Assembly: GCA_028284605.1 (NCBI GenBank)
Contig: JANQRL010000028.1
Location: 1 to 64,000, forward strand
Reading direction: 5' to 3'
Source: Paracoccaceae bacterium
Lineage (GTDB): Bacteria > Pseudomonadota > Alphaproteobacteria > Rhodobacterales > Rhodobacteraceae
DNA: 64,000 bases
This document shows, piece by piece, positions 1 through 64,000 of this stretch; position 1 is the stretch's first letter, and each line of letters opens with the position of its first letter. Made by a program: the position numbers and the translations under genes. The notes beneath the pieces are model-generated. The model did not search any database and was not told the origin of the DNA. It worked only from the letters and a program-made list of their open reading frames with translations.

Positions 1-109
1 CGTTTGGCCATGTGATCACTTCCAGACTGTTCAAGCCGGTTCTCTGTGAATCACACAAAACCCACATCGTGAATCCTGAATGTCGATTGAGCCTAGCGCC
101 TTGGTCCCT

Positions 110-129
110 CCGGCGCTCTGAGGCGCCGG
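110..129. terminator. hairpin of unknown role upstream of rfbC
   Basis: A 7-bp perfect stem (CCGGCGC / GCGCCGG) encloses a 6-nt loop. No T-run follows on either strand. It may be the 3' hairpin of a gene left of the window or a leader structure of the rfb operon. The remaining 262 bases before rfbC show no credible gene. Confidence 0.3.
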
Positions 130-280
130 TCACGACGGATCCCCGCCTCTGCGGCGCCCTGTCGCGAAGACGCCGCCCGAGCCGCCCGCGACCCGCCCCC
201 CGCCGGGACTGGTCGAGAACGTCGACATTCCCCCCCGCCTGCCTTAGAAACAACCTCGACGTGTGGCCCGGAGCCTGCCC

Positions 281-846
281 TTGGACATCGAAGATACCGC
301 ACTCGACGGGGTTCTGATCGTCACGCCGCGCCGGATCGGCGATCACCGCGGCTTCTTCAGCGAGACCTGGAACCGGGCGGCGCTCGCGGCGCGGGGGATC
401 GGCATCGATTTCGTTCAGGACAACCATTCGCTCTCGGCCCGCGCCGGCACCCTCCGCGGGCTGCATTTCCAGGCGCCGCCCCATGCCCAGGCCAAGCTGG
501 TGCGCTGCGGGCGCGGCAGGCTCTTCGACGTCGCGGTCGATCTCCGCCGCGGCTCGCCGAGCTACGGGCGCTGGGTCGGCGTCGAGTTGAGCTTCGACAA
601 CGGCCGCCAGCTTCTGATCCCGGCCGGGTTCGCCCATGGCTTCGTCACGCGGGAGCCGGACACCGAAATCGTCTACAAATGCTCCGACATCTATGCTCCG
701 GAAGCCGAAGGCGCCCTGCGTTGGGACGACCCGGACATCGGGATCGACTGGGGCCTGGGCGATACCGCGCCGGTCCTTTCGGAGAAGGACGCGGCCGCCC
801 CAGGGCTGGCCGGCTTCGAGAGCCCGTTTCACGGGACCGCCGGGGC

Positions 847-850
<4 letters not shown>
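281..850 (+). CDS. rfbC: dTDP-4-dehydrorhamnose 3,5-epimerase (RfbC/RmlC)
   Basis: Third enzyme of dTDP-L-rhamnose synthesis; it epimerises C3 and C5 of dTDP-4-keto-6-deoxyglucose in the cytoplasm. The protein has about 189 residues, normal for this cupin family. Family features visible are [10 protein letters not shown] near the N-terminus, FVQDNHS, the catalytic-His motif RGLHFQ, and the HGF segment after the IPAGFAHGF loop. I chose TTG at 281 because GGAG at 270-273 lies 7 nt upstream and the resulting start, [11 protein letters not shown], matches the usual RmlC N-terminus. A GTG at 263 is the alternative and adds six residues. It is first in an operon and its stop overlaps the rfbB start as ATGA. 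Confidence 0.95.
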
Positions 851-1887
<1,037 letters not shown>

Positions 1888-1892
1888 GCGCG

Positions 1893-2600
1893 GTGCCGCT
1901 CTTCTTCATATCCGGGCGCCTCGGCCATTTCGCCCATGTCCCGCGATGCGGCGGCTCTTCGGTGGAGAACTATCTGCATGCCCGCTTCGGCAAGCTCGGC
2001 TTTCTCGACCGGCGGTTTCTTTCGGTTCCCGAACCGCTCAGATGGTCGAAATGCTCGCCGCAGCATCTGGACGCAGCAACCCTGGATCGACTCCTCCCGC
2101 CGTCCTGGATCGCGCATCGGTTCGCGCTGGTCCGCCACCCCGAGGACCGGATCGTCTCGGTCTATCTGTTTCAGCGCGACATCGAGCGCCGGATCCGGCC
2201 CGACCTCGACTTCCCGACCTGGCTGGCCGGGCTCGGTGCGCGCCGCGCCACCGAGCCGCATCTGCTCGACAATCACCCGCGCCCGGCAACGGACCTGGTG
2301 CCGCCGGACGCCGAGATCTTCCGGCTGGAGGACGGGATGGCGCCCCTGATGGACTGGTTCGACCGGATCGAAGGCACCGCGCGCGGGCCGCGCAAGATGC
2401 CGCAGGTCAACGGCTACCGCGCCGGGCTCGACCGGAGCGGCACCGATCCCGGGCCGGCGCCGGACGTGACCGGGGCGGCGCGGCGGCTGATCGCCGACCT
2501 CTATGCCGACGACTTCACCCGGTTCGGCTACACGCCCCGGCCCGCAGGGGCACCGGGCAGCGTGGCCGCCGCCGCGCCGCGAGGGGAGGAGCCGGCATGA
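1893..2600 (+). CDS. sulfotransferase-like protein inside the rhamnose operon
   Basis: About 235 residues. It begins PLFFISGRLGHF, followed by HVPRCGGSSVENYL, which resembles the PAPS 5'-phosphosulfate loop of Sulfotransfer_2-type enzymes (usually a K-x-G-G-T-S pattern; here R-C-G-G-S-S). FALVRHPEDRIVSVY resembles the 3'-phosphate-binding RxxxxRxxS motif. The likely role is sulfation of a polysaccharide or another carbohydrate. Its stop overlaps the rfbD start (ATGA). The start is either GTG 1893 or TTG 1884, the latter overlapping the rfbB stop as TTGA; neither has a clear Shine-Dalgarno. The family call rests on two motifs and the acceptor is unknown. Its position between rfbB and rfbD suggests the product acts on the same rhamnose-containing polymer. 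Confidence 0.75.
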   Translation: MPLFFISGRLGHFAHVPRCGGSSVENYLHARFGKLGFLDRRFLSVPEPLRWSKCSPQHLDAATLDRLLPPSWIAHRFALVRHPEDRIVSVYLFQRDIERRIRPDLDFPTWLAGLGARRATEPHLLDNHPRPATDLVPPDAEIFRLEDGMAPLMDWFDRIEGTARGPRKMPQVNGYRAGLDRSGTDPGPAPDVTGAARRLIADLYADDFTRFGYTPRPAGAPGSVAAAAPRGEEPA

Positions 2601-3457
2601 CGATCCTCGTCTTCGGCCGCGCCGGGCAGGTCGCCACCGAACTCGGCCGGACCGCGACCACGACGACCCTCGGCCGCGCCGATGCCGATCTTTCGGTCCC
2701 CGGGGCTGCCGCGGCGGCCATCGCGGAGGCCCGGCCCGCCGCGGTGATCAACGCCGCCGCCTACACCGCGGTCGATGCCGCCGAGGGCGACGAGGCGGCG
2801 GCGACGGCGATCAACGGCGCCGCCCCGGGGGAGATCGCCCGGGCCTGCGCCGCGCGCGGCATCCCGTTGGTGCAGATCTCGACCGAATACGTCTTTTCCG
2901 GCGCCGGCGCGCGGCCCTGGCGCCCGGACGATCCCGCCGCCCCGCTCGGGGCCTATGGCCGCTCGAAACTCAAGGGCGAGGAGGCGGTCCGCGCCGCCGG
3001 CGGGGCCCATGCGATCCTGCGCACCTCCTGGGTGGTCTCCGCCCATGGGCCGAACTTCTTGCGAACCATGCTGCGGCTCGGCGCCGAGCGCGACCGGCTC
3101 TCCGTCGTCGCCGATCAGATCGGCGGCCCGACCCCGGCGCGCGCGCTCGCCGCCGCCTGTCTGAGCATCGCCGGCCAGCTTGCCGCCGACCCCGCGAAAT
3201 CCGGCACCTACCATTTCTCCGGTGCGCCCGACGTCTCTCGGGCCGGGTTCGCGCGGGAGATCGTCAGCCGGGCCGGCCTGACCTGCGCGGTCGACGAGAT
3301 CCCGACCGCCGCCTATCCGACACCGGCCAGGCGGCCCTTGAACTCGCGCCTCGATTGCAGCAGCACCGAGGCGGCGTTCGGCCTCGCCCGCCCCGACTGG
3401 CGGGCCGGGCTGGCGGAGATTCTGGCGGAGCTTGGAAGGGCGGCGGTGTCGCGATGA
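2597..3457 (+). CDS. rfbD: dTDP-4-dehydrorhamnose reductase (RfbD/RmlD)
   Basis: Last step of dTDP-L-rhamnose synthesis, an NAD(P)H-dependent reduction at C4. The protein has 286 residues, as usual. It shows the Rossmann glycine motif GRAGQVATEL at residues 7-16, NAAAYTAVDAAE, ISTEYVFSG, and the catalytic YGRSK (YxxxK). The C-terminal PTPARRPLNSRLDC matches the RmlD end motif RP.NS.L. The ATG overlaps the stop of the sulfotransferase gene, and its own stop overlaps the rfbA start, so the four genes from rfbB to rfbA form one overlapping chain. Confidence 0.96.
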   Translation: MTILVFGRAGQVATELGRTATTTTLGRADADLSVPGAAAAAIAEARPAAVINAAAYTAVDAAEGDEAAATAINGAAPGEIARACAARGIPLVQISTEYVFSGAGARPWRPDDPAAPLGAYGRSKLKGEEAVRAAGGAHAILRTSWVVSAHGPNFLRTMLRLGAERDRLSVVADQIGGPTPARALAAACLSIAGQLAADPAKSGTYHFSGAPDVSRAGFAREIVSRAGLTCAVDEIPTAAYPTPARRPLNSRLDCSSTEAAFGLARPDWRAGLAEILAELGRAAVSR

Positions 3458-4320
3458 CAGGACGCAAGGGCATCATTCTGGCCGGCGGCTCGGGCACGCG
3501 GCTCTATCCGATCACCCTCGGTCTCTCGAAACAGCTCCTGCCGATCCACAACAAGCCAATGATCTACTACCCGCTCAGCGTCCTGATGCTGGCCGGGATC
3601 CGCGACATCGCGGTGATCACCACGCCGCAGGATCAGGACCAGTTCCGCCGGATGCTGGGCGATGGCGGTCAATGGGGCATCTCGCTGACCTATATCGTCC
3701 AGCCGAGCCCCGACGGGCTGGCCCAGGCCTATCTTCTCGCCGAGGATTTCCTCGACGGCACACCGAGCGCGATGATCCTGGGCGACAACCTGTTTTTCGG
3801 CCACGGCCTGTCGCGGCTTCTGCAAGAGGCCGACGAGGCCGCCGGCGGCACCGTTTTCGGCTACCATGTGGCCGATCCGGAACGCTACGGCGTGGTGGAG
3901 TTCGACGCCGCCGGCGCCCCGGTCCGGATCATAGAAAAACCGGAGCGGCCGCCCTCCCCCTACGCGGTCACCGGGCTCTACTTCCTCGACGGCTCGGCGC
4001 CGGAACGGGCGCGGGCGGTGAGACCCTCGGCCCGGGGCGAGTTGGAGATCACCAGCCTGCTCGAGAGCTACCTCGGCGACGGCCGGCTCGACGTTCAGCG
4101 GATGGGGCGCGGCTATGCCTGGCTCGACACCGGGACCCATGCGTCGCTGCTCGATGCCGGAAACTTCGTGCGCACCCTGGAAGAACGCCAGGGCTTGCAG
4201 ACCGGCAGCCCCGACGAGATCGCCTATCTGCAATGCTGGATCGACGACGACGATCTGCGGGCCCGGGCGGCGCTCTTCGGCAAGAACGCCTATGGGCGCT
4301 ATCTGCTGGGGCTGCTCTAG
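3454..4320 (+). CDS. rfbA: glucose-1-phosphate thymidylyltransferase (RfbA/RmlA)
   Basis: First enzyme of dTDP-rhamnose synthesis; it makes dTDP-glucose from dTTP and glucose-1-phosphate. The protein has 288 residues. The nucleotidyltransferase signature GGSGTRLYPIT at residues 11-21 is followed by KQLLPIHNKPMIYYP. ILGDNLFFGHG and the C-terminal WLDTGTH are also typical of RmlA. The ATG overlaps the rfbD stop (ATGA). It is the last gene of the operon and is followed by palindrome array A, then by the convergent manC. Confidence 0.97.
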   Translation: MTGRKGIILAGGSGTRLYPITLGLSKQLLPIHNKPMIYYPLSVLMLAGIRDIAVITTPQDQDQFRRMLGDGGQWGISLTYIVQPSPDGLAQAYLLAEDFLDGTPSAMILGDNLFFGHGLSRLLQEADEAAGGTVFGYHVADPERYGVVEFDAAGAPVRIIEKPERPPSPYAVTGLYFLDGSAPERARAVRPSARGELEITSLLESYLGDGRLDVQRMGRGYAWLDTGTHASLLDAGNFVRTLEERQGLQTGSPDEIAYLQCWIDDDDLRARAALFGKNAYGRYLLGLL

Positions 4321-4384
4321 GACAGGTCGGCCGGCGCCCGGCACCGGCGGTGGAGCGGACACAGGATCGGCCGGCCGCTCGCGG

Positions 4385-4475
4385 AAGCGCCGTCGACGGC
4401 GCTTGGTCACGCCGCGTCGACGCGGCGTCCGACGCGATCTCGAGGTCGCGTGACGATGGCCCGTCGACGGGCCGT
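4385..4475. repeat. palindrome array A (four units) between convergent rfbA and manC
   Basis: Four 20-bp palindromes with 3-4 nt spacers: AAGCGCCGTCGACGGCGCTT (4385-4404), ACGCCGCGTCGACGCGGCGT (4409-4428), an imperfect ACGCGATCTCGAGGTCGCGT (4432-4451), and an imperfect ATGGCCCGTCGACGGGCCGT (4456-4475). The single mismatched pair in each of the last two is T opposite G, which stays paired as U-G in RNA of the + strand. The array lies 64 nt after the rfbA stop and 52 nt from the manC stop. It is probably a bidirectional hairpin or terminator, or a repeat element; the function is inferred. Confidence 0.9.
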
Positions 4476-4527
4476 TCCGCGCCCAGTCCGCCGGTATCGC
4501 CCGGCCCAGGCCGCCGCGGCGCCCGCC

Positions 4528-5955
4528 TCAGCCCTTGGCGCCCTGCCCCCTGGCATAGATGTCCTCGTAGCGCACGATGTCGTCCTCGCCGAGATAGGTG
4601 CCGGTCTGCACTTCGATCAGCACCATCGGCACCTTGCCCGGATTGCGCATCCGGTGCTTGGCGCCGAGCGGGATGTAGACCGACTCGTTCTCGGTCACCA
4701 GGCGCTCGGTCCCGTCGATCGTCACCTCCGCCGTGCCCCGCACGACGATCCAGTGCTCGGAGCGGTGGTGGTGGCTCTGCAACGACAGCGCCGCGCCGGG
4801 CTTCACCACGATCCGCTTGACCTGAAACCGGTCCGACAGCGCCAGGGTCTCGAAATGGCCCCAGGGCCGATGATCGCGGGGAAACGCCGTGGCCTGCTTG
4901 GCCGATTTCGCACGCAGCGCCGAGACCGCCGCGCGCACCTCCTGCGCCCGGCCGGCATCGGCCACCAGAACCGCGTCGTTCATCGCCACCACGATGGTGT
5001 CGCTGAGCCCGAGACCGACGAGTTCCAGCCCCTCATCCTCGGACCGGAGCAGCGAGCTGCGGCAATCGATGGCGGTGACCGGCCCGGCCCGGGCGACGCC
5101 ATCGGCATCGCGCTCCGTCTCGCGCCAGACCGCCCCCCAATCGCCCAGGTCGGACCAACCGGCATCGAGCGGCACCACGGAGAGGTTGTCAGCCTTTTCC
5201 ATCACCGCGTAGTCGACCGAGATCGCCAGCGCCTTCGCCCATTCCGCGGGATCGAGCCGCAGAAAGCCGAGATCGGCCGTCGCCGCGTCCACCGCCCGCC
5301 CCACCGGCGCGCGCATGTCGCGGCAATGGGCCTCGAAGGCGTCGAGCATGGTGCGGACCGAGAACACGAAGATGCCGGCATTCCAGAGGTAATTGCCTGC
5401 CGCCAGCATCGTCTCGGCCGCCGCGGCGTCGGGCTTCTCGACGAACCGGGTCAGCGGCTGGAGCCCGTCTGCCGCCGGTCCGGGCAGTTCGAGATAGCCA
5501 TAGCCGGTCTCCGGTCGGGTCGGCCTGATCCCGAAGGTGACGATCCGGCCGTCCCGCGCCGCCGTCTCGGCCTGCCGCGCCGCCGCCCGGAACGCGGCGG
5601 TATCGTCGATGACGTGATCGGTCGGCGCCACCAGCAGCACGGCATCGGGGTCCTCCCTGGCCTGATGCAGCGTCGCGGCCAGCACGGCGGGGGCGGTGTT
5701 GCGCCCCTCGGGCTCGATCAGCACGGCGGCCGGATCGATCCCGACCTGCATGAGTTGTTCGGTGACGATGAAGCGAAAGTCGGAACCGGTGACGACGATC
5801 GGCGCCGCGAATCCCTCGCCGGCAAGGCGGATGGCGGTTTCCTCAAGCAGCGTCCGCTCCGACATCAGCGGCACGAACTGCTTGGGGTAGCTCTGCCGCG
5901 ACAGCGGCCAGAGCCGGGTGCCGGAGCCTCCGCACAAGAGAACTGGGGTGATCAT
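4528..5955 (-). CDS. manC: mannose-1-phosphate guanylyltransferase / mannose-6-phosphate isomerase (type II)
   Basis: Makes GDP-mannose from GTP and mannose-1-phosphate, with a fused isomerase domain. The protein has 475 residues, normal for the bifunctional ManC/AlgA/XanB type. The N-terminal nucleotidyltransferase motif is CGGSGTRLWPLSRQSYPKQF. The central part contains ENPDA-like VEKPDAAAAE and the segment YLWNAGIFVF. The C-terminal cupin has RPWGHFE, then VKRIVVKPGAALSLQSHHHR and EHWIVV, the metal-binding isomerase signature. The ATG at 5955 gives the usual MITPVLLCGG start. It runs leftward after kpsT and supplies precursor for mannose- or fucose-type residues of the surface polymer. Confidence 0.96.
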   Translation of the reverse strand: MITPVLLCGGSGTRLWPLSRQSYPKQFVPLMSERTLLEETAIRLAGEGFAAPIVVTGSDFRFIVTEQLMQVGIDPAAVLIEPEGRNTAPAVLAATLHQAREDPDAVLLVAPTDHVIDDTAAFRAAARQAETAARDGRIVTFGIRPTRPETGYGYLELPGPAADGLQPLTRFVEKPDAAAAETMLAAGNYLWNAGIFVFSVRTMLDAFEAHCRDMRAPVGRAVDAATADLGFLRLDPAEWAKALAISVDYAVMEKADNLSVVPLDAGWSDLGDWGAVWRETERDADGVARAGPVTAIDCRSSLLRSEDEGLELVGLGLSDTIVVAMNDAVLVADAGRAQEVRAAVSALRAKSAKQATAFPRDHRPWGHFETLALSDRFQVKRIVVKPGAALSLQSHHHRSEHWIVVRGTAEVTIDGTERLVTENESVYIPLGAKHRMRNPGKVPMVLIEVQTGTYLGEDDIVRYEDIYARGQGAKG

Positions 5956-6025
5956 GGGCGCGCTCCGGCCACCGGCTATCTTTCCGGTCGGCGAAGATAC
6001 ATCAGGCCCGGCGGCAGGCAAGCCG

Positions 6026-6691
6026 TCACGCAGCGGCGCGCGCCATGGTGCGCTCATAGGCCCAGATCGCCTTCTCGACATCGTCGAAATAGCGCAGGCG
6101 CCCGTTCTCCAGGATCGCGCCGGCGCTGCACATGGCACGGATCTGGGCCACCGAATGGCTGATGAAGATCGCCCCGGCCTCGCCGATCCGGTCGAGAAAC
6201 AGCGCGCGGCTGCGTTCGATGAAGGCCGCATCGCCGGCGGCCGTCACCTCGTCGATCAGATAGGTGTCGAATTTCAGCCCCATATTGATGCCGAAGCTGA
6301 GCCGCTGGCGCATCCCCGCCGAATAGGTCCGCACCGGCAGGTGGAAATGGTCTCCGAGCCCGGCAAACTCCTCGACGAAGCGCGACAGCGCGTCGGTATC
6401 GGCGCCATAGATACGGGCGACGAACCGGGTGTTCTGGGCGCCGGTCAGATCGGGATGGGACGACCCCGCGATCCCGACCGGAAAGGAGATCCGCCCATCG
6501 GTCAGCACCTCGCCGGATGTCGGGCTGGTGAGGCCGGCGATCATCCGCAGGAGCGTCGACTTGCCGGCCCCGTTGCGCCCCATCAGGCCGACCGACACCC
6601 CGGTCGGGAAGGTCACGTTGAGGCGGTCCGCGACGACCTTGGCGGTGCCGTGCATCCGGTAGATCTTGGTCAGGTCGCGCAGGACGATCAT
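6026..6691 (-). CDS. kpsT: capsular polysaccharide ABC exporter, ATP-binding subunit (KpsT type)
   Basis: ATPase of an ABC-2 exporter for capsule-like polysaccharide, working with the KpsM-type permease encoded at 12063. The protein has 221 residues, the size of KpsT/CtrD/BexA. The Walker A motif is GRNGAGKST (about residue 38), the signature motif is YSAGMRQRL, and the Walker B segment is TYLIDEV. The N-terminal IVLRDLTKIY and the switch FISHSV are typical of this subfamily. It lies 9 nt downstream of kpsE in the same direction. Confidence 0.93.
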   Translation of the reverse strand: MIVLRDLTKIYRMHGTAKVVADRLNVTFPTGVSVGLMGRNGAGKSTLLRMIAGLTSPTSGEVLTDGRISFPVGIAGSSHPDLTGAQNTRFVARIYGADTDALSRFVEEFAGLGDHFHLPVRTYSAGMRQRLSFGINMGLKFDTYLIDEVTAAGDAAFIERSRALFLDRIGEAGAIFISHSVAQIRAMCSAGAILENGRLRYFDDVEKAIWAYERTMARAAA

Positions 6692-6700
6692 CGCCGTCCC

Positions 6701-8125
6701 TCAGCGCCGGTCGCGGAGCGAGTAGCCGATCAGCACCGCCATGGTCCAGGCCAGGAAGGCGAAGATCGCCACCAGAAGCAGCAGCGTCACCCGGCGCGGC
6801 TCGGTGGCGGCCTCGGGCAGGGTCGGCGAGATATGGGCGGCCAGATAACGGCTCTGGCGCCGGGCCTCGGCCAGGGCACTGTCATATCCGGCCAGCGCGG
6901 CGGTATAGGATTGCTCGGCAAATTCCAGATCGACCAGCAGCCGCTCGTAATCGCCGACCATAGTGGCGAAAGCGGTGCCGCCGGCCTCCGCTTCTGCCCC
7001 GTCGCCGCCGATCCCCATCTTGCGGCGCTCCTCCTCGATCCGGACCTCGATCACCTCGACCCGGCGCTCGGCCTGGGTGACCCGGGGGTCCCCGGCGCTG
7101 GTGCCCTGACGCAGCACGTCGAGGTCGATCAGGGTCTGCGCCAGTTCGGTCTGGAGCGAGGACAGGATGCCCATCTGGCTCTGAATCGAGGCATTCGGAT
7201 CGACGATCTGGTTGCGGTTGCGAAACGCCGTCATCGCGGTCCGGGCGTCCTTCAGACGCTCGACCGCCTGGTCCAGCTCCTGTGCGGCATAAGCGGTCGC
7301 ATCGTCCCGGGCGATATCCGAGAGCGCATTGATCATCTGCGAACTCTCGGCATAGATGATCTCGGCAAGCCGCCTTGTATCGGTGGGCGCGAAAGCCTGC
7401 ACTTCGAGATCGATCAGGCCGGTGCCGCTGTCGGAAAACACCCGGATCATGCGGTTCCAGTACTCCGTCATATCCTCGATGGTGCCCGGCGGGTGATAGG
7501 CATAGACCGGATCGCGCGCCGGATCGGCCTTGGCCCAGAGCGCGCGAAGATCGATCTGCCCGTCGACCCGGGACACAAGCTCCGGGCTCTGGATGAACCG
7601 GTAGAGAATGTCGGTGTCCGACGACGACGAGCCCGACAGCTCCGCGACCCCGCCCAGAAGCTCGAAGGCCGAGCTGATTTCCTCGGTTCGCACCGAGAAG
7701 CCGACCAGCGATACATATCTGTCGGTCGCCCGGTTCCAGAGATACCAGCCGGCAAGGGCGGTGGGGATCGCGACCATCAGCACGAAGCTCAGAAGCGCCA
7801 GCATATGCCGCAGGCGCCAACCGGCCCGTGGCACCGGCGGCGGCGCGGGCACGGGTCGCTCCGGCCCCATCGCATCGTCCGCCGCGCCGTCCTCCTCCGC
7901 CGCGGCAAGCTCGGCGCGCATCGTCTCGACCTCGTGGCGGAGCTGGGCGTTCTTGAGCGTGTGCATCTCCTCCTTGAGGCGCTGGCGCTCGATCAGATGA
8001 CCCTGAACACGGTGCTTGTGCTGGCCGCTCCCCTGCGGCGCCGACAGGTCTTCGTCGCCGCCCGGTGCCGGGTCGGAGCCCGGATCCGGTCGCCCGACAT
8101 TCCTTACACCGGTGGTGGATTTCAC
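6701..8125 (-). CDS. kpsE: capsule polysaccharide export inner-membrane protein (KpsE/BexC/CtrB type)
   Basis: Polysaccharide co-polymerase-like protein that links the inner-membrane ABC exporter to the outer-membrane channel. The protein has 474 residues. A charged cytoplasmic N-terminus of about 100 residues, including a probable short coiled coil (QRLKEEMHTLKNAQ), precedes TM1 (LLSFVLMVAIPTALAGWYLW). A long periplasmic part with coiled-coil segments follows, then a C-terminal TM (TLLLLVAIFAFLAWTMAVLI) and a short basic tail. This two-TM layout is the family hallmark. The N-terminal cytoplasmic extension is longer than in E. coli KpsE. No KpsD-type channel gene lies in the window. Confidence 0.88.
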   Translation of the reverse strand: MKSTTGVRNVGRPDPGSDPAPGGDEDLSAPQGSGQHKHRVQGHLIERQRLKEEMHTLKNAQLRHEVETMRAELAAAEEDGAADDAMGPERPVPAPPPVPRAGWRLRHMLALLSFVLMVAIPTALAGWYLWNRATDRYVSLVGFSVRTEEISSAFELLGGVAELSGSSSSDTDILYRFIQSPELVSRVDGQIDLRALWAKADPARDPVYAYHPPGTIEDMTEYWNRMIRVFSDSGTGLIDLEVQAFAPTDTRRLAEIIYAESSQMINALSDIARDDATAYAAQELDQAVERLKDARTAMTAFRNRNQIVDPNASIQSQMGILSSLQTELAQTLIDLDVLRQGTSAGDPRVTQAERRVEVIEVRIEEERRKMGIGGDGAEAEAGGTAFATMVGDYERLLVDLEFAEQSYTAALAGYDSALAEARRQSRYLAAHISPTLPEAATEPRRVTLLLLVAIFAFLAWTMAVLIGYSLRDRR

Positions 8126-8171
8126 CCGCGAAGCTCCCCTTATGGTTGTTCTGGGCGCAACTTACTCCGAT

Positions 8172-8193
8172 CCGGTGAAAAAAACCACACCGG
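8172..8193. promoter_or_regulatory. dyad with A-tract between divergent kpsE and a glycosyltransferase gene
   Basis: Inverted repeat CCGGTG / CACCGG separated by 10 nt that start with seven A residues. It lies 47 nt upstream of the kpsE start and about 75 nt upstream of the divergent glycosyltransferase. It could be an operator for both directions. No clear -35/-10 pair was recognised. Confidence 0.35.
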
Positions 8194-8266
8194 CGCGACA
8201 CGGGCGGCGCCGGGCGCCGGCCCGGGCCATGGCCAAGATCGGGCAGCCGCGCTAGACGACGCGGCG

Positions 8267-9181
8267 ATGGCCCGCGCGACCCATGTCCAGATCTTGCTCG
8301 CCGCCCGAAACGGAGCGCGCTACCTGCCTGAGCAGCTTGCCTCGTTCGAGGATCAGAGCCATCGCGACTGGTCCCTGCTGGCGGGCGATGACGGGTCCGA
8401 CGACGACACGCCGCAACTGCTCGAACGGGCCGCCGGACACCCGCCCCTGCAAGGGCCCGGGCGCGGCTCGGGGGCGCATTTCCTGACCCTGCTCGCCGCC
8501 GCCGACCGGACCTGCGCTGTCGCGTTCAGCGATCAGGACGATGTCTGGCTGCCCGACAAACTGGCCCGGGCGATGACGGCGCTCGCCGAGGGCGGCGCCG
8601 GCCCCGCCGCCTATGCCAGCCGCAGCCTCTATTGCGACGCGGCACTCCGGGTGCTGGGGCCGAGCCCCGAGCCCGCGCGCGGCCCGTCCTTCGGCAATGC
8701 CCTGGTGCAGAACATCCTGCCCGGCCATTCCCTGGTACTCTCGCCCGACGCCGCCGACCTGCTCCGCGCCACCGTCCCCGCCGCCCTCGCCAACGGCGTG
8801 CCGTTCCACGATTGGTGGGCCTATCAGATGCTGACCGGGGCCGGCGTCCGGATCGTCTTCGATCCCGAACCGGGCGTGCTCTACCGCCAGCATGACGGCA
8901 ATCTGCAAGGCGCCGCCGGCGGGCTCCGGGCCGGGCTGACCCGGGCGGCGCAGGCGCTCGGGCGCCATTACAGTGGCTGGATCGACGCCAATCTGGCCGC
9001 GCTTGGCGCCTCCCGGGACCTCCTGACCGGACCGGCCCGAGACACGCTCGACGCCTTCGAGGCCGCCCGCAAGGGCCCCGCCGGGGCCCGGTTCCGGGCG
9101 TTCCGCGCCGCCGGCATCCTGCGCCAGAGCCCGGCCGGAGACCGCGCCCTTGCCGCGCTCGCCTGGGCCGGGCGGGTCTGA
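8267..9181 (+). CDS. family 2 glycosyltransferase
   Basis: The protein has 304 residues. The N-terminus VQILLAARNGARYLPEQLASFEDQ is a GT-A start, followed by LLAGDDGSDDDT, which carries the nucleotide-binding Asp residues. FSDQDDVWLPDKL provides the D-x-D type motif and the conserved DVWLPDKL segment seen in rhamnosyltransferase-like GT2 enzymes. Donor and acceptor cannot be read from the sequence; the neighbouring dTDP-rhamnose operon makes rhamnosyl transfer a reasonable guess. The start is the ATG at 8267; the frame is open far upstream, but that is antisense to kpsE and kpsT. It converges on the large glycosyltransferase gene at 9195. Confidence 0.88.
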   Translation: MARATHVQILLAARNGARYLPEQLASFEDQSHRDWSLLAGDDGSDDDTPQLLERAAGHPPLQGPGRGSGAHFLTLLAAADRTCAVAFSDQDDVWLPDKLARAMTALAEGGAGPAAYASRSLYCDAALRVLGPSPEPARGPSFGNALVQNILPGHSLVLSPDAADLLRATVPAALANGVPFHDWWAYQMLTGAGVRIVFDPEPGVLYRQHDGNLQGAAGGLRAGLTRAAQALGRHYSGWIDANLAALGASRDLLTGPARDTLDAFEAARKGPAGARFRAFRAAGILRQSPAGDRALAALAWAGRV

Positions 9182-9194
9182 CCCGGCCGGTCGG

Positions 9195-11741
9195 TCAGCC
9201 TTGCGATGTGCCGCCGCCGACCGGGCCTTCGAGGAACCGGAGCACCGCCCCGGCATGATCACCATCCGGATCGAAGGCGAGCACGTGGCCGTTCGGCGCC
9301 GCGCGCACCGCGTCGCCCTGGGCGCCGAGATCGAAGGCGAGGACCGGCAATCCGGTGCGCAGCGCTTCGTGCGTGGTATAGGAAAACGTCTCCGGCCAGA
9401 TCGACGGGATCAGCCAGTGGGTGACGCCATGGGCGGCGGCAAGCCGGGTGATGTCGGCCCGGGCATAGCGTCCGGTGACCGGCACCCGGTCCGGCAGCGG
9501 GGTCGCCGGATCGACCATCCCGATCACCACAAGGCCCGCCGGTGCGCTCAGACGGGCGGCAAGCGCCTGAAGAACCTCCGCCCCCTTCGCGCGGTTGATC
9601 GCGCCCAGCACCCCGATCACCGGCACCGCGTCCGCCGGGGGCGGCGGCAGGGCCCCTACCGCCGAAAGCGCGGCGAGATCGTGCGGCACGACGCGGATCC
9701 GCTCGGTCAGATCGGGCCAAACGGCGGCGACATGGGCGGCGCTGTCCTCGGCGAAGACCCGCAGCTCATTCGCCCGTTCCGCCAGGTCGCGCCAGCGCGC
9801 CTGCCACTCGGCCAGCGCGACGGTCAAACCGGTCGCGGACCGGAACGCATGGCCTCGATCCTCCGGCCCGGGCGGCCCGCGATAGGCCCCGTCCGCCCCG
9901 AGCAACGTGTAGGACGGCGATAGCGGAAAGTAGTCGTGAAACAGCAGGTCGAGGCGGTCCTGCGCGCCGCGTTTCAGCGCGGCGAGAAAGCCCGGCAGGG
10001 AGAGCGGGTCCGGATCGCCGACACCGCAGGAATAGACGATATGGCGCCGGCGGAGCGGGGCCAGCGCCGCAATCACCGACCCGTCCTCATCGCATTGCGC
10101 GACGGTGCGACCGCCGGGCGCATGCAGCTCCACCTGCCAGCGCGCGGCGCCGCCGACCCGCAGCACCACCGCGGCCCCGACCGGACCGCCGAGATCGGCC
10201 TCCACCCGCTCTTGCAGATAGGTCTCCGCGCCGCCGCCGAGCGAATGGGCGAGATAGACCGGGACCCGCCCGTCCGCGATCCCGGCCCGGGCATCGGCCC
10301 AGGCCATGCCGAGCGCGAGCCGCGCCGTCAGCAGCGGATCGCTGCGGATGAAGCTCTGCACTTCGCCGTCATACTCCGGATAACGCCGGGCGATGCGGGC
10401 GTTGTTCTCGGCGATCCGCGCCCGCTTCTCGGCGGACCCGAAACTGCTGCCGCCGCGATGCTCGACAAAGAGGTTCGGCACCGCCACATGCCGGCCGCCC
10501 AAAGCCAGGATGCGCCGGCACCAATCGACCTCCTCGCCATAGCCGCGCCCGAAGGCCGGATCGAGCCGCGGCACCCGGCCGAGCCAGTCCCGGGCCAGGG
10601 CCATGCAGAACCCGACACCGGTCGGCACCGGCGCGCCCACCGCCGGCAGGGCCCGGGCCACCCGGTCGATGGCATCGCCCTGGCCGGCGGCCAGATCGCC
10701 GCTCTGACAGATCGCCGGGACCGAGAGGATCTCGGCGTCGTTCGACATCGGCGTGGCGCTTGCGACCAGCGGGTCGGCGCGCAGCGGCGCGACCAGCCGG
10801 CTCGCCCAGCCGGCCGGCACCATGGCATCGGAATTGAGCAGGATCACCGGCCCGGTGCCGGCCGCGGCGATTTCCAGCCCGCGGTTGGTACTGCCGACGA
10901 AGCCGAGGTTGCGGTCGTTCTCCAGCAGCGTGATCCGGTCCGGCGCCGCCGCCGCGCGCGCCTCAAGAAACGGGCGCACGCGGGGATCGCTGGACCGATC
11001 CTCGATCAGGATCAGGTCGGCGGGCAGATCGGTATGGCGGTCGAGCCGGTCGAGCATCTCCGCCAGCAGCTCGAAGGCGTTGTAGACCGGCACGATGACG
11101 GAGAGCCGCTCTCCGGCCGGAAGCGTCGGCGGCGCGGCTGCCGAGCCGGTCTCCGGCACATCCGGTCCGCTCCAGATCTGCCGGGGATCGATCCGGCCGG
11201 GCGCATGCGCGATCCCGTCGAGGCCGAGGCCGCGCTTCACCGCCGCCCGGTGCCGTGGGTCGCGGCTGAGGAGCCATCCGAGAAACGCCGGGGCGAGCCG
11301 GATCACTCGTGCCGCAAACCGCCGATGCAGGCGGCGCCGGACCCATTTGCGGTCGCGCTCGGGAACCGGCAGGACGAGCGCCGGGATCGGTGCACCGGCC
11401 CCGCGCGTCAGGTGCAGTTCGGCCGCCGCGCCGCCCATGAACACCATGTAGCCGGCCGGCACCGACAGATCGAACCCGACGGCACCGGACCCGCCGCGTT
11501 CCGCCACGACATCCGCGCGCGGCAGATCCGGCGCCGCGCTCGCCCGCCGCCCGGCCAGAACGAGCGTGACCGTCTCCGCCTCGATCCAACCGGCGACCCG
11601 AAGCCGTCCGGCCTCGAAAACCGCCTCGTCGAGATAGCCGGCAACCTCGCCGTCCGCGTCGGTTACGGTCAGCGGCGGCAGGCGATGGCTCAGATGCGCG
11701 TCGGCATAGCGCCGGAACAGCGCCCGGAGCCGGCGACGCAT
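9195..11741 (-). CDS. large bifunctional glycosyltransferase (GT2 plus GT4-like domain)
   Basis: The protein has 848 residues from ATG 11741; an upstream start at 11819 would add 26. Residues 1-200 hold an uncharacterised region. Residues 210-440 form a GT-A domain: LSVIVPVYNAFELL, IEDRSSD, LGFVGSTNRGLE, ILLNSDAMVP, and GYGEEVDWCRR, which is typical of GT2 enzymes such as RfbF/WcaA relatives. Residues 480-840 look like a GT-B, glycosyltransferase 4-like domain, with YLAHSLGGGAETYLQ near its start and SIWPETFSYTTHEALRTGLPVLAFD, the E-x7-E region, near the end. The protein probably assembles two linkages of the surface polysaccharide. Transcription is divergent from kpsM. Confidence 0.85.
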   Translation of the reverse strand: MRRRLRALFRRYADAHLSHRLPPLTVTDADGEVAGYLDEAVFEAGRLRVAGWIEAETVTLVLAGRRASAAPDLPRADVVAERGGSGAVGFDLSVPAGYMVFMGGAAAELHLTRGAGAPIPALVLPVPERDRKWVRRRLHRRFAARVIRLAPAFLGWLLSRDPRHRAAVKRGLGLDGIAHAPGRIDPRQIWSGPDVPETGSAAAPPTLPAGERLSVIVPVYNAFELLAEMLDRLDRHTDLPADLILIEDRSSDPRVRPFLEARAAAAPDRITLLENDRNLGFVGSTNRGLEIAAAGTGPVILLNSDAMVPAGWASRLVAPLRADPLVASATPMSNDAEILSVPAICQSGDLAAGQGDAIDRVARALPAVGAPVPTGVGFCMALARDWLGRVPRLDPAFGRGYGEEVDWCRRILALGGRHVAVPNLFVEHRGGSSFGSAEKRARIAENNARIARRYPEYDGEVQSFIRSDPLLTARLALGMAWADARAGIADGRVPVYLAHSLGGGAETYLQERVEADLGGPVGAAVVLRVGGAARWQVELHAPGGRTVAQCDEDGSVIAALAPLRRRHIVYSCGVGDPDPLSLPGFLAALKRGAQDRLDLLFHDYFPLSPSYTLLGADGAYRGPPGPEDRGHAFRSATGLTVALAEWQARWRDLAERANELRVFAEDSAAHVAAVWPDLTERIRVVPHDLAALSAVGALPPPPADAVPVIGVLGAINRAKGAEVLQALAARLSAPAGLVVIGMVDPATPLPDRVPVTGRYARADITRLAAAHGVTHWLIPSIWPETFSYTTHEALRTGLPVLAFDLGAQGDAVRAAPNGHVLAFDPDGDHAGAVLRFLEGPVGGGTSQG

Positions 11742-12062
11742 CACGGCGCGCCCGCCGCCGACATCGGGCCGGCCGGCGTGTTGGGGAGGAAGAGCATCAC
11801 GGGGCCGCGGGCGTTCCACCTAGGACAGACCTGATCCGGTCTAGGCAATGGATCGGCCCGGCACAACCCAGACGCGTGCCCCGATCGGAGGTCGCGACCC
11901 TCGCCCGCCCTCGGATCGCGCGGCAATCGGGATCGATCCGGATGCTGCGGCAACCCCATAGCGGCCGGGCACGGCGACCGGGCACCGAACCCTGTTCCCC
12001 CAGCGGCGGCTGGAAGCCCCTGCTCTCTTGCCTGAAACGGCCCGGGATGGGATAGCTGGGCA
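11742..12062. other. 321-bp divergent intergenic region between glycosyltransferase and kpsM genes
   Basis: No gene is seen here. It holds an inverted repeat AGACC / GGTCT at 11827-11842 with a 6-nt loop, flanked by CCTA (11819-11822) and TAGG (11842-11845). The repeat is 80-100 nt upstream of the leftward glycosyltransferase start and could be an operator. Promoters for both directions should lie here, but none could be assigned with confidence. Confidence 0.4.
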
Positions 12063-12875
12063 ATGTCCTCCGCCGATCCCTCGCCGCCGCTGCGGCCGGT
12101 CGCGCATCTGCCGCGCTTCGCCTCGGCCCGGGCGATCGGCGCGTTGATGATGCGCGAGATGGCCACAACCTACGGTCGCTCGCCGGGCGGCTATCTCTGG
12201 GCCGTGCTGGAGCCGGTGGCGGCGATCCTGCTGCTGTCGTTCCTCTTTTCGCTCGGCTTCCGGTCGCCGCCGCTCGGGTCCAGCTTCGCGATCTTCTTCG
12301 CCACCGGCTTCCTGCCGTTCTTCATGTTCGTGGAGGTCAACAACCGGGTCGCGCTGTCGCTGAGCTACTCGAAGCAGCTGCTGAACTACCCCAGAGTCAC
12401 CTTCATCGACGCGATACTGGCGCGGTTCTTTCTGACCGCGCTCACCCGCCTGCTGATCAGCGTGGTGATCCTGGCGGCGATCCTGCTCTATACCGACACT
12501 AGGACGATTCTGATCCTGCCGGAGATCGCCGCCGCCTTCGCCCTGGCCGCCGGGCTCGGCCTCGGCACCGGTATCCTCAATGCGCTGCTCTTCCTCAGGT
12601 TTCCGATCTGGCAATCGGTCTGGAGTATCCTGACCCGGCCGCTGGTGCTGATCTCCGGCGTCATCTTCCTGATCGAGCGGATCCCCGATCCCTACGGAAG
12701 CTGGCTGGAATGGAACCCGCTCGCCCACATCACCGTCCTGGCGCGCCACGCCTTCTATTATGGCTACCGGGCGGAGTATCTCTCGCCGGCCTATGTGCTC
12801 GCCTGGGCCCTGCCCTGCGCCGTTATCGGGCTGCTCTTCCTGCGGCGCTACCACCGCGACTTCCTGGAGCGCTGA
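12063..12875 (+). CDS. kpsM: capsular polysaccharide ABC exporter, permease subunit (KpsM type)
   Basis: ABC-2 type transmembrane subunit that pairs with KpsT. The protein has 270 residues with about six hydrophobic segments. After an amphipathic N-terminus come MMREMATTYGRSPGGYLWAV and LEPVAAILLLSFLFSLGF. The C-terminal motif EWNPLAHITVLARHAFYYGY matches the conserved NP.....R..F..GY of polysaccharide ABC permeases. It is separated from kpsT-kpsE by the two glycosyltransferase genes and runs in the opposite direction, so the exporter is encoded by two transcription units. It converges on the RTX gene with only 5 bp between stops. Confidence 0.93.
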   Translation: MSSADPSPPLRPVAHLPRFASARAIGALMMREMATTYGRSPGGYLWAVLEPVAAILLLSFLFSLGFRSPPLGSSFAIFFATGFLPFFMFVEVNNRVALSLSYSKQLLNYPRVTFIDAILARFFLTALTRLLISVVILAAILLYTDTRTILILPEIAAAFALAAGLGLGTGILNALLFLRFPIWQSVWSILTRPLVLISGVIFLIERIPDPYGSWLEWNPLAHITVLARHAFYYGYRAEYLSPAYVLAWALPCAVIGLLFLRRYHRDFLER

Positions 12876-12880
12876 TCCGG

Positions 12881-15800
12881 TCAAAAGATGTCCAGGTCGT
12901 TGAGCAGCGCGTTGGGATTGTCGGTCCCGATCAGCGTCAGGCGCCCGTTCTCGCCGAAATCGAACACCAGATGGCCGTCCTGCACCGTGGCATAATCGTC
13001 GAGGATCTGCCTCGGCGTCCGGGCGCCGCCGCCCCAGAGCAAAGCGGATAGCAGCACCGTGTCGAGATTGTTCTCGAAATCCTCGATCCGGTCGCTGCCC
13101 GCGGCGAAGACGAAGATGTCGCGGCCAGCGCCACCGGTCAGGATGTCGTTGCCCTCGCCACCGTCGAGCCAATCGTCGTCGGAGCCGCCATAGAGCGTGT
13201 CGCGGGAGGTGCCGCCATAGAGCCTGTCATCGCCGGTCTCGCCATGCAGGTCGTCTGTACCGCCATTGCCGTGGAGCGTGTCGGCGCCCCACTGACCGTA
13301 GAGGATGTCCGCGCCGTTATTGCCCTCCAGAATGTCGTCGCCGCCGCCGCCCCAGAGCGTGTCGTTGCCCTCGCCGCCGAGCAGCCGATCGCCTCCGGCA
13401 TCGCCCCAAAGCCGGTCCGCGCCGCCATTGCCGTTGAGGATATCGTCGCCATCGCCGCCCTCCAGGTGATCGGCCGCCGAGAAGCCGTGAAGGATATCCG
13501 CACCGTCGCCGCCATAGAGCGTGTCGGCGCCGAGGCCGCCATTGAGCACATCATTGCCGGCATCGCCGGAGAGCAGGTCGTCTCCGCTATTGCCGTTGAG
13601 CGTGTCGTCCCCGGCGCCGCCGAACAGCGTGTCGAAGCCGCCCGACCCGCTCAGCAGGTCGTCGTGCTCCTCGCCCATAAGCGTGTCCCAGCCGACGCCG
13701 CCGACAAGCTCGTCATTGCCGGTGCCTCCCGAAAGCGTGTCGGCACCGCCATTTCCGAACAGCAGGTCGGCGCCGGATCCGCCATAGAGGATGTCGGCCC
13801 CGTTATCGCCCTGCATCGTATCGCTACCGCCATTGCCCCAGAGCGTGTCGTCGCCGATCCCGCCGCGCAGGAGATCGGCGCCGCCATCGCCGGACAGCAG
13901 GTCGGCGCCGCCATTGCCGTGGAGCGTGTCATTGCCCGCGCCGCCTTCGATCCGATCCGCGCCGGCCTGACCCGAGAGCGTGTCCGCCCCGTCCCCGCCA
14001 TGGAGCGTGTCGGCGCCGAAGCCGCCATGGATCTCGTCATCGCCCTCGTCGCCCGAAAGCGCGTCGTTGCCGTTATTGCCGTTGAGCGTGTCGTTGCCGG
14101 CACCGCCATAGCCGGTGTCGAACCCGTCGAAGCCGAAAATCAGATCGTCATCGGCGCCGCCGAAGAGAAAATCCGCGCCGGTCCCGCCATCGAGCAGGTC
14201 GGCGCCGGTCCCGCCGATCACGCTGTCATTGCCGCCATTGCCGAAGAGCGTGTCGGCGCCGTCCTGGCCATCGAGAATATCGGATCCGTCGAGACCCCGG
14301 ATCTCGTCGTCCCCGGCCTCTCCGAAGACCTCATCGGCAAAGGCCGTGCCGCTGAGCAGGTCGGGGCCCGAAGTGCCAGAAAGCGTGATCCCGACCCCGG
14401 GATCGCCGCCACCCGGGTCCTCGCCCCCCGGACCGCCCCCCGGATCGCCACCCGGGTCGCCCCCCGGATCGCCGAGAAGCGCCTCGATCCAGGACGGCAG
14501 TAGCCGGTTGGTGTTCAGCAGATCGAGGCCGGCCAGGAGTTCCGCCGTCAGCGGCGTATCGTCGACGGTGATGATCCGCAGCGTCTCGTCCCGATAGGAC
14601 AGCTCCGCGCCGTTCCAGCGCTCGACGATGCCGATCTGCGAAACATCGTAGAGAAACGCCCAGCCGGACAGGTCGATCCGGTCCTCGCTCGGGTCGAAGT
14701 CATTGATCAGGTCGGCGCTGCCGTCGCTGCCGAGCACGAAGATATCGGCTCCGGCGCTGCCCCGCAGCACGTCCTCGCCGGACCCGTCGATCAGGATGTC
14801 GGGTCCGGCACCGCCTTCCAGCGTCTCGCCACCGGCGCCGGCGCTCTGTACCGTCCCGCCGAGATCGGCCGCCGGCACGCTGTGCCAGCTGATCGCGTTT
14901 TCCGTCCCGGACGCGGTGAAGATGTGTAGATCGCCATCGATCTGGTGCAGGTCGATCGCCGTGATCCCGGTCAGCGCGCTCTCGGTACTGTCGGCAAGGG
15001 AGCCGAGATGCAGCAACCGGCCATCGGGCAGGAGCCGGAAGAGGCTCAGCCCCATATCGCCGCCGCTGGCCACGACGAAGGCCGCGTCGCCGATGCGGAT
15101 CGCGTCGAGCTGGTTGACATCGGCAAACCGCGTGTCGCGGCTGTCGAGCAGGTGATCGACCACCTGCATCGCCCCGGCGGCGTCGATTTCGAGCACGGTC
15201 AGCGTCCCGCTCCCGGCGCCGGCGACGATGGCGAAGTCCCGCCCCGCCAGGTCGACGCTGACGATGGCCTCGGGCGCGGCGATGCCGGGACCGGTCAGCA
15301 TCGGCAGACGGTCGGCGGCGCTCAGGGACCCGTCGGGACCAGCGGTGTAGCTCAGCACGCTGTCCTCGCCGCCGCCCAGCGCCAGGATCACCGGACCGCC
15401 CGCCGTCTCGACCACCGCGAGCGCGCCCAGCGCCCCAGCACCATCGCCACCCATATCGGTGCCCAGCGCGGTGGCGCCGCCCGCCCCGAGGGTCCAGGCG
15501 GAAATCCCGATCTGGCCGGGTGCCGTGGCATAGAGTGTGCCGCCGGCCAGCGCCACGCCGGCCAGATCGCCCGCCGGACCGCCGTCCAGCACCGAGGGGT
15601 TCGAGAAACGGCCGTTGGCACTCAGCGCGACATGGCGCATCACGCCGTCATAGCCCCAGAACAGAAGTTCGTCGGCAGACAGCGCGGTGATCCCGGTCGC
15701 CAGCCCGGCCGCCGGATCGCCGAAGAGGTTGCCCCGGTCGATCTGGGTCAGGCTGCCGCCGGCCCCAATCTCATAGCCGACCAGCCCGGCACCGTCGGGC

Positions 15801-15925
15801 CGGGTCACCGTATAGAGATAGAGCCCCTGCCCGGTCTCAACGATGGTCGCATCGCTGATCGCAGCCAGAAACGACTCCGTGTCGCCACTGAGCGTGGCCA
15901 CATGGCCAAACAAATCGCTGAACAT
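12881..15925 (-). CDS. large RTX calcium-binding repeat protein, probably type I secreted
   Basis: The protein has 1014 residues. Residues 1-345 contain repeated beta-propeller-like blades (for example GLSLFRLLPDGRLLHLGSL). Residues about 355-480 are a first RTX/M10-C-like module with ADIFVLGSDGSADLI and NDFDPSEDRIDLSG. Residues 484-510 are a Gly-Asp-Pro-rich linker. Residues 511-938 hold roughly 47 tandem nonapeptides of the GGxGxDxLx type, which bind calcium. The end repeats the module style (GRDIFVFAAGSDRIEDF) and finishes in LLNDLDIF, resembling a C-terminal type I secretion signal. There is no N-terminal signal peptide. ATG 15925 is supported by an AAGGA-type Shine-Dalgarno at 15931-15938. 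No enzymatic domain is recognised; a surface or adhesin role is likely. No type I secretion genes are adjacent. Confidence 0.9.
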   Translation of the reverse strand: MFSDLFGHVATLSGDTESFLAAISDATIVETGQGLYLYTVTRPDGAGLVGYEIGAGGSLTQIDRGNLFGDPAAGLATGITALSADELLFWGYDGVMRHVALSANGRFSNPSVLDGGPAGDLAGVALAGGTLYATAPGQIGISAWTLGAGGATALGTDMGGDGAGALGALAVVETAGGPVILALGGGEDSVLSYTAGPDGSLSAADRLPMLTGPGIAAPEAIVSVDLAGRDFAIVAGAGSGTLTVLEIDAAGAMQVVDHLLDSRDTRFADVNQLDAIRIGDAAFVVASGGDMGLSLFRLLPDGRLLHLGSLADSTESALTGITAIDLHQIDGDLHIFTASGTENAISWHSVPAADLGGTVQSAGAGGETLEGGAGPDILIDGSGEDVLRGSAGADIFVLGSDGSADLINDFDPSEDRIDLSGWAFLYDVSQIGIVERWNGAELSYRDETLRIITVDDTPLTAELLAGLDLLNTNRLLPSWIEALLGDPGGDPGGDPGGGPGGEDPGGGDPGVGITLSGTSGPDLLSGTAFADEVFGEAGDDEIRGLDGSDILDGQDGADTLFGNGGNDSVIGGTGADLLDGGTGADFLFGGADDDLIFGFDGFDTGYGGAGNDTLNGNNGNDALSGDEGDDEIHGGFGADTLHGGDGADTLSGQAGADRIEGGAGNDTLHGNGGADLLSGDGGADLLRGGIGDDTLWGNGGSDTMQGDNGADILYGGSGADLLFGNGGADTLSGGTGNDELVGGVGWDTLMGEEHDDLLSGSGGFDTLFGGAGDDTLNGNSGDDLLSGDAGNDVLNGGLGADTLYGGDGADILHGFSAADHLEGGDGDDILNGNGGADRLWGDAGGDRLLGGEGNDTLWGGGGDDILEGNNGADILYGQWGADTLHGNGGTDDLHGETGDDRLYGGTSRDTLYGGSDDDWLDGGEGNDILTGGAGRDIFVFAAGSDRIEDFENNLDTVLLSALLWGGGARTPRQILDDYATVQDGHLVFDFGENGRLTLIGTDNPNALLNDLDIF
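13110..14385 (-). repeat. 27-bp tandem repeats encoding RTX nonapeptides
   Basis: About 1.27 kb of degenerate 27-bp repeats inside the RTX gene, with recurrent GNDTLNGNG- and GADTLxGG-type units. The opposite strand is open through much of the stretch, as a by-product of the biased codon pattern. This is a recombination-prone coding repeat, not a CRISPR array. Confidence 0.85.
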
Positions 15926-16052
15926 CCCACGTCCTTTCACCCGGGCGAAAGGATCGGTGGGGGGGCTTAACGGGGCCTTTGGCCTTTATGGCAAAACCGT
16001 GGACCTTAAGGACAAGTCGAGGGGATTGTTGACGGACCGATGACCGGCCGGG

Positions 16053-17192
16053 TCAGAACCAGCGCCCGAAAGCATAAGCCAGGACGGTGATCTGATCCGC
16101 CGCCTGGAATGCCGTCGCCCCGGTCTGGCGATAGACGGAAAGCCGCGCACTCGTCGTGCCCGATCCGCTGTCCGACCAGAGAACGGGGCCCAGCTCATCG
16201 GGGCCCGGCGTGGCCGCGGAGGCATCGAGGTCGATGGTGCCGGAGGCGTGAAGCATGTCCTGAAAGGCCGCCGGAAAGGTCCAGTCGGCCCGGCAATGGC
16301 TCGCCGCGCTCTGCGGCAGCGCGATCCGGTGCGCGCAGATCTGGGTGCCGTCGGCGAACCTCGTGTAGTCGCCATTCGCGTTCGAGCCGCGCTCGATGAC
16401 GGCGCCGGTGGGCTGGCCGCTCGTCTCGGAAACGGCGCCGACCAGATTGCCGGGCCCATAGCCGAAATCGGCCCGCATCAGCCGCCCTGCGGTGACATCG
16501 CCCGCCGATTGCTGCACCGCGAGGCCGGTCACCGCCCCGTCCATCGCCGCGCCCTGAGGCATCTCCACGACCCCGGTCGCCGGATCTGCGCGCAAGGCGT
16601 CGAACCAGGCGGCGCCGTCCGGGCTGACCTTCACCGCGAAGCCGTCCGACCCGGTCGTCCCCATCTCGGCCCGTCCCGAGAAGCCGGTCTGGAAGAGCAG
16701 GCTCGCGGTGTCGGTGGACGCCGCCTTGTTGATCTTGAGCTGATGCCCGGCGCCCTCATGGGTCAGGAGCACCGCCGGAGAGGCCACGGCGAGGCGGTTG
16801 TTCGCATCCGAGGTCGTGTTGATCCCGATGCCGGGCAGGTTGTCGGATTGCTGGTCGCGGATCGCCCAGGCGCCGCCGCCAAAGATCACCTGGACCGCTT
16901 CCGCGCCGATCTCGGCCCGCCAGCCGTCGAGCGCGGCGTAGAACTGCCAGCCGCCGTTCTGAAAGGCCGCGATCTCGCCGTCACGACCGCTCCAGTCGCC
17001 GGTCGCGCCGCTCGCCACGATATGCCGGTCGCCTTCGGCCGGAGAGGCCGGCGGTGCGGTCCGGTCGCGGTCCGCCACGACGAGCTGCACCAGCGCGTCG
17101 AGCCTCTGGAGCGCCTCGTTATGGGTGACGTGCTTTTGCGCCTGCGACGGCTGGATCAGCGGCAGCGACAGGTTGGCGGAGATGTCAGACAT
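16053..17192 (-). CDS. DUF2793 protein, phage/GTA fibre or head-spike-like
   Basis: The protein has 379 residues. The N-terminus SLPLIQPSQAQKHVTHNEAL followed by LDALVQLVVADR is the typical start of DUF2793 domains; EGDRHIVASGATGDWSGRDGEIAAFQNGGW continues it in two conserved blocks. The middle (about 120-250) looks like a beta-rich fibre (GINTTSDANNRLAVASPAVLLTHEG). The C-terminal 100 residues may be a carbohydrate-binding or adhesin tip. As I recall, a DUF2793 domain occurs in the gene transfer agent head-spike protein GhsA of Rhodobacter; that parallel is from family knowledge and was not tested. No other phage or GTA genes lie nearby. A GGGAG Shine-Dalgarno lies upstream of ATG 17192. Confidence 0.75.
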   Translation of the reverse strand: MSDISANLSLPLIQPSQAQKHVTHNEALQRLDALVQLVVADRDRTAPPASPAEGDRHIVASGATGDWSGRDGEIAAFQNGGWQFYAALDGWRAEIGAEAVQVIFGGGAWAIRDQQSDNLPGIGINTTSDANNRLAVASPAVLLTHEGAGHQLKINKAASTDTASLLFQTGFSGRAEMGTTGSDGFAVKVSPDGAAWFDALRADPATGVVEMPQGAAMDGAVTGLAVQQSAGDVTAGRLMRADFGYGPGNLVGAVSETSGQPTGAVIERGSNANGDYTRFADGTQICAHRIALPQSAASHCRADWTFPAAFQDMLHASGTIDLDASAATPGPDELGPVLWSDSGSGTTSARLSVYRQTGATAFQAADQITVLAYAFGRWF

Positions 17193-17591
17193 GGCGGGCT
17201 CCCGGTTGCGACGCCGGCGGAAGCTAGCCCGCGCGGATTAAGGCCCCGCCCGCGCACCGCGCGCCGGGATGGCCCGATGCGCAACGGTTGAGGTCTGGTG
17301 CGGTGCCTTCGAGAACAGAGGATAGCCGGCTCGTTTGCGGAGGAAGCGAAGGTCCGTAGGCAAGTCGCGCGAGCGCCGACCCGCGGGGTGGCGATCCGAC
17401 CGGCGAGCGGCGCGGTTTATGGCTGCCAAGTCCGAACGACCTTTGAAAGAAACGCGAGCTTCACCCAATCGCCGCCCCGGGGGGCGGGTCGGCGATCGCG
17501 CGGCGGCTTCGCCTTGATTCCGCGCGGGACACCGATCGAACCTCCGCTCAAGGCTCCAAGCAGTCCTTCGAGCACTGACTTCAGGACGCCC
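17193..17591. other. 399-bp region without a convincing gene
   Basis: It lies between the start of the DUF2793 gene and the stop of the DUF1244 gene. Short open frames exist on both strands but none has a plausible start, Shine-Dalgarno or recognisable protein. The stretch at 17475-17515 is rich in G/C inverted repeats. It may hold a decayed gene or an extragenic repeat; the promoter of the DUF2793 gene should be at its left side. Confidence 0.35.
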
Positions 17592-17906
17592 TCAGCCCTT
17601 CTTGCCGACATTCTCCGCAAAGGAGGTCTCGAACGCGGCCTGCTGGTCCGGCGTCGCCTCGGTCTGGTACGTCGCCTTCCATTCCGAAAACGGCATCCCG
17701 TAATAGACCTCCCGCGCCTCGTCCTTGGACATCTCGATGCCCCGCTCCGCCGCCGCCTCCTGATACCAGCGGCTCAGGCAATTGCGGCAGAACCCGGCGA
17801 GGTTCATCATGTCGATGTTCTGCACATCCTTGCGCTCGTCCATCAGATGCGCGCGCAGGCGGCGGAAGGCGGCGGCTTCGATTTCGGTGCGGGTGGCGTC
17901 GTCCAT
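17592..17906 (-). CDS. DUF1244 family protein
   Basis: The protein has 104 residues. FRRLRAHLMDERKDVQN, IDMMNLAGFCRNCLSRWY and YYGMPFSEWKATYQ are the conserved blocks of DUF1244, a small cytoplasmic family of proteobacteria with no assigned activity. The two Cys residues in GFCRNC are conserved and may bind metal. It starts at ATG 17906 after an AGGAGGA Shine-Dalgarno, and follows the N-formylglutamate amidohydrolase gene by 12 nt, so the two are probably co-transcribed. Confidence 0.93.
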   Translation of the reverse strand: MDDATRTEIEAAAFRRLRAHLMDERKDVQNIDMMNLAGFCRNCLSRWYQEAAAERGIEMSKDEAREVYYGMPFSEWKATYQTEATPDQQAAFETSFAENVGKKG

Positions 17907-17918
17907 CTTCGGTCCTCC

Positions 17919-18674
17919 TCAGCTCTCTTCCATGGCGCCCAACGCCGCCTCGCAGATCGGCGCGAGGCGCTCGGCCCAGTATGTCTGCCCCGCCTCATCG
18001 GCGATCAGGTCGTGGCGCAGCTCGATCAGCGCGTTGGGCCGCCCGTGATGCAGCGCGTGGCGGTCCACGGCGTCCCCCGGCAGGTGCCCGGGATAGGGCT
18101 CGTTCTCGCCCACGGTAATGTCGCCCTCGGCCTTCAGCCCCTCGATCAGCGGCCGTGAGAAGCGCTCGTCCCAGGCATAGAGCACCCCAACCTCCCAGGG
18201 CCGGGGCCGGCGGCCGTTGAGGCGCGGGGTGAAGCTGTGGACCGCGACATAGACCACATCCTCGCGCCGCGCCGCCATCTGCGCCACGGCCTCGTGATAG
18301 GGATCGTAGAACAGCGCCTTGCGCCGGGCGATCTCGGTGGCGTCGACATGGCGGTTCGCCGGGATGATGGTGCCGTCATAGAGCCGCATCATCAGGGTCG
18401 GGTCGTCCTCACCGCGATTGGGGTCGATGACGAGCCGCGAGAAGGTCGACAGGATCGCCGGGGCGCCGAGCAGCCGCGCCAGATGCCGCGTCACCCCGGC
18501 GGCGCCCACGTCATAGGCGATATGGCGGCCCATCTCCTCTGCCGGAAGCCCCAGATCGCCGCCGGCCACTTCGGGGGGCACGCGGTTGCTGGCATGGTCG
18601 CAGGTCAGGAGCCAGCGCGTCGGCGCCGGCGCCTCGATAATCTCGAACGGGGGTGGGGACATCGGAACAGTCAT
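17919..18674 (-). CDS. N-formylglutamate amidohydrolase family protein
   Basis: Zinc-dependent hydrolase family (FGase, HutG-like) that releases formate from N-formylglutamate or related amides. The protein has 251 residues. Conserved features are LLTCDHASNRVP with the metal-binding Asp-His, the segment AILSTFSRLVIDPNR, VAVHSFTP, and IELRHDLI near the C-terminus. No other histidine-degradation genes are nearby, so the true substrate is uncertain; the gene is paired with DUF1244. It is divergent from pyk across about 125 bp. Confidence 0.92.
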   Translation of the reverse strand: MTVPMSPPPFEIIEAPAPTRWLLTCDHASNRVPPEVAGGDLGLPAEEMGRHIAYDVGAAGVTRHLARLLGAPAILSTFSRLVIDPNRGEDDPTLMMRLYDGTIIPANRHVDATEIARRKALFYDPYHEAVAQMAARREDVVYVAVHSFTPRLNGRRPRPWEVGVLYAWDERFSRPLIEGLKAEGDITVGENEPYPGHLPGDAVDRHALHHGRPNALIELRHDLIADEAGQTYWAERLAPICEAALGAMEES

Positions 18675-18699
18675 CGGGTCAGAGCACCGTTTAGGACAG

Positions 18700-18728
18700 T
18701 TGAGACCGGAAGGGAATTGGGCAATAAG
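18700..18728 (+). promoter_or_regulatory. candidate sigma-70 promoter for pyk
   Basis: TTGAGA (18700-18705) and AATAAG (18723-18728) are separated by 17 nt, in the intergenic region upstream of pyruvate kinase. The -10 match is moderate. It lies 73 nt before the GTG start of pyk. Confidence 0.4.
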
Positions 18729-18801
18729 GCGCCAGAGCTTGCGTTAGCGATAACGCCGCCTGCGCAGCCAAGACCCGGACAGGACCCGGAGGACCGTACC
18801 C

Positions 18802-20250
18802 GTGAGACGCCATCGAAACGTTAAGATCGTCGCCACTCTCGGTCCGTCATCGAACGATTACGAGACCATTCGCGCCCTGGCGGAGGCCGGGGCGGATGTG
18901 TTCCGGCTCAATATGAGCCATGGCGAGCATGCCGATATCGCCGCGCGCCACGAGATCATCCGCAAGGTCGAGGCCGAGCTTGGCTCTCCCATCGCGATTC
19001 TGGCCGACCTTCAGGGGCCGAAACTGCGCGTCGGCACCTTCGCGCGCGGCGGCGAGGAGCTTATCGAGGGCGCGCCGTTCCGGCTCGATCTCGACAAGGC
19101 GGAGGGCGATGCGACCCGCGTCCGGCTGCCGCACAAGGAGATCTTCGACGCGCTGGAGCCCGGCGCGACGCTCCTGGTCAATGACGGCAAGATCCGGCTG
19201 AAGGTTCGCGATTGCGGCAGCGATTTCGCCGATTGCGTGGTCGAGGTCGGCGGCACGATCTCCAACCGCAAAGGCGTGAACGTGCCGGACGTCGTGCTGC
19301 CCCTCGCGGCGCTCAGCCAGAAGGACCGGCGCGATCTGGATTTCGTCTGCGATCTCGGCGTCGACTGGCTCGCGCTCTCCTTCGTGCAGCGCCCGGCGGA
19401 TGTGGACGAGGCGCGGGAGCTGGCCGCGGGCCGCGCCGCGATCCTGTCGAAGATCGAGAAACCCGCCGCCGTGCGCGCCTTCGACGACATCCTCACAGTC
19501 TCCGACGGGATCATGGTGGCGCGGGGCGATCTCGGCGTGGAGCTCCCCGTTCAGGCGGTGCCGCCGATCCAGAAGCAGCTCGTGCGCAAATGCCGCGCCG
19601 CCGCCAAGCCGGTGATCGTCGCCACCCAGATGCTCGAAAGCATGATCGAAAGCCCGGTGCCGACCCGGGCCGAGGTCAGCGACGTGGCCACGGCGATCTA
19701 CGAAGGCGCCGACGCGATCATGCTGAGCGCCGAGAGCGCGGCGGGCTCCTACCCGATCATCGCGGTGCAGACGATGGACAATGTCGCGGCGGAGGTCGAA
19801 TCCGATCCGACCTATCGCGAGATCATCGAGGCGAGCCGCAACCCGCCCCGGATGAGCGTCGCCGACAGCATCGTCTCCGCTGCCCGCGAGATCGCCGAGA
19901 CCACCCATGTCAAGGCGATCTGCTGTTTCTCCGAAAGCGGCACCACCGCGCTGCTGACCGCCCGCGAACGGCCCCGGGTGCCGATCATCGCGCTCACCAC
20001 GAAGCGGAACACCGCCCGCCGGCTCTGCCTGACCTGGGGTACCAATTGCGTCATGACCCACGACCATATCGACCGGTTCAAGACCGCGGTGGTGGAGGCG
20101 GTGCGCGCGGCCCAGGCGCAGCTCGCCGCCGGGGCCGACGACCGCATTGTCGTCGTCGCGGGCGTACCGTTCAACACGCCGGGCTCCACCAACATCCTGC
20201 GGGTGGCGCCCTGCGAGGAACGTTTGATCTTCCGTCAGGACCCGGGCTAG
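18802..20250 (+). CDS. pyk: pyruvate kinase
   Basis: Glycolytic enzyme that transfers phosphate from phosphoenolpyruvate to ADP. The protein has 482 residues, the normal length. It shows RRHRNVKIVATLGPSS and FRLNMSHG at the N-terminus, ADLQGPKLRVG, the active-site lysine motif ILSKIEKPAAV, VARGDLGVELP, and MLESMIESPVPTRAEVSDVA. The start is GTG 18802 with GGAGG shortly upstream (GGAGGACC). The next gene downstream is a small membrane protein, then rpmI-rplT. Confidence 0.97.
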   Translation: MRRHRNVKIVATLGPSSNDYETIRALAEAGADVFRLNMSHGEHADIAARHEIIRKVEAELGSPIAILADLQGPKLRVGTFARGGEELIEGAPFRLDLDKAEGDATRVRLPHKEIFDALEPGATLLVNDGKIRLKVRDCGSDFADCVVEVGGTISNRKGVNVPDVVLPLAALSQKDRRDLDFVCDLGVDWLALSFVQRPADVDEARELAAGRAAILSKIEKPAAVRAFDDILTVSDGIMVARGDLGVELPVQAVPPIQKQLVRKCRAAAKPVIVATQMLESMIESPVPTRAEVSDVATAIYEGADAIMLSAESAAGSYPIIAVQTMDNVAAEVESDPTYREIIEASRNPPRMSVADSIVSAAREIAETTHVKAICCFSESGTTALLTARERPRVPIIALTTKRNTARRLCLTWGTNCVMTHDHIDRFKTAVVEAVRAAQAQLAAGADDRIVVVAGVPFNTPGSTNILRVAPCEERLIFRQDPG

Positions 20251-20281
20251 GCTCCTCCGAAGCAGTGGCGGAGGCGTGGCG

Positions 20282-20506
20282 ATGGATCCGGACCTGATGT
20301 TCGTGATCGGGCTCGTTATCACGGTGTTTTCTGTACCGTCGATCATCGGCGCGCTCAGCGACGGGCGGGCGCCGCGGGTCGCGTCGCTCATGGTCCTGAT
20401 CGGCGGCGGTCTGCTGGTGGTCGCGATCGGGCAGAATCCCGATGGCTATTCGCTCGGCGAGATTCCGGATGTTTTCATGCGCGTGGTCGGGCGCTATCTG
20501 AACTGA
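20282..20506 (+). CDS. small membrane protein, function unknown
   Basis: About 74 residues with two hydrophobic segments (LMFVIGLVITVFSVPSIIGAL and ASLMVLIGGGLLVVAIG) and a short C-terminal tail. I chose ATG 20282 because GGAGG at 20270-20274 is 7 nt upstream; GTG 20276 is possible. It lies 31 nt after the pyk stop in the same direction. I do not recognise the family. Confidence 0.75.
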   Translation: MDPDLMFVIGLVITVFSVPSIIGALSDGRAPRVASLMVLIGGGLLVVAIGQNPDGYSLGEIPDVFMRVVGRYLN

Positions 20507-20533
20507 GCCCCATTGGCCCTTGCCAGAGCCCCG

Positions 20534-20553
20534 GCCGCCCCTTATAGGGCGGC
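20534..20553 (+). terminator. hairpin between the small membrane protein gene and rpmI
   Basis: Stem GCCGCCC / GGGCGGC with a 6-nt loop (CTTATA), followed by CTTTC. It could end the pyk transcript, or act as an attenuator in the rpmI-rplT leader, where ribosomal protein L20 autoregulates in some bacteria. The T-run is weak. Confidence 0.45.
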
Positions 20554-20625
20554 TTTCACCCGCGCGCCCGGCCGATGTGGCATGCCGTGGCGCGCGCCGA
20601 ACCGACCGAGAAGACGGAGACGGAA

Positions 20626-20826
20626 ATGCCCAAGATGAAGACCAAGTCGAGCTGCAAGAAGCGGTTCAAGGTGACGGCGAGCGGGCGCGTGAAATCCGCC
20701 CAGGCCGGCAAGCGCCATGGCATGATCAAGCGCACCAACAAGTTCATCCGCAACGCGCGGGGAACCACGACGCTCAGCAAGGCGGACGAGCAGATCGTCA
20801 AGCCGATGATGCCCTACGCGCGCTGA
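20626..20826 (+). CDS. rpmI: 50S ribosomal protein L35
   Basis: 66 residues. It begins [17 protein letters not shown] and ends in [10 protein letters not shown], the standard L35 pattern, strongly basic. The ATG at 20626 follows a GGAGACGGAA stretch. It is 13 nt from rplT, the usual pair. infC, often upstream in other bacteria, is absent here. Confidence 0.97.
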
Positions 20827-20839
20827 GGAGGCCCGAGAG

Positions 20840-21205
20840 ATGTCCCGCACCAAAGGTGGAACCGTCCCCCATCGCCGCCACAAGAAGGTCACCGACGCCG
20901 CCAAGGGCTATTACGGCCGGCGCAAGAGCACCTTCAAGGTGGCCCGCCAGGCCGTCGACAAGGCCAACCAGTATGCGACCCGCGACCGCAAGGCGCGCAA
21001 GCGCAACTTCCGCGCGCTCTGGATTCAGCGGATCAACGCCGCCGTCCGCGCCCATGACGAGGCGCTGACCTATTCGCGCTTCATCAACGGGCTGAGCCTC
21101 GCCGGGGTCGAGGTGGACCGCAAGGTCCTCGCCGATCTCGCCGTGCATGAGCCCGAGGCGTTCGGCGCCATCGTCGACAAGGCCAAGGCCGCGCTGGCCG
21201 CCTGA
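20840..21205 (+). CDS. rplT: 50S ribosomal protein L20
   Basis: 121 residues. The N-terminus carries [15 protein letters not shown], then [15 protein letters not shown] and [20 protein letters not shown], the hallmark L20 blocks that bind 23S rRNA. A GAGGAGG Shine-Dalgarno precedes the ATG. A strong intrinsic terminator follows 27 nt after the stop. Confidence 0.97.
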
Positions 21206-21232
21206 GTCCCCGGCCAGAAGACAGATCATGAG

Positions 21233-21259
21233 AGGCCCGGCCCTGCGCCGGGCCTTTTT
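21233..21259 (+). terminator. Rho-independent terminator after rplT
   Basis: A 9-bp GC-rich stem (AGGCCCGGC / GCCGGGCCT) with a 5-nt loop and a run of T residues directly after it. It ends the rpmI-rplT transcript and separates it from the convergent VOC protein gene. Confidence 0.9.
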
Positions 21260-21342
21260 CGCATCCGGAAAGCGCCAGGGTGCGAGCGACGCGCGTGCCG
21301 GTTTCGCGAACACGACCGGCATCCACGACATCGCCCTTCGCC

Positions 21343-21735
21343 CTATTGGTCCGACGCGTAGCACACCGCCTGGAGCTTGTTGCCATCGGGATCACGGATA
21401 TAGGCCGCGTAGTAACTCTCGCCGTAATGCGGGCGCGGACCGGGCGCGCCCTCCGTGCTCCCACCGAGACGCAGCGCGGCGTCATGAAAGGCCCTGACGC
21501 TCTCCCTCGTGTCGGCAACAAAGGCGATGTGGGTTCCGTTTCCCCATGTCGCGGGGCGGCCATCTGCGGGTTCATAGAGATAGATCGTCGGCATCCCGCC
21601 CTTTTCATAGGCAGGCGGCTTGCCCGGCGGCTTCGGCAGGCGCCTAAAGCCGAGCACGCCTAGAACCTCATCGTAGAACTTCCCTGACCGCTCGGTGTCG
21701 TTGGTGCCCAGGGTGACGTGGCTGATAACGGACAT
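21343..21735 (-). CDS. glyoxalase/VOC superfamily protein
   Basis: 130 residues. The beta-alpha-beta-beta-beta folds begin SVISHVTLGTNDTERSGKFYD, a typical VOC start with a metal-ligand His, and end AAYIRDPDGNKLQAV, where DPDGN is the second conserved block. HIAFVADTRESVRAFHDAAL marks the second half. The substrate is unknown. I chose ATG 21735 because an AAGGGA Shine-Dalgarno is about 9 nt upstream; ATG 21744 would be too close to it. Confidence 0.88.
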   Translation of the reverse strand: MSVISHVTLGTNDTERSGKFYDEVLGVLGFRRLPKPPGKPPAYEKGGMPTIYLYEPADGRPATWGNGTHIAFVADTRESVRAFHDAALRLGGSTEGAPGPRPHYGESYYAAYIRDPDGNKLQAVCYASDQ

Positions 21736-21944
21736 GGCGGTCATTCCCTTTCTTGCGATGAGAATAAAACAGGAACATCCCCTGTGCAACACCTGTGGGC
21801 CCCGTACCGGCGGACCCGCATCACCGGCTCGATCGGGGCTTGTCCACTCCTGTCGCCGGTGCCCGCCGCCGACCCGAGACGCTCCGGCTTGCACCCGTCC
21901 CGGCGGCGCGCTAGCAGCGGGCAATTGTCAGAGAGGGCTGTCCC

Positions 21945-23009
21945 ATGGACGATCTGCGCGAGAAATACCTGGGCCTGATCGCCGGTGCCGCGGACGAGGC
22001 GGCGCTGGAGGCTTTGCGCGTCGAGGCCGTGGGCAAGAAGGGCGAGATCAGCCTGAAGATGCGCGAACTGGGCCGGATGACGCCCGAGGAGCGTCAGGTC
22101 GCCGGACCCGCGCTCAATGCGCTCAAGGACGAGATCAACGCCGCGCTCGCCGCCAAGAAGGCCGGGCTCGCCGATGCCGCCCTCGACGACCGCCTGCGCG
22201 CCGAATGGCTCGACGTCACGCTCCCCGGCCGGGACCGGCGCGCGGGCAGCATCCATCCGGTCAGCCAGGTCTGGGAGGAGGTTACGGCGATCTTCGCCGA
22301 GCTGGGCTTCGCCGTCGCCGAAGGGCCGCAGATCGAGAGCGACTGGCACAATTTCGACGCGCTCAACATCCCCGGGCACCATTCCTCGCGCGAGGAGATG
22401 GACACGTTCTACATGGCCCGGGCCGAGGGCGACGACCGCCCGCCCCATGTGCTCAGGACCCATACCTCGCCGGTGCAGATCCGCTCGATGGAGTTGCAGG
22501 GCGCGCCGCTCCGGATCATCTGTCCAGGGCGGGTGTTCCGCTCGGATTACGACCAGACCCATACGCCGATGTTCCACCAGCTCGAAGGGCTCGCCATCGA
22601 CACCGATATCTCGATGGCGAACCTCAAATGGTGCCTGGAGGAATTCGCCGCCCGGCTCTTCAATGTCGAGAAGATCGAGGTGCGGTTCCGCGCCTCTCAT
22701 TTCCCGTTCACCGAACCCTCGGCGGAGATCGATTTCCGCTGTTCCTGGGTCGACGGGCAGCTTCGGCTCGGCGAGGGCGACGACTGGCTGGAGGCCGGGG
22801 GCTCGGGCATGGTGCATCCCAATGTGCTGCGCGCCGGCGGGATCGACCCGGAGGTCTATCAGGGCTTTGCCTTCGGGCTCGGGATCGACCGGCTGGCGAT
22901 GCTGAAATACGGCATCCCCGACCTGCGCGCTTTCTTCGAAAGCGATATCCGCTGGCTGAGGCAATACGGGTTCCGCGCCCTCGACGTGCCGACGCTGCGG
23001 GCCGGCTGA
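21945..23009 (+). CDS. pheS: phenylalanine-tRNA ligase alpha subunit
   Basis: 354 residues. The coiled-coil N-terminal arm contains [14 protein letters not shown]. The catalytic core has [29 protein letters not shown] (motif 2 region) and LICPGRVFR-like [13 protein letters not shown]. Motif 3 is [18 protein letters not shown]. Together with pheT it charges tRNA-Phe as an alpha2-beta2 enzyme. The pheT gene is 1.4 kb downstream, separated by palindrome array B and three small membrane or exported protein genes, rather than directly adjacent. Confidence 0.98.
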
Positions 23010-23048
23010 CCGGCTGACATTGCGCGGGCCGGCGCCGTGGCGTGGGGG

Positions 23049-23140
23049 ACGGCCCGTCGACGGGCCGTATCCACGCGATCGCGCGATCGCGTCATAAAGC
23101 GCCGTCGACGGCGCTTCCTTAAGGCGCGTCGACGCGCCTT
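23049..23140. repeat. palindrome array B (four perfect units) downstream of pheS
   Basis: Four perfect 20-bp palindromes spaced by exactly 4 nt: ACGGCCCGTCGACGGGCCGT (23049), ACGCGATCGCGCGATCGCGT (23073), AAGCGCCGTCGACGGCGCTT (23097) and AAGGCGCGTCGACGCGCCTT (23121). The pitch is exactly 24 bp. The module order is the reverse of array C. It begins 39 nt after the pheS stop. Confidence 0.93.
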
Positions 23141-23258
23141 TTGCCATCCCCCCCCGTGGTATCCCGTCTGCCGAGTGCGGACGCTGGTCGGCCGCCCCTC
23201 CCCCATCGGCACCGGCCCGGGGCTGGTAATCGCCGGCGCGGCGCACTAGCTCCGCCCC

Positions 23259-23780
23259 ATGAGACCGACCCATATCCTGTCGCGCTTCGCCGCCGCCATG
23301 GACCGCGCCGTGCTGCCGCGCGAGGATCAGCTGATCCTGAGCCCGATCTGCGTCGAATTGCAGGCCGAGGTCGGCGTCGCGGACATGTCGACCAACGAGG
23401 CGCGGGAGATCATGGGGGAGATCGACGCGAAATCCTCGGCCCTGCTGGCGGTGCTGGCGATCCTGCTGGCGGCGTCCGCCTTCCTGTTTTCGCTGTCGCA
23501 GAGCTGGCTCTCACTCCTGCTGATGTTCGCCCAGGTCGCGGTGATCTCGGTCTCCATCGTCTATCTGCTGCGCTGCCTGGTCTATGAGCCGACGCCGCAT
23601 CTGCGGCACATGTTCGAGATGGAGGATGCCGCCGGCGCCCATCCGCTTCAGGTCGAGGCGATCAAACAGGTGCGCTATTTCAACCGGGTGATCCTTCAGA
23701 CCGTGGTCACCGCCGCACTCTTCTTCGCCATGGCGGTGCTGATCGGGATCGAGGCGATGGTGATGGCCGATCCGGCCTGA
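23259..23780 (+). CDS. membrane protein with three predicted TM segments, possibly PycTM/DUF5706-like
   Basis: 173 residues. A cytoplasmic N-terminus of about 55 residues leads to EIDAKSSALLAVLAILLAASAFLF (TM1, split here only for description), then LLLMFAQVAVISVSIVYLL (TM2). A loop of about 60 residues follows, then VILQTVVTAALFFAMAVLIG (TM3). The D-x-K-A/S-S motif at the TM1 border resembles the D-x-K-A motif of the Pycsar effector membrane domain (DUF5706), but no cyclase gene accompanies it. It may equally be a housekeeping membrane protein linked to pheS-pheT. The Shine-Dalgarno is weak. Confidence 0.7.
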   Translation: MRPTHILSRFAAAMDRAVLPREDQLILSPICVELQAEVGVADMSTNEAREIMGEIDAKSSALLAVLAILLAASAFLFSLSQSWLSLLLMFAQVAVISVSIVYLLRCLVYEPTPHLRHMFEMEDAAGAHPLQVEAIKQVRYFNRVILQTVVTAALFFAMAVLIGIEAMVMADPA

Positions 23781-23798
23781 CGCGCTATCCTGAGCCCG

Positions 23799-24014
23799 AT
23801 GAAACGCTGGACTATCCCCGCCCTTGCGGCGCTCGTCCTGCTGATCGTCCTGGCCCATATCGGGCTCTGGCGCGACGAGACGATCCCGGTGGAGGCGAAG
23901 CGGCGGCTGACCCTGCTCAATGCGCTCGGCTGGGCGGCGATCCTGCTGCCGGCCTGGGGCGTGTCGCTCTGGCTGCGGGCCCGGGGCCGCCCGGTCAGCT
24001 CCCGCCGACGCTGA
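23799..24014 (+). CDS. small membrane protein between pheS and pheT
   Basis: 71 residues with two hydrophobic segments (IPALAALVLLIVLAHIGLW and LLNALGWAAILLPAWGVSLWL) and a basic C-terminus. It starts 18 nt after the previous gene. Similar small proteins sit next to pheT in relatives and are sometimes mislabelled as synthetase fragments; this is from memory. No known motif. Its last 20 nt overlap the end of the leftward gene at 23995. Confidence 0.72.
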   Translation: MKRWTIPALAALVLLIVLAHIGLWRDETIPVEAKRRLTLLNALGWAAILLPAWGVSLWLRARGRPVSSRRR

Positions 24015-24258
24015 CGAAAAGCGCGCCGGAGCTGTCCGTGCGGCGGGTTTCGCGCACCTTGGGCTGGCCCTGACATCCGAGCCGGCCGATGGCGGTGTCG
24101 ATGGCGGCGCTGTCGCAGGCCGCTCGCTCCGCCGATCTGGTTTGAATTTCGGCCGGACCTGCCGTCGCCTCCTGCCGCTCCGACAGAACCTTCACGGCAG
24201 CGGGTGCGGCGACAAGGCAGACCGCAGCAAGGATCAAGGCCGGGCCACGGGACACCAT
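23995..24258 (-). CDS. small exported protein, function unknown
   Basis: 87 residues. The N-terminus (ALILAAVCLVAAPAAVKVL) resembles a signal peptide or anchor, followed by a polar part with two Cys residues (RAACDSA and RLGCQGQ) that could form a disulfide. The ATG at 24258 has GAGGG about 8 nt upstream. The frame continues open upstream, but that is antisense to pheT. The tail RRTDSSGALFVSVGGS overlaps the convergent small membrane gene by 20 nt. Confidence 0.55.
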   Translation of the reverse strand: MVSRGPALILAAVCLVAAPAAVKVLSERQEATAGPAEIQTRSAERAACDSAAIDTAIGRLGCQGQPKVRETRRTDSSGALFVSVGGS

Positions 24259-24423
24259 AACGAAACCCTCATCAACATACACAACACTCATTAACGCTTG
24301 GTCCACCATGATCTCGAAACGTGGCGCAGATGTGGCCGGCACCGGGCCGAACCGTGCCCCTTCCCCCCGCACGGCCCTTGGGCTAAGAGGCGCCGGACCT
24401 TCTGAAAGCGGCGAGCAAGCCCC

Positions 24424-26823
24424 ATGAAATTCACGCTCTCCTGGCTCCGGGACCACCTGGAGACCGATGCGGATGTTAACGAAATTGCCGAAACCCTGAC
24501 CGATCTCGGTCTGGAGGTGGAGGAGGTGTCGGACCCCGCCGCGCGGCTCAAGGACTTTACGATTGGCAAGGTGCTGGCGGCCGAGAAGCACCCCGATGCC
24601 GACCGATTGCGCGTCTGCCGGGTCGCCACGGATCGGGGCGAGAAGCAGATCATCTGCGGCGCGCCCAATGCCCGGGAAGGGATCACCGTCGTCATCGCCC
24701 ATCCCGGCACTTACGTCCCCGGCATCGACACCACCATTCAGGTCGGCAAGATCCGCGGCGTCGAAAGCCACGGCATGATGTGTTCGGAGCGCGAGATGGA
24801 GCTCTCCGAGGAACATGACGGGATCATCGAGCTGCCCTCGGGCGAGATCGGTGAGAGCTTCGCGGATTGGCTCGCCGCCAATGAACCCGACCGCATCGAC
24901 CCTATGATCGAGATCGCGGTGACGCCGAACCGGGGCGATGCGCTCGGCGTGCGCGGGATCGCCCGGGACCTTGCCGCGCGGGGGATCGGGACGCTGAAGC
25001 CGCTGACGCTCGATCCGGTGCCCGCGCGCTTCCCGTGCCCGATTTCCGTAACCATCGAGGAGGGATCGCGCGCGGTCGCCCCGGTCTTCTTCGGGCGGCT
25101 CATTCGGGGCGTGACGAACGGGCCCTCGCCGGACTGGCTCCAGGCGCGGCTCAAGGCCATCGGGCTCCGGCCGATCAGCTTCCTCGTCGATGTGACGAAC
25201 TTCTTCACCTACGACCTGAACCGTCCGCTCCATGTCTTCGACGCCGACACGATCACCGGCAGCACGCTCCGGCTCTATCCGGCCGAGGGCGGCGAGCGCC
25301 TCGTCGGGATCGACGAGAAGGAATATGTCTTCCAGCCCGGTATGACGGTGATCGCCGATGCCGAGGGGCCGGAGAGCATCGGTGGCGTGATGGGCGGGCT
25401 CCGGACCGGCTGCACGGACGAGACCAGGAATGTCTTTATCGAAGCGGCCTGGTTCGACCCGATCCGCACCGCCTATACCGGCCGCGCGCTGAAAATCCAC
25501 TCCGACGCCCGCTACCGGTTCGAGCGCGGCATCGACCCGGCCTTCACGCCCGAAGGCCTCGAACATGCGGTGCGGATGATCGTCGATATCGCCGGCGGCG
25601 AGGCCTCCGAGGTCGTGCGGGCCGGCGAGATCCCGGACCATTCCAGAGCCTATAGGCTCGACACCGACCGGGTCCAAAGCCTCGTCGGCATGGCGATCCC
25701 GCCCGAGACCCAGCACGCGACGCTGACCGCGCTCGGCTTCCGGATCGACGGGGACATGGCCCATGTGCCGTCCTGGCGCTCCGACGTGCAGGGCTCGGCC
25801 GACCTGGTGGAGGAGGTGGCGCGGATCGCCTCGCTGACGAAGCTCGAAGGCCAGCCGATGCGGCGGCTGAGCCCCGGCGTGCCGCGCCCGGTGCTGACCC
25901 CGATGCAGGTGCGGGTGAACACCGCCCGGCGCAGCATGGCCGCGCTCGGCTACAACGAATGCATCACCTACAGCTTCATCGACCAGCGCTCGGCGGCGCT
26001 CTTCGGCGGGGGCGGCGACGACACGCGGCTCGAAAACCCGATTTCCAGCGAGATGAGCCATATGCGCCCGGCGCTGCTGCCCGGGCTCCTGCAGGCGGCG
26101 GCGCGCAATCAGGCGCGGGGACGGATGGACCTGGCGCTCTTCGAAGTCGGCGAGGCGTTCCATGGCGGCGAGCCGGAAGAGCAGCACCGCCTCGTGAGCG
26201 GGCTCCTGGTGGGCCGCACCGGGCCGAAGGACGTGCACGGTGCCACGCGGCCGGTCGATGTCTTCGACGTGAAGGCCGATGCGGAGGCGGTCCTGGCCGC
26301 GATGGGGGCGCCTGGGAAGGTGCAGGTGCTGCGCGGGGCGGCCGAGTGGTGGCATCCCGGGCGTCACGGGATGATCTGTCTGGGGCCAAAAACTGTGCTC
26401 GGTGTCTTCGGCGAGCTGCACCCGAGGGTGCTCGAGGCGATGGATGTGAAGGGCCCGGCCATGGCCTTCACCCTCTGGCCCGAAGCGATCCCGGCGAAGC
26501 GCAGCGCCTCGGCGACCCGCGCGGCGCTCTCGATCTCGGATTTGCAGGCGGTGGAGCGGGATTTCGCCTTCGTCGTGGAGAGCGGGGTGGAGGCGCTCGA
26601 TCTGGTCAATGCGGCGGCCGGGGCGGACAAGGCGCTGATCGAGGAGGTCCGGGTCTTCGACGAATTCACCGGCGGCGATCTTGGCGCGGGCAAGAAATCG
26701 CTCGCCATTACGGTCCGGCTGCAACCGCGCGAGGCGACGCTGAAGGAGGCGGAGATCGAGGCGGTGAGCGCGAAGGTGGTGGAGAAGGTGGCGAAGGCCA
26801 CGGGCGGGGTGCTGCGAGGGTAA
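24424..26823 (+). CDS. pheT: phenylalanine-tRNA ligase beta subunit
   Basis: 799 residues, full length. The N-terminus MKFTLSWLRDHLETDA is followed by a tRNA-binding EMAP-II-like domain (IGKVLAAEKHPDADRLRVC, about 45-150), the B3/B4 editing domain (about 210-370, ISFLVDVTNF), a B5 domain (about 400-470), a synthetase-like core, and a C-terminal ferredoxin-fold anticodon-binding domain (DLQAVERDFAFVV, about 710-799). It forms the alpha2-beta2 enzyme with PheS. The stop is 70 nt before a palindrome pair and 216 nt before array C. Confidence 0.98.
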   Translation: MKFTLSWLRDHLETDADVNEIAETLTDLGLEVEEVSDPAARLKDFTIGKVLAAEKHPDADRLRVCRVATDRGEKQIICGAPNAREGITVVIAHPGTYVPGIDTTIQVGKIRGVESHGMMCSEREMELSEEHDGIIELPSGEIGESFADWLAANEPDRIDPMIEIAVTPNRGDALGVRGIARDLAARGIGTLKPLTLDPVPARFPCPISVTIEEGSRAVAPVFFGRLIRGVTNGPSPDWLQARLKAIGLRPISFLVDVTNFFTYDLNRPLHVFDADTITGSTLRLYPAEGGERLVGIDEKEYVFQPGMTVIADAEGPESIGGVMGGLRTGCTDETRNVFIEAAWFDPIRTAYTGRALKIHSDARYRFERGIDPAFTPEGLEHAVRMIVDIAGGEASEVVRAGEIPDHSRAYRLDTDRVQSLVGMAIPPETQHATLTALGFRIDGDMAHVPSWRSDVQGSADLVEEVARIASLTKLEGQPMRRLSPGVPRPVLTPMQVRVNTARRSMAALGYNECITYSFIDQRSAALFGGGGDDTRLENPISSEMSHMRPALLPGLLQAAARNQARGRMDLALFEVGEAFHGGEPEEQHRLVSGLLVGRTGPKDVHGATRPVDVFDVKADAEAVLAAMGAPGKVQVLRGAAEWWHPGRHGMICLGPKTVLGVFGELHPRVLEAMDVKGPAMAFTLWPEAIPAKRSASATRAALSISDLQAVERDFAFVVESGVEALDLVNAAAGADKALIEEVRVFDEFTGGDLGAGKKSLAITVRLQPREATLKEAEIEAVSAKVVEKVAKATGGVLRG

Positions 26824-26893
26824 GACCGCGCAGCACCCGAGTGGGCGCGGGACGGCGCGCATCGACGTCAGGCCGGACGCATTGGGAGCGAGG

Positions 26894-26942
26894 CGAGTTT
26901 TCGACGAAAACTCGTACAGATCTGATTTTCGACGAAAATCAG
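26894..26942. repeat. pair of A-centred palindromes downstream of pheT
   Basis: Two 21-nt odd palindromes. The first (26894-26914) has arms CGAGTTTTCG / CGAAAACTCG around a central A. The second (26922-26942) has arms CTGATTTTCG / CGAAAATCAG around a central A. They are 7 nt apart. The shared core TTTTCG-A-CGAAAA suggests a common origin. They could act as a terminator or 3'-end structure for pheT. Confidence 0.85.
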
Positions 26943-27039
26943 GCGTCTCCGGCGAGCCGGCGCCCGGTCGGTCCGTCAGAAATGGTCGGGGCGCCCAACG
27001 GTCATCGGCAGGAGACGGAAGTGGGCGCGTTCGCCATGA

Positions 27040-27131
27040 AAGGCGCGTCGACGCGCCTTAAGGAAGCGCCGTCGACGGCGCTTGGGGACGCGATCGCACG
27101 ATCGCGTAAACACGGCCCGTCGACGGGCCGT
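27040..27131. repeat. palindrome array C (four units) at the plsC 3' end
   Basis: Units: AAGGCGCGTCGACGCGCCTT (27040), AAGCGCCGTCGACGGCGCTT (27064), ACGCGATCGCACGATCGCGT with a mismatched centre (27088) and ACGGCCCGTCGACGGGCCGT (27112). All spacers are 4 nt. The array ends 5 nt from the plsC stop codon and lies between convergent pheT and plsC. Its module order is the inverse of array B. Confidence 0.92.
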
Positions 27132-27136
27132 CCCCG

Positions 27137-27898
27137 CTAACCGCCAGCCACCCGCGCCGCCCGCGCTGCCGGCGCGTCGAACCCCGCCTCCGCCATGAGC
27201 GCATCCGACGCCGCCTCCACATTGCGCTCCAGGCGCTCCATGAACGCCGTCTGCTCAAGGCCCGGCGGGATCGGGTCGAGGAACTCCACCACGGCATGGC
27301 CCGGCTTGCGGTAGATGCCCTTGCGGGGCCAGAACACCCCCACATTGCAGGCCGCCGGCACGCAGGTCTGGCCCAATTCCCGGTAGAGCACCGCCGTGCC
27401 GACTTTGTAGGGCCGGCGCGCATCCGGGGCGACCCGGGTGCCCTGAGGATAGATGATGAGCTGTCCGGCATGGGTCCGGCCGGCGCTCACATCGGCCACC
27501 ATCTTGCGGATCGCATCGGCCTTCCTGCCGCGATCCACCGGCACGCAGCCCAGCCGCAGGGCGTATTGGCCGAGGATCGGCGCCCAGATCAGCTCGCGCT
27601 TCATGATGAACTTTCCCCGCGGCAGAGCGCCGAAGATCAGGATGATGTCGAAGAAGGACTGGTGCTTGGCCGCGACCATCACCTCGTCCGTGGGCGGAGT
27701 GCCGCGGATTTCGGAGGTCAGCCCCACCATCCAGCGCGCCGTCCAGCGCACCCAGCGGCAATAGGTGTGGCACGCGGCGAAGGCGCCGCTGCGATGCACG
27801 ATGGCCCAGGGCAGGAACAGGATGGCAAGGGGCAGCATGGCGAAATACATCTGCCCCACGAAGAAGAGCGACCGCAGCCATTGGATCGCGTAGCTCAC
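27137..27898 (-). CDS. plsC: 1-acyl-sn-glycerol-3-phosphate acyltransferase
   Basis: Makes phosphatidic acid from lysophosphatidic acid and an acyl donor at the inner membrane. 253 residues. An N-terminal membrane segment (FFVGQMYFAMLPLAILFLP) precedes the catalytic KHQSFFD (HX4D motif) at about residue 79, then FIMKRELIWAPILG, and YPQGTR, a variant of the usual EGTR substrate-binding motif with Gln for Glu. The GTG start overlaps the ftsX stop (GTGA), so it is coupled to ftsE-ftsX. Confidence 0.93.
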   Translation of the reverse strand: MSYAIQWLRSLFFVGQMYFAMLPLAILFLPWAIVHRSGAFAACHTYCRWVRWTARWMVGLTSEIRGTPPTDEVMVAAKHQSFFDIILIFGALPRGKFIMKRELIWAPILGQYALRLGCVPVDRGRKADAIRKMVADVSAGRTHAGQLIIYPQGTRVAPDARRPYKVGTAVLYRELGQTCVPAACNVGVFWPRKGIYRKPGHAVVEFLDPIPPGLEQTAFMERLERNVEAASDALMAEAGFDAPAARAARVAGG

Positions 27899-28788
27899 CG
27901 TTCTTCCCCGAGCGAGCGGAATGCCGCGGCCCGGGTGGCGACGAAAGCGACGAGGGCGGCGAGCGGCGGGATCACGACAGGCCAGAGCCAGCCCGCGCCC
28001 TGAAAGCCGAGCCCGGTCAGGAACCCGCCGGCCACATCCGCCCGGGGCAGCAGCGCCACCGCAACGAGGCCCACAGCCGCCCCAACCGCCGCGCCGCCCA
28101 GCGCGCGCAGGGTGAAACGCCGCACAAAGGCGCGCGCGATATAGGCGTCCTGGGCGCCGACAAGCCGCAGCACCCGGATCACCTGGGCATTCGCGGCGAG
28201 CGCCGCCTGGGCGGCCAGGGTGATCATCGCCGCCGTCGCCGCCGCGATCAGCACCAGCGACAGCAGGCCCATGCTCCGCAGCCGTGTCGCCGCCTCCACC
28301 AGCGGCTCGCGCCAGCGCGTATGATCGTCAAGCACCGCGCCGGGGGCCTCGGCCTGGAGCCGGGCGCGCAGGCCGGTGGCATCGTAGCCCTCCGGCGTCT
28401 CCACGATCTCGATCAGTTGCGGAATCGGCAGCTCCTCCACCGGCAAGTCCGGCCCGAACCAGGGCGCCAGCAGTGCGCGCTGCTCCTCGGCGCTGAGCGG
28501 CGTGGCCGAGGCGACGCCGGGGGTGGTCGACAGGACTTCAAGGGCCGCCTGGGTCTGGCCGGCGAGCTGTTCCGGCGGGGCGGAGATGCGCAAGGTGGAG
28601 GTCTGCGCCAACTCGCTCGCCCAGCGGTCCGCGAGCCGCCCGGTGGCGAGCGACAGCGCCAGAGCAAAGACCGCCAAAAACGCCATCGCCGCGGCGGTGA
28701 AGACCGTGAGCCGCGCGGTGAACCCGGTCGGCGGCACCGCCCGGTCGGCCTGGGGGTCGCCGGCAAGCCAGGTCAGGACCCGGCTCAC
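27895..28788 (-). CDS. ftsX: cell division protein FtsX (ABC permease subunit)
   Basis: 297 residues, four TM segments. TM1 lies in LTVFTAAAMAFLAVFALAL. A periplasmic loop (about 55-175) contains PIPQLIEIVETPEGYD, typical of FtsX. The other TMs form the C-terminal FtsX domain (MGLLSLVLIAAATAAMITLAAQAAL). With FtsE it controls peptidoglycan hydrolases at the divisome. The GTG start overlaps the ftsE stop (GTGA). Confidence 0.92.
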   Translation of the reverse strand: MSRVLTWLAGDPQADRAVPPTGFTARLTVFTAAAMAFLAVFALALSLATGRLADRWASELAQTSTLRISAPPEQLAGQTQAALEVLSTTPGVASATPLSAEEQRALLAPWFGPDLPVEELPIPQLIEIVETPEGYDATGLRARLQAEAPGAVLDDHTRWREPLVEAATRLRSMGLLSLVLIAAATAAMITLAAQAALAANAQVIRVLRLVGAQDAYIARAFVRRFTLRALGGAAVGAAVGLVAVALLPRADVAGGFLTGLGFQGAGWLWPVVIPPLAALVAFVATRAAAFRSLGEER

Positions 28789-29459
28789 AGATCCGCCCCC
28801 GCCACCTGCAACTGTCGCCCCGCGATCCGCAGCACCCGCGCCTGTACTTCGGCCTTGGCGGCGCGGATCAGCCCCAGATCATGGGTCGCGATCAGCACCG
28901 CCTTGCCCATCCGATTGAGCTCTAAAAGCAGGCGCAGCAGGCGCTGGGACATCTCCCAGTCGATATTGCCGGTGGGCTCGTCGGCCAGGATCACCTCGGG
29001 CGACAGGATCACCGCCCGGGCCAGGGCCGCGCGCTGCCGCTCGCCCCCGGACAGTTCCGGCGGCAACTGCCCGGCCTGCTCGCCGAGCCCGACCCAGGCG
29101 ATCAGGTCGCTCAGGTCCTGCTCGCCCTCCCCCGCACGCCCCGCCACGGCCAGCGGCAGGGCGATATTCTCCGCCACCGGCAGATGGTCGAGGAACTCGC
29201 AATTCTGATGCACGACCCCGATCCGCCGCCGCGCCAGGGCGAGATCGTCCCGCCCGATCCCCCGCATGTCCGCCCCGAAGAGCCGCACCGTGCCGGAGGT
29301 GGCGGTCAACTCGCCATAGCAGAGCTTGAGGAGCGTGGTCTTGCCCGCGCCCGAGGGCCCGGTCAGAAAGTGGAACGAGCCCGGCGCAAGGGTCAGGTCG
29401 ACCCCGGAGAACAGCTCCGCTCCGCCATAGGAATAGGCGACGTTTTCGAGCTCGATCAC
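28785..29459 (-). CDS. ftsE: cell division ATP-binding protein FtsE
   Basis: ABC ATPase partner of FtsX. 224 residues. It begins VIELENVAYSYGGAELF; Walker A is GPSGAGKTT, the signature motif is LSGGERQRAALARA, and Walker B is VILADEPTGNID. The GTG at 29459 has AAGGA upstream and gives the standard FtsE start. First gene of the leftward ftsE-ftsX-plsC operon; divergent from the zinc-ribbon protein gene across about 205 bp. Confidence 0.95.
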   Translation of the reverse strand: MIELENVAYSYGGAELFSGVDLTLAPGSFHFLTGPSGAGKTTLLKLCYGELTATSGTVRLFGADMRGIGRDDLALARRRIGVVHQNCEFLDHLPVAENIALPLAVAGRAGEGEQDLSDLIAWVGLGEQAGQLPPELSGGERQRAALARAVILSPEVILADEPTGNIDWEMSQRLLRLLLELNRMGKAVLIATHDLGLIRAAKAEVQARVLRIAGRQLQVAGADL

Positions 29460-29665
29460 CGGCCGTCCTTTCCTGCCCGGGCCCTGCGTCAAGCCTTGCC
29501 CGGCGCCTTGCCTCGGCCCGTTCTGCCGAAATCGCCGGCGGGTTTCAATCGGAGCCGCTCCGGATCGGGCGTGCATTTTCTTTGCGATTGGCGCGCACGG
29601 CGTTAAGAAAGGGAAACAATGCAGGCAATTCCGCGCCGACTAGGGGTGGACGGGGCGACACCAAG

Positions 29666-30565
29666 ATGAGGCTGATCTGTCCGAATTGCGGGGCCACCTA
29701 CGAGGTCCCGGACGACGTCATTCCCGAAACCGGGCGCGACGTCCAGTGTTCGAGCTGCGGGCATACCTGGTTCGAGCGCCCCGGTGCCTCGGAAGCCGCC
29801 GAGCACGACGACGCTCCCGAGCCGGGTTCCACGCGGGAACCGGACCGGGCCGACGAACAGGCGCCCACCCCGGAACCGGCGACCGCTGCCGATCCGGCGC
29901 GGGAGGCGGCCGCGGAACCGGCGCGGGGCTCGGCCCCCGACATCGCCGCGGCGCCGACGCCGGACTCCGATTCGGTCGATGTTGCGGCATCCGAAGAGAG
30001 CGCGGACGAGCCGCAGGAGGACACCCCCCGCCGCCAGCCGCTCTCCCCCGAGGCGGCCGAGATCCTCCGCGAGGAGGTGGCCCGCGAACAAGCGGCGCGG
30101 CGCGGGGAGACGCTCGAAAGCCAGCCCGACCTGGGCCTGGAGGACCGGGCGGATACCGCACTTCCCCGCGAGCAGGAGGCGCGCCGCAACGTCGCACGAT
30201 TGCAAGGCGAGCCGGTCGCGCCGGTGCCGCCGGCCAGCGGTTCGCGCGGCGATCTCTTGCCGGATATCGACGAGATCAACTCGTCCCTGCGGCCGGACGG
30301 GGCCGAAGAGGCGCCGGACAGCCGTCTGACCGAGACCGAGCGCGCCGAGAAGGTCAAACGCCGCGGCTTCCGCATCGGGTTCTTCCTGGTCGGAGGGATC
30401 GCACTGATCGGCGCGCTGATCTACGCGCAGTCGGACCGGATCGCCGCCGCCGCCCCCAGTGTTGCGCCGACGCTGGACGCCTATGTCGCGCAGGTCGACG
30501 AGGCCCGGCTCTGGCTCGATCTGAGGATGCAGGCGCTCATCGCCGACGAGCCGGCGGCCGAGTAG
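29666..30565 (+). CDS. MJ0042-type zinc-ribbon protein with one TM segment
   Basis: 299 residues. The N-terminus MRLICPNCGATYEVPDDVIP, with CSSCGHTWF, forms the MJ0042/zinc_ribbon_4 motif (two CxxC pairs). A long acidic, Pro/Ala/Glu-rich region (about 45-220) is probably disordered. A single TM (GFFLVGGIALIGALIYAQ, about 238-255) is followed by a short conserved end with WLDLRMQAL. In relatives it is a membrane-tethered regulator of unknown function next to ftsE. A palindrome array (D) follows 68 nt after the stop. Confidence 0.88.
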   Translation: MRLICPNCGATYEVPDDVIPETGRDVQCSSCGHTWFERPGASEAAEHDDAPEPGSTREPDRADEQAPTPEPATAADPAREAAAEPARGSAPDIAAAPTPDSDSVDVAASEESADEPQEDTPRRQPLSPEAAEILREEVAREQAARRGETLESQPDLGLEDRADTALPREQEARRNVARLQGEPVAPVPPASGSRGDLLPDIDEINSSLRPDGAEEAPDSRLTETERAEKVKRRGFRIGFFLVGGIALIGALIYAQSDRIAAAAPSVAPTLDAYVAQVDEARLWLDLRMQALIADEPAAE

Positions 30566-30633
30566 AGCCGACCCCGGAGAAGGGACATGGTCGGATCGCG
30601 GCGGACTGGCGCCTGGATACCCTCGCCGGGCGG

Positions 30634-30748
30634 AAGGTGCATCGACGGGCCTTGGTAAGCGCCGTCGACGGCGCTTGAGGACGCCGCGTCGACGCGGCGT
30701 GAGACGCGCTTTCAAAAAGCGCGTGAGCACGGCCCGTCGACGGGCCGT
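30634..30748. repeat. palindrome array D (four units plus a decayed fifth)
   Basis: Units: a degenerate AAGGTGCATCGACGGGCCTT (30634), AAGCGCCGTCGACGGCGCTT (30657), ACGCCGCGTCGACGCGGCGT (30681), a 21-nt hairpin with arms ACGCGCTTT / AAAGCGCGT and loop CAA (30704-30724), and ACGGCCCGTCGACGGGCCGT (30729). Pitch about 24 bp. It lies between convergent zinc-ribbon and TIGR02302 genes. Confidence 0.9.
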
Positions 30749-30859
30749 CCCCGATCATTCCGCAGAGCGCCGTCCAACCCCCGCCGTCAAGCGCGCCATC
30801 GGCAGAACTCCGCCATCCGTGACGGGCCGGGCGGTCGGGAGCCGCCGCGAGATCCCGCC

Positions 30860-33493
30860 TCAGAACCGCTCCAGCAGCCGGCGCAGGTAGTCGAGTTCCA
30901 GGTCCGGCCGTTCGCGGTCGGCGGAGCGGTTGCGCAGTTCTTCGAGCAATTCCTCGGCCCGGCGATAGACATCCTCGCCCTGAAGCAGGTTCTGGTCGGT
31001 GCCGAACTGCCCGGTCTCGCCCAACTGCCGGCCGAGCGGGTCGCGCTGGGCCGGCGCCACCTGGCCGTCGGCATTGCCGGTCTGCTGGCCCTGCCCGGGC
31101 TGCTGTTCCTGGTTCTCCGCAAGCGCCTGGCCGAGATTGCGCAAACCCTCGCGGAGCGCGTCCATCGCCTCGGCCTGGCGGTCGATCGCCTCGGGCAGAT
31201 CGCCCTCGCGCAGGGCGTCCTCGGCCCCGTCCATGGCACGGCCGGCCTCCTCCAGCGCCCGGCGTGCCTCCTCCGCCGCCTCGCCGCCCAGATTGGGCAG
31301 GTTCTGGCGCTGGCGGTCGAGTTCCTGGCGCAGCGCCTGCTGCCGGTCGGCGAGGCTCTGGGCCGGGTCCTGTCCCTCGCCGCCCTGGCCGTTATCGCCC
31401 TGCTGGCCGTCCTGCCCCTCGCCGCCCTGACCGAGGCCCTGGCCCTGCCGCTCCCCGGGCTGGCCGGGCTGGCCCTGCTGGCCGGGCTGACCCTCCTGCC
31501 CCGGCTGGCCCTGTTGCTGGCCCGGATTGAACTGTTCCTGGAGGTCGCGGAACGCTTCGTCGTTGAGCCCTTGCTGGTCGCGCAGGGTCTGGCCGAGGTC
31601 CTGCATCGATTGCTGCCCCTGCCCCGGCTGGCCGGGCGCATTGGGGTCGAGCTCGACTGTCATATTCTCCATGAGCTGGTTGAGCTGCTCCATCAGCTCC
31701 ATCGCCTCGGCCATCCGGCCCTCTTCCATCAGCTCCTGAATGCGGTCCATCAGCGCCTGCAACTCGTCCTGGCTGAACTCGAAGCTCTCGTTCTGCCCGG
31801 TCTGCGGCTGGTCGGTGCCGTCCTCCATCGGTTCGGCCTGTTCGGCGAGCATCCGGGTGTACTCGTCCACCGCCTCGCGCAGCTCCTGCATCAGCTCGGC
31901 GATCTCCTCGTCGCTGGCGCCGTTGCGCATCGCCTCGGCGAGCCGCTCCTGCGCCCGCCTGAGCCGCTCGCGCGCATCGGCAAGGCTGCCCTCCTCAAGC
32001 TGCACGGCGAGGTCCCAGAGCGCCTCGGCGATCTCCGCCTGATCCTCGTCCGAGAGCCCGAACTCCGCCATCGTGTCGAGCCGCCGCAGGATCACCCGGA
32101 GCCGCAGGTAGCTCGTTTCGGAGCTGAAGAGGTCATCGGGCCGGTGCGAGACGGCGCTGAGGATTTGCACGACGCGCCGCGCATTGGCCTTGGACCAGAG
32201 CAGGTCGCGCCGCTGCTCGATCACCGCCCGTGCGACAGGCTGGAAGAAGCGGCGCCCGGGCAGGATCATCTCCACCGGTGCACTCTGGCCGGTCTGGCCG
32301 ATGGCATCGCTGGCCTCCAGCGTCAGCGTCACCGGCAGATTGGCGAAGGGATGCTGGCTCAGGTCCTCGATCAACGCCTCTTCGAATTCGGTGCGGTCGC
32401 CGGTGAACGGCATCGGCAGGTCGAGGATCAGCGCCCCGCGCGGGTCTGGATCGATGGTCAGGCCGTGGCGGCGGTCCACCTCCGTGAGATCGAGCGCGAT
32501 GGTCGCGGTGCCGCCGATCACCCCGTAATCGTCCGACGCGGTGAAGGGCTGGGACATCTCGCCCCTTGCATCGGCCTCGACCGGGCCCGCCACGGCGACC
32601 GTGGGTGCTGCGTCCTCGATCACCGTGATCTCCCAGGTCGCGCCCCCGGGCCCGTCGATGTCGAGCCGCCCGGTCCGCGCCACCTCGAAGCTCTGTTCCG
32701 AAGCGCCCGCGCTGTCGAGGTCCTCGGTGCGGCCGGAGACCGTCTCGGTCACCGTCAGCGCGCCCACTTCGCCGTAGAGCCTCAGCGTGATCGCACTGCC
32801 CACCGGCACCCGGAGCGGCCCGGGGGGGATGTCGTTGAGATAGAGCGAGGGCCGGCCGGCATAGGCCGGCGGCTCCACCCAGCCCTCCCAGACCGGCCCG
32901 GTGGCCAGCGCCTGGCCGCCGCCGGGCGTCATCTCACCCACCGATCCGACCCGCCAGATCGACCCGAAGAGGAGCGCGGCGGCAAAGAAGATCAGGGCGA
33001 GATAGCGCAGCCCGTAAGGATCGCGCCGGCTGACCCGCAGATCGGGCGGCACGGCGGTGGCCTCTTTCGTGCGCTCCGCCATCCGTGCCACATGGGCCCG
33101 CCACAGCGCCTCAGACCCCGCATCGCCCCGCCCGGTCGCCTGAGCATCGGTCAGGGCAGCAATCGGCCGCCCCGGCAGCGCCGCATCGACCCTCTCGACC
33201 GCCGCGACCCGCTGCGGCACCGCGAAGCGCCGGATACCGCGCCAGAGCGCCCAGCCCAGCCCGCCGACGGAGAGGACGATCCAGACCCAGACAAGCTCCA
33301 CCGGCAACGCGTCCTGCCAGCCGAAGACCAGGGGCGCGAGCGCCGCGAAAGCCACACTCCAGGCCGGCCAGAAGGCATGGGTGACGGCTTCGGCCAGCAG
33401 GCCGAGCCGGGTCAGGGCCACCGGGCGCCGCAGATGGGCCAGGGATCGCACTTGGTCGGTCAGATGCGCTCTCCGCTCTCGTGCCCCTGACAT
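30860..33493 (-). CDS. TIGR02302 (DUF4175) family membrane protein
   Basis: 877 residues. The N-terminal half has three TM segments (two near residues 40-90, AFWPAWSVAFAALAPLVFGW and VWIVLSVGGLGWALW; one near residue 165-185, LRYLALIFFAAALLFGSIW), followed by a large periplasmic-like part. The C-terminal third contains acidic/coiled segments (LMEEGRMAEAMELMEQLNQL), then a Gln/Gly/Pro-rich low-complexity stretch (about 650-710, for example GQPGQQGQPGQPGERQGQG), and a final helical region. It is widespread in alphaproteobacteria, function unknown. Start at ATG 33493, 7 nt after the lysA stop. Confidence 0.92.
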   Translation of the reverse strand: MSGARERRAHLTDQVRSLAHLRRPVALTRLGLLAEAVTHAFWPAWSVAFAALAPLVFGWQDALPVELVWVWIVLSVGGLGWALWRGIRRFAVPQRVAAVERVDAALPGRPIAALTDAQATGRGDAGSEALWRAHVARMAERTKEATAVPPDLRVSRRDPYGLRYLALIFFAAALLFGSIWRVGSVGEMTPGGGQALATGPVWEGWVEPPAYAGRPSLYLNDIPPGPLRVPVGSAITLRLYGEVGALTVTETVSGRTEDLDSAGASEQSFEVARTGRLDIDGPGGATWEITVIEDAAPTVAVAGPVEADARGEMSQPFTASDDYGVIGGTATIALDLTEVDRRHGLTIDPDPRGALILDLPMPFTGDRTEFEEALIEDLSQHPFANLPVTLTLEASDAIGQTGQSAPVEMILPGRRFFQPVARAVIEQRRDLLWSKANARRVVQILSAVSHRPDDLFSSETSYLRLRVILRRLDTMAEFGLSDEDQAEIAEALWDLAVQLEEGSLADARERLRRAQERLAEAMRNGASDEEIAELMQELREAVDEYTRMLAEQAEPMEDGTDQPQTGQNESFEFSQDELQALMDRIQELMEEGRMAEAMELMEQLNQLMENMTVELDPNAPGQPGQGQQSMQDLGQTLRDQQGLNDEAFRDLQEQFNPGQQQGQPGQEGQPGQQGQPGQPGERQGQGLGQGGEGQDGQQGDNGQGGEGQDPAQSLADRQQALRQELDRQRQNLPNLGGEAAEEARRALEEAGRAMDGAEDALREGDLPEAIDRQAEAMDALREGLRNLGQALAENQEQQPGQGQQTGNADGQVAPAQRDPLGRQLGETGQFGTDQNLLQGEDVYRRAEELLEELRNRSADRERPDLELDYLRRLLERF

Positions 33494-33500
33494 GGGGCTG

Positions 33501-34766
33501 TCAGAGCCATTCCGGAATGGTATCGCGCGCGATCATTTCGTCAAAGGTCGGACGTCGGCGAATAACCGCGAATTGATCGCCCTGGACGAGGACCTCCGGC
33601 ACCAGGGGGCGGGAATTGTACTCGCTCGCCATCACCGCGCCATAGGCCCCGGCGGAGCGGAAGGCGACCAGATCGCCCTCGGAAAGCGGCGGCATCATCC
33701 GGCCCTTGGCGAAAATGTCCCCGGTTTCGCAGACCGGCCCGACAATGTCGTAGGGCGCGCGTTCGACCCCCGGCGCCGGTTCCCGGACCGGGACGATATC
33801 GTGCCAGGCATCGTACATCGCCGGGCGAATGAGGTCGTTCATCGCCCCGTCGAGGATCAGAAAGTCCCGCGCCTCGCCGGATTTGAGGTAGATCACCGAG
33901 GTGAGCAGAAGGCCGGCATTGCCGGAGATCAGGCGCCCGGGCTCGATCTCCACCTCGCAGCCGAGATGCCCGACGGTGCGTTTGATCAGCGCGCCGTACT
34001 CGGTGGGCAGCGGCGGCACCTCGTTCGAGGCGGTATAGGGAATGCCGAGCCCGCCGCCGAGATCGAGCCGGTCGATCCTATGCCCGTCGGCGCGCAGCAC
34101 CTCGGTCAGCTCCGCCACCCGCCGATAGGCCGCCTCGAAGGGTGCCAGATCAGTGAGCTGGGAGCCGATATGGACATCGATCCCCACCACCTCGATCCCC
34201 GGCAGGCGCGCGGCCTCGGCATAGACCTCCCGGGCCCGCGAAATCGGGATGCCGAACTTGGTGTCGGCCTTGCCGGTAGCGATCTTTTCGTGGGTCCGGG
34301 CATCGACATCGGGATTGACCCGGAGCGTGATCGGCGCCACCGCCGACATCCCGGTGGCCACCTCCGACAGGCGCCGCAACTCCGGCTCGCTTTCCACATT
34401 GAACTGCCGGATACCGCCCTTGAGCGCCGCCCGCATCTCGTCCGCCGTCTTCCCAACCCCGGAAAACACGATCCGCTCTCCCGGCACCCCGGCAGCCCGG
34501 GCCCGCGCATATTCGCCGCCCGAGACCACATCCATCCCGGCCCCGGCCCCGGCCAGGAGCTTCAGAACCGCCAGATTCGACAGGCTCTTCATCGCGAAAC
34601 ACACGAGATGGTCGAGCCCATCGAGGGCCTCGTCAAAGAGCCGGAAATGCCGCAGGAGGGTCGCGGAGGAATAGACATAGACCGGCGTGCCCACCGCATC
34701 GGCGATCACGCTCAGCGGCACATCCTCGGCATGAAGCTGCCCGTCGCGATAAAGAAAGTGGTCCAT
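33501..34766 (-). CDS. lysA: diaminopimelate decarboxylase
   Basis: PLP enzyme for the last step of lysine synthesis. 421 residues. CFAMKSLSN holds the PLP lysine (about residue 59). It also shows VDVHIGSQL, LDLGGGLGIPY, EPGR and the C-terminal CETGDIFAKGR and AYGAVMASEYNSRP, standard group IV decarboxylase blocks. ATG 34766 gives MDHFLYRDGQLHAEDV. It is followed 7 nt downstream by the TIGR02302 gene. The upstream gap to the DUF2834 gene is 352 bp. Confidence 0.96.
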   Translation of the reverse strand: MDHFLYRDGQLHAEDVPLSVIADAVGTPVYVYSSATLLRHFRLFDEALDGLDHLVCFAMKSLSNLAVLKLLAGAGAGMDVVSGGEYARARAAGVPGERIVFSGVGKTADEMRAALKGGIRQFNVESEPELRRLSEVATGMSAVAPITLRVNPDVDARTHEKIATGKADTKFGIPISRAREVYAEAARLPGIEVVGIDVHIGSQLTDLAPFEAAYRRVAELTEVLRADGHRIDRLDLGGGLGIPYTASNEVPPLPTEYGALIKRTVGHLGCEVEIEPGRLISGNAGLLLTSVIYLKSGEARDFLILDGAMNDLIRPAMYDAWHDIVPVREPAPGVERAPYDIVGPVCETGDIFAKGRMMPPLSEGDLVAFRSAGAYGAVMASEYNSRPLVPEVLVQGDQFAVIRRRPTFDEMIARDTIPEWL

Positions 34767-35118
34767 CGAACCCTCCGGCCCCGCGACATAGCAGATTGGG
34801 TGGCGGCACCAACCCCGTGCCGCGCCCGGCCTTCTCATAGCCCGATCCGACCGCAACGGACCCGACATCCCGGAGGGACGCTCCCGCACCGGCAAATCCC
34901 GCAGCAGCAGAGACGGCGGCCCGCCGCCGCGCGGCGCCCGGCGACAGAGCAACGCGCCGCGGCACCAATCCTCTCCCGCACCCCCCGCTTTCTTTGGATC
35001 GAAAATATCCCCGCCGGAGGCTCCCGAACCGCACCACCGGCGCAAGGCCAGAAACGAGGCGATCACGGGACACTGGCGGAATAAGAGCGGCGCGGCAGCG
35101 CCTCAATTTGATCGCGCC
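34767..35118. other. 352-bp region between lysA and the DUF2834 gene, with a Rhodobacterales-like motif
   Basis: No gene seen. Positions 34987-35021 read, on the - strand, GCCTCCGGCGGGGATATTTT followed by CGATCCAAAGAAAGC. I recall very similar CTCCGGCGGGGATATTT sequences recurring between genes in Rhodobacteraceae genomes. The role is unknown. Confidence 0.45.
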
Positions 35119-35439
35119 TCACTCCGGGATCGGGCGCGAGCGCAGGAAGAGATAGAGCGGCAGCCCGCAACTCACCCCGATGCAGTAGATCGTCGGGATC
35201 GCAATGAGCCCGCCCCAGCGCCGCCGGGCGACGCATTCGGCGACGATCCAGATGGTCAGCGCCACCGCCGCGACGGTGAGGTCCCAAACGAGCCCGCTGG
35301 TCGCCGCGTTCACATGCCAGGCATCCACCATGCCCGGGATCGAAAACCCGTTCTCGCGGAACCAGCTCACGAAATAGTACATCGGGTGGATGGTGCCCCA
35401 GACCGCGAGCGCCAGATAGAGCATCCGCAGGGGCGACAT
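35119..35439 (-). CDS. DUF2834 family small membrane protein
   Basis: 106 residues, with three predicted TM segments: RMLYLALAVWGTIHPMYYF, LVWDLTVAAVALTIWIVAE and GLIAIPTIYCIGVSCGLPLYLFL. This pattern and the DFS-like WDLTVAA segment fit DUF2834, a conserved membrane family of unknown role. Its ATG (35439) overlaps the stop of the upstream lipoprotein gene as TGATG, so it is translationally coupled to it. Confidence 0.82.
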   Translation of the reverse strand: MSPLRMLYLALAVWGTIHPMYYFVSWFRENGFSIPGMVDAWHVNAATSGLVWDLTVAAVALTIWIVAECVARRRWGGLIAIPTIYCIGVSCGLPLYLFLRSRPIPE

Positions 35440-35612
35440 CAGCAGCCGACCCGAACCGAGACGGTGCCGTTCGTCGTCCCGACATTGCAGGTCGCACTGA
35501 GGCCCCCGGTGCCGACGCCGACACCGATATCGGCGGCAGGGCGAAACGGGGGACCGTCTGCGCCGCAGCCCGCGAGCAGCACCAACGCGACGATCAGCGA
35601 ACCTGCCTTCAC
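35439..35612 (-). CDS. small lipoprotein downstream of argH
   Basis: 57 residues, readable only by extending from a GTG start. The sequence begins [17 protein letters not shown], a signal peptide ending in the lipobox LAGC with the lipidated Cys at position 16. The mature part is about 42 residues, Gly/Val/Thr-rich, with two Cys residues ([10 protein letters not shown] and VRVGC). The GTG start overlaps the argH stop as GTGA, and the stop overlaps the DUF2834 start. Both overlaps and the codon bias make it a real gene despite its size. Its function is unknown. Confidence 0.82.
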
Positions 35613-36997
35613 GCCAGTCTCTCCTTCCAGATCGCGATCTGCCGGCGGACCTCGGAGGGCGCCGTGCCGCCATAGCTCGTGCGCGAGGCGACGGAGGCCT
35701 CCACGCTCAGCACATCGTAGACCGTTTCGTCGATCCGGCCATGGACGTTTTGCATCTCCGCCAGCGGCAAGGCGTCGAGGTCAGAGCCCAGCGCCTCCGC
35801 CCGCGCCACGATGGCGCCGGTGACGTGATGCGCCTCGCGGAACGGCAGGCCAAGCTCGCGCACCAGCCAGTCGGCCAGATCGGTGGCGGTGGCGAAGCCG
35901 CTCGAGGCCGCTGCGCGCAGCGCCTCGGGCCGCGCCTCCATATCCGCCACCATCCCGGCCATGGCGCGCAAGGCAAGCAGCCAGGTCTCGGCCGCGTCGA
36001 AGACCTGCTCCTTGTCCTCCTGCATGTCCTTGGAATAGGCCAGCGGCAGCCCCTTCATGACCGTGAACAGGGCGATGGCCGCCCCGAAGAGCCGCCCGGT
36101 CTTGGCCCGGATCAGTTCGGCGGCATCCGGGTTGCGCTTCTGCGGCATGATCGAGGAGCCGGTGGACCAGCGGTCCGACAGCGCCACGAAGCGGAACTGC
36201 GCCGAGGACCAGATCACCAGTTCCTCGGCGAGCCGGCTCAGATGCGCGCCCGAGATCGCCGCCACCGACAGGAACTCCAGGGCGAAGTCCCGCGCCGAAA
36301 CGGCGTCGAGCGAATTGGCCATCGGCCGGTCAAAACCCAGCGCCTCGGCGGTCATCTCCCGGTCGATCGGGAACGAGGTCCCGGCCAGGGCCGCCGCGCC
36401 GAGGGGACTCTCGTTCATCCGCGCCCGCGCATCCCGGAGCCGCGAGAGGTCGCGCCCCGCCATCTCCACATAGGCCATCATGTGGTGGCCCCAGGTCACC
36501 GGTTGGGCGCTTTGCAGATGGGTGAAGCCAGGCATCACCCAATCGGCCCCCGCCTCGGCCTGGCCCAGAAGCGCCCGCATCAGGTCCATCAGCGCCTCTT
36601 CCGCGGCATCGCACTGATCCCGTACCCAGAGCCGGAAATCCGTCGCCACCTGATCGTTCCGGGACCGTGCCGTATGGAGACGCCCGGCGGGCTCACCGAT
36701 CAGCTCTTTCAGCCGCGCCTCGACATTCATGTGGATGTCCTCGAGCGCGGTCGAAAACGCGAACGCCCCCGCCTCGATCTCTGACAAGACGGTGAGCAGC
36801 CCTTCCCCGATCGCCTCGGCATCCTTATCGGTGATGATGCCCGTGGCGGCGAGCATCGCCGCATGGGCCCGCGAGCCGGCGATGTCCTGCCGGGCGAGCC
36901 GCTGGTCGAACCCGATCGAGGCATTGATCGCCTCCATGATCGCGTCCGGCCCGACGGCGAAGCGCCCGCCCCACATGCTGTTCGCGGTCTTGGACAT
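35609..36997 (-). CDS. argH: argininosuccinate lyase
   Basis: Last step of arginine synthesis; splits argininosuccinate to arginine and fumarate. 462 residues. The N-terminus [13 protein letters not shown], then [38 protein letters not shown], and the superfamily signature [12 protein letters not shown] are all present. ATG 36997 gives the standard start; an ATG at 37012 would add five residues and would overlap the divergent tlpA start. The upstream promoter must therefore lie inside tlpA. Confidence 0.97.
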
Positions 36998-37010
36998 GAA
37001 AGGAGGCCCC

Positions 37011-37571
37011 ATGGCTCTTGGACGATTGACGGCTCTTTATACGGCCCTCCTCCTCGGGGCCAGTGCGGCGCTGGCCGACATCGGCGCAATCGCGGAGCTG
37101 CGCGAGGGCGACATGCGCAAGCTGATCTTCCACCGGGCGCCGGTGGCGGTGCCGGAGGCCGCGTTCGAGAGTTTCGGCGGCGAGGAGATGGACCTCTCGC
37201 CTTACGACGGCCGGATCGTGGTACTGAACTTCTGGGCCACCTGGTGCGCCCCGTGCCGCAAGGAGATTCCGCAGCTCTCCGAGCTTGAGGCGGAATTCGG
37301 CGGCGAGGATTTCGCGGTGGTCACCATTGCGACGGGCCGCAACCCACAGGCCGGAATGACCCGGTTCTTCGGCGAGATCGGGGTCGACAACCTGCCGCTC
37401 TACCGCGATCCGCGCCAGAACATGGCCCGGGCGATGGGTGTGCTCGGCCTGCCGGTTACCGTGGTGCTGGATCGCGACGGCAACGAGATCGCCCGGATGC
37501 AGGGCGATGCCGACTGGGCCAGCGACAGCGCCAAGGCCATCGTGGCGGCGCTTATCGAAACGGAGAGCTAG
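37011..37571 (+). CDS. tlpA: TlpA family thiol:disulfide reductase
   Basis: Periplasmic thioredoxin-like protein. 186 residues. A signal peptide ([19 protein letters not shown]) precedes a thioredoxin fold with [17 protein letters not shown], where WCAPC is the redox-active CxxC, and [14 protein letters not shown] with the cis-proline. It may reduce cytochrome-maturation cysteines. AAGGAGG at 37000-37006 is an excellent Shine-Dalgarno and fixes ATG 37011. The stop codon TAG overlaps the first base of palindrome array E. Confidence 0.95.
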
Positions 37572-37662
37572 CGGTCCGTCGACGGACCGCACTTCCGCCG
37601 CGTCGACGCGGCGGCGCCACGCGCTTGCGCAAGCGCGTCCTCAAGGCCCGTCGACGGGCCTT
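37571..37662. repeat. palindrome array E, starting in the tlpA stop codon
   Basis: Four perfect 20-bp palindromes with 4-nt spacers: GCGGTCCGTCGACGGACCGC (37571), CCGCCGCGTCGACGCGGCGG (37595), ACGCGCTTGCGCAAGCGCGT (37619) and AAGGCCCGTCGACGGGCCTT (37643). The first base is the G of the tlpA TAG. It separates tlpA from the co-directional ttcA. Confidence 0.93.
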
Positions 37663-37712
37663 CCGCCCCGCTCGCCCTTTGCAGCGCCCGGCGGCTCTGG
37701 CACAACGCCCCC

Positions 37713-38594
37713 ATGTTCGACACCGCCGACGACATTCATCCGCTCTTCGAGGGCGCGCCGCGGACGACGGAGTTCAAGAAGCTCCGCAAACGGATCCTGC
37801 GGCAGACCCGGGAGGCCATCGAGCAGTACGGTATGGTCGAGCGCAAGGGGAGTGACACCCCGCCGCGCTGGCTCGTCTGCCTCTCCGGCGGCAAGGACAG
37901 CTATACACTGCTCGCCGTGCTCCACGAGCTGAAATGGCGCGGCCTCCTGCCCGTCGACCTCGTCGCCTGCAATCTCGACCAGGGCCAGCCCGGCTTCCCG
38001 GCGACCGTGCTGCCGGACTTCCTCGGTCGGATGGGCGTGCCGCACCGGATCGAATACCAGGACACCTATTCCGTGGTCGTCGACAAGGTCCCCCAGGGCC
38101 GGACCTATTGCGCGCTCTGCTCGCGCCTGCGCCGCGGCATCCTCTACCGGATTGCGCGGGAGGAGGGCTGTTCGGCAGTTGTCCTCGGCCATCACCGCGA
38201 CGACATCCTCGAAACCTTCTTCATGAACCTCTTTCATGGCGGGCGCCTGGCCACGATGCCGCCGAAGCTCCTGAACGAAGAAGGCGATCTTTTCGTCTGC
38301 CGCCCCCTCGCCCATGTCGCCGAGGCCGATTGCGACCGCTTCGCCCGGGCCATGGCCTACCCGATCATCCCCTGCGATCTCTGCGGCTCCCAGGACGGGC
38401 TGCAACGCCAGCAGGTCAAGGCGATCCTCGACGGCTGGGAAGCGAACAGCCCCGGCCGCCGGCAGGTCATGTTCCGCGCCCTGATGAACGCCCGGCCGTC
38501 GCATCTGCTCGACCCGAAGCTGTTCGATTTCGCGCGGCTGGAACGGTCTGCGGGCATTGTCGAGAATTCGACGGATATTCGGCCCCGCCGTTAA
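37713..38594 (+). CDS. ttcA: tRNA 2-thiocytidine(32) synthetase TtcA
   Basis: Thiolates C32 of certain tRNAs using an iron-sulfur cluster and ATP. 293 residues. The PP-loop motif is [10 protein letters not shown] (about residue 56), and the cluster motif is [13 protein letters not shown] (CxxC) at about residue 134. [20 protein letters not shown] and the later CDLCGSQ add further conserved blocks. The ATG lies 50 nt after array E. Confidence 0.95.
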
Positions 38595-38690
38595 CTCCGA
38601 TGAGGCAGAGCGCCGCCTAAGGTCCGGTCGAATCCCCGCGCCCGGCCGGCCCGATCCGTGCCGCCGCCGACTTCTAGGACCAAACAGGAC

Positions 38691-40217
38691 ATGGCCGACC
38701 TTCCGCACCGGATCATTCAGCCGCAGATGCGCGCCGCATACCGGTCCGGGCTTGTCGCACTCCTGCTCATCGCCGCCGCCAGCGGCATCGCACTCGTCGC
38801 TGCCGGGCCGCTGACCGCCTTGCTGATCGGCCTTTCGATGACGACGGTGCTGATCTTCCCACGTCCGGGAACCGAACGCCGCGGCGCCACGGCCGACGCG
38901 GTGACCGGCCTGGCCTCCCGCGCCGGGCTCCTCCGCGCGCTCAGCGGCACGATGAAGGGCTCGGCCCGCGGCGCCGCCGCGACCGGTGCGCTGGTCTTCG
39001 AGATCGACGGCTTCAAGCTCATCGAGGAGCGGTTCGACCGCGCCGGGATCGAGGCCGTCTACCGCAAGGTTGCCGAGCGCATCGGCCATGTCCTGCGCGA
39101 CAGCGATTGCGCCGCCCGCCTCGACGGGCCGGTCTTCGCCATCGCGTTGTCGCCGGTGCGCCGGCTCGACCTGGAATCGGCGATCCAGCTCTCCAGCCGG
39201 ATCCAGCAGGTCCTGGCCGAACCGGTCGAGATCGGCGGAACCAATATCTATGTCACCGTCTCGGTGGGCTTCTGCCTTGCCGCGACCCTCGACCGGCCCG
39301 ATGGCGAGGCGATCCTGCAGGCCGCCACCGCCGCCGCCATCGAGGCGCAACGCGGCGGACCGGGCGCGATCCGCAGTTACTCCGAGGCGATGCGCGACCG
39401 AATCGTGTCGCGCAACTCGCTCTCGCGCGAGGTCGGACAGGCGCTGCTGGACGGGCAGATCCAGGCCTTCTTCCAACCGCAGATCGCGACAGACGACGGC
39501 CGGATCACCGGTGTCGAGACCCTTGCCCGCTGGCTGCATCCGGAGCGCGGCCTGATCCCGCCGATCGAGTTTCTGCCGGCGCTGGAACAGGCCGGTCTGA
39601 TGGACAAGCTCGGCGCCCAGATGGTGCGCCAGGCCCTCGGCGCCCTGATCCGATGGGACCAGGCCGGCCTCGACGTGCCGCGCATCGCGGTCAATTTCTC
39701 CGGCGAGGAGTTGCGCAATCCCCATCTGGTCGACCGGATCGCCTTCGAGCTCGACCGCTGCAACCTGACCGCGAACCGGCTCTCCGTGGAGGTGCTGGAG
39801 ACCGTGGTCGCGGACCATTCCGAGGATATGGTGATCCGCAACCTGTCGGCGCTGGCGCGGCTCGGCTGCTATCTCGATCTCGACGATTTCGGCACCGGCC
39901 ATGCTTCGATCACCAGCATAAGGCGGTTCTCGATCGAGCGGATCAAGATCGACCGCTCCTTCATCACCGCAATCGACAGCGATCCCGACCAGCAGATGAT
40001 GGTCTCCGCAATCCTCACTATGGCGGAACGGCTCGGTCTCGACACCCTCGCCGAGGGGGTCGAGACCGAGGCCGAGAGGGCCCGTCTCGCGGAACTCGGC
40101 TGCGCCCATGTCCAGGGCTACGGCATTGCCCGGCCGATGCCGGCGATCGAGATGGATGCCTGGCTGGCGGAACGGCAGGGCACCAATGTCAAGGCGTTGC
40201 CGCGGCGCGCGGTCTGA
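38691..40217 (+). CDS. c-di-GMP phosphodiesterase-like protein (degenerate GGDEF, EAL)
   Basis: 508 residues. Two TM segments near residues 20-60 (LVALLLIAAASGIALVAAGP and TALLIGLSMTTVLIF). A GGDEF-like domain (about 70-240) lacks the GGDEF signature; the expected place reads LDGPVFAIALS, so it is probably not a cyclase. The EAL domain (about 250-500) has ETLARWLHP for the EAL motif, VNFSGEEL, EVLETVV, DLDDFGTGHAS, KIDRSF and LAEGVETEAE, so the catalytic residues look intact. It probably degrades c-di-GMP. Start at ATG 38691; a GTG at 38658 would extend it by 11 residues. Confidence 0.9.
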   Translation: MADLPHRIIQPQMRAAYRSGLVALLLIAAASGIALVAAGPLTALLIGLSMTTVLIFPRPGTERRGATADAVTGLASRAGLLRALSGTMKGSARGAAATGALVFEIDGFKLIEERFDRAGIEAVYRKVAERIGHVLRDSDCAARLDGPVFAIALSPVRRLDLESAIQLSSRIQQVLAEPVEIGGTNIYVTVSVGFCLAATLDRPDGEAILQAATAAAIEAQRGGPGAIRSYSEAMRDRIVSRNSLSREVGQALLDGQIQAFFQPQIATDDGRITGVETLARWLHPERGLIPPIEFLPALEQAGLMDKLGAQMVRQALGALIRWDQAGLDVPRIAVNFSGEELRNPHLVDRIAFELDRCNLTANRLSVEVLETVVADHSEDMVIRNLSALARLGCYLDLDDFGTGHASITSIRRFSIERIKIDRSFITAIDSDPDQQMMVSAILTMAERLGLDTLAEGVETEAERARLAELGCAHVQGYGIARPMPAIEMDAWLAERQGTNVKALPRRAV

Positions 40218-40578
40218 CCGGCGCACCGCCCGTTCCGGACCCGCACCCCACGACGGATCGGGCGGCGTACCACGGACCGGTCCGCCGGAACCGCCGGCCG
40301 CGCCCGTCACGCCGCAGCCTTGCAACCGGCGCCAACCGGGCCTTGGGGCCGCCCCTTCGGCGCTCCTCCAAATCACGTCGATGGGACCGGCGCGAACCGG
40401 CCCCCTGGGCCGATCCCCGCCGGTCCCCGGGTCCTCCCAATCTCGCGGACCGGCGCGGGCCCCGGACCGGGTCCCGCCCCGCCGCACGGCCCCTTCACGA
40501 AAGGGAAAACGGCTTGACCTTTGGGGGCGCGGCCTGTTGAACCGGCCTGACCTTCCCGATGCCCGGAGGCCGCTTTTC
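40218..40578. other. 361-bp region upstream of yidC with diverged 62-bp repeats
   Basis: No gene. ACCGGCGCC/G begins three related units near 40326, 40387 and 40449, each about 60-63 nt, with similar later sequences (TCCTCC[A/C]AATC). A possible -35 (TTGACC, 40514-40519) lies in front of yidC but no good -10 was found. rpmH and rnpA, often upstream of yidC, are absent. Confidence 0.4.
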
Positions 40579-42453
40579 ATGGACGACCAGAACAGAAACC
40601 TGATCCTCGCCACGGCGCTCAGCATGCTGGTGATCCTGGTCTGGTTCCTGCTCTTTCCGCCCCCCGAAGAGCCCCCCGCCCCCCAGACCGCCGACAGCAC
40701 CGCGATCAGCGATACCGGGACCGCAGAGCCGAGCCTCAGCCCCGCCGCCGACCCGGCGCTGACCGAGGCCCCGGCCGAGGTCGGGGCGCCGACCACCGAA
40801 GCCGCCGCCCTCGAGGACGCGCCCCGGGTCGCCATCGACACGCCGAGCCTCGAAGGCTCGATCACGCTCTATGGCGGCCGGATCGACGATCTCGCGCTGA
40901 AAAATTACCGCGAGACCCTCGACCCCGCCTCCCCCCTCGTCCGCCATTTGACCCCGGTCGGCGAGGCCAATGCCTATTACGCGCTGCACGGCTGGATCGC
41001 GCTTTCCGGCGCCGACCCCGAGGCGGTCCCCGATGACAGCACAATCTGGCAGATCGAAAGCGGCGAGACCCTGACACCCGACGCGCCGGTCACCCTGCGC
41101 TGGGACAACGGCGCCGGGCTGATCTTCCGCAAGTCCTTCGCCGTGGACGAGAACTTCATGTTCACGGTCACCCAGTCGGTGGAGAACACATCCGCCGCCG
41201 ACGTCGCGCTGCGCCCCTATGGCCAGGTCCGTCGCCATGGCGAGCCCGACACGATCGGTTTCTTCATCCTCCATGAGGGCGTCGTGCGGATGTCCGACGG
41301 CACGCTGGAAGAGATCGATTACGACGATGTCCCCGATCTCAGCGCCGAGGACGGCCGGGTCGATGTCGAGACCAATGGCTGGATCGGCTTCACCGACAAA
41401 TACTGGATGACCACGCTGATCCCGGAACCGGGCAGCGAGTTCCGCTCCGTCGCCCGTTTCGCCGGCGGCATCTACCTGACCGAGGCGGTCTATCCGCCGC
41501 TGAACGTCGCCGCCGGCCAGAGCGTCAGCGCCGAAAGCCAGCTCTTCGCCGGCGCCAAGGAATGGGAGACGATCCGCAATTACGAGGCCGGCCGCGAGAT
41601 CGGCAGCCTGGGCGAGAGCTTCGCCTACGGGCTCGGCTTCAGCGACGCCACCGGTATCGAGGGCTTCATCGACTCGATCGACTGGGGCTGGTTCTTCTTC
41701 CTGACGAAGCCGATCTTCTGGCTCCTGCACAACATCAACGCAGGGATCGGCAATATGGGCTGGTCGATCATCGTGCTGACCCTGATCATCAAGGCGATGC
41801 TGCTGCCGCTGGCCTATCGCTCCTACGTCTCGATGGCGAAGATGAAGGAGCTTCAGCCGGAGATGGAGAAGCTCAAGGAGCGCGCCGGCGACGACCGTCA
41901 GGCGCTCCAGCAGGGCATGATGGAGCTTTACAAGAAGAACAAGGTGAACCCGGCCTCGGGCTGCCTGCCGATCCTGTTGCAGATCCCGATCTTCTTCTCG
42001 CTCTACAAGGTGATCTTCGTCACCCTGGAATTGCGCCACGCGCCCTGGTTCGGCCCGTTCCAGGACCTCGCCACCCCGGACCCGACCTCGATCATCAACT
42101 TTTTCGGCCTCTTGCCCTGGGCCGCGCCGGTGCCCGGCTCGATCATGTCGCTCGTCTTCATCGGCATCCTGCCGATCCTGCTCGGCGTCTCGATGTGGCT
42201 GCAGCAGAAGCTCAATCCAGCCCCCACCGACCCGACCCAGAAGATGATCTTCGCCTGGCTGCCCTGGGTCTTCATGTTCATGCTCGGCGGCTTCGCCAGC
42301 GGGCTCGTGCTCTACTGGATCGCCAACAACGTGATCACCTTCATCCAGCAATACGCGATCATGCGCAGCCAGGGCTACAAACCCGATATCCTCGGCAATA
42401 TCCGGGGCGGCGAAGAGAAGAAGCCGGACAAGCCCTCGGACGGCAAGAAATGA
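40579..42453 (+). CDS. yidC: membrane protein insertase YidC
   Basis: Inserts and folds inner-membrane proteins, with or without SecYEG. 624 residues, Gram-negative size. N-terminal TM (LATALSMLVILVWFLLFPP), an acidic linker, a large periplasmic beta-domain (about 90-360), then the five-TM core with the conserved positively charged loop (KEWETIRNYEAG before it and LKERAGDDRQALQQGMMELYKKNKVNP in two blocks), CLPILLQIPIFFSLYKV and the final IANNVITFIQQYAIM. Start ATG 40579. Stop overlaps the MOSC gene (ATGA). Confidence 0.97.
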   Translation: MDDQNRNLILATALSMLVILVWFLLFPPPEEPPAPQTADSTAISDTGTAEPSLSPAADPALTEAPAEVGAPTTEAAALEDAPRVAIDTPSLEGSITLYGGRIDDLALKNYRETLDPASPLVRHLTPVGEANAYYALHGWIALSGADPEAVPDDSTIWQIESGETLTPDAPVTLRWDNGAGLIFRKSFAVDENFMFTVTQSVENTSAADVALRPYGQVRRHGEPDTIGFFILHEGVVRMSDGTLEEIDYDDVPDLSAEDGRVDVETNGWIGFTDKYWMTTLIPEPGSEFRSVARFAGGIYLTEAVYPPLNVAAGQSVSAESQLFAGAKEWETIRNYEAGREIGSLGESFAYGLGFSDATGIEGFIDSIDWGWFFFLTKPIFWLLHNINAGIGNMGWSIIVLTLIIKAMLLPLAYRSYVSMAKMKELQPEMEKLKERAGDDRQALQQGMMELYKKNKVNPASGCLPILLQIPIFFSLYKVIFVTLELRHAPWFGPFQDLATPDPTSIINFFGLLPWAAPVPGSIMSLVFIGILPILLGVSMWLQQKLNPAPTDPTQKMIFAWLPWVFMFMLGGFASGLVLYWIANNVITFIQQYAIMRSQGYKPDILGNIRGGEEKKPDKPSDGKK

Positions 42454-43196
42454 CCGACGGCGCGGTGGCGTCGCTCTGGCGCTACCCGATCAAGAGCCAT
42501 GGCCGCGAGGAGATGGCGGAGGTCACGCTGAGCGCCGGCGGCACGATCCCGTTCGACAGGCACTGGGCGGTGGCCCATGAGGAGAGCGATGCGGACGGCT
42601 CGACCTGGGTGTCCTGCCGGAATTTCTCGCGGGTGGCCAAGGCGCCGGAGCTTATGGCGATCACCGCGCGGCTGGACGAGGGGGCGAACCGGATCACCCT
42701 GTCCCATCCGGGGCGCGAGAGCCTCACCTTCGATCCCGACCGCGACGGCGCGGCGCTGATCGCCTGGGCCGGCGGTTTCGTGCCCGAGGGGCGGGCGCAA
42801 TCGGCCCGGGTGGTGCGGGGCCCCGGGCGCGGTTTCACCGACAGCGATTTTCCCTCGGTGACCTTGTGCAACCTCAGTTCCCACCGGGCGGTGGAGCAGC
42901 GCGCCGGCGAACCGCTCTCGATCCATCGCTGGCGCGGCAATATCTGGCTCGACGGACTCGGCCCCTGGGAGGAGTTCGAGTGGATCGGGCGCGAAGTCCG
43001 GATCGGGGCGGCGCTGCTGCGGGTCGTGGAGCGCACCGACCGCTGCCTCGCCACCCATGCCAATCCGGAGACCGGGCGGCGCGATGTCGATGTGCTCGGC
43101 GCACTGGACCATTGGGGCCACGGCGATTTCTCGGTCCGGGCCGAGGTCATCGAAGGCGGCCTGTTCCGACCCGGCGATCCCGTCTCGACCCCATGA
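42450..43196 (+). CDS. MOSC domain-containing protein
   Basis: 248 residues. VASLWRYPIKSHGREEM is the conserved N-terminal MOSC_N-like start, with DRHWAVA. The MOSC domain (about 110-240) has RAGEPLSIHRWRGNIWLDGLGPWEEF and RCLATHANPETG, a Cys in the usual place for the sulfur-carrier or Moco ligand. It may assist sulfur transfer or molybdenum cofactor enzymes such as mARC-type reductases. Overlaps yidC and engB by ATGA at both ends. Confidence 0.9.
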   Translation: MTDGAVASLWRYPIKSHGREEMAEVTLSAGGTIPFDRHWAVAHEESDADGSTWVSCRNFSRVAKAPELMAITARLDEGANRITLSHPGRESLTFDPDRDGAALIAWAGGFVPEGRAQSARVVRGPGRGFTDSDFPSVTLCNLSSHRAVEQRAGEPLSIHRWRGNIWLDGLGPWEEFEWIGREVRIGAALLRVVERTDRCLATHANPETGRRDVDVLGALDHWGHGDFSVRAEVIEGGLFRPGDPVSTP

Positions 43197-43846
43197 CCGC
43201 CCTGCCCTTCCCCCTCGCCGAACCGCCCGACGCCGCCGCGCGCGAGGCCGGGCGCAAGCTCTTCGCCGGCGATGTGACCTTCCTCAAGGGTGTCGTCGCG
43301 ATGTCGGGCCTGCCCCCGGCGGACCGGCTCGAAGTCTGCTTCGCGGGCCGGTCGAATGTCGGGAAATCCACGCTCATCAACGCGCTCACAGGCCAGAAAA
43401 GCCTCGCCCGCGCCTCCAACACCCCGGGCCGGACCCAGGAGATCAACTTCTTCGTCCTGAACCCGGAGCATTACCTCGTCGATCTGCCCGGCTACGGCTA
43501 TGCCAATGCGCCGCTGGCCGTGGTGGAACGCTGGCAGGCCCTCCTGAAGGCTTATCTGCGAGGCCGCCAGACCCTGCGCCGCGCCTTCGTCCTGATCGAC
43601 GCCCGGCACGGGATCAAACCGGTGGATGAGGAGATTCTGAGCCTGCTCGACAGCGCCGCGGTGACCTTTCAGGCGGTCCTGACCAAGGCCGACAAGGTGA
43701 AGGCCGCCGCGCGCGACACCGTGCTCACCCAGGTCCGCGAGAAACTCGCCACACACCCCGCCGCCTTCCCCGAAATCGTCCTGACCAGCGCCGAGACCGG
43801 CGACGGCATCCCGACGCTTCGCTCTATCATCGCCGGCCTCGCCTGA
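43193..43846 (+). CDS. engB: ribosome biogenesis GTPase EngB (YsxC/YihA)
   Basis: Circularly small TrmE-Era-EngA-like GTPase for 50S assembly. 217 residues. GRSNVGKSTLINALTG (G1 motif), NTPGRTQEINFF (G2), DLPGYGYA (G3) and TKADK (G4) are all present, and SAETGDGI is the G5 region. Start ATG 43193 overlaps the MOSC stop (ATGA). argB follows after 3 nt. Confidence 0.95.
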   Translation: MTALPFPLAEPPDAAAREAGRKLFAGDVTFLKGVVAMSGLPPADRLEVCFAGRSNVGKSTLINALTGQKSLARASNTPGRTQEINFFVLNPEHYLVDLPGYGYANAPLAVVERWQALLKAYLRGRQTLRRAFVLIDARHGIKPVDEEILSLLDSAAVTFQAVLTKADKVKAAARDTVLTQVREKLATHPAAFPEIVLTSAETGDGIPTLRSIIAGLA

Positions 43847-43849
43847 GCT

Positions 43850-44728
43850 ATGAGACCTCCCATGACACCGGACCCGAAGATCACCGCGCGGACGCTGAGC
43901 GAGGCGCTGCCCTATCTCCAGCGCTATGCCGGCGCAACTGTCGTGATCAAATTTGGCGGCAACGCGATGGGCGATGCCGCGGCGATGGCCGAGTTCGCCC
44001 GCGACGTGGTGCTGATGCGGCAAGTGGGCGTGAACCCGGTCGTCGTCCATGGCGGCGGGCCGATGATCAATGAGATGCTCGACCGGCTCGGCATCTCCTC
44101 GGATTTCGTGCGCGGCAAGCGGGTCACCGACGAACCCACGGTCGAGGTGGTGGAGATGATCCTCTCCGGCCTCGTGAACAAGCGGATCGTCCAGGCGCTC
44201 AACGATCAGGGCGGCCGGGCGGTGGGGATTTCGGCCAAGGATGACAGGCTGATCCGGTGCGAGGCGGACGATCCCGAACTTGGCTTCGTCGGCCGTCCGG
44301 TTGCGCTCGACGTGCAGGTGCTGCGCGATCTCTTCGGCGCCGGCATCATCCCGGTCGTCGCGCCGGTGGCCGCGGGCACCGCGCCCGGGCAGACCTTCAA
44401 CGTCAACGGCGACACCGCCGCCGGGGCCATCGCCGGGGCGCTGAAGGCCGACCGGCTGCTGCTCCTGACCGATGTCGACGGGGTGAAGGGGGTCGACGGC
44501 GCGGTCGTCAGTCAGCTTTCGCCCGCCGAGTTGCGGGACTTGACCGCGGACGGCACCATCGCCGGCGGCATGATCCCGAAGACCGAAACCGCGCTCGCCG
44601 CGCTGGAGGCCGGGGTGCGCGCCGCGGTGATCCTCGACGGGCGGCTGAAGAACGCGGTGCTGCTCGAACTCTTCACCGATCACGGCGCCGGCACGATCAT
44701 CCGCGCCGCCGATCCGCGCCCCCGGTGA
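43850..44728 (+). CDS. argB: acetylglutamate kinase
   Basis: Second step of arginine synthesis. 292 residues (288 from ATG 43862). KFGGNAMGD and [13 protein letters not shown] are the nucleotide- and substrate-binding blocks; [15 protein letters not shown] and [10 protein letters not shown] and [12 protein letters not shown] are further family motifs. No obvious Shine-Dalgarno distinguishes ATG 43850 from 43862. The stop overlaps the next gene as GTGA. Confidence 0.96.
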
Positions 44729-45351
44729 CCACCCGCCGCGACATCGCCCGGCTGACGGCGTCGGAGCGGTTGATGATTTCAGGAACGGTGGCGGAGGCGA
44801 ACCGCACGATCGTCCTGCTCTCCCCCGACGAGCCCGCCTTCTGGGACCACTTCCAGGCCAGCCCCGAAGCCGAGGACGGCGCCCCGGACCCCCTTGATCG
44901 CTGGTCGGCCCGGGTCATCGGCGGGATCGCGGCCACCCTGGGGGCGGAGCCGCTCTTCCCCTTCAGCGGACCGCCCTGGCACCCCTTCACCGGCTGGGCC
45001 CGGGCCTCCGCGCGGGCCTGGGCGTCCCCGGTCGGGCTGCTGGTCCATGCCGTGTCGGGCCTCTTCGTCTCCTATCGCGGTGCGCTGGCCGTACCGGGTG
45101 AGATCGTGGACGATCCGCCCTCGGCCGATCCCTGCCCGTCCTGCGCACAGCCGTGCCGGACGGCCTGCCCGGCCGACGCCTTCGCCGGCGGGCATTACGA
45201 TGTGCCGCGCTGCAAATCCTATCTCGACACCGAGGCCGGCCGGACCTGCCGCCAGGACGGCTGCCTGGTCCGCCGCGCCTGCCCGGTGGGCCGGGACCGC
45301 CGCCGGCCAGCCCAGTCCGCCTTTCACATGGAGGCTTTCCACCCCCGATGA
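44725..45351 (+). CDS. [4Fe-4S] ferredoxin-like protein
   Basis: 208 residues. The C-terminal part has [13 protein letters not shown] followed, 29 residues later, by [15 protein letters not shown]; the CxxCxxxCxxxCP pattern resembles a 4Fe-4S binding motif, as in epoxyqueuosine reductase-type proteins. RHAK-like residues are absent. Physiological role unknown; it is translationally coupled to argB (GTGA) and to the SixA-like gene (ATGA). The GTG start at 44725 is chosen for the overlap. Confidence 0.8.
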
Positions 45352-45854
45352 CCCGCCAGCTGATCCTGATCCGCCACGCCAAATCCGACTGGAGCACGCC
45401 GGTCCGCGGCGACCATTCCCGCCCGCTCAACGACCGGGGCCGCCGCTCTGCCCGCGCCGTGGGGCGCTGGCTCGCCGAGCGGGGCCATGTCCCGGCGGAG
45501 GTGCTCTGTTCGGACGCCGCGCGCACGGCGGAGACCTGGGCGCTCCTCTCGGAGGCGTTGCCCGAGGCGGCCGAGATCCGCTTCCTCGCGGCGCTCTACC
45601 ATGCCGGCGCCGAGACGATGCTGGCCACGCTGCGCGGCGCGACCGCCGCCTCGGTCGCGATGATTGGCCACAATCCCGGGATCGCGGACTTCGCCGAGCG
45701 CATCGTCGCGGCGGCGCCCGACCATCCGCGCTTTCTGGACTATCCGACCTGTGCGACCACGGTGATCCGGTTCGAGACAGCCGGATGGGGCGCCGTGGAA
45801 TGGGGCCGCGGCGAGGTCCGCGACTTCATCGTCCCGCGGGACCTGACCGACTGA
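45348..45854 (+). CDS. SixA-type histidine phosphatase family protein
   Basis: 168 residues. LILIRHAKSDWS carries the catalytic RHG-type motif (RHA), followed by RPLNDRGRRSARAVG and CSDAARTAETWALL. IGHNPGI holds the second catalytic His. These are hallmarks of the SixA/phosphohistidine phosphatase family. Start ATG 45348 overlaps the preceding stop. Its TGA abuts the reversed stop of aapP (TGATCA), leaving no room for a terminator between the convergent genes. Confidence 0.92.
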   Translation: MTRQLILIRHAKSDWSTPVRGDHSRPLNDRGRRSARAVGRWLAERGHVPAEVLCSDAARTAETWALLSEALPEAAEIRFLAALYHAGAETMLATLRGATAASVAMIGHNPGIADFAERIVAAAPDHPRFLDYPTCATTVIRFETAGWGAVEWGRGEVRDFIVPRDLTD

Positions 45855-46655
<801 letters not shown>

Positions 46656-46665
46656 GGGCGCCTCC

Positions 46666-48000
46666 CTAGCGGCGGTCGGTCGCGAGCTTGCGCTCGAGAT
46701 ACTGCGAGTAGCGTGACATCGCGAAACAGCAGACGAAGAAGAGCGCTCCCACGAAGATGAAGAGCTCCCAGTAGATGCCGTTCCAGTCGGTCGTCGCGCG
46801 GATCAGGTTGGTGAAACCAATCGGGTCGGAGAGACCGACGAAGACGACGAGCGTGGTGTCCTTGAACAGCCCAATGAAGGTGTTGACGATCCCGGGGATC
46901 GAGATCTTCAGCGCCTGTGGCAGAATGATGAGCTGCATCGACTGCCAATAATCGAGACCGAGGCTGTCGGCGCCCTCGTACTGACCCCGTGGCAAGGCCG
47001 CGAGCCCGCCGCGGATCACCTCGGCCATATAGGCGGAGGCGAAGAAGGTGACCATGATGATGACCCGCAGCAGCAGGTCGAAATTGGTCCCCGGCGGCAG
47101 GAAGTAGTTGAGCAGCAGAGAGGCGGTGAAGAGCCAGACGATCAGCGGTACGCCGCGGATCACCTCGATGAAGATCACGCAGGTCTTGTTGATGATGAAG
47201 AGGTCCGATTGCCGTCCGAGCGCGAGCAGGATGCCGAGCGGAAAGCTCATCACGATTCCGGTGATCCCGATGATGAAGGCCAGCATGAAGCCGCCGAAAT
47301 CGTTCGACTCGACGAACTCGATGCCGATCGGCGCGACCGCGCCCACCGCCCCGGCAAGCGGGCCCACGACAAAGATCCAGTAGAGGATCGGCACCACAAA
47401 GGCCGCGATTGTCGCCGCGAGCGGGCCGACGATACCCTGCCCGAAGCGGATCACCGCCCAGGCCAGCACGAAGCCGAGGGCCACGAAGATCGGCCCCCAG
47501 ATCGTGCCGCCCCAGAGCAGCCAATAGCAGATGAACGGTGCCAGGGCGGTGAAGTAGAAGAGCTTGCGCGGCACGCTGTCGAACAGAATCGGCGCCACGC
47601 CGATGAAGAACACCACCAGGGCCGCAACCGGGCGCCAGTAGAGATCCTGCGGATAGAACCCGAAGAGGAGCTGGTTCCAACGGTCCGACAAGACCGCCCA
47701 GCAGGCGACGTTGCGGCCTTCCGGCCAGATACCCTCCGCGATCCGCATGTCGCGGATCTCCCGACATTCGCTGAGCGATCCGGCGTCCCAGATGCCGAAG
47801 ACCAGCCACTCCACGGTATGGGTCACGGCCCAGTAGATCGCCAGGATCGACAACACGGTCAGGACCGCGTTGAGCGTCGATGAAAACAGGTTCTCTCGCA
47901 GCCATTTGATCGCGCCGCTCTCCATCGCCGGCGGCTCGGCTTCCGGGATCATCGTATCGCGGACATAGGCGACGGTCTGGGCGTGGGTATCGGAGGCCAT
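46666..48000 (-). CDS. aapM: general L-amino acid ABC transporter, permease AapM/BztC
   Basis: 444 residues. N-terminal TM ([17 protein letters not shown]), a long central part with several TM helices before the permease core, and the ABC-type permease domain with [28 protein letters not shown] (the EAA-type region precedes it) and [20 protein letters not shown], the canonical EAA loop. Final charged tail [11 protein letters not shown]. Works with AapQ as heterodimer. 1 nt separates it from aapQ. Confidence 0.94.
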
Positions 48001-48001
48001 C

Positions 48002-49579
48002 TCAGCGCTCCTTCAACTTGATCGACTGGTTGTAGACGTTCATCGCGCCCGAGATGATCAGCGATGTCACCAGATAGAATCCGCCCAGCAGCAGCATCCC
48101 CTCCAGCTCGCGACCGGTCTGATTGATCGTGATCCCGCCAAGGGTGGATCGGACATCCATGTATCCCACCGCCAGGGCGAGCGACGAGTTCTTCGTCAGG
48201 TTCAGGTATTGCGAGATCAGCGGCGGTACGATGACCCGCAACGCCTGTGGCAGGATCACGAGGCTCATCGTCCGGTTCGGACGCAGGCCGAGCGCAAAGG
48301 CCGCCTCGGTCTGGCCACGAGAGACGGCAAGGATCCCGGAGCGGACATTCTCGGCGATGAACGCGCTGGTATAGAGCGACAGGGCAAGCCACAGTGCGAT
48401 GAGCGGGTTGCGAAGCGGGATGCCGCCCTCGAACCGGGCGATCCCGGATTCGGTGATCTCCGGCACCTCGACCTGCACTGCGGGGCCTTCCAGCACGGTA
48501 TCGGAGAGCACCACGGCAACGGCGTCGCCACGCAGCTCGGGGGTCAGCTCGGCGGCGAATGCCGCGGCCTCCGACGCCGGCACCGCGATCATCACGCACT
48601 CGCCCCGCGCCAGACCCCGGGCCGAGTCACGATCGCCGAAGAACTCCCTCGCCCGATAGCTGATCTCCCGCTCGTCCAGCAGGTTCTGGGTGCTGAATGA
48701 CCCGCCGCTGCCCCGGATCCGGCAGAAGTCGATCCGGCCGGCCGCGCCGGAGAACTCGGCCAGGGACATGCCATCCTCCGCGCCGACCGCGACCAGCGAC
48801 AGTTCGTTGGAGCGGGACCCGGCCGAGATGATCAGATTGGCCGCGATCAGGGCGCTGAGCAGAATGGCGACGGAGGGAATCAGAACCGGCATGGTCTCGC
48901 CGGTCGCGTCCTGCCGCCGATGCGCCATCCGGCGCAGCGCCCAGATTCCGATCAGAGCCAGAACGATGGCGATCACGAAGAGGATCGCCCCATCTGCATA
49001 GACCAGCCTCGGGATGAAGCTGCCCTGTCTGGTCATCGCGATGGAACCGAAGAGCATGGTACTCTCCGCCTGTCCGGTCTCGGCATCCGGCCGGAATGTC
49101 GAGGGATGCGGCAGACCTTCGGAGAAGATCGCGAAGACGAGCAGGATCCACAGCAGCGTCGGGATGTTGCGGAAGCCCTCCACATAGACCGACATCAGCC
49201 GCGCGACGATCCAGTTCTTGGAGAGCCGAAGCACCCCGACCGTCACTCCGAGGACCGTCGCCAGGGCACAGCCGAGAACCGCGACGAGCAGGGTGTTGAG
49301 GATGCCCACGAACGCCGCCCGTGCATGGGTGGCCTGGCTGTCATACGGCACCAGCCGTTGTCCGATATCGTAGCCCGCAGGCTGGCCGAGGAAGCCGAAG
49401 TCGATATCCTTGCCCAGCGCCTGGAGGTTCTGGACGGTGTTCGACACCAGCCAACTGAGACCCAGCATGATCAGCATGAAGGCCACGACCTGGATCGTCA
49501 GCGACCGGTAGCGGGTGTCGTAAATCAGTTGGCTTAGCCGAAAGCTCTCGCTCGGCGGCGGGTCAGTCAACGTTGACAT
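48002..49579 (-). CDS. aapQ: general L-amino acid ABC transporter, permease AapQ/BztB with an extra periplasmic insert
   Basis: 525 residues, whereas the family is usually about 390-430. TM1 IQVVAFMLIMLGLSWLV; permease core from about residue 85; EGFRNIPTLLWILLVFAIF; EAA loop VRSGILAVSRGQTEAAFALGL at about 413-433 (conserved EAA---G---------I-LP spacing follows with VILPQALRVI). Between the TM near residues 230-252 and the TM near 392-410 there is a stretch of about 115 extra residues (254-367). It contains REISYRAREFF, LARGECVMIAVPASEAAAFA and VVLSDTVLEGP, similar in order to part of AapJ. The reading frame is intact, so this is a real insertion, not a sequencing error. Confidence 0.93.
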   Translation of the reverse strand: MSTLTDPPPSESFRLSQLIYDTRYRSLTIQVVAFMLIMLGLSWLVSNTVQNLQALGKDIDFGFLGQPAGYDIGQRLVPYDSQATHARAAFVGILNTLLVAVLGCALATVLGVTVGVLRLSKNWIVARLMSVYVEGFRNIPTLLWILLVFAIFSEGLPHPSTFRPDAETGQAESTMLFGSIAMTRQGSFIPRLVYADGAILFVIAIVLALIGIWALRRMAHRRQDATGETMPVLIPSVAILLSALIAANLIISAGSRSNELSLVAVGAEDGMSLAEFSGAAGRIDFCRIRGSGGSFSTQNLLDEREISYRAREFFGDRDSARGLARGECVMIAVPASEAAAFAAELTPELRGDAVAVVLSDTVLEGPAVQVEVPEITESGIARFEGGIPLRNPLIALWLALSLYTSAFIAENVRSGILAVSRGQTEAAFALGLRPNRTMSLVILPQALRVIVPPLISQYLNLTKNSSLALAVGYMDVRSTLGGITINQTGRELEGMLLLGGFYLVTSLIISGAMNVYNQSIKLKER

Positions 49580-49659
49580 CTGGGTCTCCCTCTTCGCGCG
49601 GTCACCCGTGCGGGCGGGGGGAAGGTCCTGGAACGTAGCGGCCCCTCGGTAGATGGAAG

Positions 49660-49690
49660 AGGGGCGCCCGTCCGACCGGAGGGCGCCCCT
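49660..49690 (-). terminator. intercistronic hairpin between aapJ and aapQ
   Basis: Stem AGGGGCGCCC / GGGCGCCCCT (10 bp) extended by TCC/GGA inside after a bulged G. It begins 10 nt after the aapJ stop, and no long T-run follows. Such structures after binding-protein genes usually stabilise the upstream mRNA and reduce expression of the permease genes. Confidence 0.75.
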
Positions 49691-49699
49691 TCCTGTGGC

Positions 49700-50716
49700 T
49701 TAGCGGAACGGCGGCGAGTAGAGCAGGCCGCCTTCGGTCCAGAGTGCGTTCAGCCCGCGCGCCAGGCCGATCGGCGTGTTCTCCCCGATGTTCTTCTCGA
49801 AGAGCTCGCCGTAATTGCCGCCGACCATGATGGCGTTCTTGGCCCAGTCCGGCTCCAGACCCAGCATCGCGCCGAGCTCGCCTTCGCTGCCGAGCATCCG
49901 GTTGATTTCCGGGTTGTTGGTGCCGGCGGACAATTCCTCGACATTGGCCGATGTGATGCCGAGCTCTTCGGCCGAAATCAGCGCGTTGAGCGTCCAGCGC
50001 ACGATGTCGCCCCAATCATGGTCGCCATGACGCACGAGCGGGCCGAGCGGCTCCTTGGAGATGATCTCGGGCAGGATCACGTGATCGCCCGGGTTCTCGA
50101 AGGTAGCGCGGGTCGCGGCGAGGCCGGACGCGTCCGTGGTGTAGACGTCGCAGGCCCCGGCGAGGTACTGCTGCTGCGCTTCGGCATTGGTCTCGATCGG
50201 CACCGGCTCGTAGCTGATGTTGTTCACGCGGAAGAAGTCCGCGAGGTTCAGCTCGGTGGTGGTGCCGGTCTGGATGCAGACCGTCGCGCCGTCGAGATCG
50301 CGGGCCGAACTCACGCCAAGCTCGGTCGGCACCATGAAGCCCTGGCCGTCATAATAGTTGATGCCGACGAATTCGAACTTCAGGTCGACGTCGCGGCTGA
50401 AGGTCCAGGTGGTGTTCCGGGCCAGCATGTCGACTTCGCCCGAGGCGAGCGCGGTGAAACGGGTCTGACCGGTCGTGGGCACGAACTCGACTGCGGTCGG
50501 GTCGCCGAACACCGCCGCTGCGACCGCGCGGCAGACGCCGACGTCAAAGCCCTGCCATTCGCCGTTTGCGTCGGGTGCTGCGAACCCGACGAGACCGGTT
50601 GTGACGCCACAGATCAGGTTGCCACGCGCTTGGATATCGTCGAGTGTCGCGGCCGATGCGGCGCCGGCCGTCAGGCCTGCGACGGTGAGCGCACCGAAGA
50701 TGACGGATCTCTTCAT
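49700..50716 (-). CDS. aapJ: general L-amino acid ABC transporter, substrate-binding protein
   Basis: Periplasmic binding protein (AapJ/BztA). 338 residues. Signal peptide MKRSVIFGALTVAGLTAGAA with cleavage near ASA-ATL. Binding-protein fold with GLVGFAAPDANGEWQGFDVG, VCRAVAAAVFGD, ARNTTWTFSRD, GATVCIQTGTTTELNLADFF and CDVYTTDASGLAATR. ATG 50716 is supported by AGGAAGAGG upstream. First gene of the operon, followed by an intercistronic hairpin. The stretch 137-226 is the one that resembles the AapQ insert. Confidence 0.96.
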   Translation of the reverse strand: MKRSVIFGALTVAGLTAGAASAATLDDIQARGNLICGVTTGLVGFAAPDANGEWQGFDVGVCRAVAAAVFGDPTAVEFVPTTGQTRFTALASGEVDMLARNTTWTFSRDVDLKFEFVGINYYDGQGFMVPTELGVSSARDLDGATVCIQTGTTTELNLADFFRVNNISYEPVPIETNAEAQQQYLAGACDVYTTDASGLAATRATFENPGDHVILPEIISKEPLGPLVRHGDHDWGDIVRWTLNALISAEELGITSANVEELSAGTNNPEINRMLGSEGELGAMLGLEPDWAKNAIMVGGNYGELFEKNIGENTPIGLARGLNALWTEGGLLYSPPFR

Positions 50717-50761
50717 GTTTACCTCTTCCTGTGTAACCCCTGTCCCAAGGGGCATTTTTTG

Positions 50762-50778
50762 TGTCCAGCGACTGGACA
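50762..50778. promoter_or_regulatory. perfect dyad in the aapJ leader
   Basis: TGTCCAG / CTGGACA with a 3-nt centre (17 bp), 46 nt upstream of the aapJ ATG. It is a good operator candidate. Nearer to the gene, CCCCT (50737-50741) and AGGGG (50748-50752) form a second stem, followed on the + strand by CATTTTTT, which looks like an intrinsic terminator for antisense transcription. Confidence 0.5.
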
Positions 50779-50920
50779 TCGCAAGATTAGGAGAGCGGGC
50801 GAACCCGTCTCACTGCCCGAAGATTGAGCAGAATTGTCGCAGAAGGCAAGGGGAAGCCCTGCAATTCGCACCGGTTTCCGGAGTGCAGCCGGCTTTCGCG
50901 CGCGGCGGGTATCGATTGCC

Positions 50921-51628
50921 TTATTCCTGGGCAAGCCGGAAAAACGACGCCGCGAGGAGGAAGCTCTGGCGCTTCGCCTCCGCCGCCTCGGCGGCCTCCG
51001 CGTCCCGGCCCCATTGCTCCTCCTGCCACGTCTCGTCGAGCCGCGAGAGCGTCCAGGCCGCCTCGGCACCGAGATGGTCTTCCGCAACGGCAAGCCCCAG
51101 GACGAGGGACCCGGAGAGCGTGATCAGATCGTGAAGCCCGGCCAGGGGAAACGGCGGGAAGCGGTCAAGTGCGGCGGTCAACCGGGCCAGGGCCGTGGGG
51201 TCCTGAGCCACCGGCATCAGCCCCGGCGCGACCCGGAGCCGGGCTCCGAACCGCGCCGCCGCCCAGTCGAGCAGCGGGTCCCAACGCGCCGCTTGCCTGT
51301 CGGCCAGCGCGCCGGGCTCCGCGCGGTAGCACAGAAGGTCGGTACCGCCGTACTCCGCCAGATGAGCGATCACGGCGGCGCGTTGCGGGATCACCTTTTC
51401 GATGGCCGAATTCGCCGCCCGGGTGACCGGCATCGTGCGCGGATCGACCTCGCCCTCCTGGTCGTCCCATTCCGCCGCCACCGCCTCGGCGAGGGCCCGG
51501 TTCGGCAGGATCAGCGGCGCCTTGCCCGGGGTCCGCACGGGCCGTCCGTCGAGGGCGACGCCATAGCCGCCCTCGGTCTCGGTCACCGCCACCTCGGCCC
51601 AGAACCGCTTCGCCCGCCAGTCGCTCAT
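50921..51628 (-). CDS. ATP12-family F1-ATPase assembly chaperone
   Basis: 235 residues. KRFWAEVAVTETEGGYGVALDGRPVRTPGK in two blocks matches the conserved N-terminus of ATP12 (RFWK.V.V....G..V.LDGRP..TP). GGTDLLCYRAEP and GSLVLGLAV are the other typical stretches. In mitochondria ATP12 aids assembly of the alpha subunit of F1; alphaproteobacterial homologues presumably do the same. Start ATG 51628 overlaps the rluC stop (ATGA). Confidence 0.93.
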   Translation of the reverse strand: MSDWRAKRFWAEVAVTETEGGYGVALDGRPVRTPGKAPLILPNRALAEAVAAEWDDQEGEVDPRTMPVTRAANSAIEKVIPQRAAVIAHLAEYGGTDLLCYRAEPGALADRQAARWDPLLDWAAARFGARLRVAPGLMPVAQDPTALARLTAALDRFPPFPLAGLHDLITLSGSLVLGLAVAEDHLGAEAAWTLSRLDETWQEEQWGRDAEAAEAAEAKRQSFLLAASFFRLAQE

Positions 51629-52665
51629 GGGATATCCGCGAAGGGGTCGACCGGCGCCGTCCCGGGGTCCCAGCCGAGCATCTCCCAGGTGCGCGCCATG
51701 TGATCCGGGAGCGGCGCGGCCAGGTGCAGGCGCGCGCCGGTGGCCGGGTGGGTCAGGGTGAGCGAGCGGGCATGGAGGTGGAGCTTGCGGCTCAATCCGC
51801 CGCCCAGGCCCGCGCCCCAGCCATCGCCCAGGTTCTCCTGCCCCGAGCCGCCATATTTCCCATCCCCGGCAATCGGATGGCCGATCTCCGCCATATGGGC
51901 CCGGAGCTGGTGGGTGCGGCCCGTCACCGGCACGAGCGCGACCCAGGCGGCGCGGGTGCCCAGCGCCTCGATCACCGCGTAATCGGTCACCGCGCGCTTG
52001 GCGCCCGGGATCGCCTCCACCTCATCGGGATGCACCGCCCACATCTTCTCGGCCTCGCCCCCGGCCCCGTGACCCGGTGCCTTCACCAGACCGTAGCGGA
52101 TCGTCCCCATCGCCGGATGCGGCAGGCCGGCCACCGCGGCCCAATAGATCTTGCGGGTGGCCTTGGCGCGCAGGGCCTCGCTCAGCGCCCTCGCCATCTC
52201 CCGGCTGCGGGCCAGCAGCAGGACGCCGGAGGTGTCCTTGTCGAGCCGGTGGACCAGCCTTGGCCGGTCCTCTGCGCCAAAGCGCAGAGCTTCGGCCAAC
52301 CCGTCGACATGGCGGCTCTGGCCGCTGCCGCCCTGGCTCGGCAGGCCCGGCGGCTTGTTCAGCGCAATGAGATGGTCGTCGCGGTAGAGCACCGCGGCCC
52401 GGATCATCTCGGCATCGGCCGCACTAACCGGTGGTCGCTCAGGCGCCGGGACCGTGGCATCGGGCAGCGGCGGCACGCGAACCGCCTGCCCCTCAACCAC
52501 CCGGTCGGACGCCTTCGCCCGGCCCCCGTCGATGCGGATTTCGCCCTTGCGGCAGCCCTTCTCGATGCGGCCTTGCGTGATCTGCGGCAGCCGCCGCTTC
52601 AGCCAGCGGTCGAGGCGCTGATCCCCCTCCCCCGCCGCGACGGTGAGCGTCTGCACCCCGCTCAT
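51625..52665 (-). CDS. rluC: RluA/RluC-family pseudouridine synthase
   Basis: 346 residues. N-terminal S4 RNA-binding domain (GDQRLDRWLKRRLPQITQGR, KGEIRIDGGR). Catalytic domain with LVHRLDKDTSGVLLLARS, where HRLDKDTSG holds the nucleophilic Asp, followed by VTGRTHQLRAHMAEIGHPI, the RluA end motif. Probably modifies 23S rRNA (RluC positions); the exact target is inferred from family membership. Start ATG 52665 overlaps the crcB stop. Confidence 0.93.
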   Translation of the reverse strand: MSGVQTLTVAAGEGDQRLDRWLKRRLPQITQGRIEKGCRKGEIRIDGGRAKASDRVVEGQAVRVPPLPDATVPAPERPPVSAADAEMIRAAVLYRDDHLIALNKPPGLPSQGGSGQSRHVDGLAEALRFGAEDRPRLVHRLDKDTSGVLLLARSREMARALSEALRAKATRKIYWAAVAGLPHPAMGTIRYGLVKAPGHGAGGEAEKMWAVHPDEVEAIPGAKRAVTDYAVIEALGTRAAWVALVPVTGRTHQLRAHMAEIGHPIAGDGKYGGSGQENLGDGWGAGLGGGLSRKLHLHARSLTLTHPATGARLHLAAPLPDHMARTWEMLGWDPGTAPVDPFADIP

Positions 52666-53042
52666 GCCAGGACGCTCCGCATCAGCCAGAGACCCGCGAC
52701 GAGCCCGGCGATGGAGAGCACCACCGACAGCAGCACATAGAGCGCCGCCTGCCCGACCTGGCCGCGTTCGAAGAGCGTCACCGCCTCCAGCGAGAAGGCC
52801 GAGAAGGTGGTGAAGCCGCCGAGGATGCCGGTCAGCAGGAACGGGGTGAGGTGGGTCAGGCCCCTGCGCGCCAGCCAAACCACCAGGACACCCATCAGAA
52901 AGGAGCCCACAACATTGACCGTGAGCACGCCGAGCGGGAAGCCGGTTACGCCGAAGACCCGCGCCACGCCGACGCCGGTGGCATAGCGCGCAGCCGCCCC
53001 GATCGCACCGCCGGCGGCCACTTGGAGAAGGGTTCCGACCAT
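52662..53042 (-). CDS. crcB: fluoride channel CrcB/Fluc
   Basis: 126 residues, four predicted TM segments. GGAIGAAARYATGV at the start, LTVNVVGSFLMGVLV (the conserved N-x-x-G-S/C-F block), and LLTGILGGFTTFSAFSLEAV, where GGFTTFS is the fluoride-channel signature. Exports fluoride as a dimer. Stop overlaps the rluC ATG. Upstream on this strand comes array F, then rarA. Confidence 0.93.
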   Translation of the reverse strand: MVGTLLQVAAGGAIGAAARYATGVGVARVFGVTGFPLGVLTVNVVGSFLMGVLVVWLARRGLTHLTPFLLTGILGGFTTFSAFSLEAVTLFERGQVGQAALYVLLSVVLSIAGLVAGLWLMRSVLA

Positions 53043-53081
53043 GGCCGGTGACTGGGGTCAGGACGGCGAAGAGTCAATCCA

Positions 53082-53172
53082 AAGCGCCGTCGACGGCGCT
53101 TGGTCACGCCGCGTCGACGCGGCGTCAGACGCGCTTGCGCAAGCGCGTGCCGAAGACCCGTCGACGGGTCTT
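53082..53172. repeat. palindrome array F, overlapping the rarA stop codon
   Basis: Units: AAGCGCCGTCGACGGCGCTT (53082), ACGCCGCGTCGACGCGGCGT (53106), ACGCGCTTGCGCAAGCGCGT (53129) and AAGACCCGTCGACGGGTCTT (53153-53172). The last unit overlaps the rarA stop codon (53171-53173) by two bases. Spacers are 4, 3 and 4 nt, the same as in array A. It lies between rarA and crcB, both leftward. Confidence 0.93.
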
Positions 53173-54493
53173 ACCCGCCCTGCCTCCTCGCGCGGAGCTT
53201 GGCAAAATACTCCACCCGCTTCTTCAACTCGCGCTCATGGCCGCGATCCTCGGGCAGGTAATAGACCCCCCGTTTCATCCCGTCGGGGAAGTAGGTCTGC
53301 CCCGAAAAGGCGTCCTCGGCATCATGATCATAGGCATAGCCCGCGCCATAGCCCTGCTCCTTCATGAGCTTCGTGGGCGCGTTCAGGATGTGCTTCGGCG
53401 GTGGTTCGGAGCCGGTCTTCGCCGCCGCCGCCCGCGCGGCCTTGTAGGCGGTGTAGGTGGCGTTCGATTTCGGGGCGAGGGCGAGGTAGATCACCGCCTC
53501 CGCGAGCGCCAGTTCCCCCTCGGGCGAACCGAGCCGCTCATAGGTCGCCCAGGCGTCGAGGCAGAGCCGCTGAGCGGCCGGGTCGGCAAGCCCGATATCC
53601 TCCACCGCCATCCGCGTGATGCGCCGCGCGAGGTAGCGCGGATCCTCGCCGCCCTCGAGCATCCGCGCGAGCCAGTAGAGCGCCGCGTCCGGGTCCGAGC
53701 CGCGGACCGATTTGTGCAGCGCCGAGATGAGGTTGTAATGGGCGTCGCCGGACTTGTCGTATTGTGCCGCGCGCCGTGTCAGCCGGGTCCGCAGCCCGTC
53801 GAGATCGAGCTTCTCGGTGAGGCTCCAGGCCATCACCTGTTCGACCAGATTGAGCAGCGCCCGTCCGTCGCCGTCGGCCATCTCCAGGAGCGCCTCCCGC
53901 GCCGGCCCGTCGAGCCTCAGCGGTCGGCCCAGTTCTGCCTCCGCTCGCTGCGCCAGCAGTTCGAGATCGGCCAGGTCGAGCCGTTCGAGCACCAGAACCT
54001 GCGCCCGGCTCAGGAGCGCGGCATTGAGCTCGAAGCTCGGATTCTCCGTCGTCGCGCCCACGAGCAGGATCGTGCCGTCCTCCATATGGGGCAGGAACCC
54101 GTCCTGCTGGGCCTTGTTGAAGCGGTGGATCTCGTCGACGAAAAGCAGCGTGCCCTGGCCGTTCGTGCGCCTGAGCCGCGCCGCCTCGAACACCTTCCGA
54201 AGCTCCGGCACCCCGGTGAAGATCGCGCTGATCTGGACGAAATGCAGGTCGGTCGCGTCGGCCAGAAGCCGCGCGATGGTGGTCTTGCCCACGCCGGGCG
54301 GACCCCAGAAGACGAGCGAACCAAGACTGCCCGCCGCCAGCATCGCCCCGAGCGGCGCGTCGGGGCCGAGGATGTGGTCCTGCCCGATCACCTCTCCAAG
54401 GCTCTTCGGCCGCAGCCGGTCGGCCAGCGGGCGCGGCGCTGTGCTGGCCTCGGCGTCGCGATCCGGGGCGGGCTGATCGAAAAGGTCCGGCAT
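53171..54493 (-). CDS. rarA: replication-associated recombination protein A (RarA/MgsA)
   Basis: AAA+ ATPase acting at stalled forks. 440 residues. LADRLRPKSLGEVIGQDHIL, Walker A GPPGVGKTT, Walker B LLFVDEIHRFNKAQQD, sensor 1 LVGATTENPSFELN. C-terminal region YDKSGDAHYNLISALHKSVRGSD, typical of MgsA. ATG 54493 gives MPDLFDQPAPD. The C-terminus runs directly into array F. Confidence 0.96.
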   Translation of the reverse strand: MPDLFDQPAPDRDAEASTAPRPLADRLRPKSLGEVIGQDHILGPDAPLGAMLAAGSLGSLVFWGPPGVGKTTIARLLADATDLHFVQISAIFTGVPELRKVFEAARLRRTNGQGTLLFVDEIHRFNKAQQDGFLPHMEDGTILLVGATTENPSFELNAALLSRAQVLVLERLDLADLELLAQRAEAELGRPLRLDGPAREALLEMADGDGRALLNLVEQVMAWSLTEKLDLDGLRTRLTRRAAQYDKSGDAHYNLISALHKSVRGSDPDAALYWLARMLEGGEDPRYLARRITRMAVEDIGLADPAAQRLCLDAWATYERLGSPEGELALAEAVIYLALAPKSNATYTAYKAARAAAAKTGSEPPPKHILNAPTKLMKEQGYGAGYAYDHDAEDAFSGQTYFPDGMKRGVYYLPEDRGHERELKKRVEYFAKLRARRQGG

Positions 54494-54531
54494 GGCTCCC
54501 AGCCTAGGCCGCACGATGTCGGAGGGAAAGC

Positions 54532-55122
54532 TCAGTGCAACTGGCTCTGAAAGTCGATCCAGACCGCCTGATAATCGATCCCGCCCATCTCCATGACCCG
54601 GCCCGCCGCCGCCATCTCCAGCTTGCAGCGCGCTGCCCAGCGGTGCCAGTTCGCCGGCAGGAGCGCGATCATCCGCGAAATCCCCTCCTCCCGGCTCGCC
54701 CGCATCATCTGAAGCACCAGATGCAGCCGCACCCGGCTGCGCTCGTTCGCCGGCAGATCGGCGGTGACGAAGCCGCGGGTGACCTCCCAGATCAGCGGAT
54801 CGACCGGCGCCTCCTCGTCGAGCAGATCGGTGGGGATCGTGTCGAGCAGCCCGCGCTGCGCGTCGCGGATCATGTAGGAATAGATGCCGCACTCGGCCGT
54901 CGTCGGCGTCAGGCGCACCCCCGCGAGGACCCGCCCGGTGCCGTCATGGACCGCGAGCCAGCGCGAAGCCGGGGTGTCGTACTGGTCGTATTCCATGCCC
55001 ATCGTCTGCGGCAGATCCCAGTTCCGCCGGATGATGAAGCTGTCGCGTCTGGCGCGAAGGATATTGGCGAAGAGTTCGCCATGGTTGTGAAGATTGGCGA
55101 AAGACAGGGTCGTGGCTTGCAT
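54532..55122 (-). CDS. luxI: acyl-homoserine-lactone synthase (LuxI family)
   Basis: 196 residues. Conserved features: RARRDSFIIRRNWDL with Arg and Trp, MEYDQYDTP (E-x-D-x-Y-D), VLAGVRLTPTT and LIWEVTRGFV, the Glu and Arg of the catalytic pocket. It makes an N-acyl-homoserine lactone from S-adenosylmethionine and acyl-ACP. ATG 55122 is preceded by GGAGGAA; a longer start at 55167 is less likely. Lies downstream of and in the same direction as the luxR gene, 57 nt from its stop. The acyl chain cannot be read from sequence. Confidence 0.9.
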   Translation of the reverse strand: MQATTLSFANLHNHGELFANILRARRDSFIIRRNWDLPQTMGMEYDQYDTPASRWLAVHDGTGRVLAGVRLTPTTAECGIYSYMIRDAQRGLLDTIPTDLLDEEAPVDPLIWEVTRGFVTADLPANERSRVRLHLVLQMMRASREEGISRMIALLPANWHRWAARCKLEMAAAGRVMEMGGIDYQAVWIDFQSQLH

Positions 55123-55143
55123 CAGGCATTCCTCCAGCAAGGT

Positions 55144-55159
55144 AGGGTCACACAACCCT
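55144..55159 (-). promoter_or_regulatory. inverted repeat in the luxR-luxI gap
   Basis: AGGGT / ACCCT with a 6-nt centre (16 bp), 22 nt upstream of the luxI ATG. It may be a lux-box-like operator controlling luxI separately from luxR, or a small RNA hairpin. No known lux box consensus match is claimed. Confidence 0.4.
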
Positions 55160-55179
55160 GCGGCCACCTCGGAGGATGG

Positions 55180-55791
55180 TCAGAGCAGCCTGTAATCCCT
55201 CGCCCGCTGGATCGCCTCGGTCGTGGTCCGCGCCAGGAGCGAGTTCCTTGCGGCGGTGAGGCGGGCCTTCAGCGCACTTTCTGAAATGTTGAGCTTGGCG
55301 GCGGCAGCTGCGTGACGATCCCCTTCGGCGATCAGCCGCAGGGCTTCGATCTGGGCGTCCGTCAAGGACTTCGGGGGTTCGGTGATGTCGTGCAACATGC
55401 AGATCAGGCGCCGGAATTCGACGATCTCATCCTCGGTGAACTCGCGGTCGGCCCGGGCAGCGGACCCGATCGTGCGGGACTTGATCGGGCCGCAGGACAC
55501 CGCGAGCCCGTAGACCATGCCGAATTCCGCGGCCTGTCCGAGGATGTTGAACGGATCGGGTATCCCGATCTCGCTCCATCTGGCGGACCCGGTCATCGAA
55601 AACCCCCATGCGATGATCGGATCACGAAGCGCATAGGCCTCCTCTGTGTAGCGGTCCGTCCATTCCTGCGGGTAGGTCTGATGCGACAGGAGCGGCAGGG
55701 CGAACCGGATGTGCAGCGCAAAGAAAAAACCGCCCGGCGCGAGAGCGCCGAGCTGCTTGGTGTGGGTGTCGATGCCAGACCTCAACGACAT
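55180..55791 (-). CDS. luxR: LuxR-family quorum-sensing regulator
   Basis: 203 residues, shorter than the usual 230-250. The N-terminal part resembles an autoinducer-binding domain (YTEEAYALRDPIIAWGF with the conserved Asp-Pro, then SARWSEI). The C-terminal helix-turn-helix is LTDAQIEALRLIAEGDRHAAAAAKLNIS with ALKARLTAARNSL. Cognate regulator of luxI by position. ATG 55791 is directly preceded by the predicted -10, so the transcript may have little or no leader. A shorter start cannot be excluded. Confidence 0.85.
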   Translation of the reverse strand: MSLRSGIDTHTKQLGALAPGGFFFALHIRFALPLLSHQTYPQEWTDRYTEEAYALRDPIIAWGFSMTGSARWSEIGIPDPFNILGQAAEFGMVYGLAVSCGPIKSRTIGSAARADREFTEDEIVEFRRLICMLHDITEPPKSLTDAQIEALRLIAEGDRHAAAAAKLNISESALKARLTAARNSLLARTTTEAIQRARDYRLL

Positions 55792-55796
55792 GGCCT

Positions 55797-55826
55797 TTTA
55801 GACAAGTTGAATCAAATCCAGTCAAC
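55797..55826 (-). promoter_or_regulatory. predicted luxR promoter with overlapping dyad
   Basis: On the - strand, TTGACT (55825-55820) and TCTAAA (55802-55797) are 17 nt apart. The inverted repeat GTTGA / TCAAC (55806-55826) overlaps the -35 and could be the binding site for LuxR or another repressor. The predicted transcript would start at or near the luxR ATG. Confidence 0.5.
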
Positions 55827-55868
55827 CGTAGCTTGTAGCCGCAGCCGCACGGGTGGAGGAGCGCCGCA

Positions 55869-56051
55869 ATGCCGCGATACGACGACCGCATCGCCGAGCG
55901 CCTGTTCAGTCTGTCCAAGGACGAACTTGCGACGATCATTGAATTTATCGGGATCGCCGATCCGCCCGGCGAGGCCGGAAAGATGTCGCCGGAGGCGCCG
56001 TTCCGGCGCCGCGGCGGATCGGGTGAAGACAGCGAGACCGACGCCGATTGA
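55869..56051 (+). CDS. small hypothetical protein divergent from luxR
   Basis: 60 residues. The first part is a putative helix (RIAERLFSLSKDELATIIEF), the second is Pro/Gly/Arg-rich and ends acidic (GEDSETDAD). A strong GGAGGAG Shine-Dalgarno precedes the ATG. No family recognised. Its promoter must share the 77-bp region with luxR, so quorum-sensing control is possible. Confidence 0.6.
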   Translation: MPRYDDRIAERLFSLSKDELATIIEFIGIADPPGEAGKMSPEAPFRRRGGSGEDSETDAD

Positions 56052-56129
56052 CGCTTGGTCAGGTCCGGAGAATCGGCCCGGTCTGCCGCTCAGGTTGTAC
56101 ACGGGATCCGCTTCGGTGGCGGCCCGGTC

Positions 56130-56555
56130 TCATTCGTCGGCGAGATCCTCGAGTTCGGCCTCGGCGCGGGCCTTGTCGGCGGCGCCCTTGGCGCCCTCGT
56201 CGCGGTCGACAAGCTCCACGATCGCCATCGGCGCCATGTCGCCGTAGCGGAAGCCGGCCTTGAGAACCCGGACATAGCCGCCGGAGCGCTCGGCATAGCG
56301 CGGCCCGAGCACCTCGAAGAGCTTGGCGACATGGGCGTCCTGCTTGAGCCGGGCCGCGGCCTGACGGCGGGCATGGAGATCGCCGCGCTTGCCGAGGGTG
56401 ATGAGCTTGTCGACGACCCGCTTGAGCTCCTTGGCCTTGGGCAGGGTGGTCTTGATCTGTTCGTGTTCGATGAGGCTTCCGGCCATATTCGCGAAAAGCG
56501 CCTTGCGGTGCTCATGGGTGCGATTGAGGCGGCGGTATCCGCGGGCGTGACGCAT
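56130..56555 (-). CDS. rplQ: 50S ribosomal protein L17
   Basis: 141 residues. [20 protein letters not shown] and [24 protein letters not shown], with [11 protein letters not shown], are typical L17. The alphaproteobacterial C-terminal acidic extension ([11 protein letters not shown]) is present. Last gene of the rpsM-rpsK-rpoA-rplQ unit; a palindrome pair separates it from rpoA. Confidence 0.97.
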
Positions 56556-56652
56556 GATTTCAACTCCGTTCGTTTTGCTTTGTCCGGCGGGGGCTGCGTG
56601 ACCCCCGCTCTCCTTGGTGGGGCGGGATTGCCCGGGCGCTCCGGTCGGGGCC

Positions 56653-56698
56653 GAATTCTCACAAGAGAATTCGTCGACGGACTTTCGATGAAAGTCCG
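56653..56698. repeat. palindrome pair between rpoA and rplQ
   Basis: First hairpin (56653-56672): arms GAATTCTC / GAGAATTC, loop ACAA. Second (56678-56698): arms CGGACTTTC / GAAAGTCCG, loop GAT. Five nt (GTCGA) separate them. The second ends 8 nt from the rpoA stop. Possibly regulates the ratio of rpoA to rplQ. Confidence 0.85.
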
Positions 56699-56706
56699 GC
56701 CCCGGC

Positions 56707-57723
56707 TCAGAACGCGTCTTCGAACTTCTTGGCGAGGTCCTCGATATTGTCGGGCGGCCAGTCCTCGACATCCATGCCGAGATGCAGACCCATGCCCGAG
56801 AGCACTTCCTTGATCTCATTCAGAGACTTGCGCCCGAAATTCGGGGTCCGCAGCATCTCCGCCTCGGTCTTCTGGATCAAATCGCCGATATAGACGATAT
56901 TGTCGTTCTTCAGGCAGTTCGCGGACCGCACCGACAGCTCCAGCTCGTCGACCTTCTTCAAGAGCAGCGGATTGAACTCCAGCCCATCGTCCTCGGAGGC
57001 GGCCTGGGCGCTTTCCGGTTCGTCGAAATTGACGAAGATCGAGAGCTGATCCTGAAGGATGCGCGCGGCAAAGGCCACGGCGTCGTCGGGGGTGATCGAA
57101 CCGTCGGTCTCCAGCTTCATGGTCAGCTTGTCGTAGTCGAGCACCTGGCCCTCGCGGGTCGGTTGTACGTCGTAGCTCACCTTGCGCACCGGCGAATAGA
57201 TCGCATCGATCGCGATCATCCCGATCGGCGCATCCTCGGGCTTGTTCTTGTCGGCCGCGACATAGCCCTTCCCGGTATTGACCGTCAGCTCCATGTAGAG
57301 GTCCGCATCCTCGTCGAGATGGCAGATCACATGGTCCTTATCGAGCACTTCGATGCCGGCGCTTTCCGAGATATCGGCGGCGGTGACGATGCCCGGCCCC
57401 TTGGCCTGAACGGTGAGCCGCTTCGGCCCCTCGACCTCCATCCGGAGCGCCACGCCCTTGAGGTTGAGCACGATGTCGGTGACATCCTCGCGCACGCCGG
57501 AGACCGAGCTGAACTCGTGCAGCACGTTGTCGATCTGCACGCTGGTGATCGCCCCGCCCTGAAGGCTCGACAGCAGGACCCGGCGCAGCGCGTTGCCCAG
57601 CGTCAGGCCGAAGCCGCGCTCCAGCGGCTCTGCCACGACGGTGGCCTGGCGCAGCGGGTCGGCGCCGGGGCGGACCTCCAGCTGCGTGGGTTTGATCAGT
57701 TCGGCCCAGTTCTTGTGGATCAT
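56707..57723 (-). CDS. rpoA: DNA-directed RNA polymerase alpha subunit
   Basis: 338 residues. N-terminal domain for dimerisation ([20 protein letters not shown]), linker, and C-terminal domain with [14 protein letters not shown] and [13 protein letters not shown], which binds DNA and activators. ATG 57723 has GGAGGGA upstream. Part of the leftward alpha operon. Confidence 0.98.
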
Positions 57724-57835
57724 GCGTCCCTCCATTCCAGTCCGCTGTCCATGATCGCGACGGCAGACGCCCGAGGTTTCAAAATGACGGCGGGAGCCCC
57801 CTTGTGCGGAGCCCCCGGAACTCTACGCATCCGGC

Positions 57836-58225
57836 TCAGACGCGGCGGCGCTTCGGCGGACGGCAGCCGTTATGGGCAATCGGCGTCACGTCGCGGATCG
57901 ACGTGATGTTGAAGCCGACGGCCGCCAGGGCGCGCAGTGCGCTTTCGCGGCCCGAACCCGGCCCCTGCACCTCGACCTCAAGGGTCTTCACCCCATGCTC
58001 CTGCGCCTTGCGGCCGGCATCTTCGGCCGCCATCTGCGCGGCATAAGGCGTCGACTTGCGGCTGCCCTTGAACCCCATCGTCCCGGCCGAGGACCAGGCA
58101 ATCGCGTTGCCCTGCACGTCGGAGATCAGGATCTTGGTGTTGTTGAAGCTCGAATTCACATGCGCCACGCCGGCGGCGATGTTCTTGGAGACCTTGCGCT
58201 TTCCGCGCCGTGTATCCCGTGCCAT
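57836..58225 (-). CDS. rpsK: 30S ribosomal protein S11
   Basis: 129 residues. [20 protein letters not shown] and [15 protein letters not shown] are the S11 blocks, and it ends [18 protein letters not shown], the standard C-terminus. Lies 15 nt after rpsM. Confidence 0.98.
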
Positions 58226-58240
58226 GTCTCGCCCCCTCCC

Positions 58241-58609
58241 TTACTTCTTCTTGCCGGCGATGGGCTTCGCCGGGCCCTTGCGGGTGCGGGCATTGGTATG
58301 GGTGCGCTGGCCGCGGACCGGCAGGTTGCGGCGGTGGCGCAACCCGCGGTAGCAGCCGAGGTCCATCAGGCGCTTGATGTTCATCTGAACATCGCGGCGC
58401 AGGTCGCCTTCGACCATGTAATTGGCGTCGATATGCTCGCGGATCGAGAGCACCTCGGCATCGGAAAGTTCGTTCACACGGCGGGACTGGTCGATGCCGG
58501 TCGCGTCGCAGATCGACCGGGCCGAAGCGGCGCCGATCCCGGTGATGTAGGTGAGCGCGATGGGAACCCGCTTTGCAGTCGGGATGTTCACGCCGGCGAT
58601 ACGTGCCAC
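58241..58609 (-). CDS. rpsM: 30S ribosomal protein S13
   Basis: 122 residues. [20 protein letters not shown] and [16 protein letters not shown], then [20 protein letters not shown], typical S13. First gene after a 282-bp gap that holds a good sigma-70 promoter, so rpsM-rpsK-rpoA-rplQ can be transcribed on its own. Confidence 0.98.
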
Positions 58610-58762
58610 GTTTGTCGTCCTTTCGTTGCGGACCCGTGATGCCAGGTCCTTTTTTCACAACGGAAGCCCGAGGCGATGCGCCACGGGCTGCGATGTATCC
58701 TGGGTGGTTGTGAGTGGGGCGCGACCCCGATTTCGGCAACCGATTCTCTGTTGAGATGGCGG

Positions 58763-58791
58763 TATCTATGACCTCGCGTGCGGGGCGTCAA
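58763..58791 (-). promoter_or_regulatory. sigma-70 promoter in front of rpsM
   Basis: On the - strand TTGACG (58791-58786) and TAGATA (58768-58763) are 17 nt apart. The transcript would start about 150 nt upstream of rpsM, in the gap after adk. This is the best promoter match I found in the window. Confidence 0.7.
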
Positions 58792-58891
58792 GACTATGTC
58801 AAGTATCTTGTCGCTGGGACAGAGAATCGGCCTTCAGTCGGGTCTTCCAAAGTGTTGCTCTGCACCCGGCGGCGCACCGAAACAGGCGGTG

Positions 58892-59470
58892 TCAATCGAG
58901 CGCCTGTGCGGCAGATGCGGCCACCTCGTCAATCGAGCCCATGCCGTCGATCCCGGTATGCAGCCCCTTAGCATAGTAATACCCGATCAGCGGTGCGGTC
59001 TGTTTGTAATAGGCGAAGAGGCGGGTTCGGAGGCTCTCTTCGTTGTCATCGGCGCGGACCGGTTGGCCGGCGGCGCGGGCCGCTTCGGCGCGGCCGACGA
59101 TGCGGCTCACCAGCACGTCGTCATCGACCTGCAGCTCGATCACGGTGTCGAGCGACTGGCCCACCTCGTCCAGCAGCGCCGCAAGGGCGTCGGCCTGGGC
59201 CAGGGTCCGGGGGAAACCGTCGAAGATGAAGCCGCCCGGGGCGTCGCGGGTCTCCAACTGCTCGCGGATCAGGCCGATGACGATCTCGTCGGTCACCAGA
59301 TCGCCGCGGTCCATCACATCGGCCACGACCTTGCCCATCTCGGTGCCGCTGGTGCGCGCCGCGCGCAGCATGTCGCCGGTGGAAAGCTGCACCATCGACC
59401 GCGCCGTCACGAGGCGCTGGGCCTGGGTGCCCTTACCGGCCCCCGGAGGGCCGAGCAGAATGATGTTCAT
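58892..59470 (-). CDS. adk: adenylate kinase (short-LID type)
   Basis: 192 residues. [15 protein letters not shown] (P-loop), [26 protein letters not shown] and the shortened LID region ([17 protein letters not shown]). The zinc-binding Cys residues of long-LID enzymes are absent. The ATG overlaps the secY stop (ATGA). Confidence 0.97.
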
Positions 59471-60834
59471 CGTCGCGCGGGACCTTTGCGTTTACTCTTC
59501 GACTGGCTGCGGCGTCCGCGCAACTGGCTCTTCTCGATCAGACCCTCGTATTGATGCGCAAGCAAGTGGCTTTGCACCTGCTGGATCGTGTCCATGCCGA
59601 CGCTGACGATGATCAGGATCGAGGTACCGCCGAAATAGAACGGGATCGCCAGTTCGCTGCGCAGGATCTCCGGCAAGAGCACGACGAGCGCAAGATAGCC
59701 CGAGCCCAGCACCAGGATGCGGGTCAGCACGTAATCGAGATATTCCGCCGTCTTCTTGCCCGGCCGGATGCCGGGGACGAAGCCGTTCTGGTTCTTCAGG
59801 TTCTCGGCCACGTCGTCGACCTTGAACGCCACTTCCTTGGTGTAGAAGAAGGTGAAGAAGATCACCATCGCGGTCATGAAGGCGAGGTTGAGCGGCTGGC
59901 CGGGCCCGAAATAGGCCAGGATCGCCGACATCACCGGCCCGGTATCGCCGCCCGAGAAAGTGCTGAGCGTCGTCGGCATCAAAAGCAGGGCGGAGGCGAA
60001 GATCGCCGGGATCACGCCCGCCGGGTTGACCTTGATCGGCAGGTGGCTGGAGCCGCCGTCATAGACCTTCATCCCGACCTGGCGGCGCGGATACTGGATG
60101 TGGATCTGCCTGAGCGCGCGTTCCATGAACACGACGAAGGTCAGCACCACGACGATCATCAGGATCACGCCGAGGATCACCGCCGGGCTGATCGCGCCGG
60201 TGCGGCCCTGGCTGAGGAACTGGGCCATGGCCGTGGGGATCTCGGCGATGATGCCGACGAAGATAATGAGCGAGATACCGTTGCCGACGCCCCGCGCGGT
60301 GATCTGCTCGCCGAGCCACATCAGGAACATCGTCCCGCCGACCAGGGTGATGACGCAGGCGGCGCGGAAGAACAGGCCCGGATCGGTCACCAGATCGCCG
60401 GCCTCGAGGCTCACCGCCATGCCGTAAGCCTGGAACGTCGCCAGGATCACCGTGCCGTAGCGGGTATATTGGTTGAGCTTCTTGCGGCCCTGCTCGCCCT
60501 CTTTCTTGAGCTGCTTCCAGGGCTCGTACATCGCGCCCATGAGCTGCACGATGATCGCCGCCGAGATGTAGGGCATGATGCCGAGGGCGAAGATGCCCAT
60601 CCGGCCCAGCGCACCGCCGGTGAACATGCTGAGGATGCCGCCGATGCCCGAGGCCGCCTCTTCCATGAAGGTCCTGAGCGCGTCACCGTCGATCCCCGGC
60701 ACCGGGATGAAGGTGCCGAGCCGGTAGACGATCAGCAGGCCGAGGGTGAAGAGGATGCGCTGGCGGAGCTCCGTCGCCTTGCCGAAGGCGCGCCAGCTCG
60801 AATTGGCGGCCATTTGCTCTGCGGCTGATGCCAT
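59467..60834 (-). CDS. secY: protein translocase subunit SecY
   Basis: 455 residues, ten TM segments. [20 protein letters not shown] and [21 protein letters not shown] at the N-terminus, NQYTRYGTV, and [18 protein letters not shown] further on. Channel of the Sec translocon. The adk start overlaps its stop. 104 bp separate it from rplO. Confidence 0.98.
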
Positions 60835-60854
60835 GGGGCCCTCGCTGAATGGCC

Positions 60855-60887
60855 GCGCCGCCGGACCGGTTCCCCGGACGGCGGCGC
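60855..60887 (-). terminator. hairpin in the rplO-secY gap
   Basis: A 9-bp stem (GCGCCGCCG / CGGCGGCGC) encloses a 15-nt loop that itself contains CCGG pairs. No T-run follows. It lies about 20 nt upstream of the secY start and may modulate secY translation, rather than end transcription. Confidence 0.4.
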
Positions 60888-60938
60888 GAGAAAACGTTGC
60901 TTAGGGATGTAGGCGCCGGGCGCGGCGCCCACAACCCG

Positions 60939-61412
60939 TCATTCCGCCGCTGCCGCCGACGTGATGGTCAGTGAGCCGCCGGCCTTCTCGACCGCCGCGA
61001 TGGCGCCTTTCGAGGCGCCGGTGACGGTGATCGTGGCCTTCGCGGTGATCTCGCCCTTGGCGAGCACCCGGATACCGTCCTTCTTGCGGCGCACCAGGCC
61101 GCTCTCGATCAGAACGTCCTCGGTGATGTCGGTCTTGGCGTCGATCTTCTTGGCGTCGATGAACTTCTGGATCAGGCCCAGGTTCACGACGGCATAGGAT
61201 TTGCGGTTGGGCTTGTTGAAGCCGCGCTTCGGCAGGCGCTGATAGAGCGGCATCTGTCCGCCCTCGTAGCCCGCGATGGCGACGCCCGAGCGGGATTTCT
61301 GGCCCTTGATCCCGCGCCCGGCGGTCTTGCCCTTGCCGGAGCCGGGGCCGCGGCCGACGCGCTTGGCCTTCTTCGTCGCACCGGGATTGTCCCGGAGGTC
61401 ATTCAGTTTCAT
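60939..61412 (-). CDS. rplO: 50S ribosomal protein L15
   Basis: 157 residues. [40 protein letters not shown] and [17 protein letters not shown] are standard L15. The palindrome pair at 61484-61528 separates it from rpmD. Confidence 0.97.
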
Positions 61413-61483
61413 GTCGCTTCTCCTTGGCCGGATGCGGGCGCCTTAGCGACAGGAGCGCCCGACCACGGCGTTTCAGTTCAGGC

Positions 61484-61528
61484 GCCAAAGCCTTCAAAGG
61501 CTTTGGCAAATCTCTTCGAAGAGATTTG
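61484..61528. repeat. palindrome pair directly after the rpmD stop
   Basis: First hairpin (61484-61507): arms GCCAAAGCCTT / AAGGCTTTGGC, 2-nt loop. Second: a perfect 22-bp palindrome 61507-61528, AAATCTCTTCGAAGAGATTT with flanking C/G. The second abuts the rpmD stop codon at 61529. They probably form 3'-end structures inside the ribosomal operon. Confidence 0.87.
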
Positions 61529-61717
61529 TCAGCCCCGTTCCTCCACAATCTCCACCAGATGCGGGATCGAGTTGACCATGCCGCGGACCGAAGGCGTGTC
61601 CTCCAGCTCGCGGGTCTTGTGCATCTTGTCGAGCCCAAGCCCGATCAGCGTCTGGCGCTGTTTGGCCGGGCGGCGGATCGGGGAGCCGATCTGCTTTACC
61701 ACGATGGTCTTTGCCAT
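61529..61717 (-). CDS. rpmD: 50S ribosomal protein L30
   Basis: 62 residues. [20 protein letters not shown] and [20 protein letters not shown] match L30. It follows rpsE by 5 nt, and its stop codon is the last base before a palindrome. Confidence 0.96.
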
Positions 61718-61722
61718 GGGTC

Positions 61723-62307
61723 TCAGGCCTCCTCGGTCTGGGCGTCGGCAGCGGCCTCGGCCGGCGCCTCGTCCCGCTTGGGCAGGATGTCGGCCACCTT
61801 CTTGCCCCGGCGCTGGGCGACGGAGCGCGGCGATTGCTCTTTCTGCAATCCGTCGATCGTGGCGCGGATCATGTTGTAGGGGTTCTGGGTGCCGATGGAT
61901 TTGGCCACCACGTCCTGAACGCCCAGCATCTCGAACACGGCCCGCATCGGACCGCCGGCGATGATCCCGGTCCCCGCCGGGGCGGTGCGCATCACGACCT
62001 TGCCCGCGCCATGGCGCCCCTCGATGTCGTGGTGGAGCGTCCGGCCTTCGCGGAGCGGCACGCGGATCATCTGGCGCTTGGCCTGTTCGGTGGCCTTGCG
62101 GATCGCCTCCGGCACCTCCTTGGCCTTGCCCTTGCCGAAGCCGACGCGGCCCTTCTGGTCGCCCACGACGACGAGCGCGGCGAAGCCGAAGCGCTTGCCG
62201 CCCTTCACGGTCTTCGAGACGCGGTTGATCGCCACCAGGCGGTCGGCAAATTCGGGCGCCTCGTCGCGGTCGCGGCGGCCCCCTCTCTGGTTCGGTTCTC
62301 TGGCCAT
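61723..62307 (-). CDS. rpsE: 30S ribosomal protein S5
   Basis: 194 residues. The double-stranded RNA-binding part has [20 protein letters not shown] and [18 protein letters not shown], the C-terminal half [23 protein letters not shown] 62307 has AAGGAGG upstream. It carries a short acidic C-terminal extension ([11 protein letters not shown]). Confidence 0.97.
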
Positions 62308-62405
62308 CCCGGCCTCCTTACGCTTCGGCGCCCTGCGCCCTCTTTCATCCAATCGCGGTGAGCGAAACGCCCCCGGATCATCGAGGGGGCCCCGCCCCCT
62401 TCGCC

Positions 62406-62765
62406 TCAGATCTTCAGACCGCCCTCGCGCGCGGCGTCGGCGAGCGCCTTGACCCGACCGTGGTAGAGAAACCCGCCCCGGTCGAAATAGGCTTCGGTCA
62501 CGCCGGCCTTCTTGGCGCGTTCGGCAATCGCGGTGCCCACCTTCGCGGCGGCCTCCACGTTGTTCTTGCCCACCACGCCCAGGTCCTTCTCCAGCGACGA
62601 GGCAGCGGCCAGCGTCACACCGTTCACATCGTCGATGAGCTGCACGCTGATATTCTTGTTCGAGCGATGCACCGAAAGGCGCGGCCGCCCGGCATTGACC
62701 TTGCGCAGCTTGTTCCGGACGCGCAGGCGGCGCTTCTGGAACAGATCCCGTTTGGAAAGTGCCAT
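62406..62765 (-). CDS. rplR: 50S ribosomal protein L18
   Basis: 119 residues. [20 protein letters not shown] and [19 protein letters not shown] plus [19 protein letters not shown] match L18, which binds 5S rRNA. Follows rplF by 12 nt. Confidence 0.97.
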
Positions 62766-62777
62766 CTCTGCGGTTCC

Positions 62778-63311
62778 CTACTTCTTCTTGCCTTCCTTGC
62801 GGAAGATATACTCGTCGACGTATTTGATGCCCTTGCCCTTATAGGGCTCCGGCTTGCGCCATTCGCGGATATTGGCCGCGACCTGGCCGACGAGCTGCTG
62901 ATCGGCGCCCTCGACCACGACCTGCGTGGCCTTCGGCGCGGTGACGGTGACGCCCTCGGGCACCTCGAAATCGACCTCATGGGAATAGCCGAGGTTCAGC
63001 TTCAGGACATTGCCCTGCATCTGCGCCCGGTAGCCCACGCCGTTGATCTCCAGCTCCTTCTTGAAGCCGTCGGTGACGCCGGTGACGAGGTTCTGGACCA
63101 TGGTCCGCGACATGCCCCATTGCTGGCGCGCACGCTTGGACTTGCCGCGCGGGGTGACCGTCACGGCATTGTCCTCGACCGCCAGTGTCACGTCGTCGGT
63201 CGCGGTGAAGCTGCGGGCGCCCTTCGGCCCCTTCACCTCGATGGTCTGACCCGACAGCGTGGCGGTGACGCCGGAAGGCAGGTCGACAGGTCTTTTTCCG
63301 ATCCGGGACAT
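62778..63311 (-). CDS. rplF: 50S ribosomal protein L6
   Basis: 177 residues. [15 protein letters not shown] start, [20 protein letters not shown] in the middle, and [15 protein letters not shown] at the end. ATG 63311 has a GGAGGG-type Shine-Dalgarno. Typical L6. Confidence 0.97.
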
Positions 63312-63321
63312 CTCGCCCTCC

Positions 63322-63714
63322 TCAGAACACGGTGCAGAGCACTTCGCCGCCGACATTGGAGGCGCGTGCGCTGGCATCGGACATCACGCCCTTCGGCGTG
63401 GAGACGATGGAGACACCGAGGCCCTGACGGACCGTCGGAATGTCCTTGACGCTCATATAGACCCGGCGGCCGGGCTTGGAGACCCGCTTGAGTTCCCGGA
63501 TCACCGGGGTGCCGTCGAAATACTTGAGCGAGATTTCAAAGGCCGGGTGACCGTCCTTGCCGGTCGCACTCTCATAGCCGCGGATATAGCCCTCGTCCGC
63601 GAGGACATCGAGCACCCAGGCGCGGAGCTTCGAGGCCGGGGTCTGCACGGTGGACTTGCCGCGCATCTGGCCGTTGCGGATGCGGGTCAGCATATCGCCG
63701 ATGGGATCGTTCAT
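63322..63714 (-). CDS. rpsH: 30S ribosomal protein S8
   Basis: 130 residues. [31 protein letters not shown] and [20 protein letters not shown] match S8. It precedes rplF by 10 nt. Confidence 0.97.
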
Positions 63715-63727
63715 CTCTCGTCCCTCC

Positions 63728-64000
63728 TTACCAGCTCGACTTCACGAGGCCGGGGATCTGGCCGTCGGAGCCAAGCTCACGCAGCGCGATCCGGCTGATC
63801 TTGAGCTTGCGGTAATAGGCATGCGGCCGGCCGGTGAGCTGGCAGCGGTTGTGCAGACGGGTCGCCGAGGAATTGCGCGGCAGCTTGGCGAGCTTCAGGC
63901 GCGCCTTGAACCGCTCTTCCATCGGTTGGGACTCGTCGTTGGCGATCTCTTTCAGCGCCTCGCGCTTGGCGGCGTATTTCTTCACCAGCCGTTCGCGCTT
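63728..64000 (-). CDS. rpsN: 30S ribosomal protein S14 (5' end outside the window)
   Basis: About 91 C-terminal codons are visible; the full gene should have about 101 and start roughly 30 nt beyond the right edge. [20 protein letters not shown] is the S14 core, and [13 protein letters not shown] the standard end. The zinc-binding Cys pattern of short S14 proteins is not present. The internal ATG at 63985 is not the true start. Confidence 0.96.

Follow-up and report, generated by a model that had tools for sequence, protein, structure and literature searches.

A solute-binding-protein lobe carried within the amino-acid permease AapQ, a candidate tethered docking or gating domain

The window (the whole stretch of 64,000 nucleotides that was analysed) carries the genes of a predicted general L-amino-acid importer in the order aapJ-aapQ-aapM-aapP, which open reading frames and family matches together mark as one operon (Table 1). 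The permease encoded by aapQ exceeds the cut-off for PF00528 (45-48 bits; Pfam) and for TIGR01726 (49.7 bits against a cut-off of 42.2; NCBIfam), and both the BPD_transp_1 permease core and the HEQRo 3TM segment are present in it. The binding protein AapJ matches PF00497 with 51 bits and TIGR01096 with 218 bits. The neighbourhood upstream of aapJ is ordinary; judged from reading alone, 50921-51628 would encode an ATP12-like F1-ATPase assembly chaperone and 51625-52878 an RluC-type pseudouridine synthase.

Table 1. Features of the aap operon and of the insert in AapQ.
Feature	Position	Strand	Remarks
aapP, ATPase	45855..46655	minus	Walker A motif GPSGSGKST and signature LSGGQQQR in the ORF
aapM, partner permease, 444 aa	46666..48000	minus	PF00528, 75 bits; not matched by the insert profile
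aapQ (bztB-like), predicted general L-amino-acid ABC transporter permease, 525 aa	48002..49579	minus	insert-bearing
Inserted SBP lobe-2 domain (assignment almost certain), AapQ residues 252-364	48488..48826	minus	missing in 50/50 aligned insert-less homologues
AapQ P334 (aligned with AapJ D195)	48578..48580	minus	Pro instead of the presumed Asp for the ligand amino group
Second conserved Cys, AapQ C328 (AapJ C189)	48596..48598	minus	invariant in A1; 14/14 inserts
First conserved Cys, AapQ C286 (AapJ C147)	48722..48724	minus	invariant in A1; 14/14 inserts
aapJ, intact periplasmic amino-acid-binding protein, 338 aa	49700..50716	minus	lobe 2 at about residues 124-229
aapJ lobe 2 stretch matched by insert profile	50096..50290	minus	24.7 bits, E 4.6e-5

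What sets this AapQ apart is an insert of 113 residues in the loop that leads into core TM3. When 50 AapQ sequences without an insert were aligned with it, every one of them ran from column 251 directly to column 365. The original prediction had already recognised extra residues here and had given them as AapQ 254-367, which corresponds exactly to 48479-48820; the insert is real, but its bounds have to be moved to those in Table 1. It had also described a series of short motifs collinear with AapJ 137-226, and this resemblance is present, though the last pair, EGP with LGP, is only half right, since the sequence from G365 onward is native permease and not lobe. The GC content of the insert is 70.6%, compared to 63.1% for the rest of aapQ and 68.3% for the window. 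Judged from topology, the insert lies on the periplasmic side of the membrane, since the EAA loop is cytoplasmic and a basic stretch, RRMAHRRQ, is found between the transmembrane segments 198-226 and 233-255.

When the window's insert and the window's AapJ are considered by themselves, the resemblance of the two sequences is not above chance: BLASTP gives an E-value of 0.43, and the Smith-Waterman score of 36 is matched by 233 of 1000 shuffles. We therefore left this pair out as evidence. Homology to lobe 2 of AapJ becomes significant through the sequences of inserts in relatives. For instance, three inserts at the same site (L043, L044 and L080) and one in another loop (L035) score 71-83 against the window's AapJ, with none of 1000 shuffles as good. 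A profile built from an alignment of ten inserts (A1), which has four invariant columns, two of them cysteines, found only one significant match among 177,635 PDB sequences, the Brucella AapJ-type solute-binding protein (SBP) 4z9n (E 3e-4). The alignment lies in lobe 2 of this protein; the following match was unrelated (E 0.49). Profile-profile comparison of the inserts with 26 AapJ sequences by hhalign gave an E-value of 2e-6 over AapJ columns 140-207.

The same picture emerges from whole genomes. Within the window's genome, the insert profile matches nothing else but AapJ at E<=10, and a six-frame search of 391 genomes returned strong matches within AapQ inserts in 11 of them. Where other genomes gave weaker matches, all 19 loci examined proved to be AapJ, nearly all of them just upstream of aapQ. 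Pfam and NCBIfam searches of the inserts yielded nothing relevant, with no Pfam match to single inserts (PF00497 included) and no HMM match to a different domain, an outcome that would have spoken against a binding-protein origin. The weak matches that did appear (RsbA, EXOSC1, DUF5930) were judged to be chance, and a phmmer search of the PDB with the single insert produced chance matches only.

Structure prediction agrees with the profiles. AlphaFold2 applied to nine inserts gave a model of alternating strands and helices (pLDDT 89.8, pTM 0.83), for which the best Foldseek match in the PDB is again 4z9n (E 3.7e-4, probability 1.00, TM 0.52), the other listed matches being binding proteins or related type II binding-protein-like folds. 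TM-scores are moderate (0.5-0.6), over long alignments with high rmsd. The predicted fold is thus that of a type II SBP lobe rather than an unrelated one. The AlphaFold2 model of full-length AapQ (pLDDT 86) contains a confidently folded domain between the transmembrane segments 233-255 and 391-417, and matches both 4yms, an amino-acid ABC permease TMD, and 4z9n.

The insert corresponds to about AapJ 124-229, which is the whole contiguous lobe 2 from hinge strand to hinge strand, and contains only that lobe rather than the two lobes and hinge of an SBP. We regard its identity as a complete AapJ-type lobe 2 as almost certain. The suggestion that a fragment of the binding lobe had been duplicated into the permease is borne out by the profiles, the cysteine pair, the predicted fold and the second insertion in L035. 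The two conserved cysteines, C286 and C328, presumably form a disulfide. Of the other positions that are invariant in AapJ, L215 is kept in 13 of 14 aligned inserts, and T154, E155 and R203 are kept in none. The counterpart of D195 in DEBP-type SBPs holds the amino group of the ligand, and this position is Asp in 100% of the AapJ sequences compared, whereas it is Pro in 11 of 14 inserts and Asp in two (L045 and L078). The window's insert is among the 11, with Pro in place of the presumed ligand-binding Asp of CDVYTTD. Judged from these residues, the skeleton of the lobe is kept and the presumed binding site is lost; therefore the insert is probably a non-ligand-binding lobe and no second substrate receptor.

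We looked for the insert in other genomes. A scan of genome contigs gave 33 AapQ relatives, nearly all lacking it. In a search of 395 genomes of the window's family, one per genus, AapQ was found in 360, and the long form in at least 10 of these 360 genera (the window's genome, G050, G107, G208, G253, G273, G331 and G362, and the longer G080 and G349). Other AapQ/BztB proteins thus do share the insert, though patchily and within one family, among Rhodobacteraceae-type bacteria; within some genera it is limited to certain species. Searches at class level (385 genomes) and at phylum level (398 genomes), which took in some members of the window's family, showed no insert outside that family. Of 15 non-window matches in the class-wide search we examined 11, all of them AapJ, as were all three phylum-wide matches outside the family. 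Every insert-bearing AapQ that was examined has an aapJ next to its gene, with a product about 80-88% identical to the AapJ of the window, and the lobe is therefore additional. The record L009 (NZ_JAHVKE010000002.1), labelled Maritalea mobilis DP3N28-3 (Devosiaceae), has an AapQ that matches that of G396; G396 is a member of the window's family, so that the record probably bears the wrong name.

A similar example is found at a different position in L035, an uncultured Rhodobacteraceae MAG. Its AapQ has no insert at the window's site, and a lobe-2-like insert (L035:5460-5783) lies about 95 residues further upstream, in the periplasmic loop that follows core TM2; the two insertion sites share a side and both lie between core TM2 and core TM3. 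This insert scores 18 bits against the AapJ HMM, and used alone as a query it finds AapJ in other genomes (15 of 15 loci examined). No other genome with an insertion of the L035 type turned up when we searched for one, leaving this one MAG. In a tree of inserts and AapJ lobes the same-site inserts group together (86/85) and the L035 insert falls with AapJ; since the branches are long, we make no claim as to the number of origins. Two inserts, L062:1198-1776 and L051:2248-2736, are 50-80 residues longer, the additional sequence being helical, coiled-coil-like and near the end of the lobe.

The history of the insert was traced on a tree of 67 AapQ cores from which the insert columns had been excluded. 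At least five state changes are needed, compared to a mean of 14.4 for shuffled states, and three of them are forced by well-supported branches. The AapQ of L080 stands at 62% to its congener compared to 75-80% to insert-bearing AapQ of other genera, and that of L078 at 53-54% to its congeners compared to 71%, while AapJ shows no such closeness to other genera over congeners. When L077, L078 and L080 are set against their congeners (L129, L088/L096 and L131), AapQ and AapJ differ on the nearest relatives, and this disagreement suggests that aapQ was horizontally replaced, or exchanged separately within the operon. Separate trees were run for the N-terminal, middle and C-terminal parts of aapQ, all of them short, and recombination may have taken place around the insert. 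In most close pairs dN/dS is 0.3-0.5 for the insert and 0.12-0.32 for the core, the exceptions being one pair at 0.13, where dS is saturated, and one more distant pair at 0.87. The insert is therefore constrained, though less so than the core, and its protein sequence evolves 2-4 times faster. It is also dispensable, in that most AapQ do without it.

In gene order, permease core, extra transmembrane segments and intact AapJ, the system agrees with AapJQMP/BztABCD importers, and differs from them in the extra lobe that is missing from the 50 aligned insert-less AapQ and from most of the genomes searched. To lobe 2 of AapJ-type SBPs (4z9n; SBP_bac_3, PF00497) the insert is alike in fold, collinear sequence and cysteine pair, but it is one lobe, tethered to the membrane in a permease, with the presumed ligand Asp mostly lost. 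MalF-P2 is comparable in its way of working only, being an additional domain, folded and periplasmic, that a type I importer carries in a loop of its permease; it has a fold of its own, which is Ig-like, sits in another loop and is not derived from a binding protein. In AapQ too, a folded domain occupies a permease loop in the full-length AlphaFold2 model, its periplasmic side following from topology. The P2 loop of MalF moves around MalE (PMC8134467), and SBP docking at the periplasmic loops of MalFG has been reviewed (PMC8276074). GlnPQ and OpuA, like the insert-bearing AapQ, have SBP-derived sequence covalently joined to the permease, in the form of complete, two-lobed, ligand-binding SBDs linked to the TMD that act as receptors (PMC8025302, PMC11065425). 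Here, in contrast, there is one degenerate lobe within a loop instead of a complete fused receptor domain, and a separate AapJ is retained beside it. In the open-access literature we came across no account of a permease with a lone binding-protein lobe in one of its loops, and on that basis the architecture appears to be undescribed.

Our main reading, to which as a whole we would give a probability of roughly 0.6, is that the lobe-2 insert acts as a tethered accessory docking or gating domain. An extra SBP lobe permanently tethered on the periplasmic face of AapQ would contact the incoming AapJ or the gate of the TMDs, and this contact would guide or tune productive docking of AapJ, as the unrelated MalF-P2 does for MalE. 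The docking or gating role taken separately is argued by analogy and is more tentative, though it is the most economical one because the presumed ligand residues are gone and the insert lies near the gate. It is rather unlikely that the lobe is instead a tolerated passenger, a copy of lobe 2 that recombined into a permissive loop and folds harmlessly with no specific role. The faster evolution of the insert (dN/dS mostly 0.3-0.9 compared to 0.12-0.32), its patchy distribution with at least five state changes, the helical segments added in L051 and L062 and the many relatives that manage without it would all suit a passenger. However, the insert is in frame, with its predicted fold intact and both cysteines kept across genera whose AapQ cores are 35-50% different, its dN/dS is still below 1, and in L035 such a lobe was inserted separately into another loop, which is hard to put down to chance alone.

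A docking domain might also work in the opposite sense, as a competitive or auto-inhibitory mimic that fills the AapJ lobe-2 docking site on the TMDs and throttles transport until displaced. Such a mimic could well be derived from a lobe of the docking protein, adjoin the periplasmic segments of TM2-TM3 by its tether and keep the skeleton without the ligand residues, as the insert does; we nevertheless consider it unlikely, as the lobe-2 residues invariant in AapJ are mostly lost in the inserts, which are thus no faithful copy of the docking face. Very doubtful is a regulatory half-site, in which the lobe would gate the permease in response to an amino acid, or to some other small molecule, that it still senses: the Asp at the D195 position retained in L045 and L078 is what one would look for, but 12 of 14 inserts are without it, T154, E155 and R203 are kept in none, and a lone lobe has no closing partner. 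That an unrelated alpha/beta domain has come to resemble an SBP lobe by convergence could be argued from the insignificance of the window's insert against AapJ alone and the missing Pfam match, yet the profiles single out AapJ from whole genomes and the PDB, both cysteines included, and these searches largely refute convergence, which we find hardly credible.

A bolder form of the docking reading, which we consider quite improbable, is that this ABC importer has repeatedly captured one receptor lobe into a permease loop and that the tethered lobe pairs with the lobes of the incoming AapJ, as a hybrid Venus flytrap or a lobe-exchange dock. If true, receptor and translocator would share a domain, and docking would be partly self-recognition. 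The insert indicates that a single SBP lobe can exist alone as an insertion module, one that is missed by standard domain databases. Just how a binding protein finds its permease and triggers it has yet to be settled. Single genera in which some AapQ have the domain and others lack it offer natural pairs, a ready-made system for studying what docking contributes.
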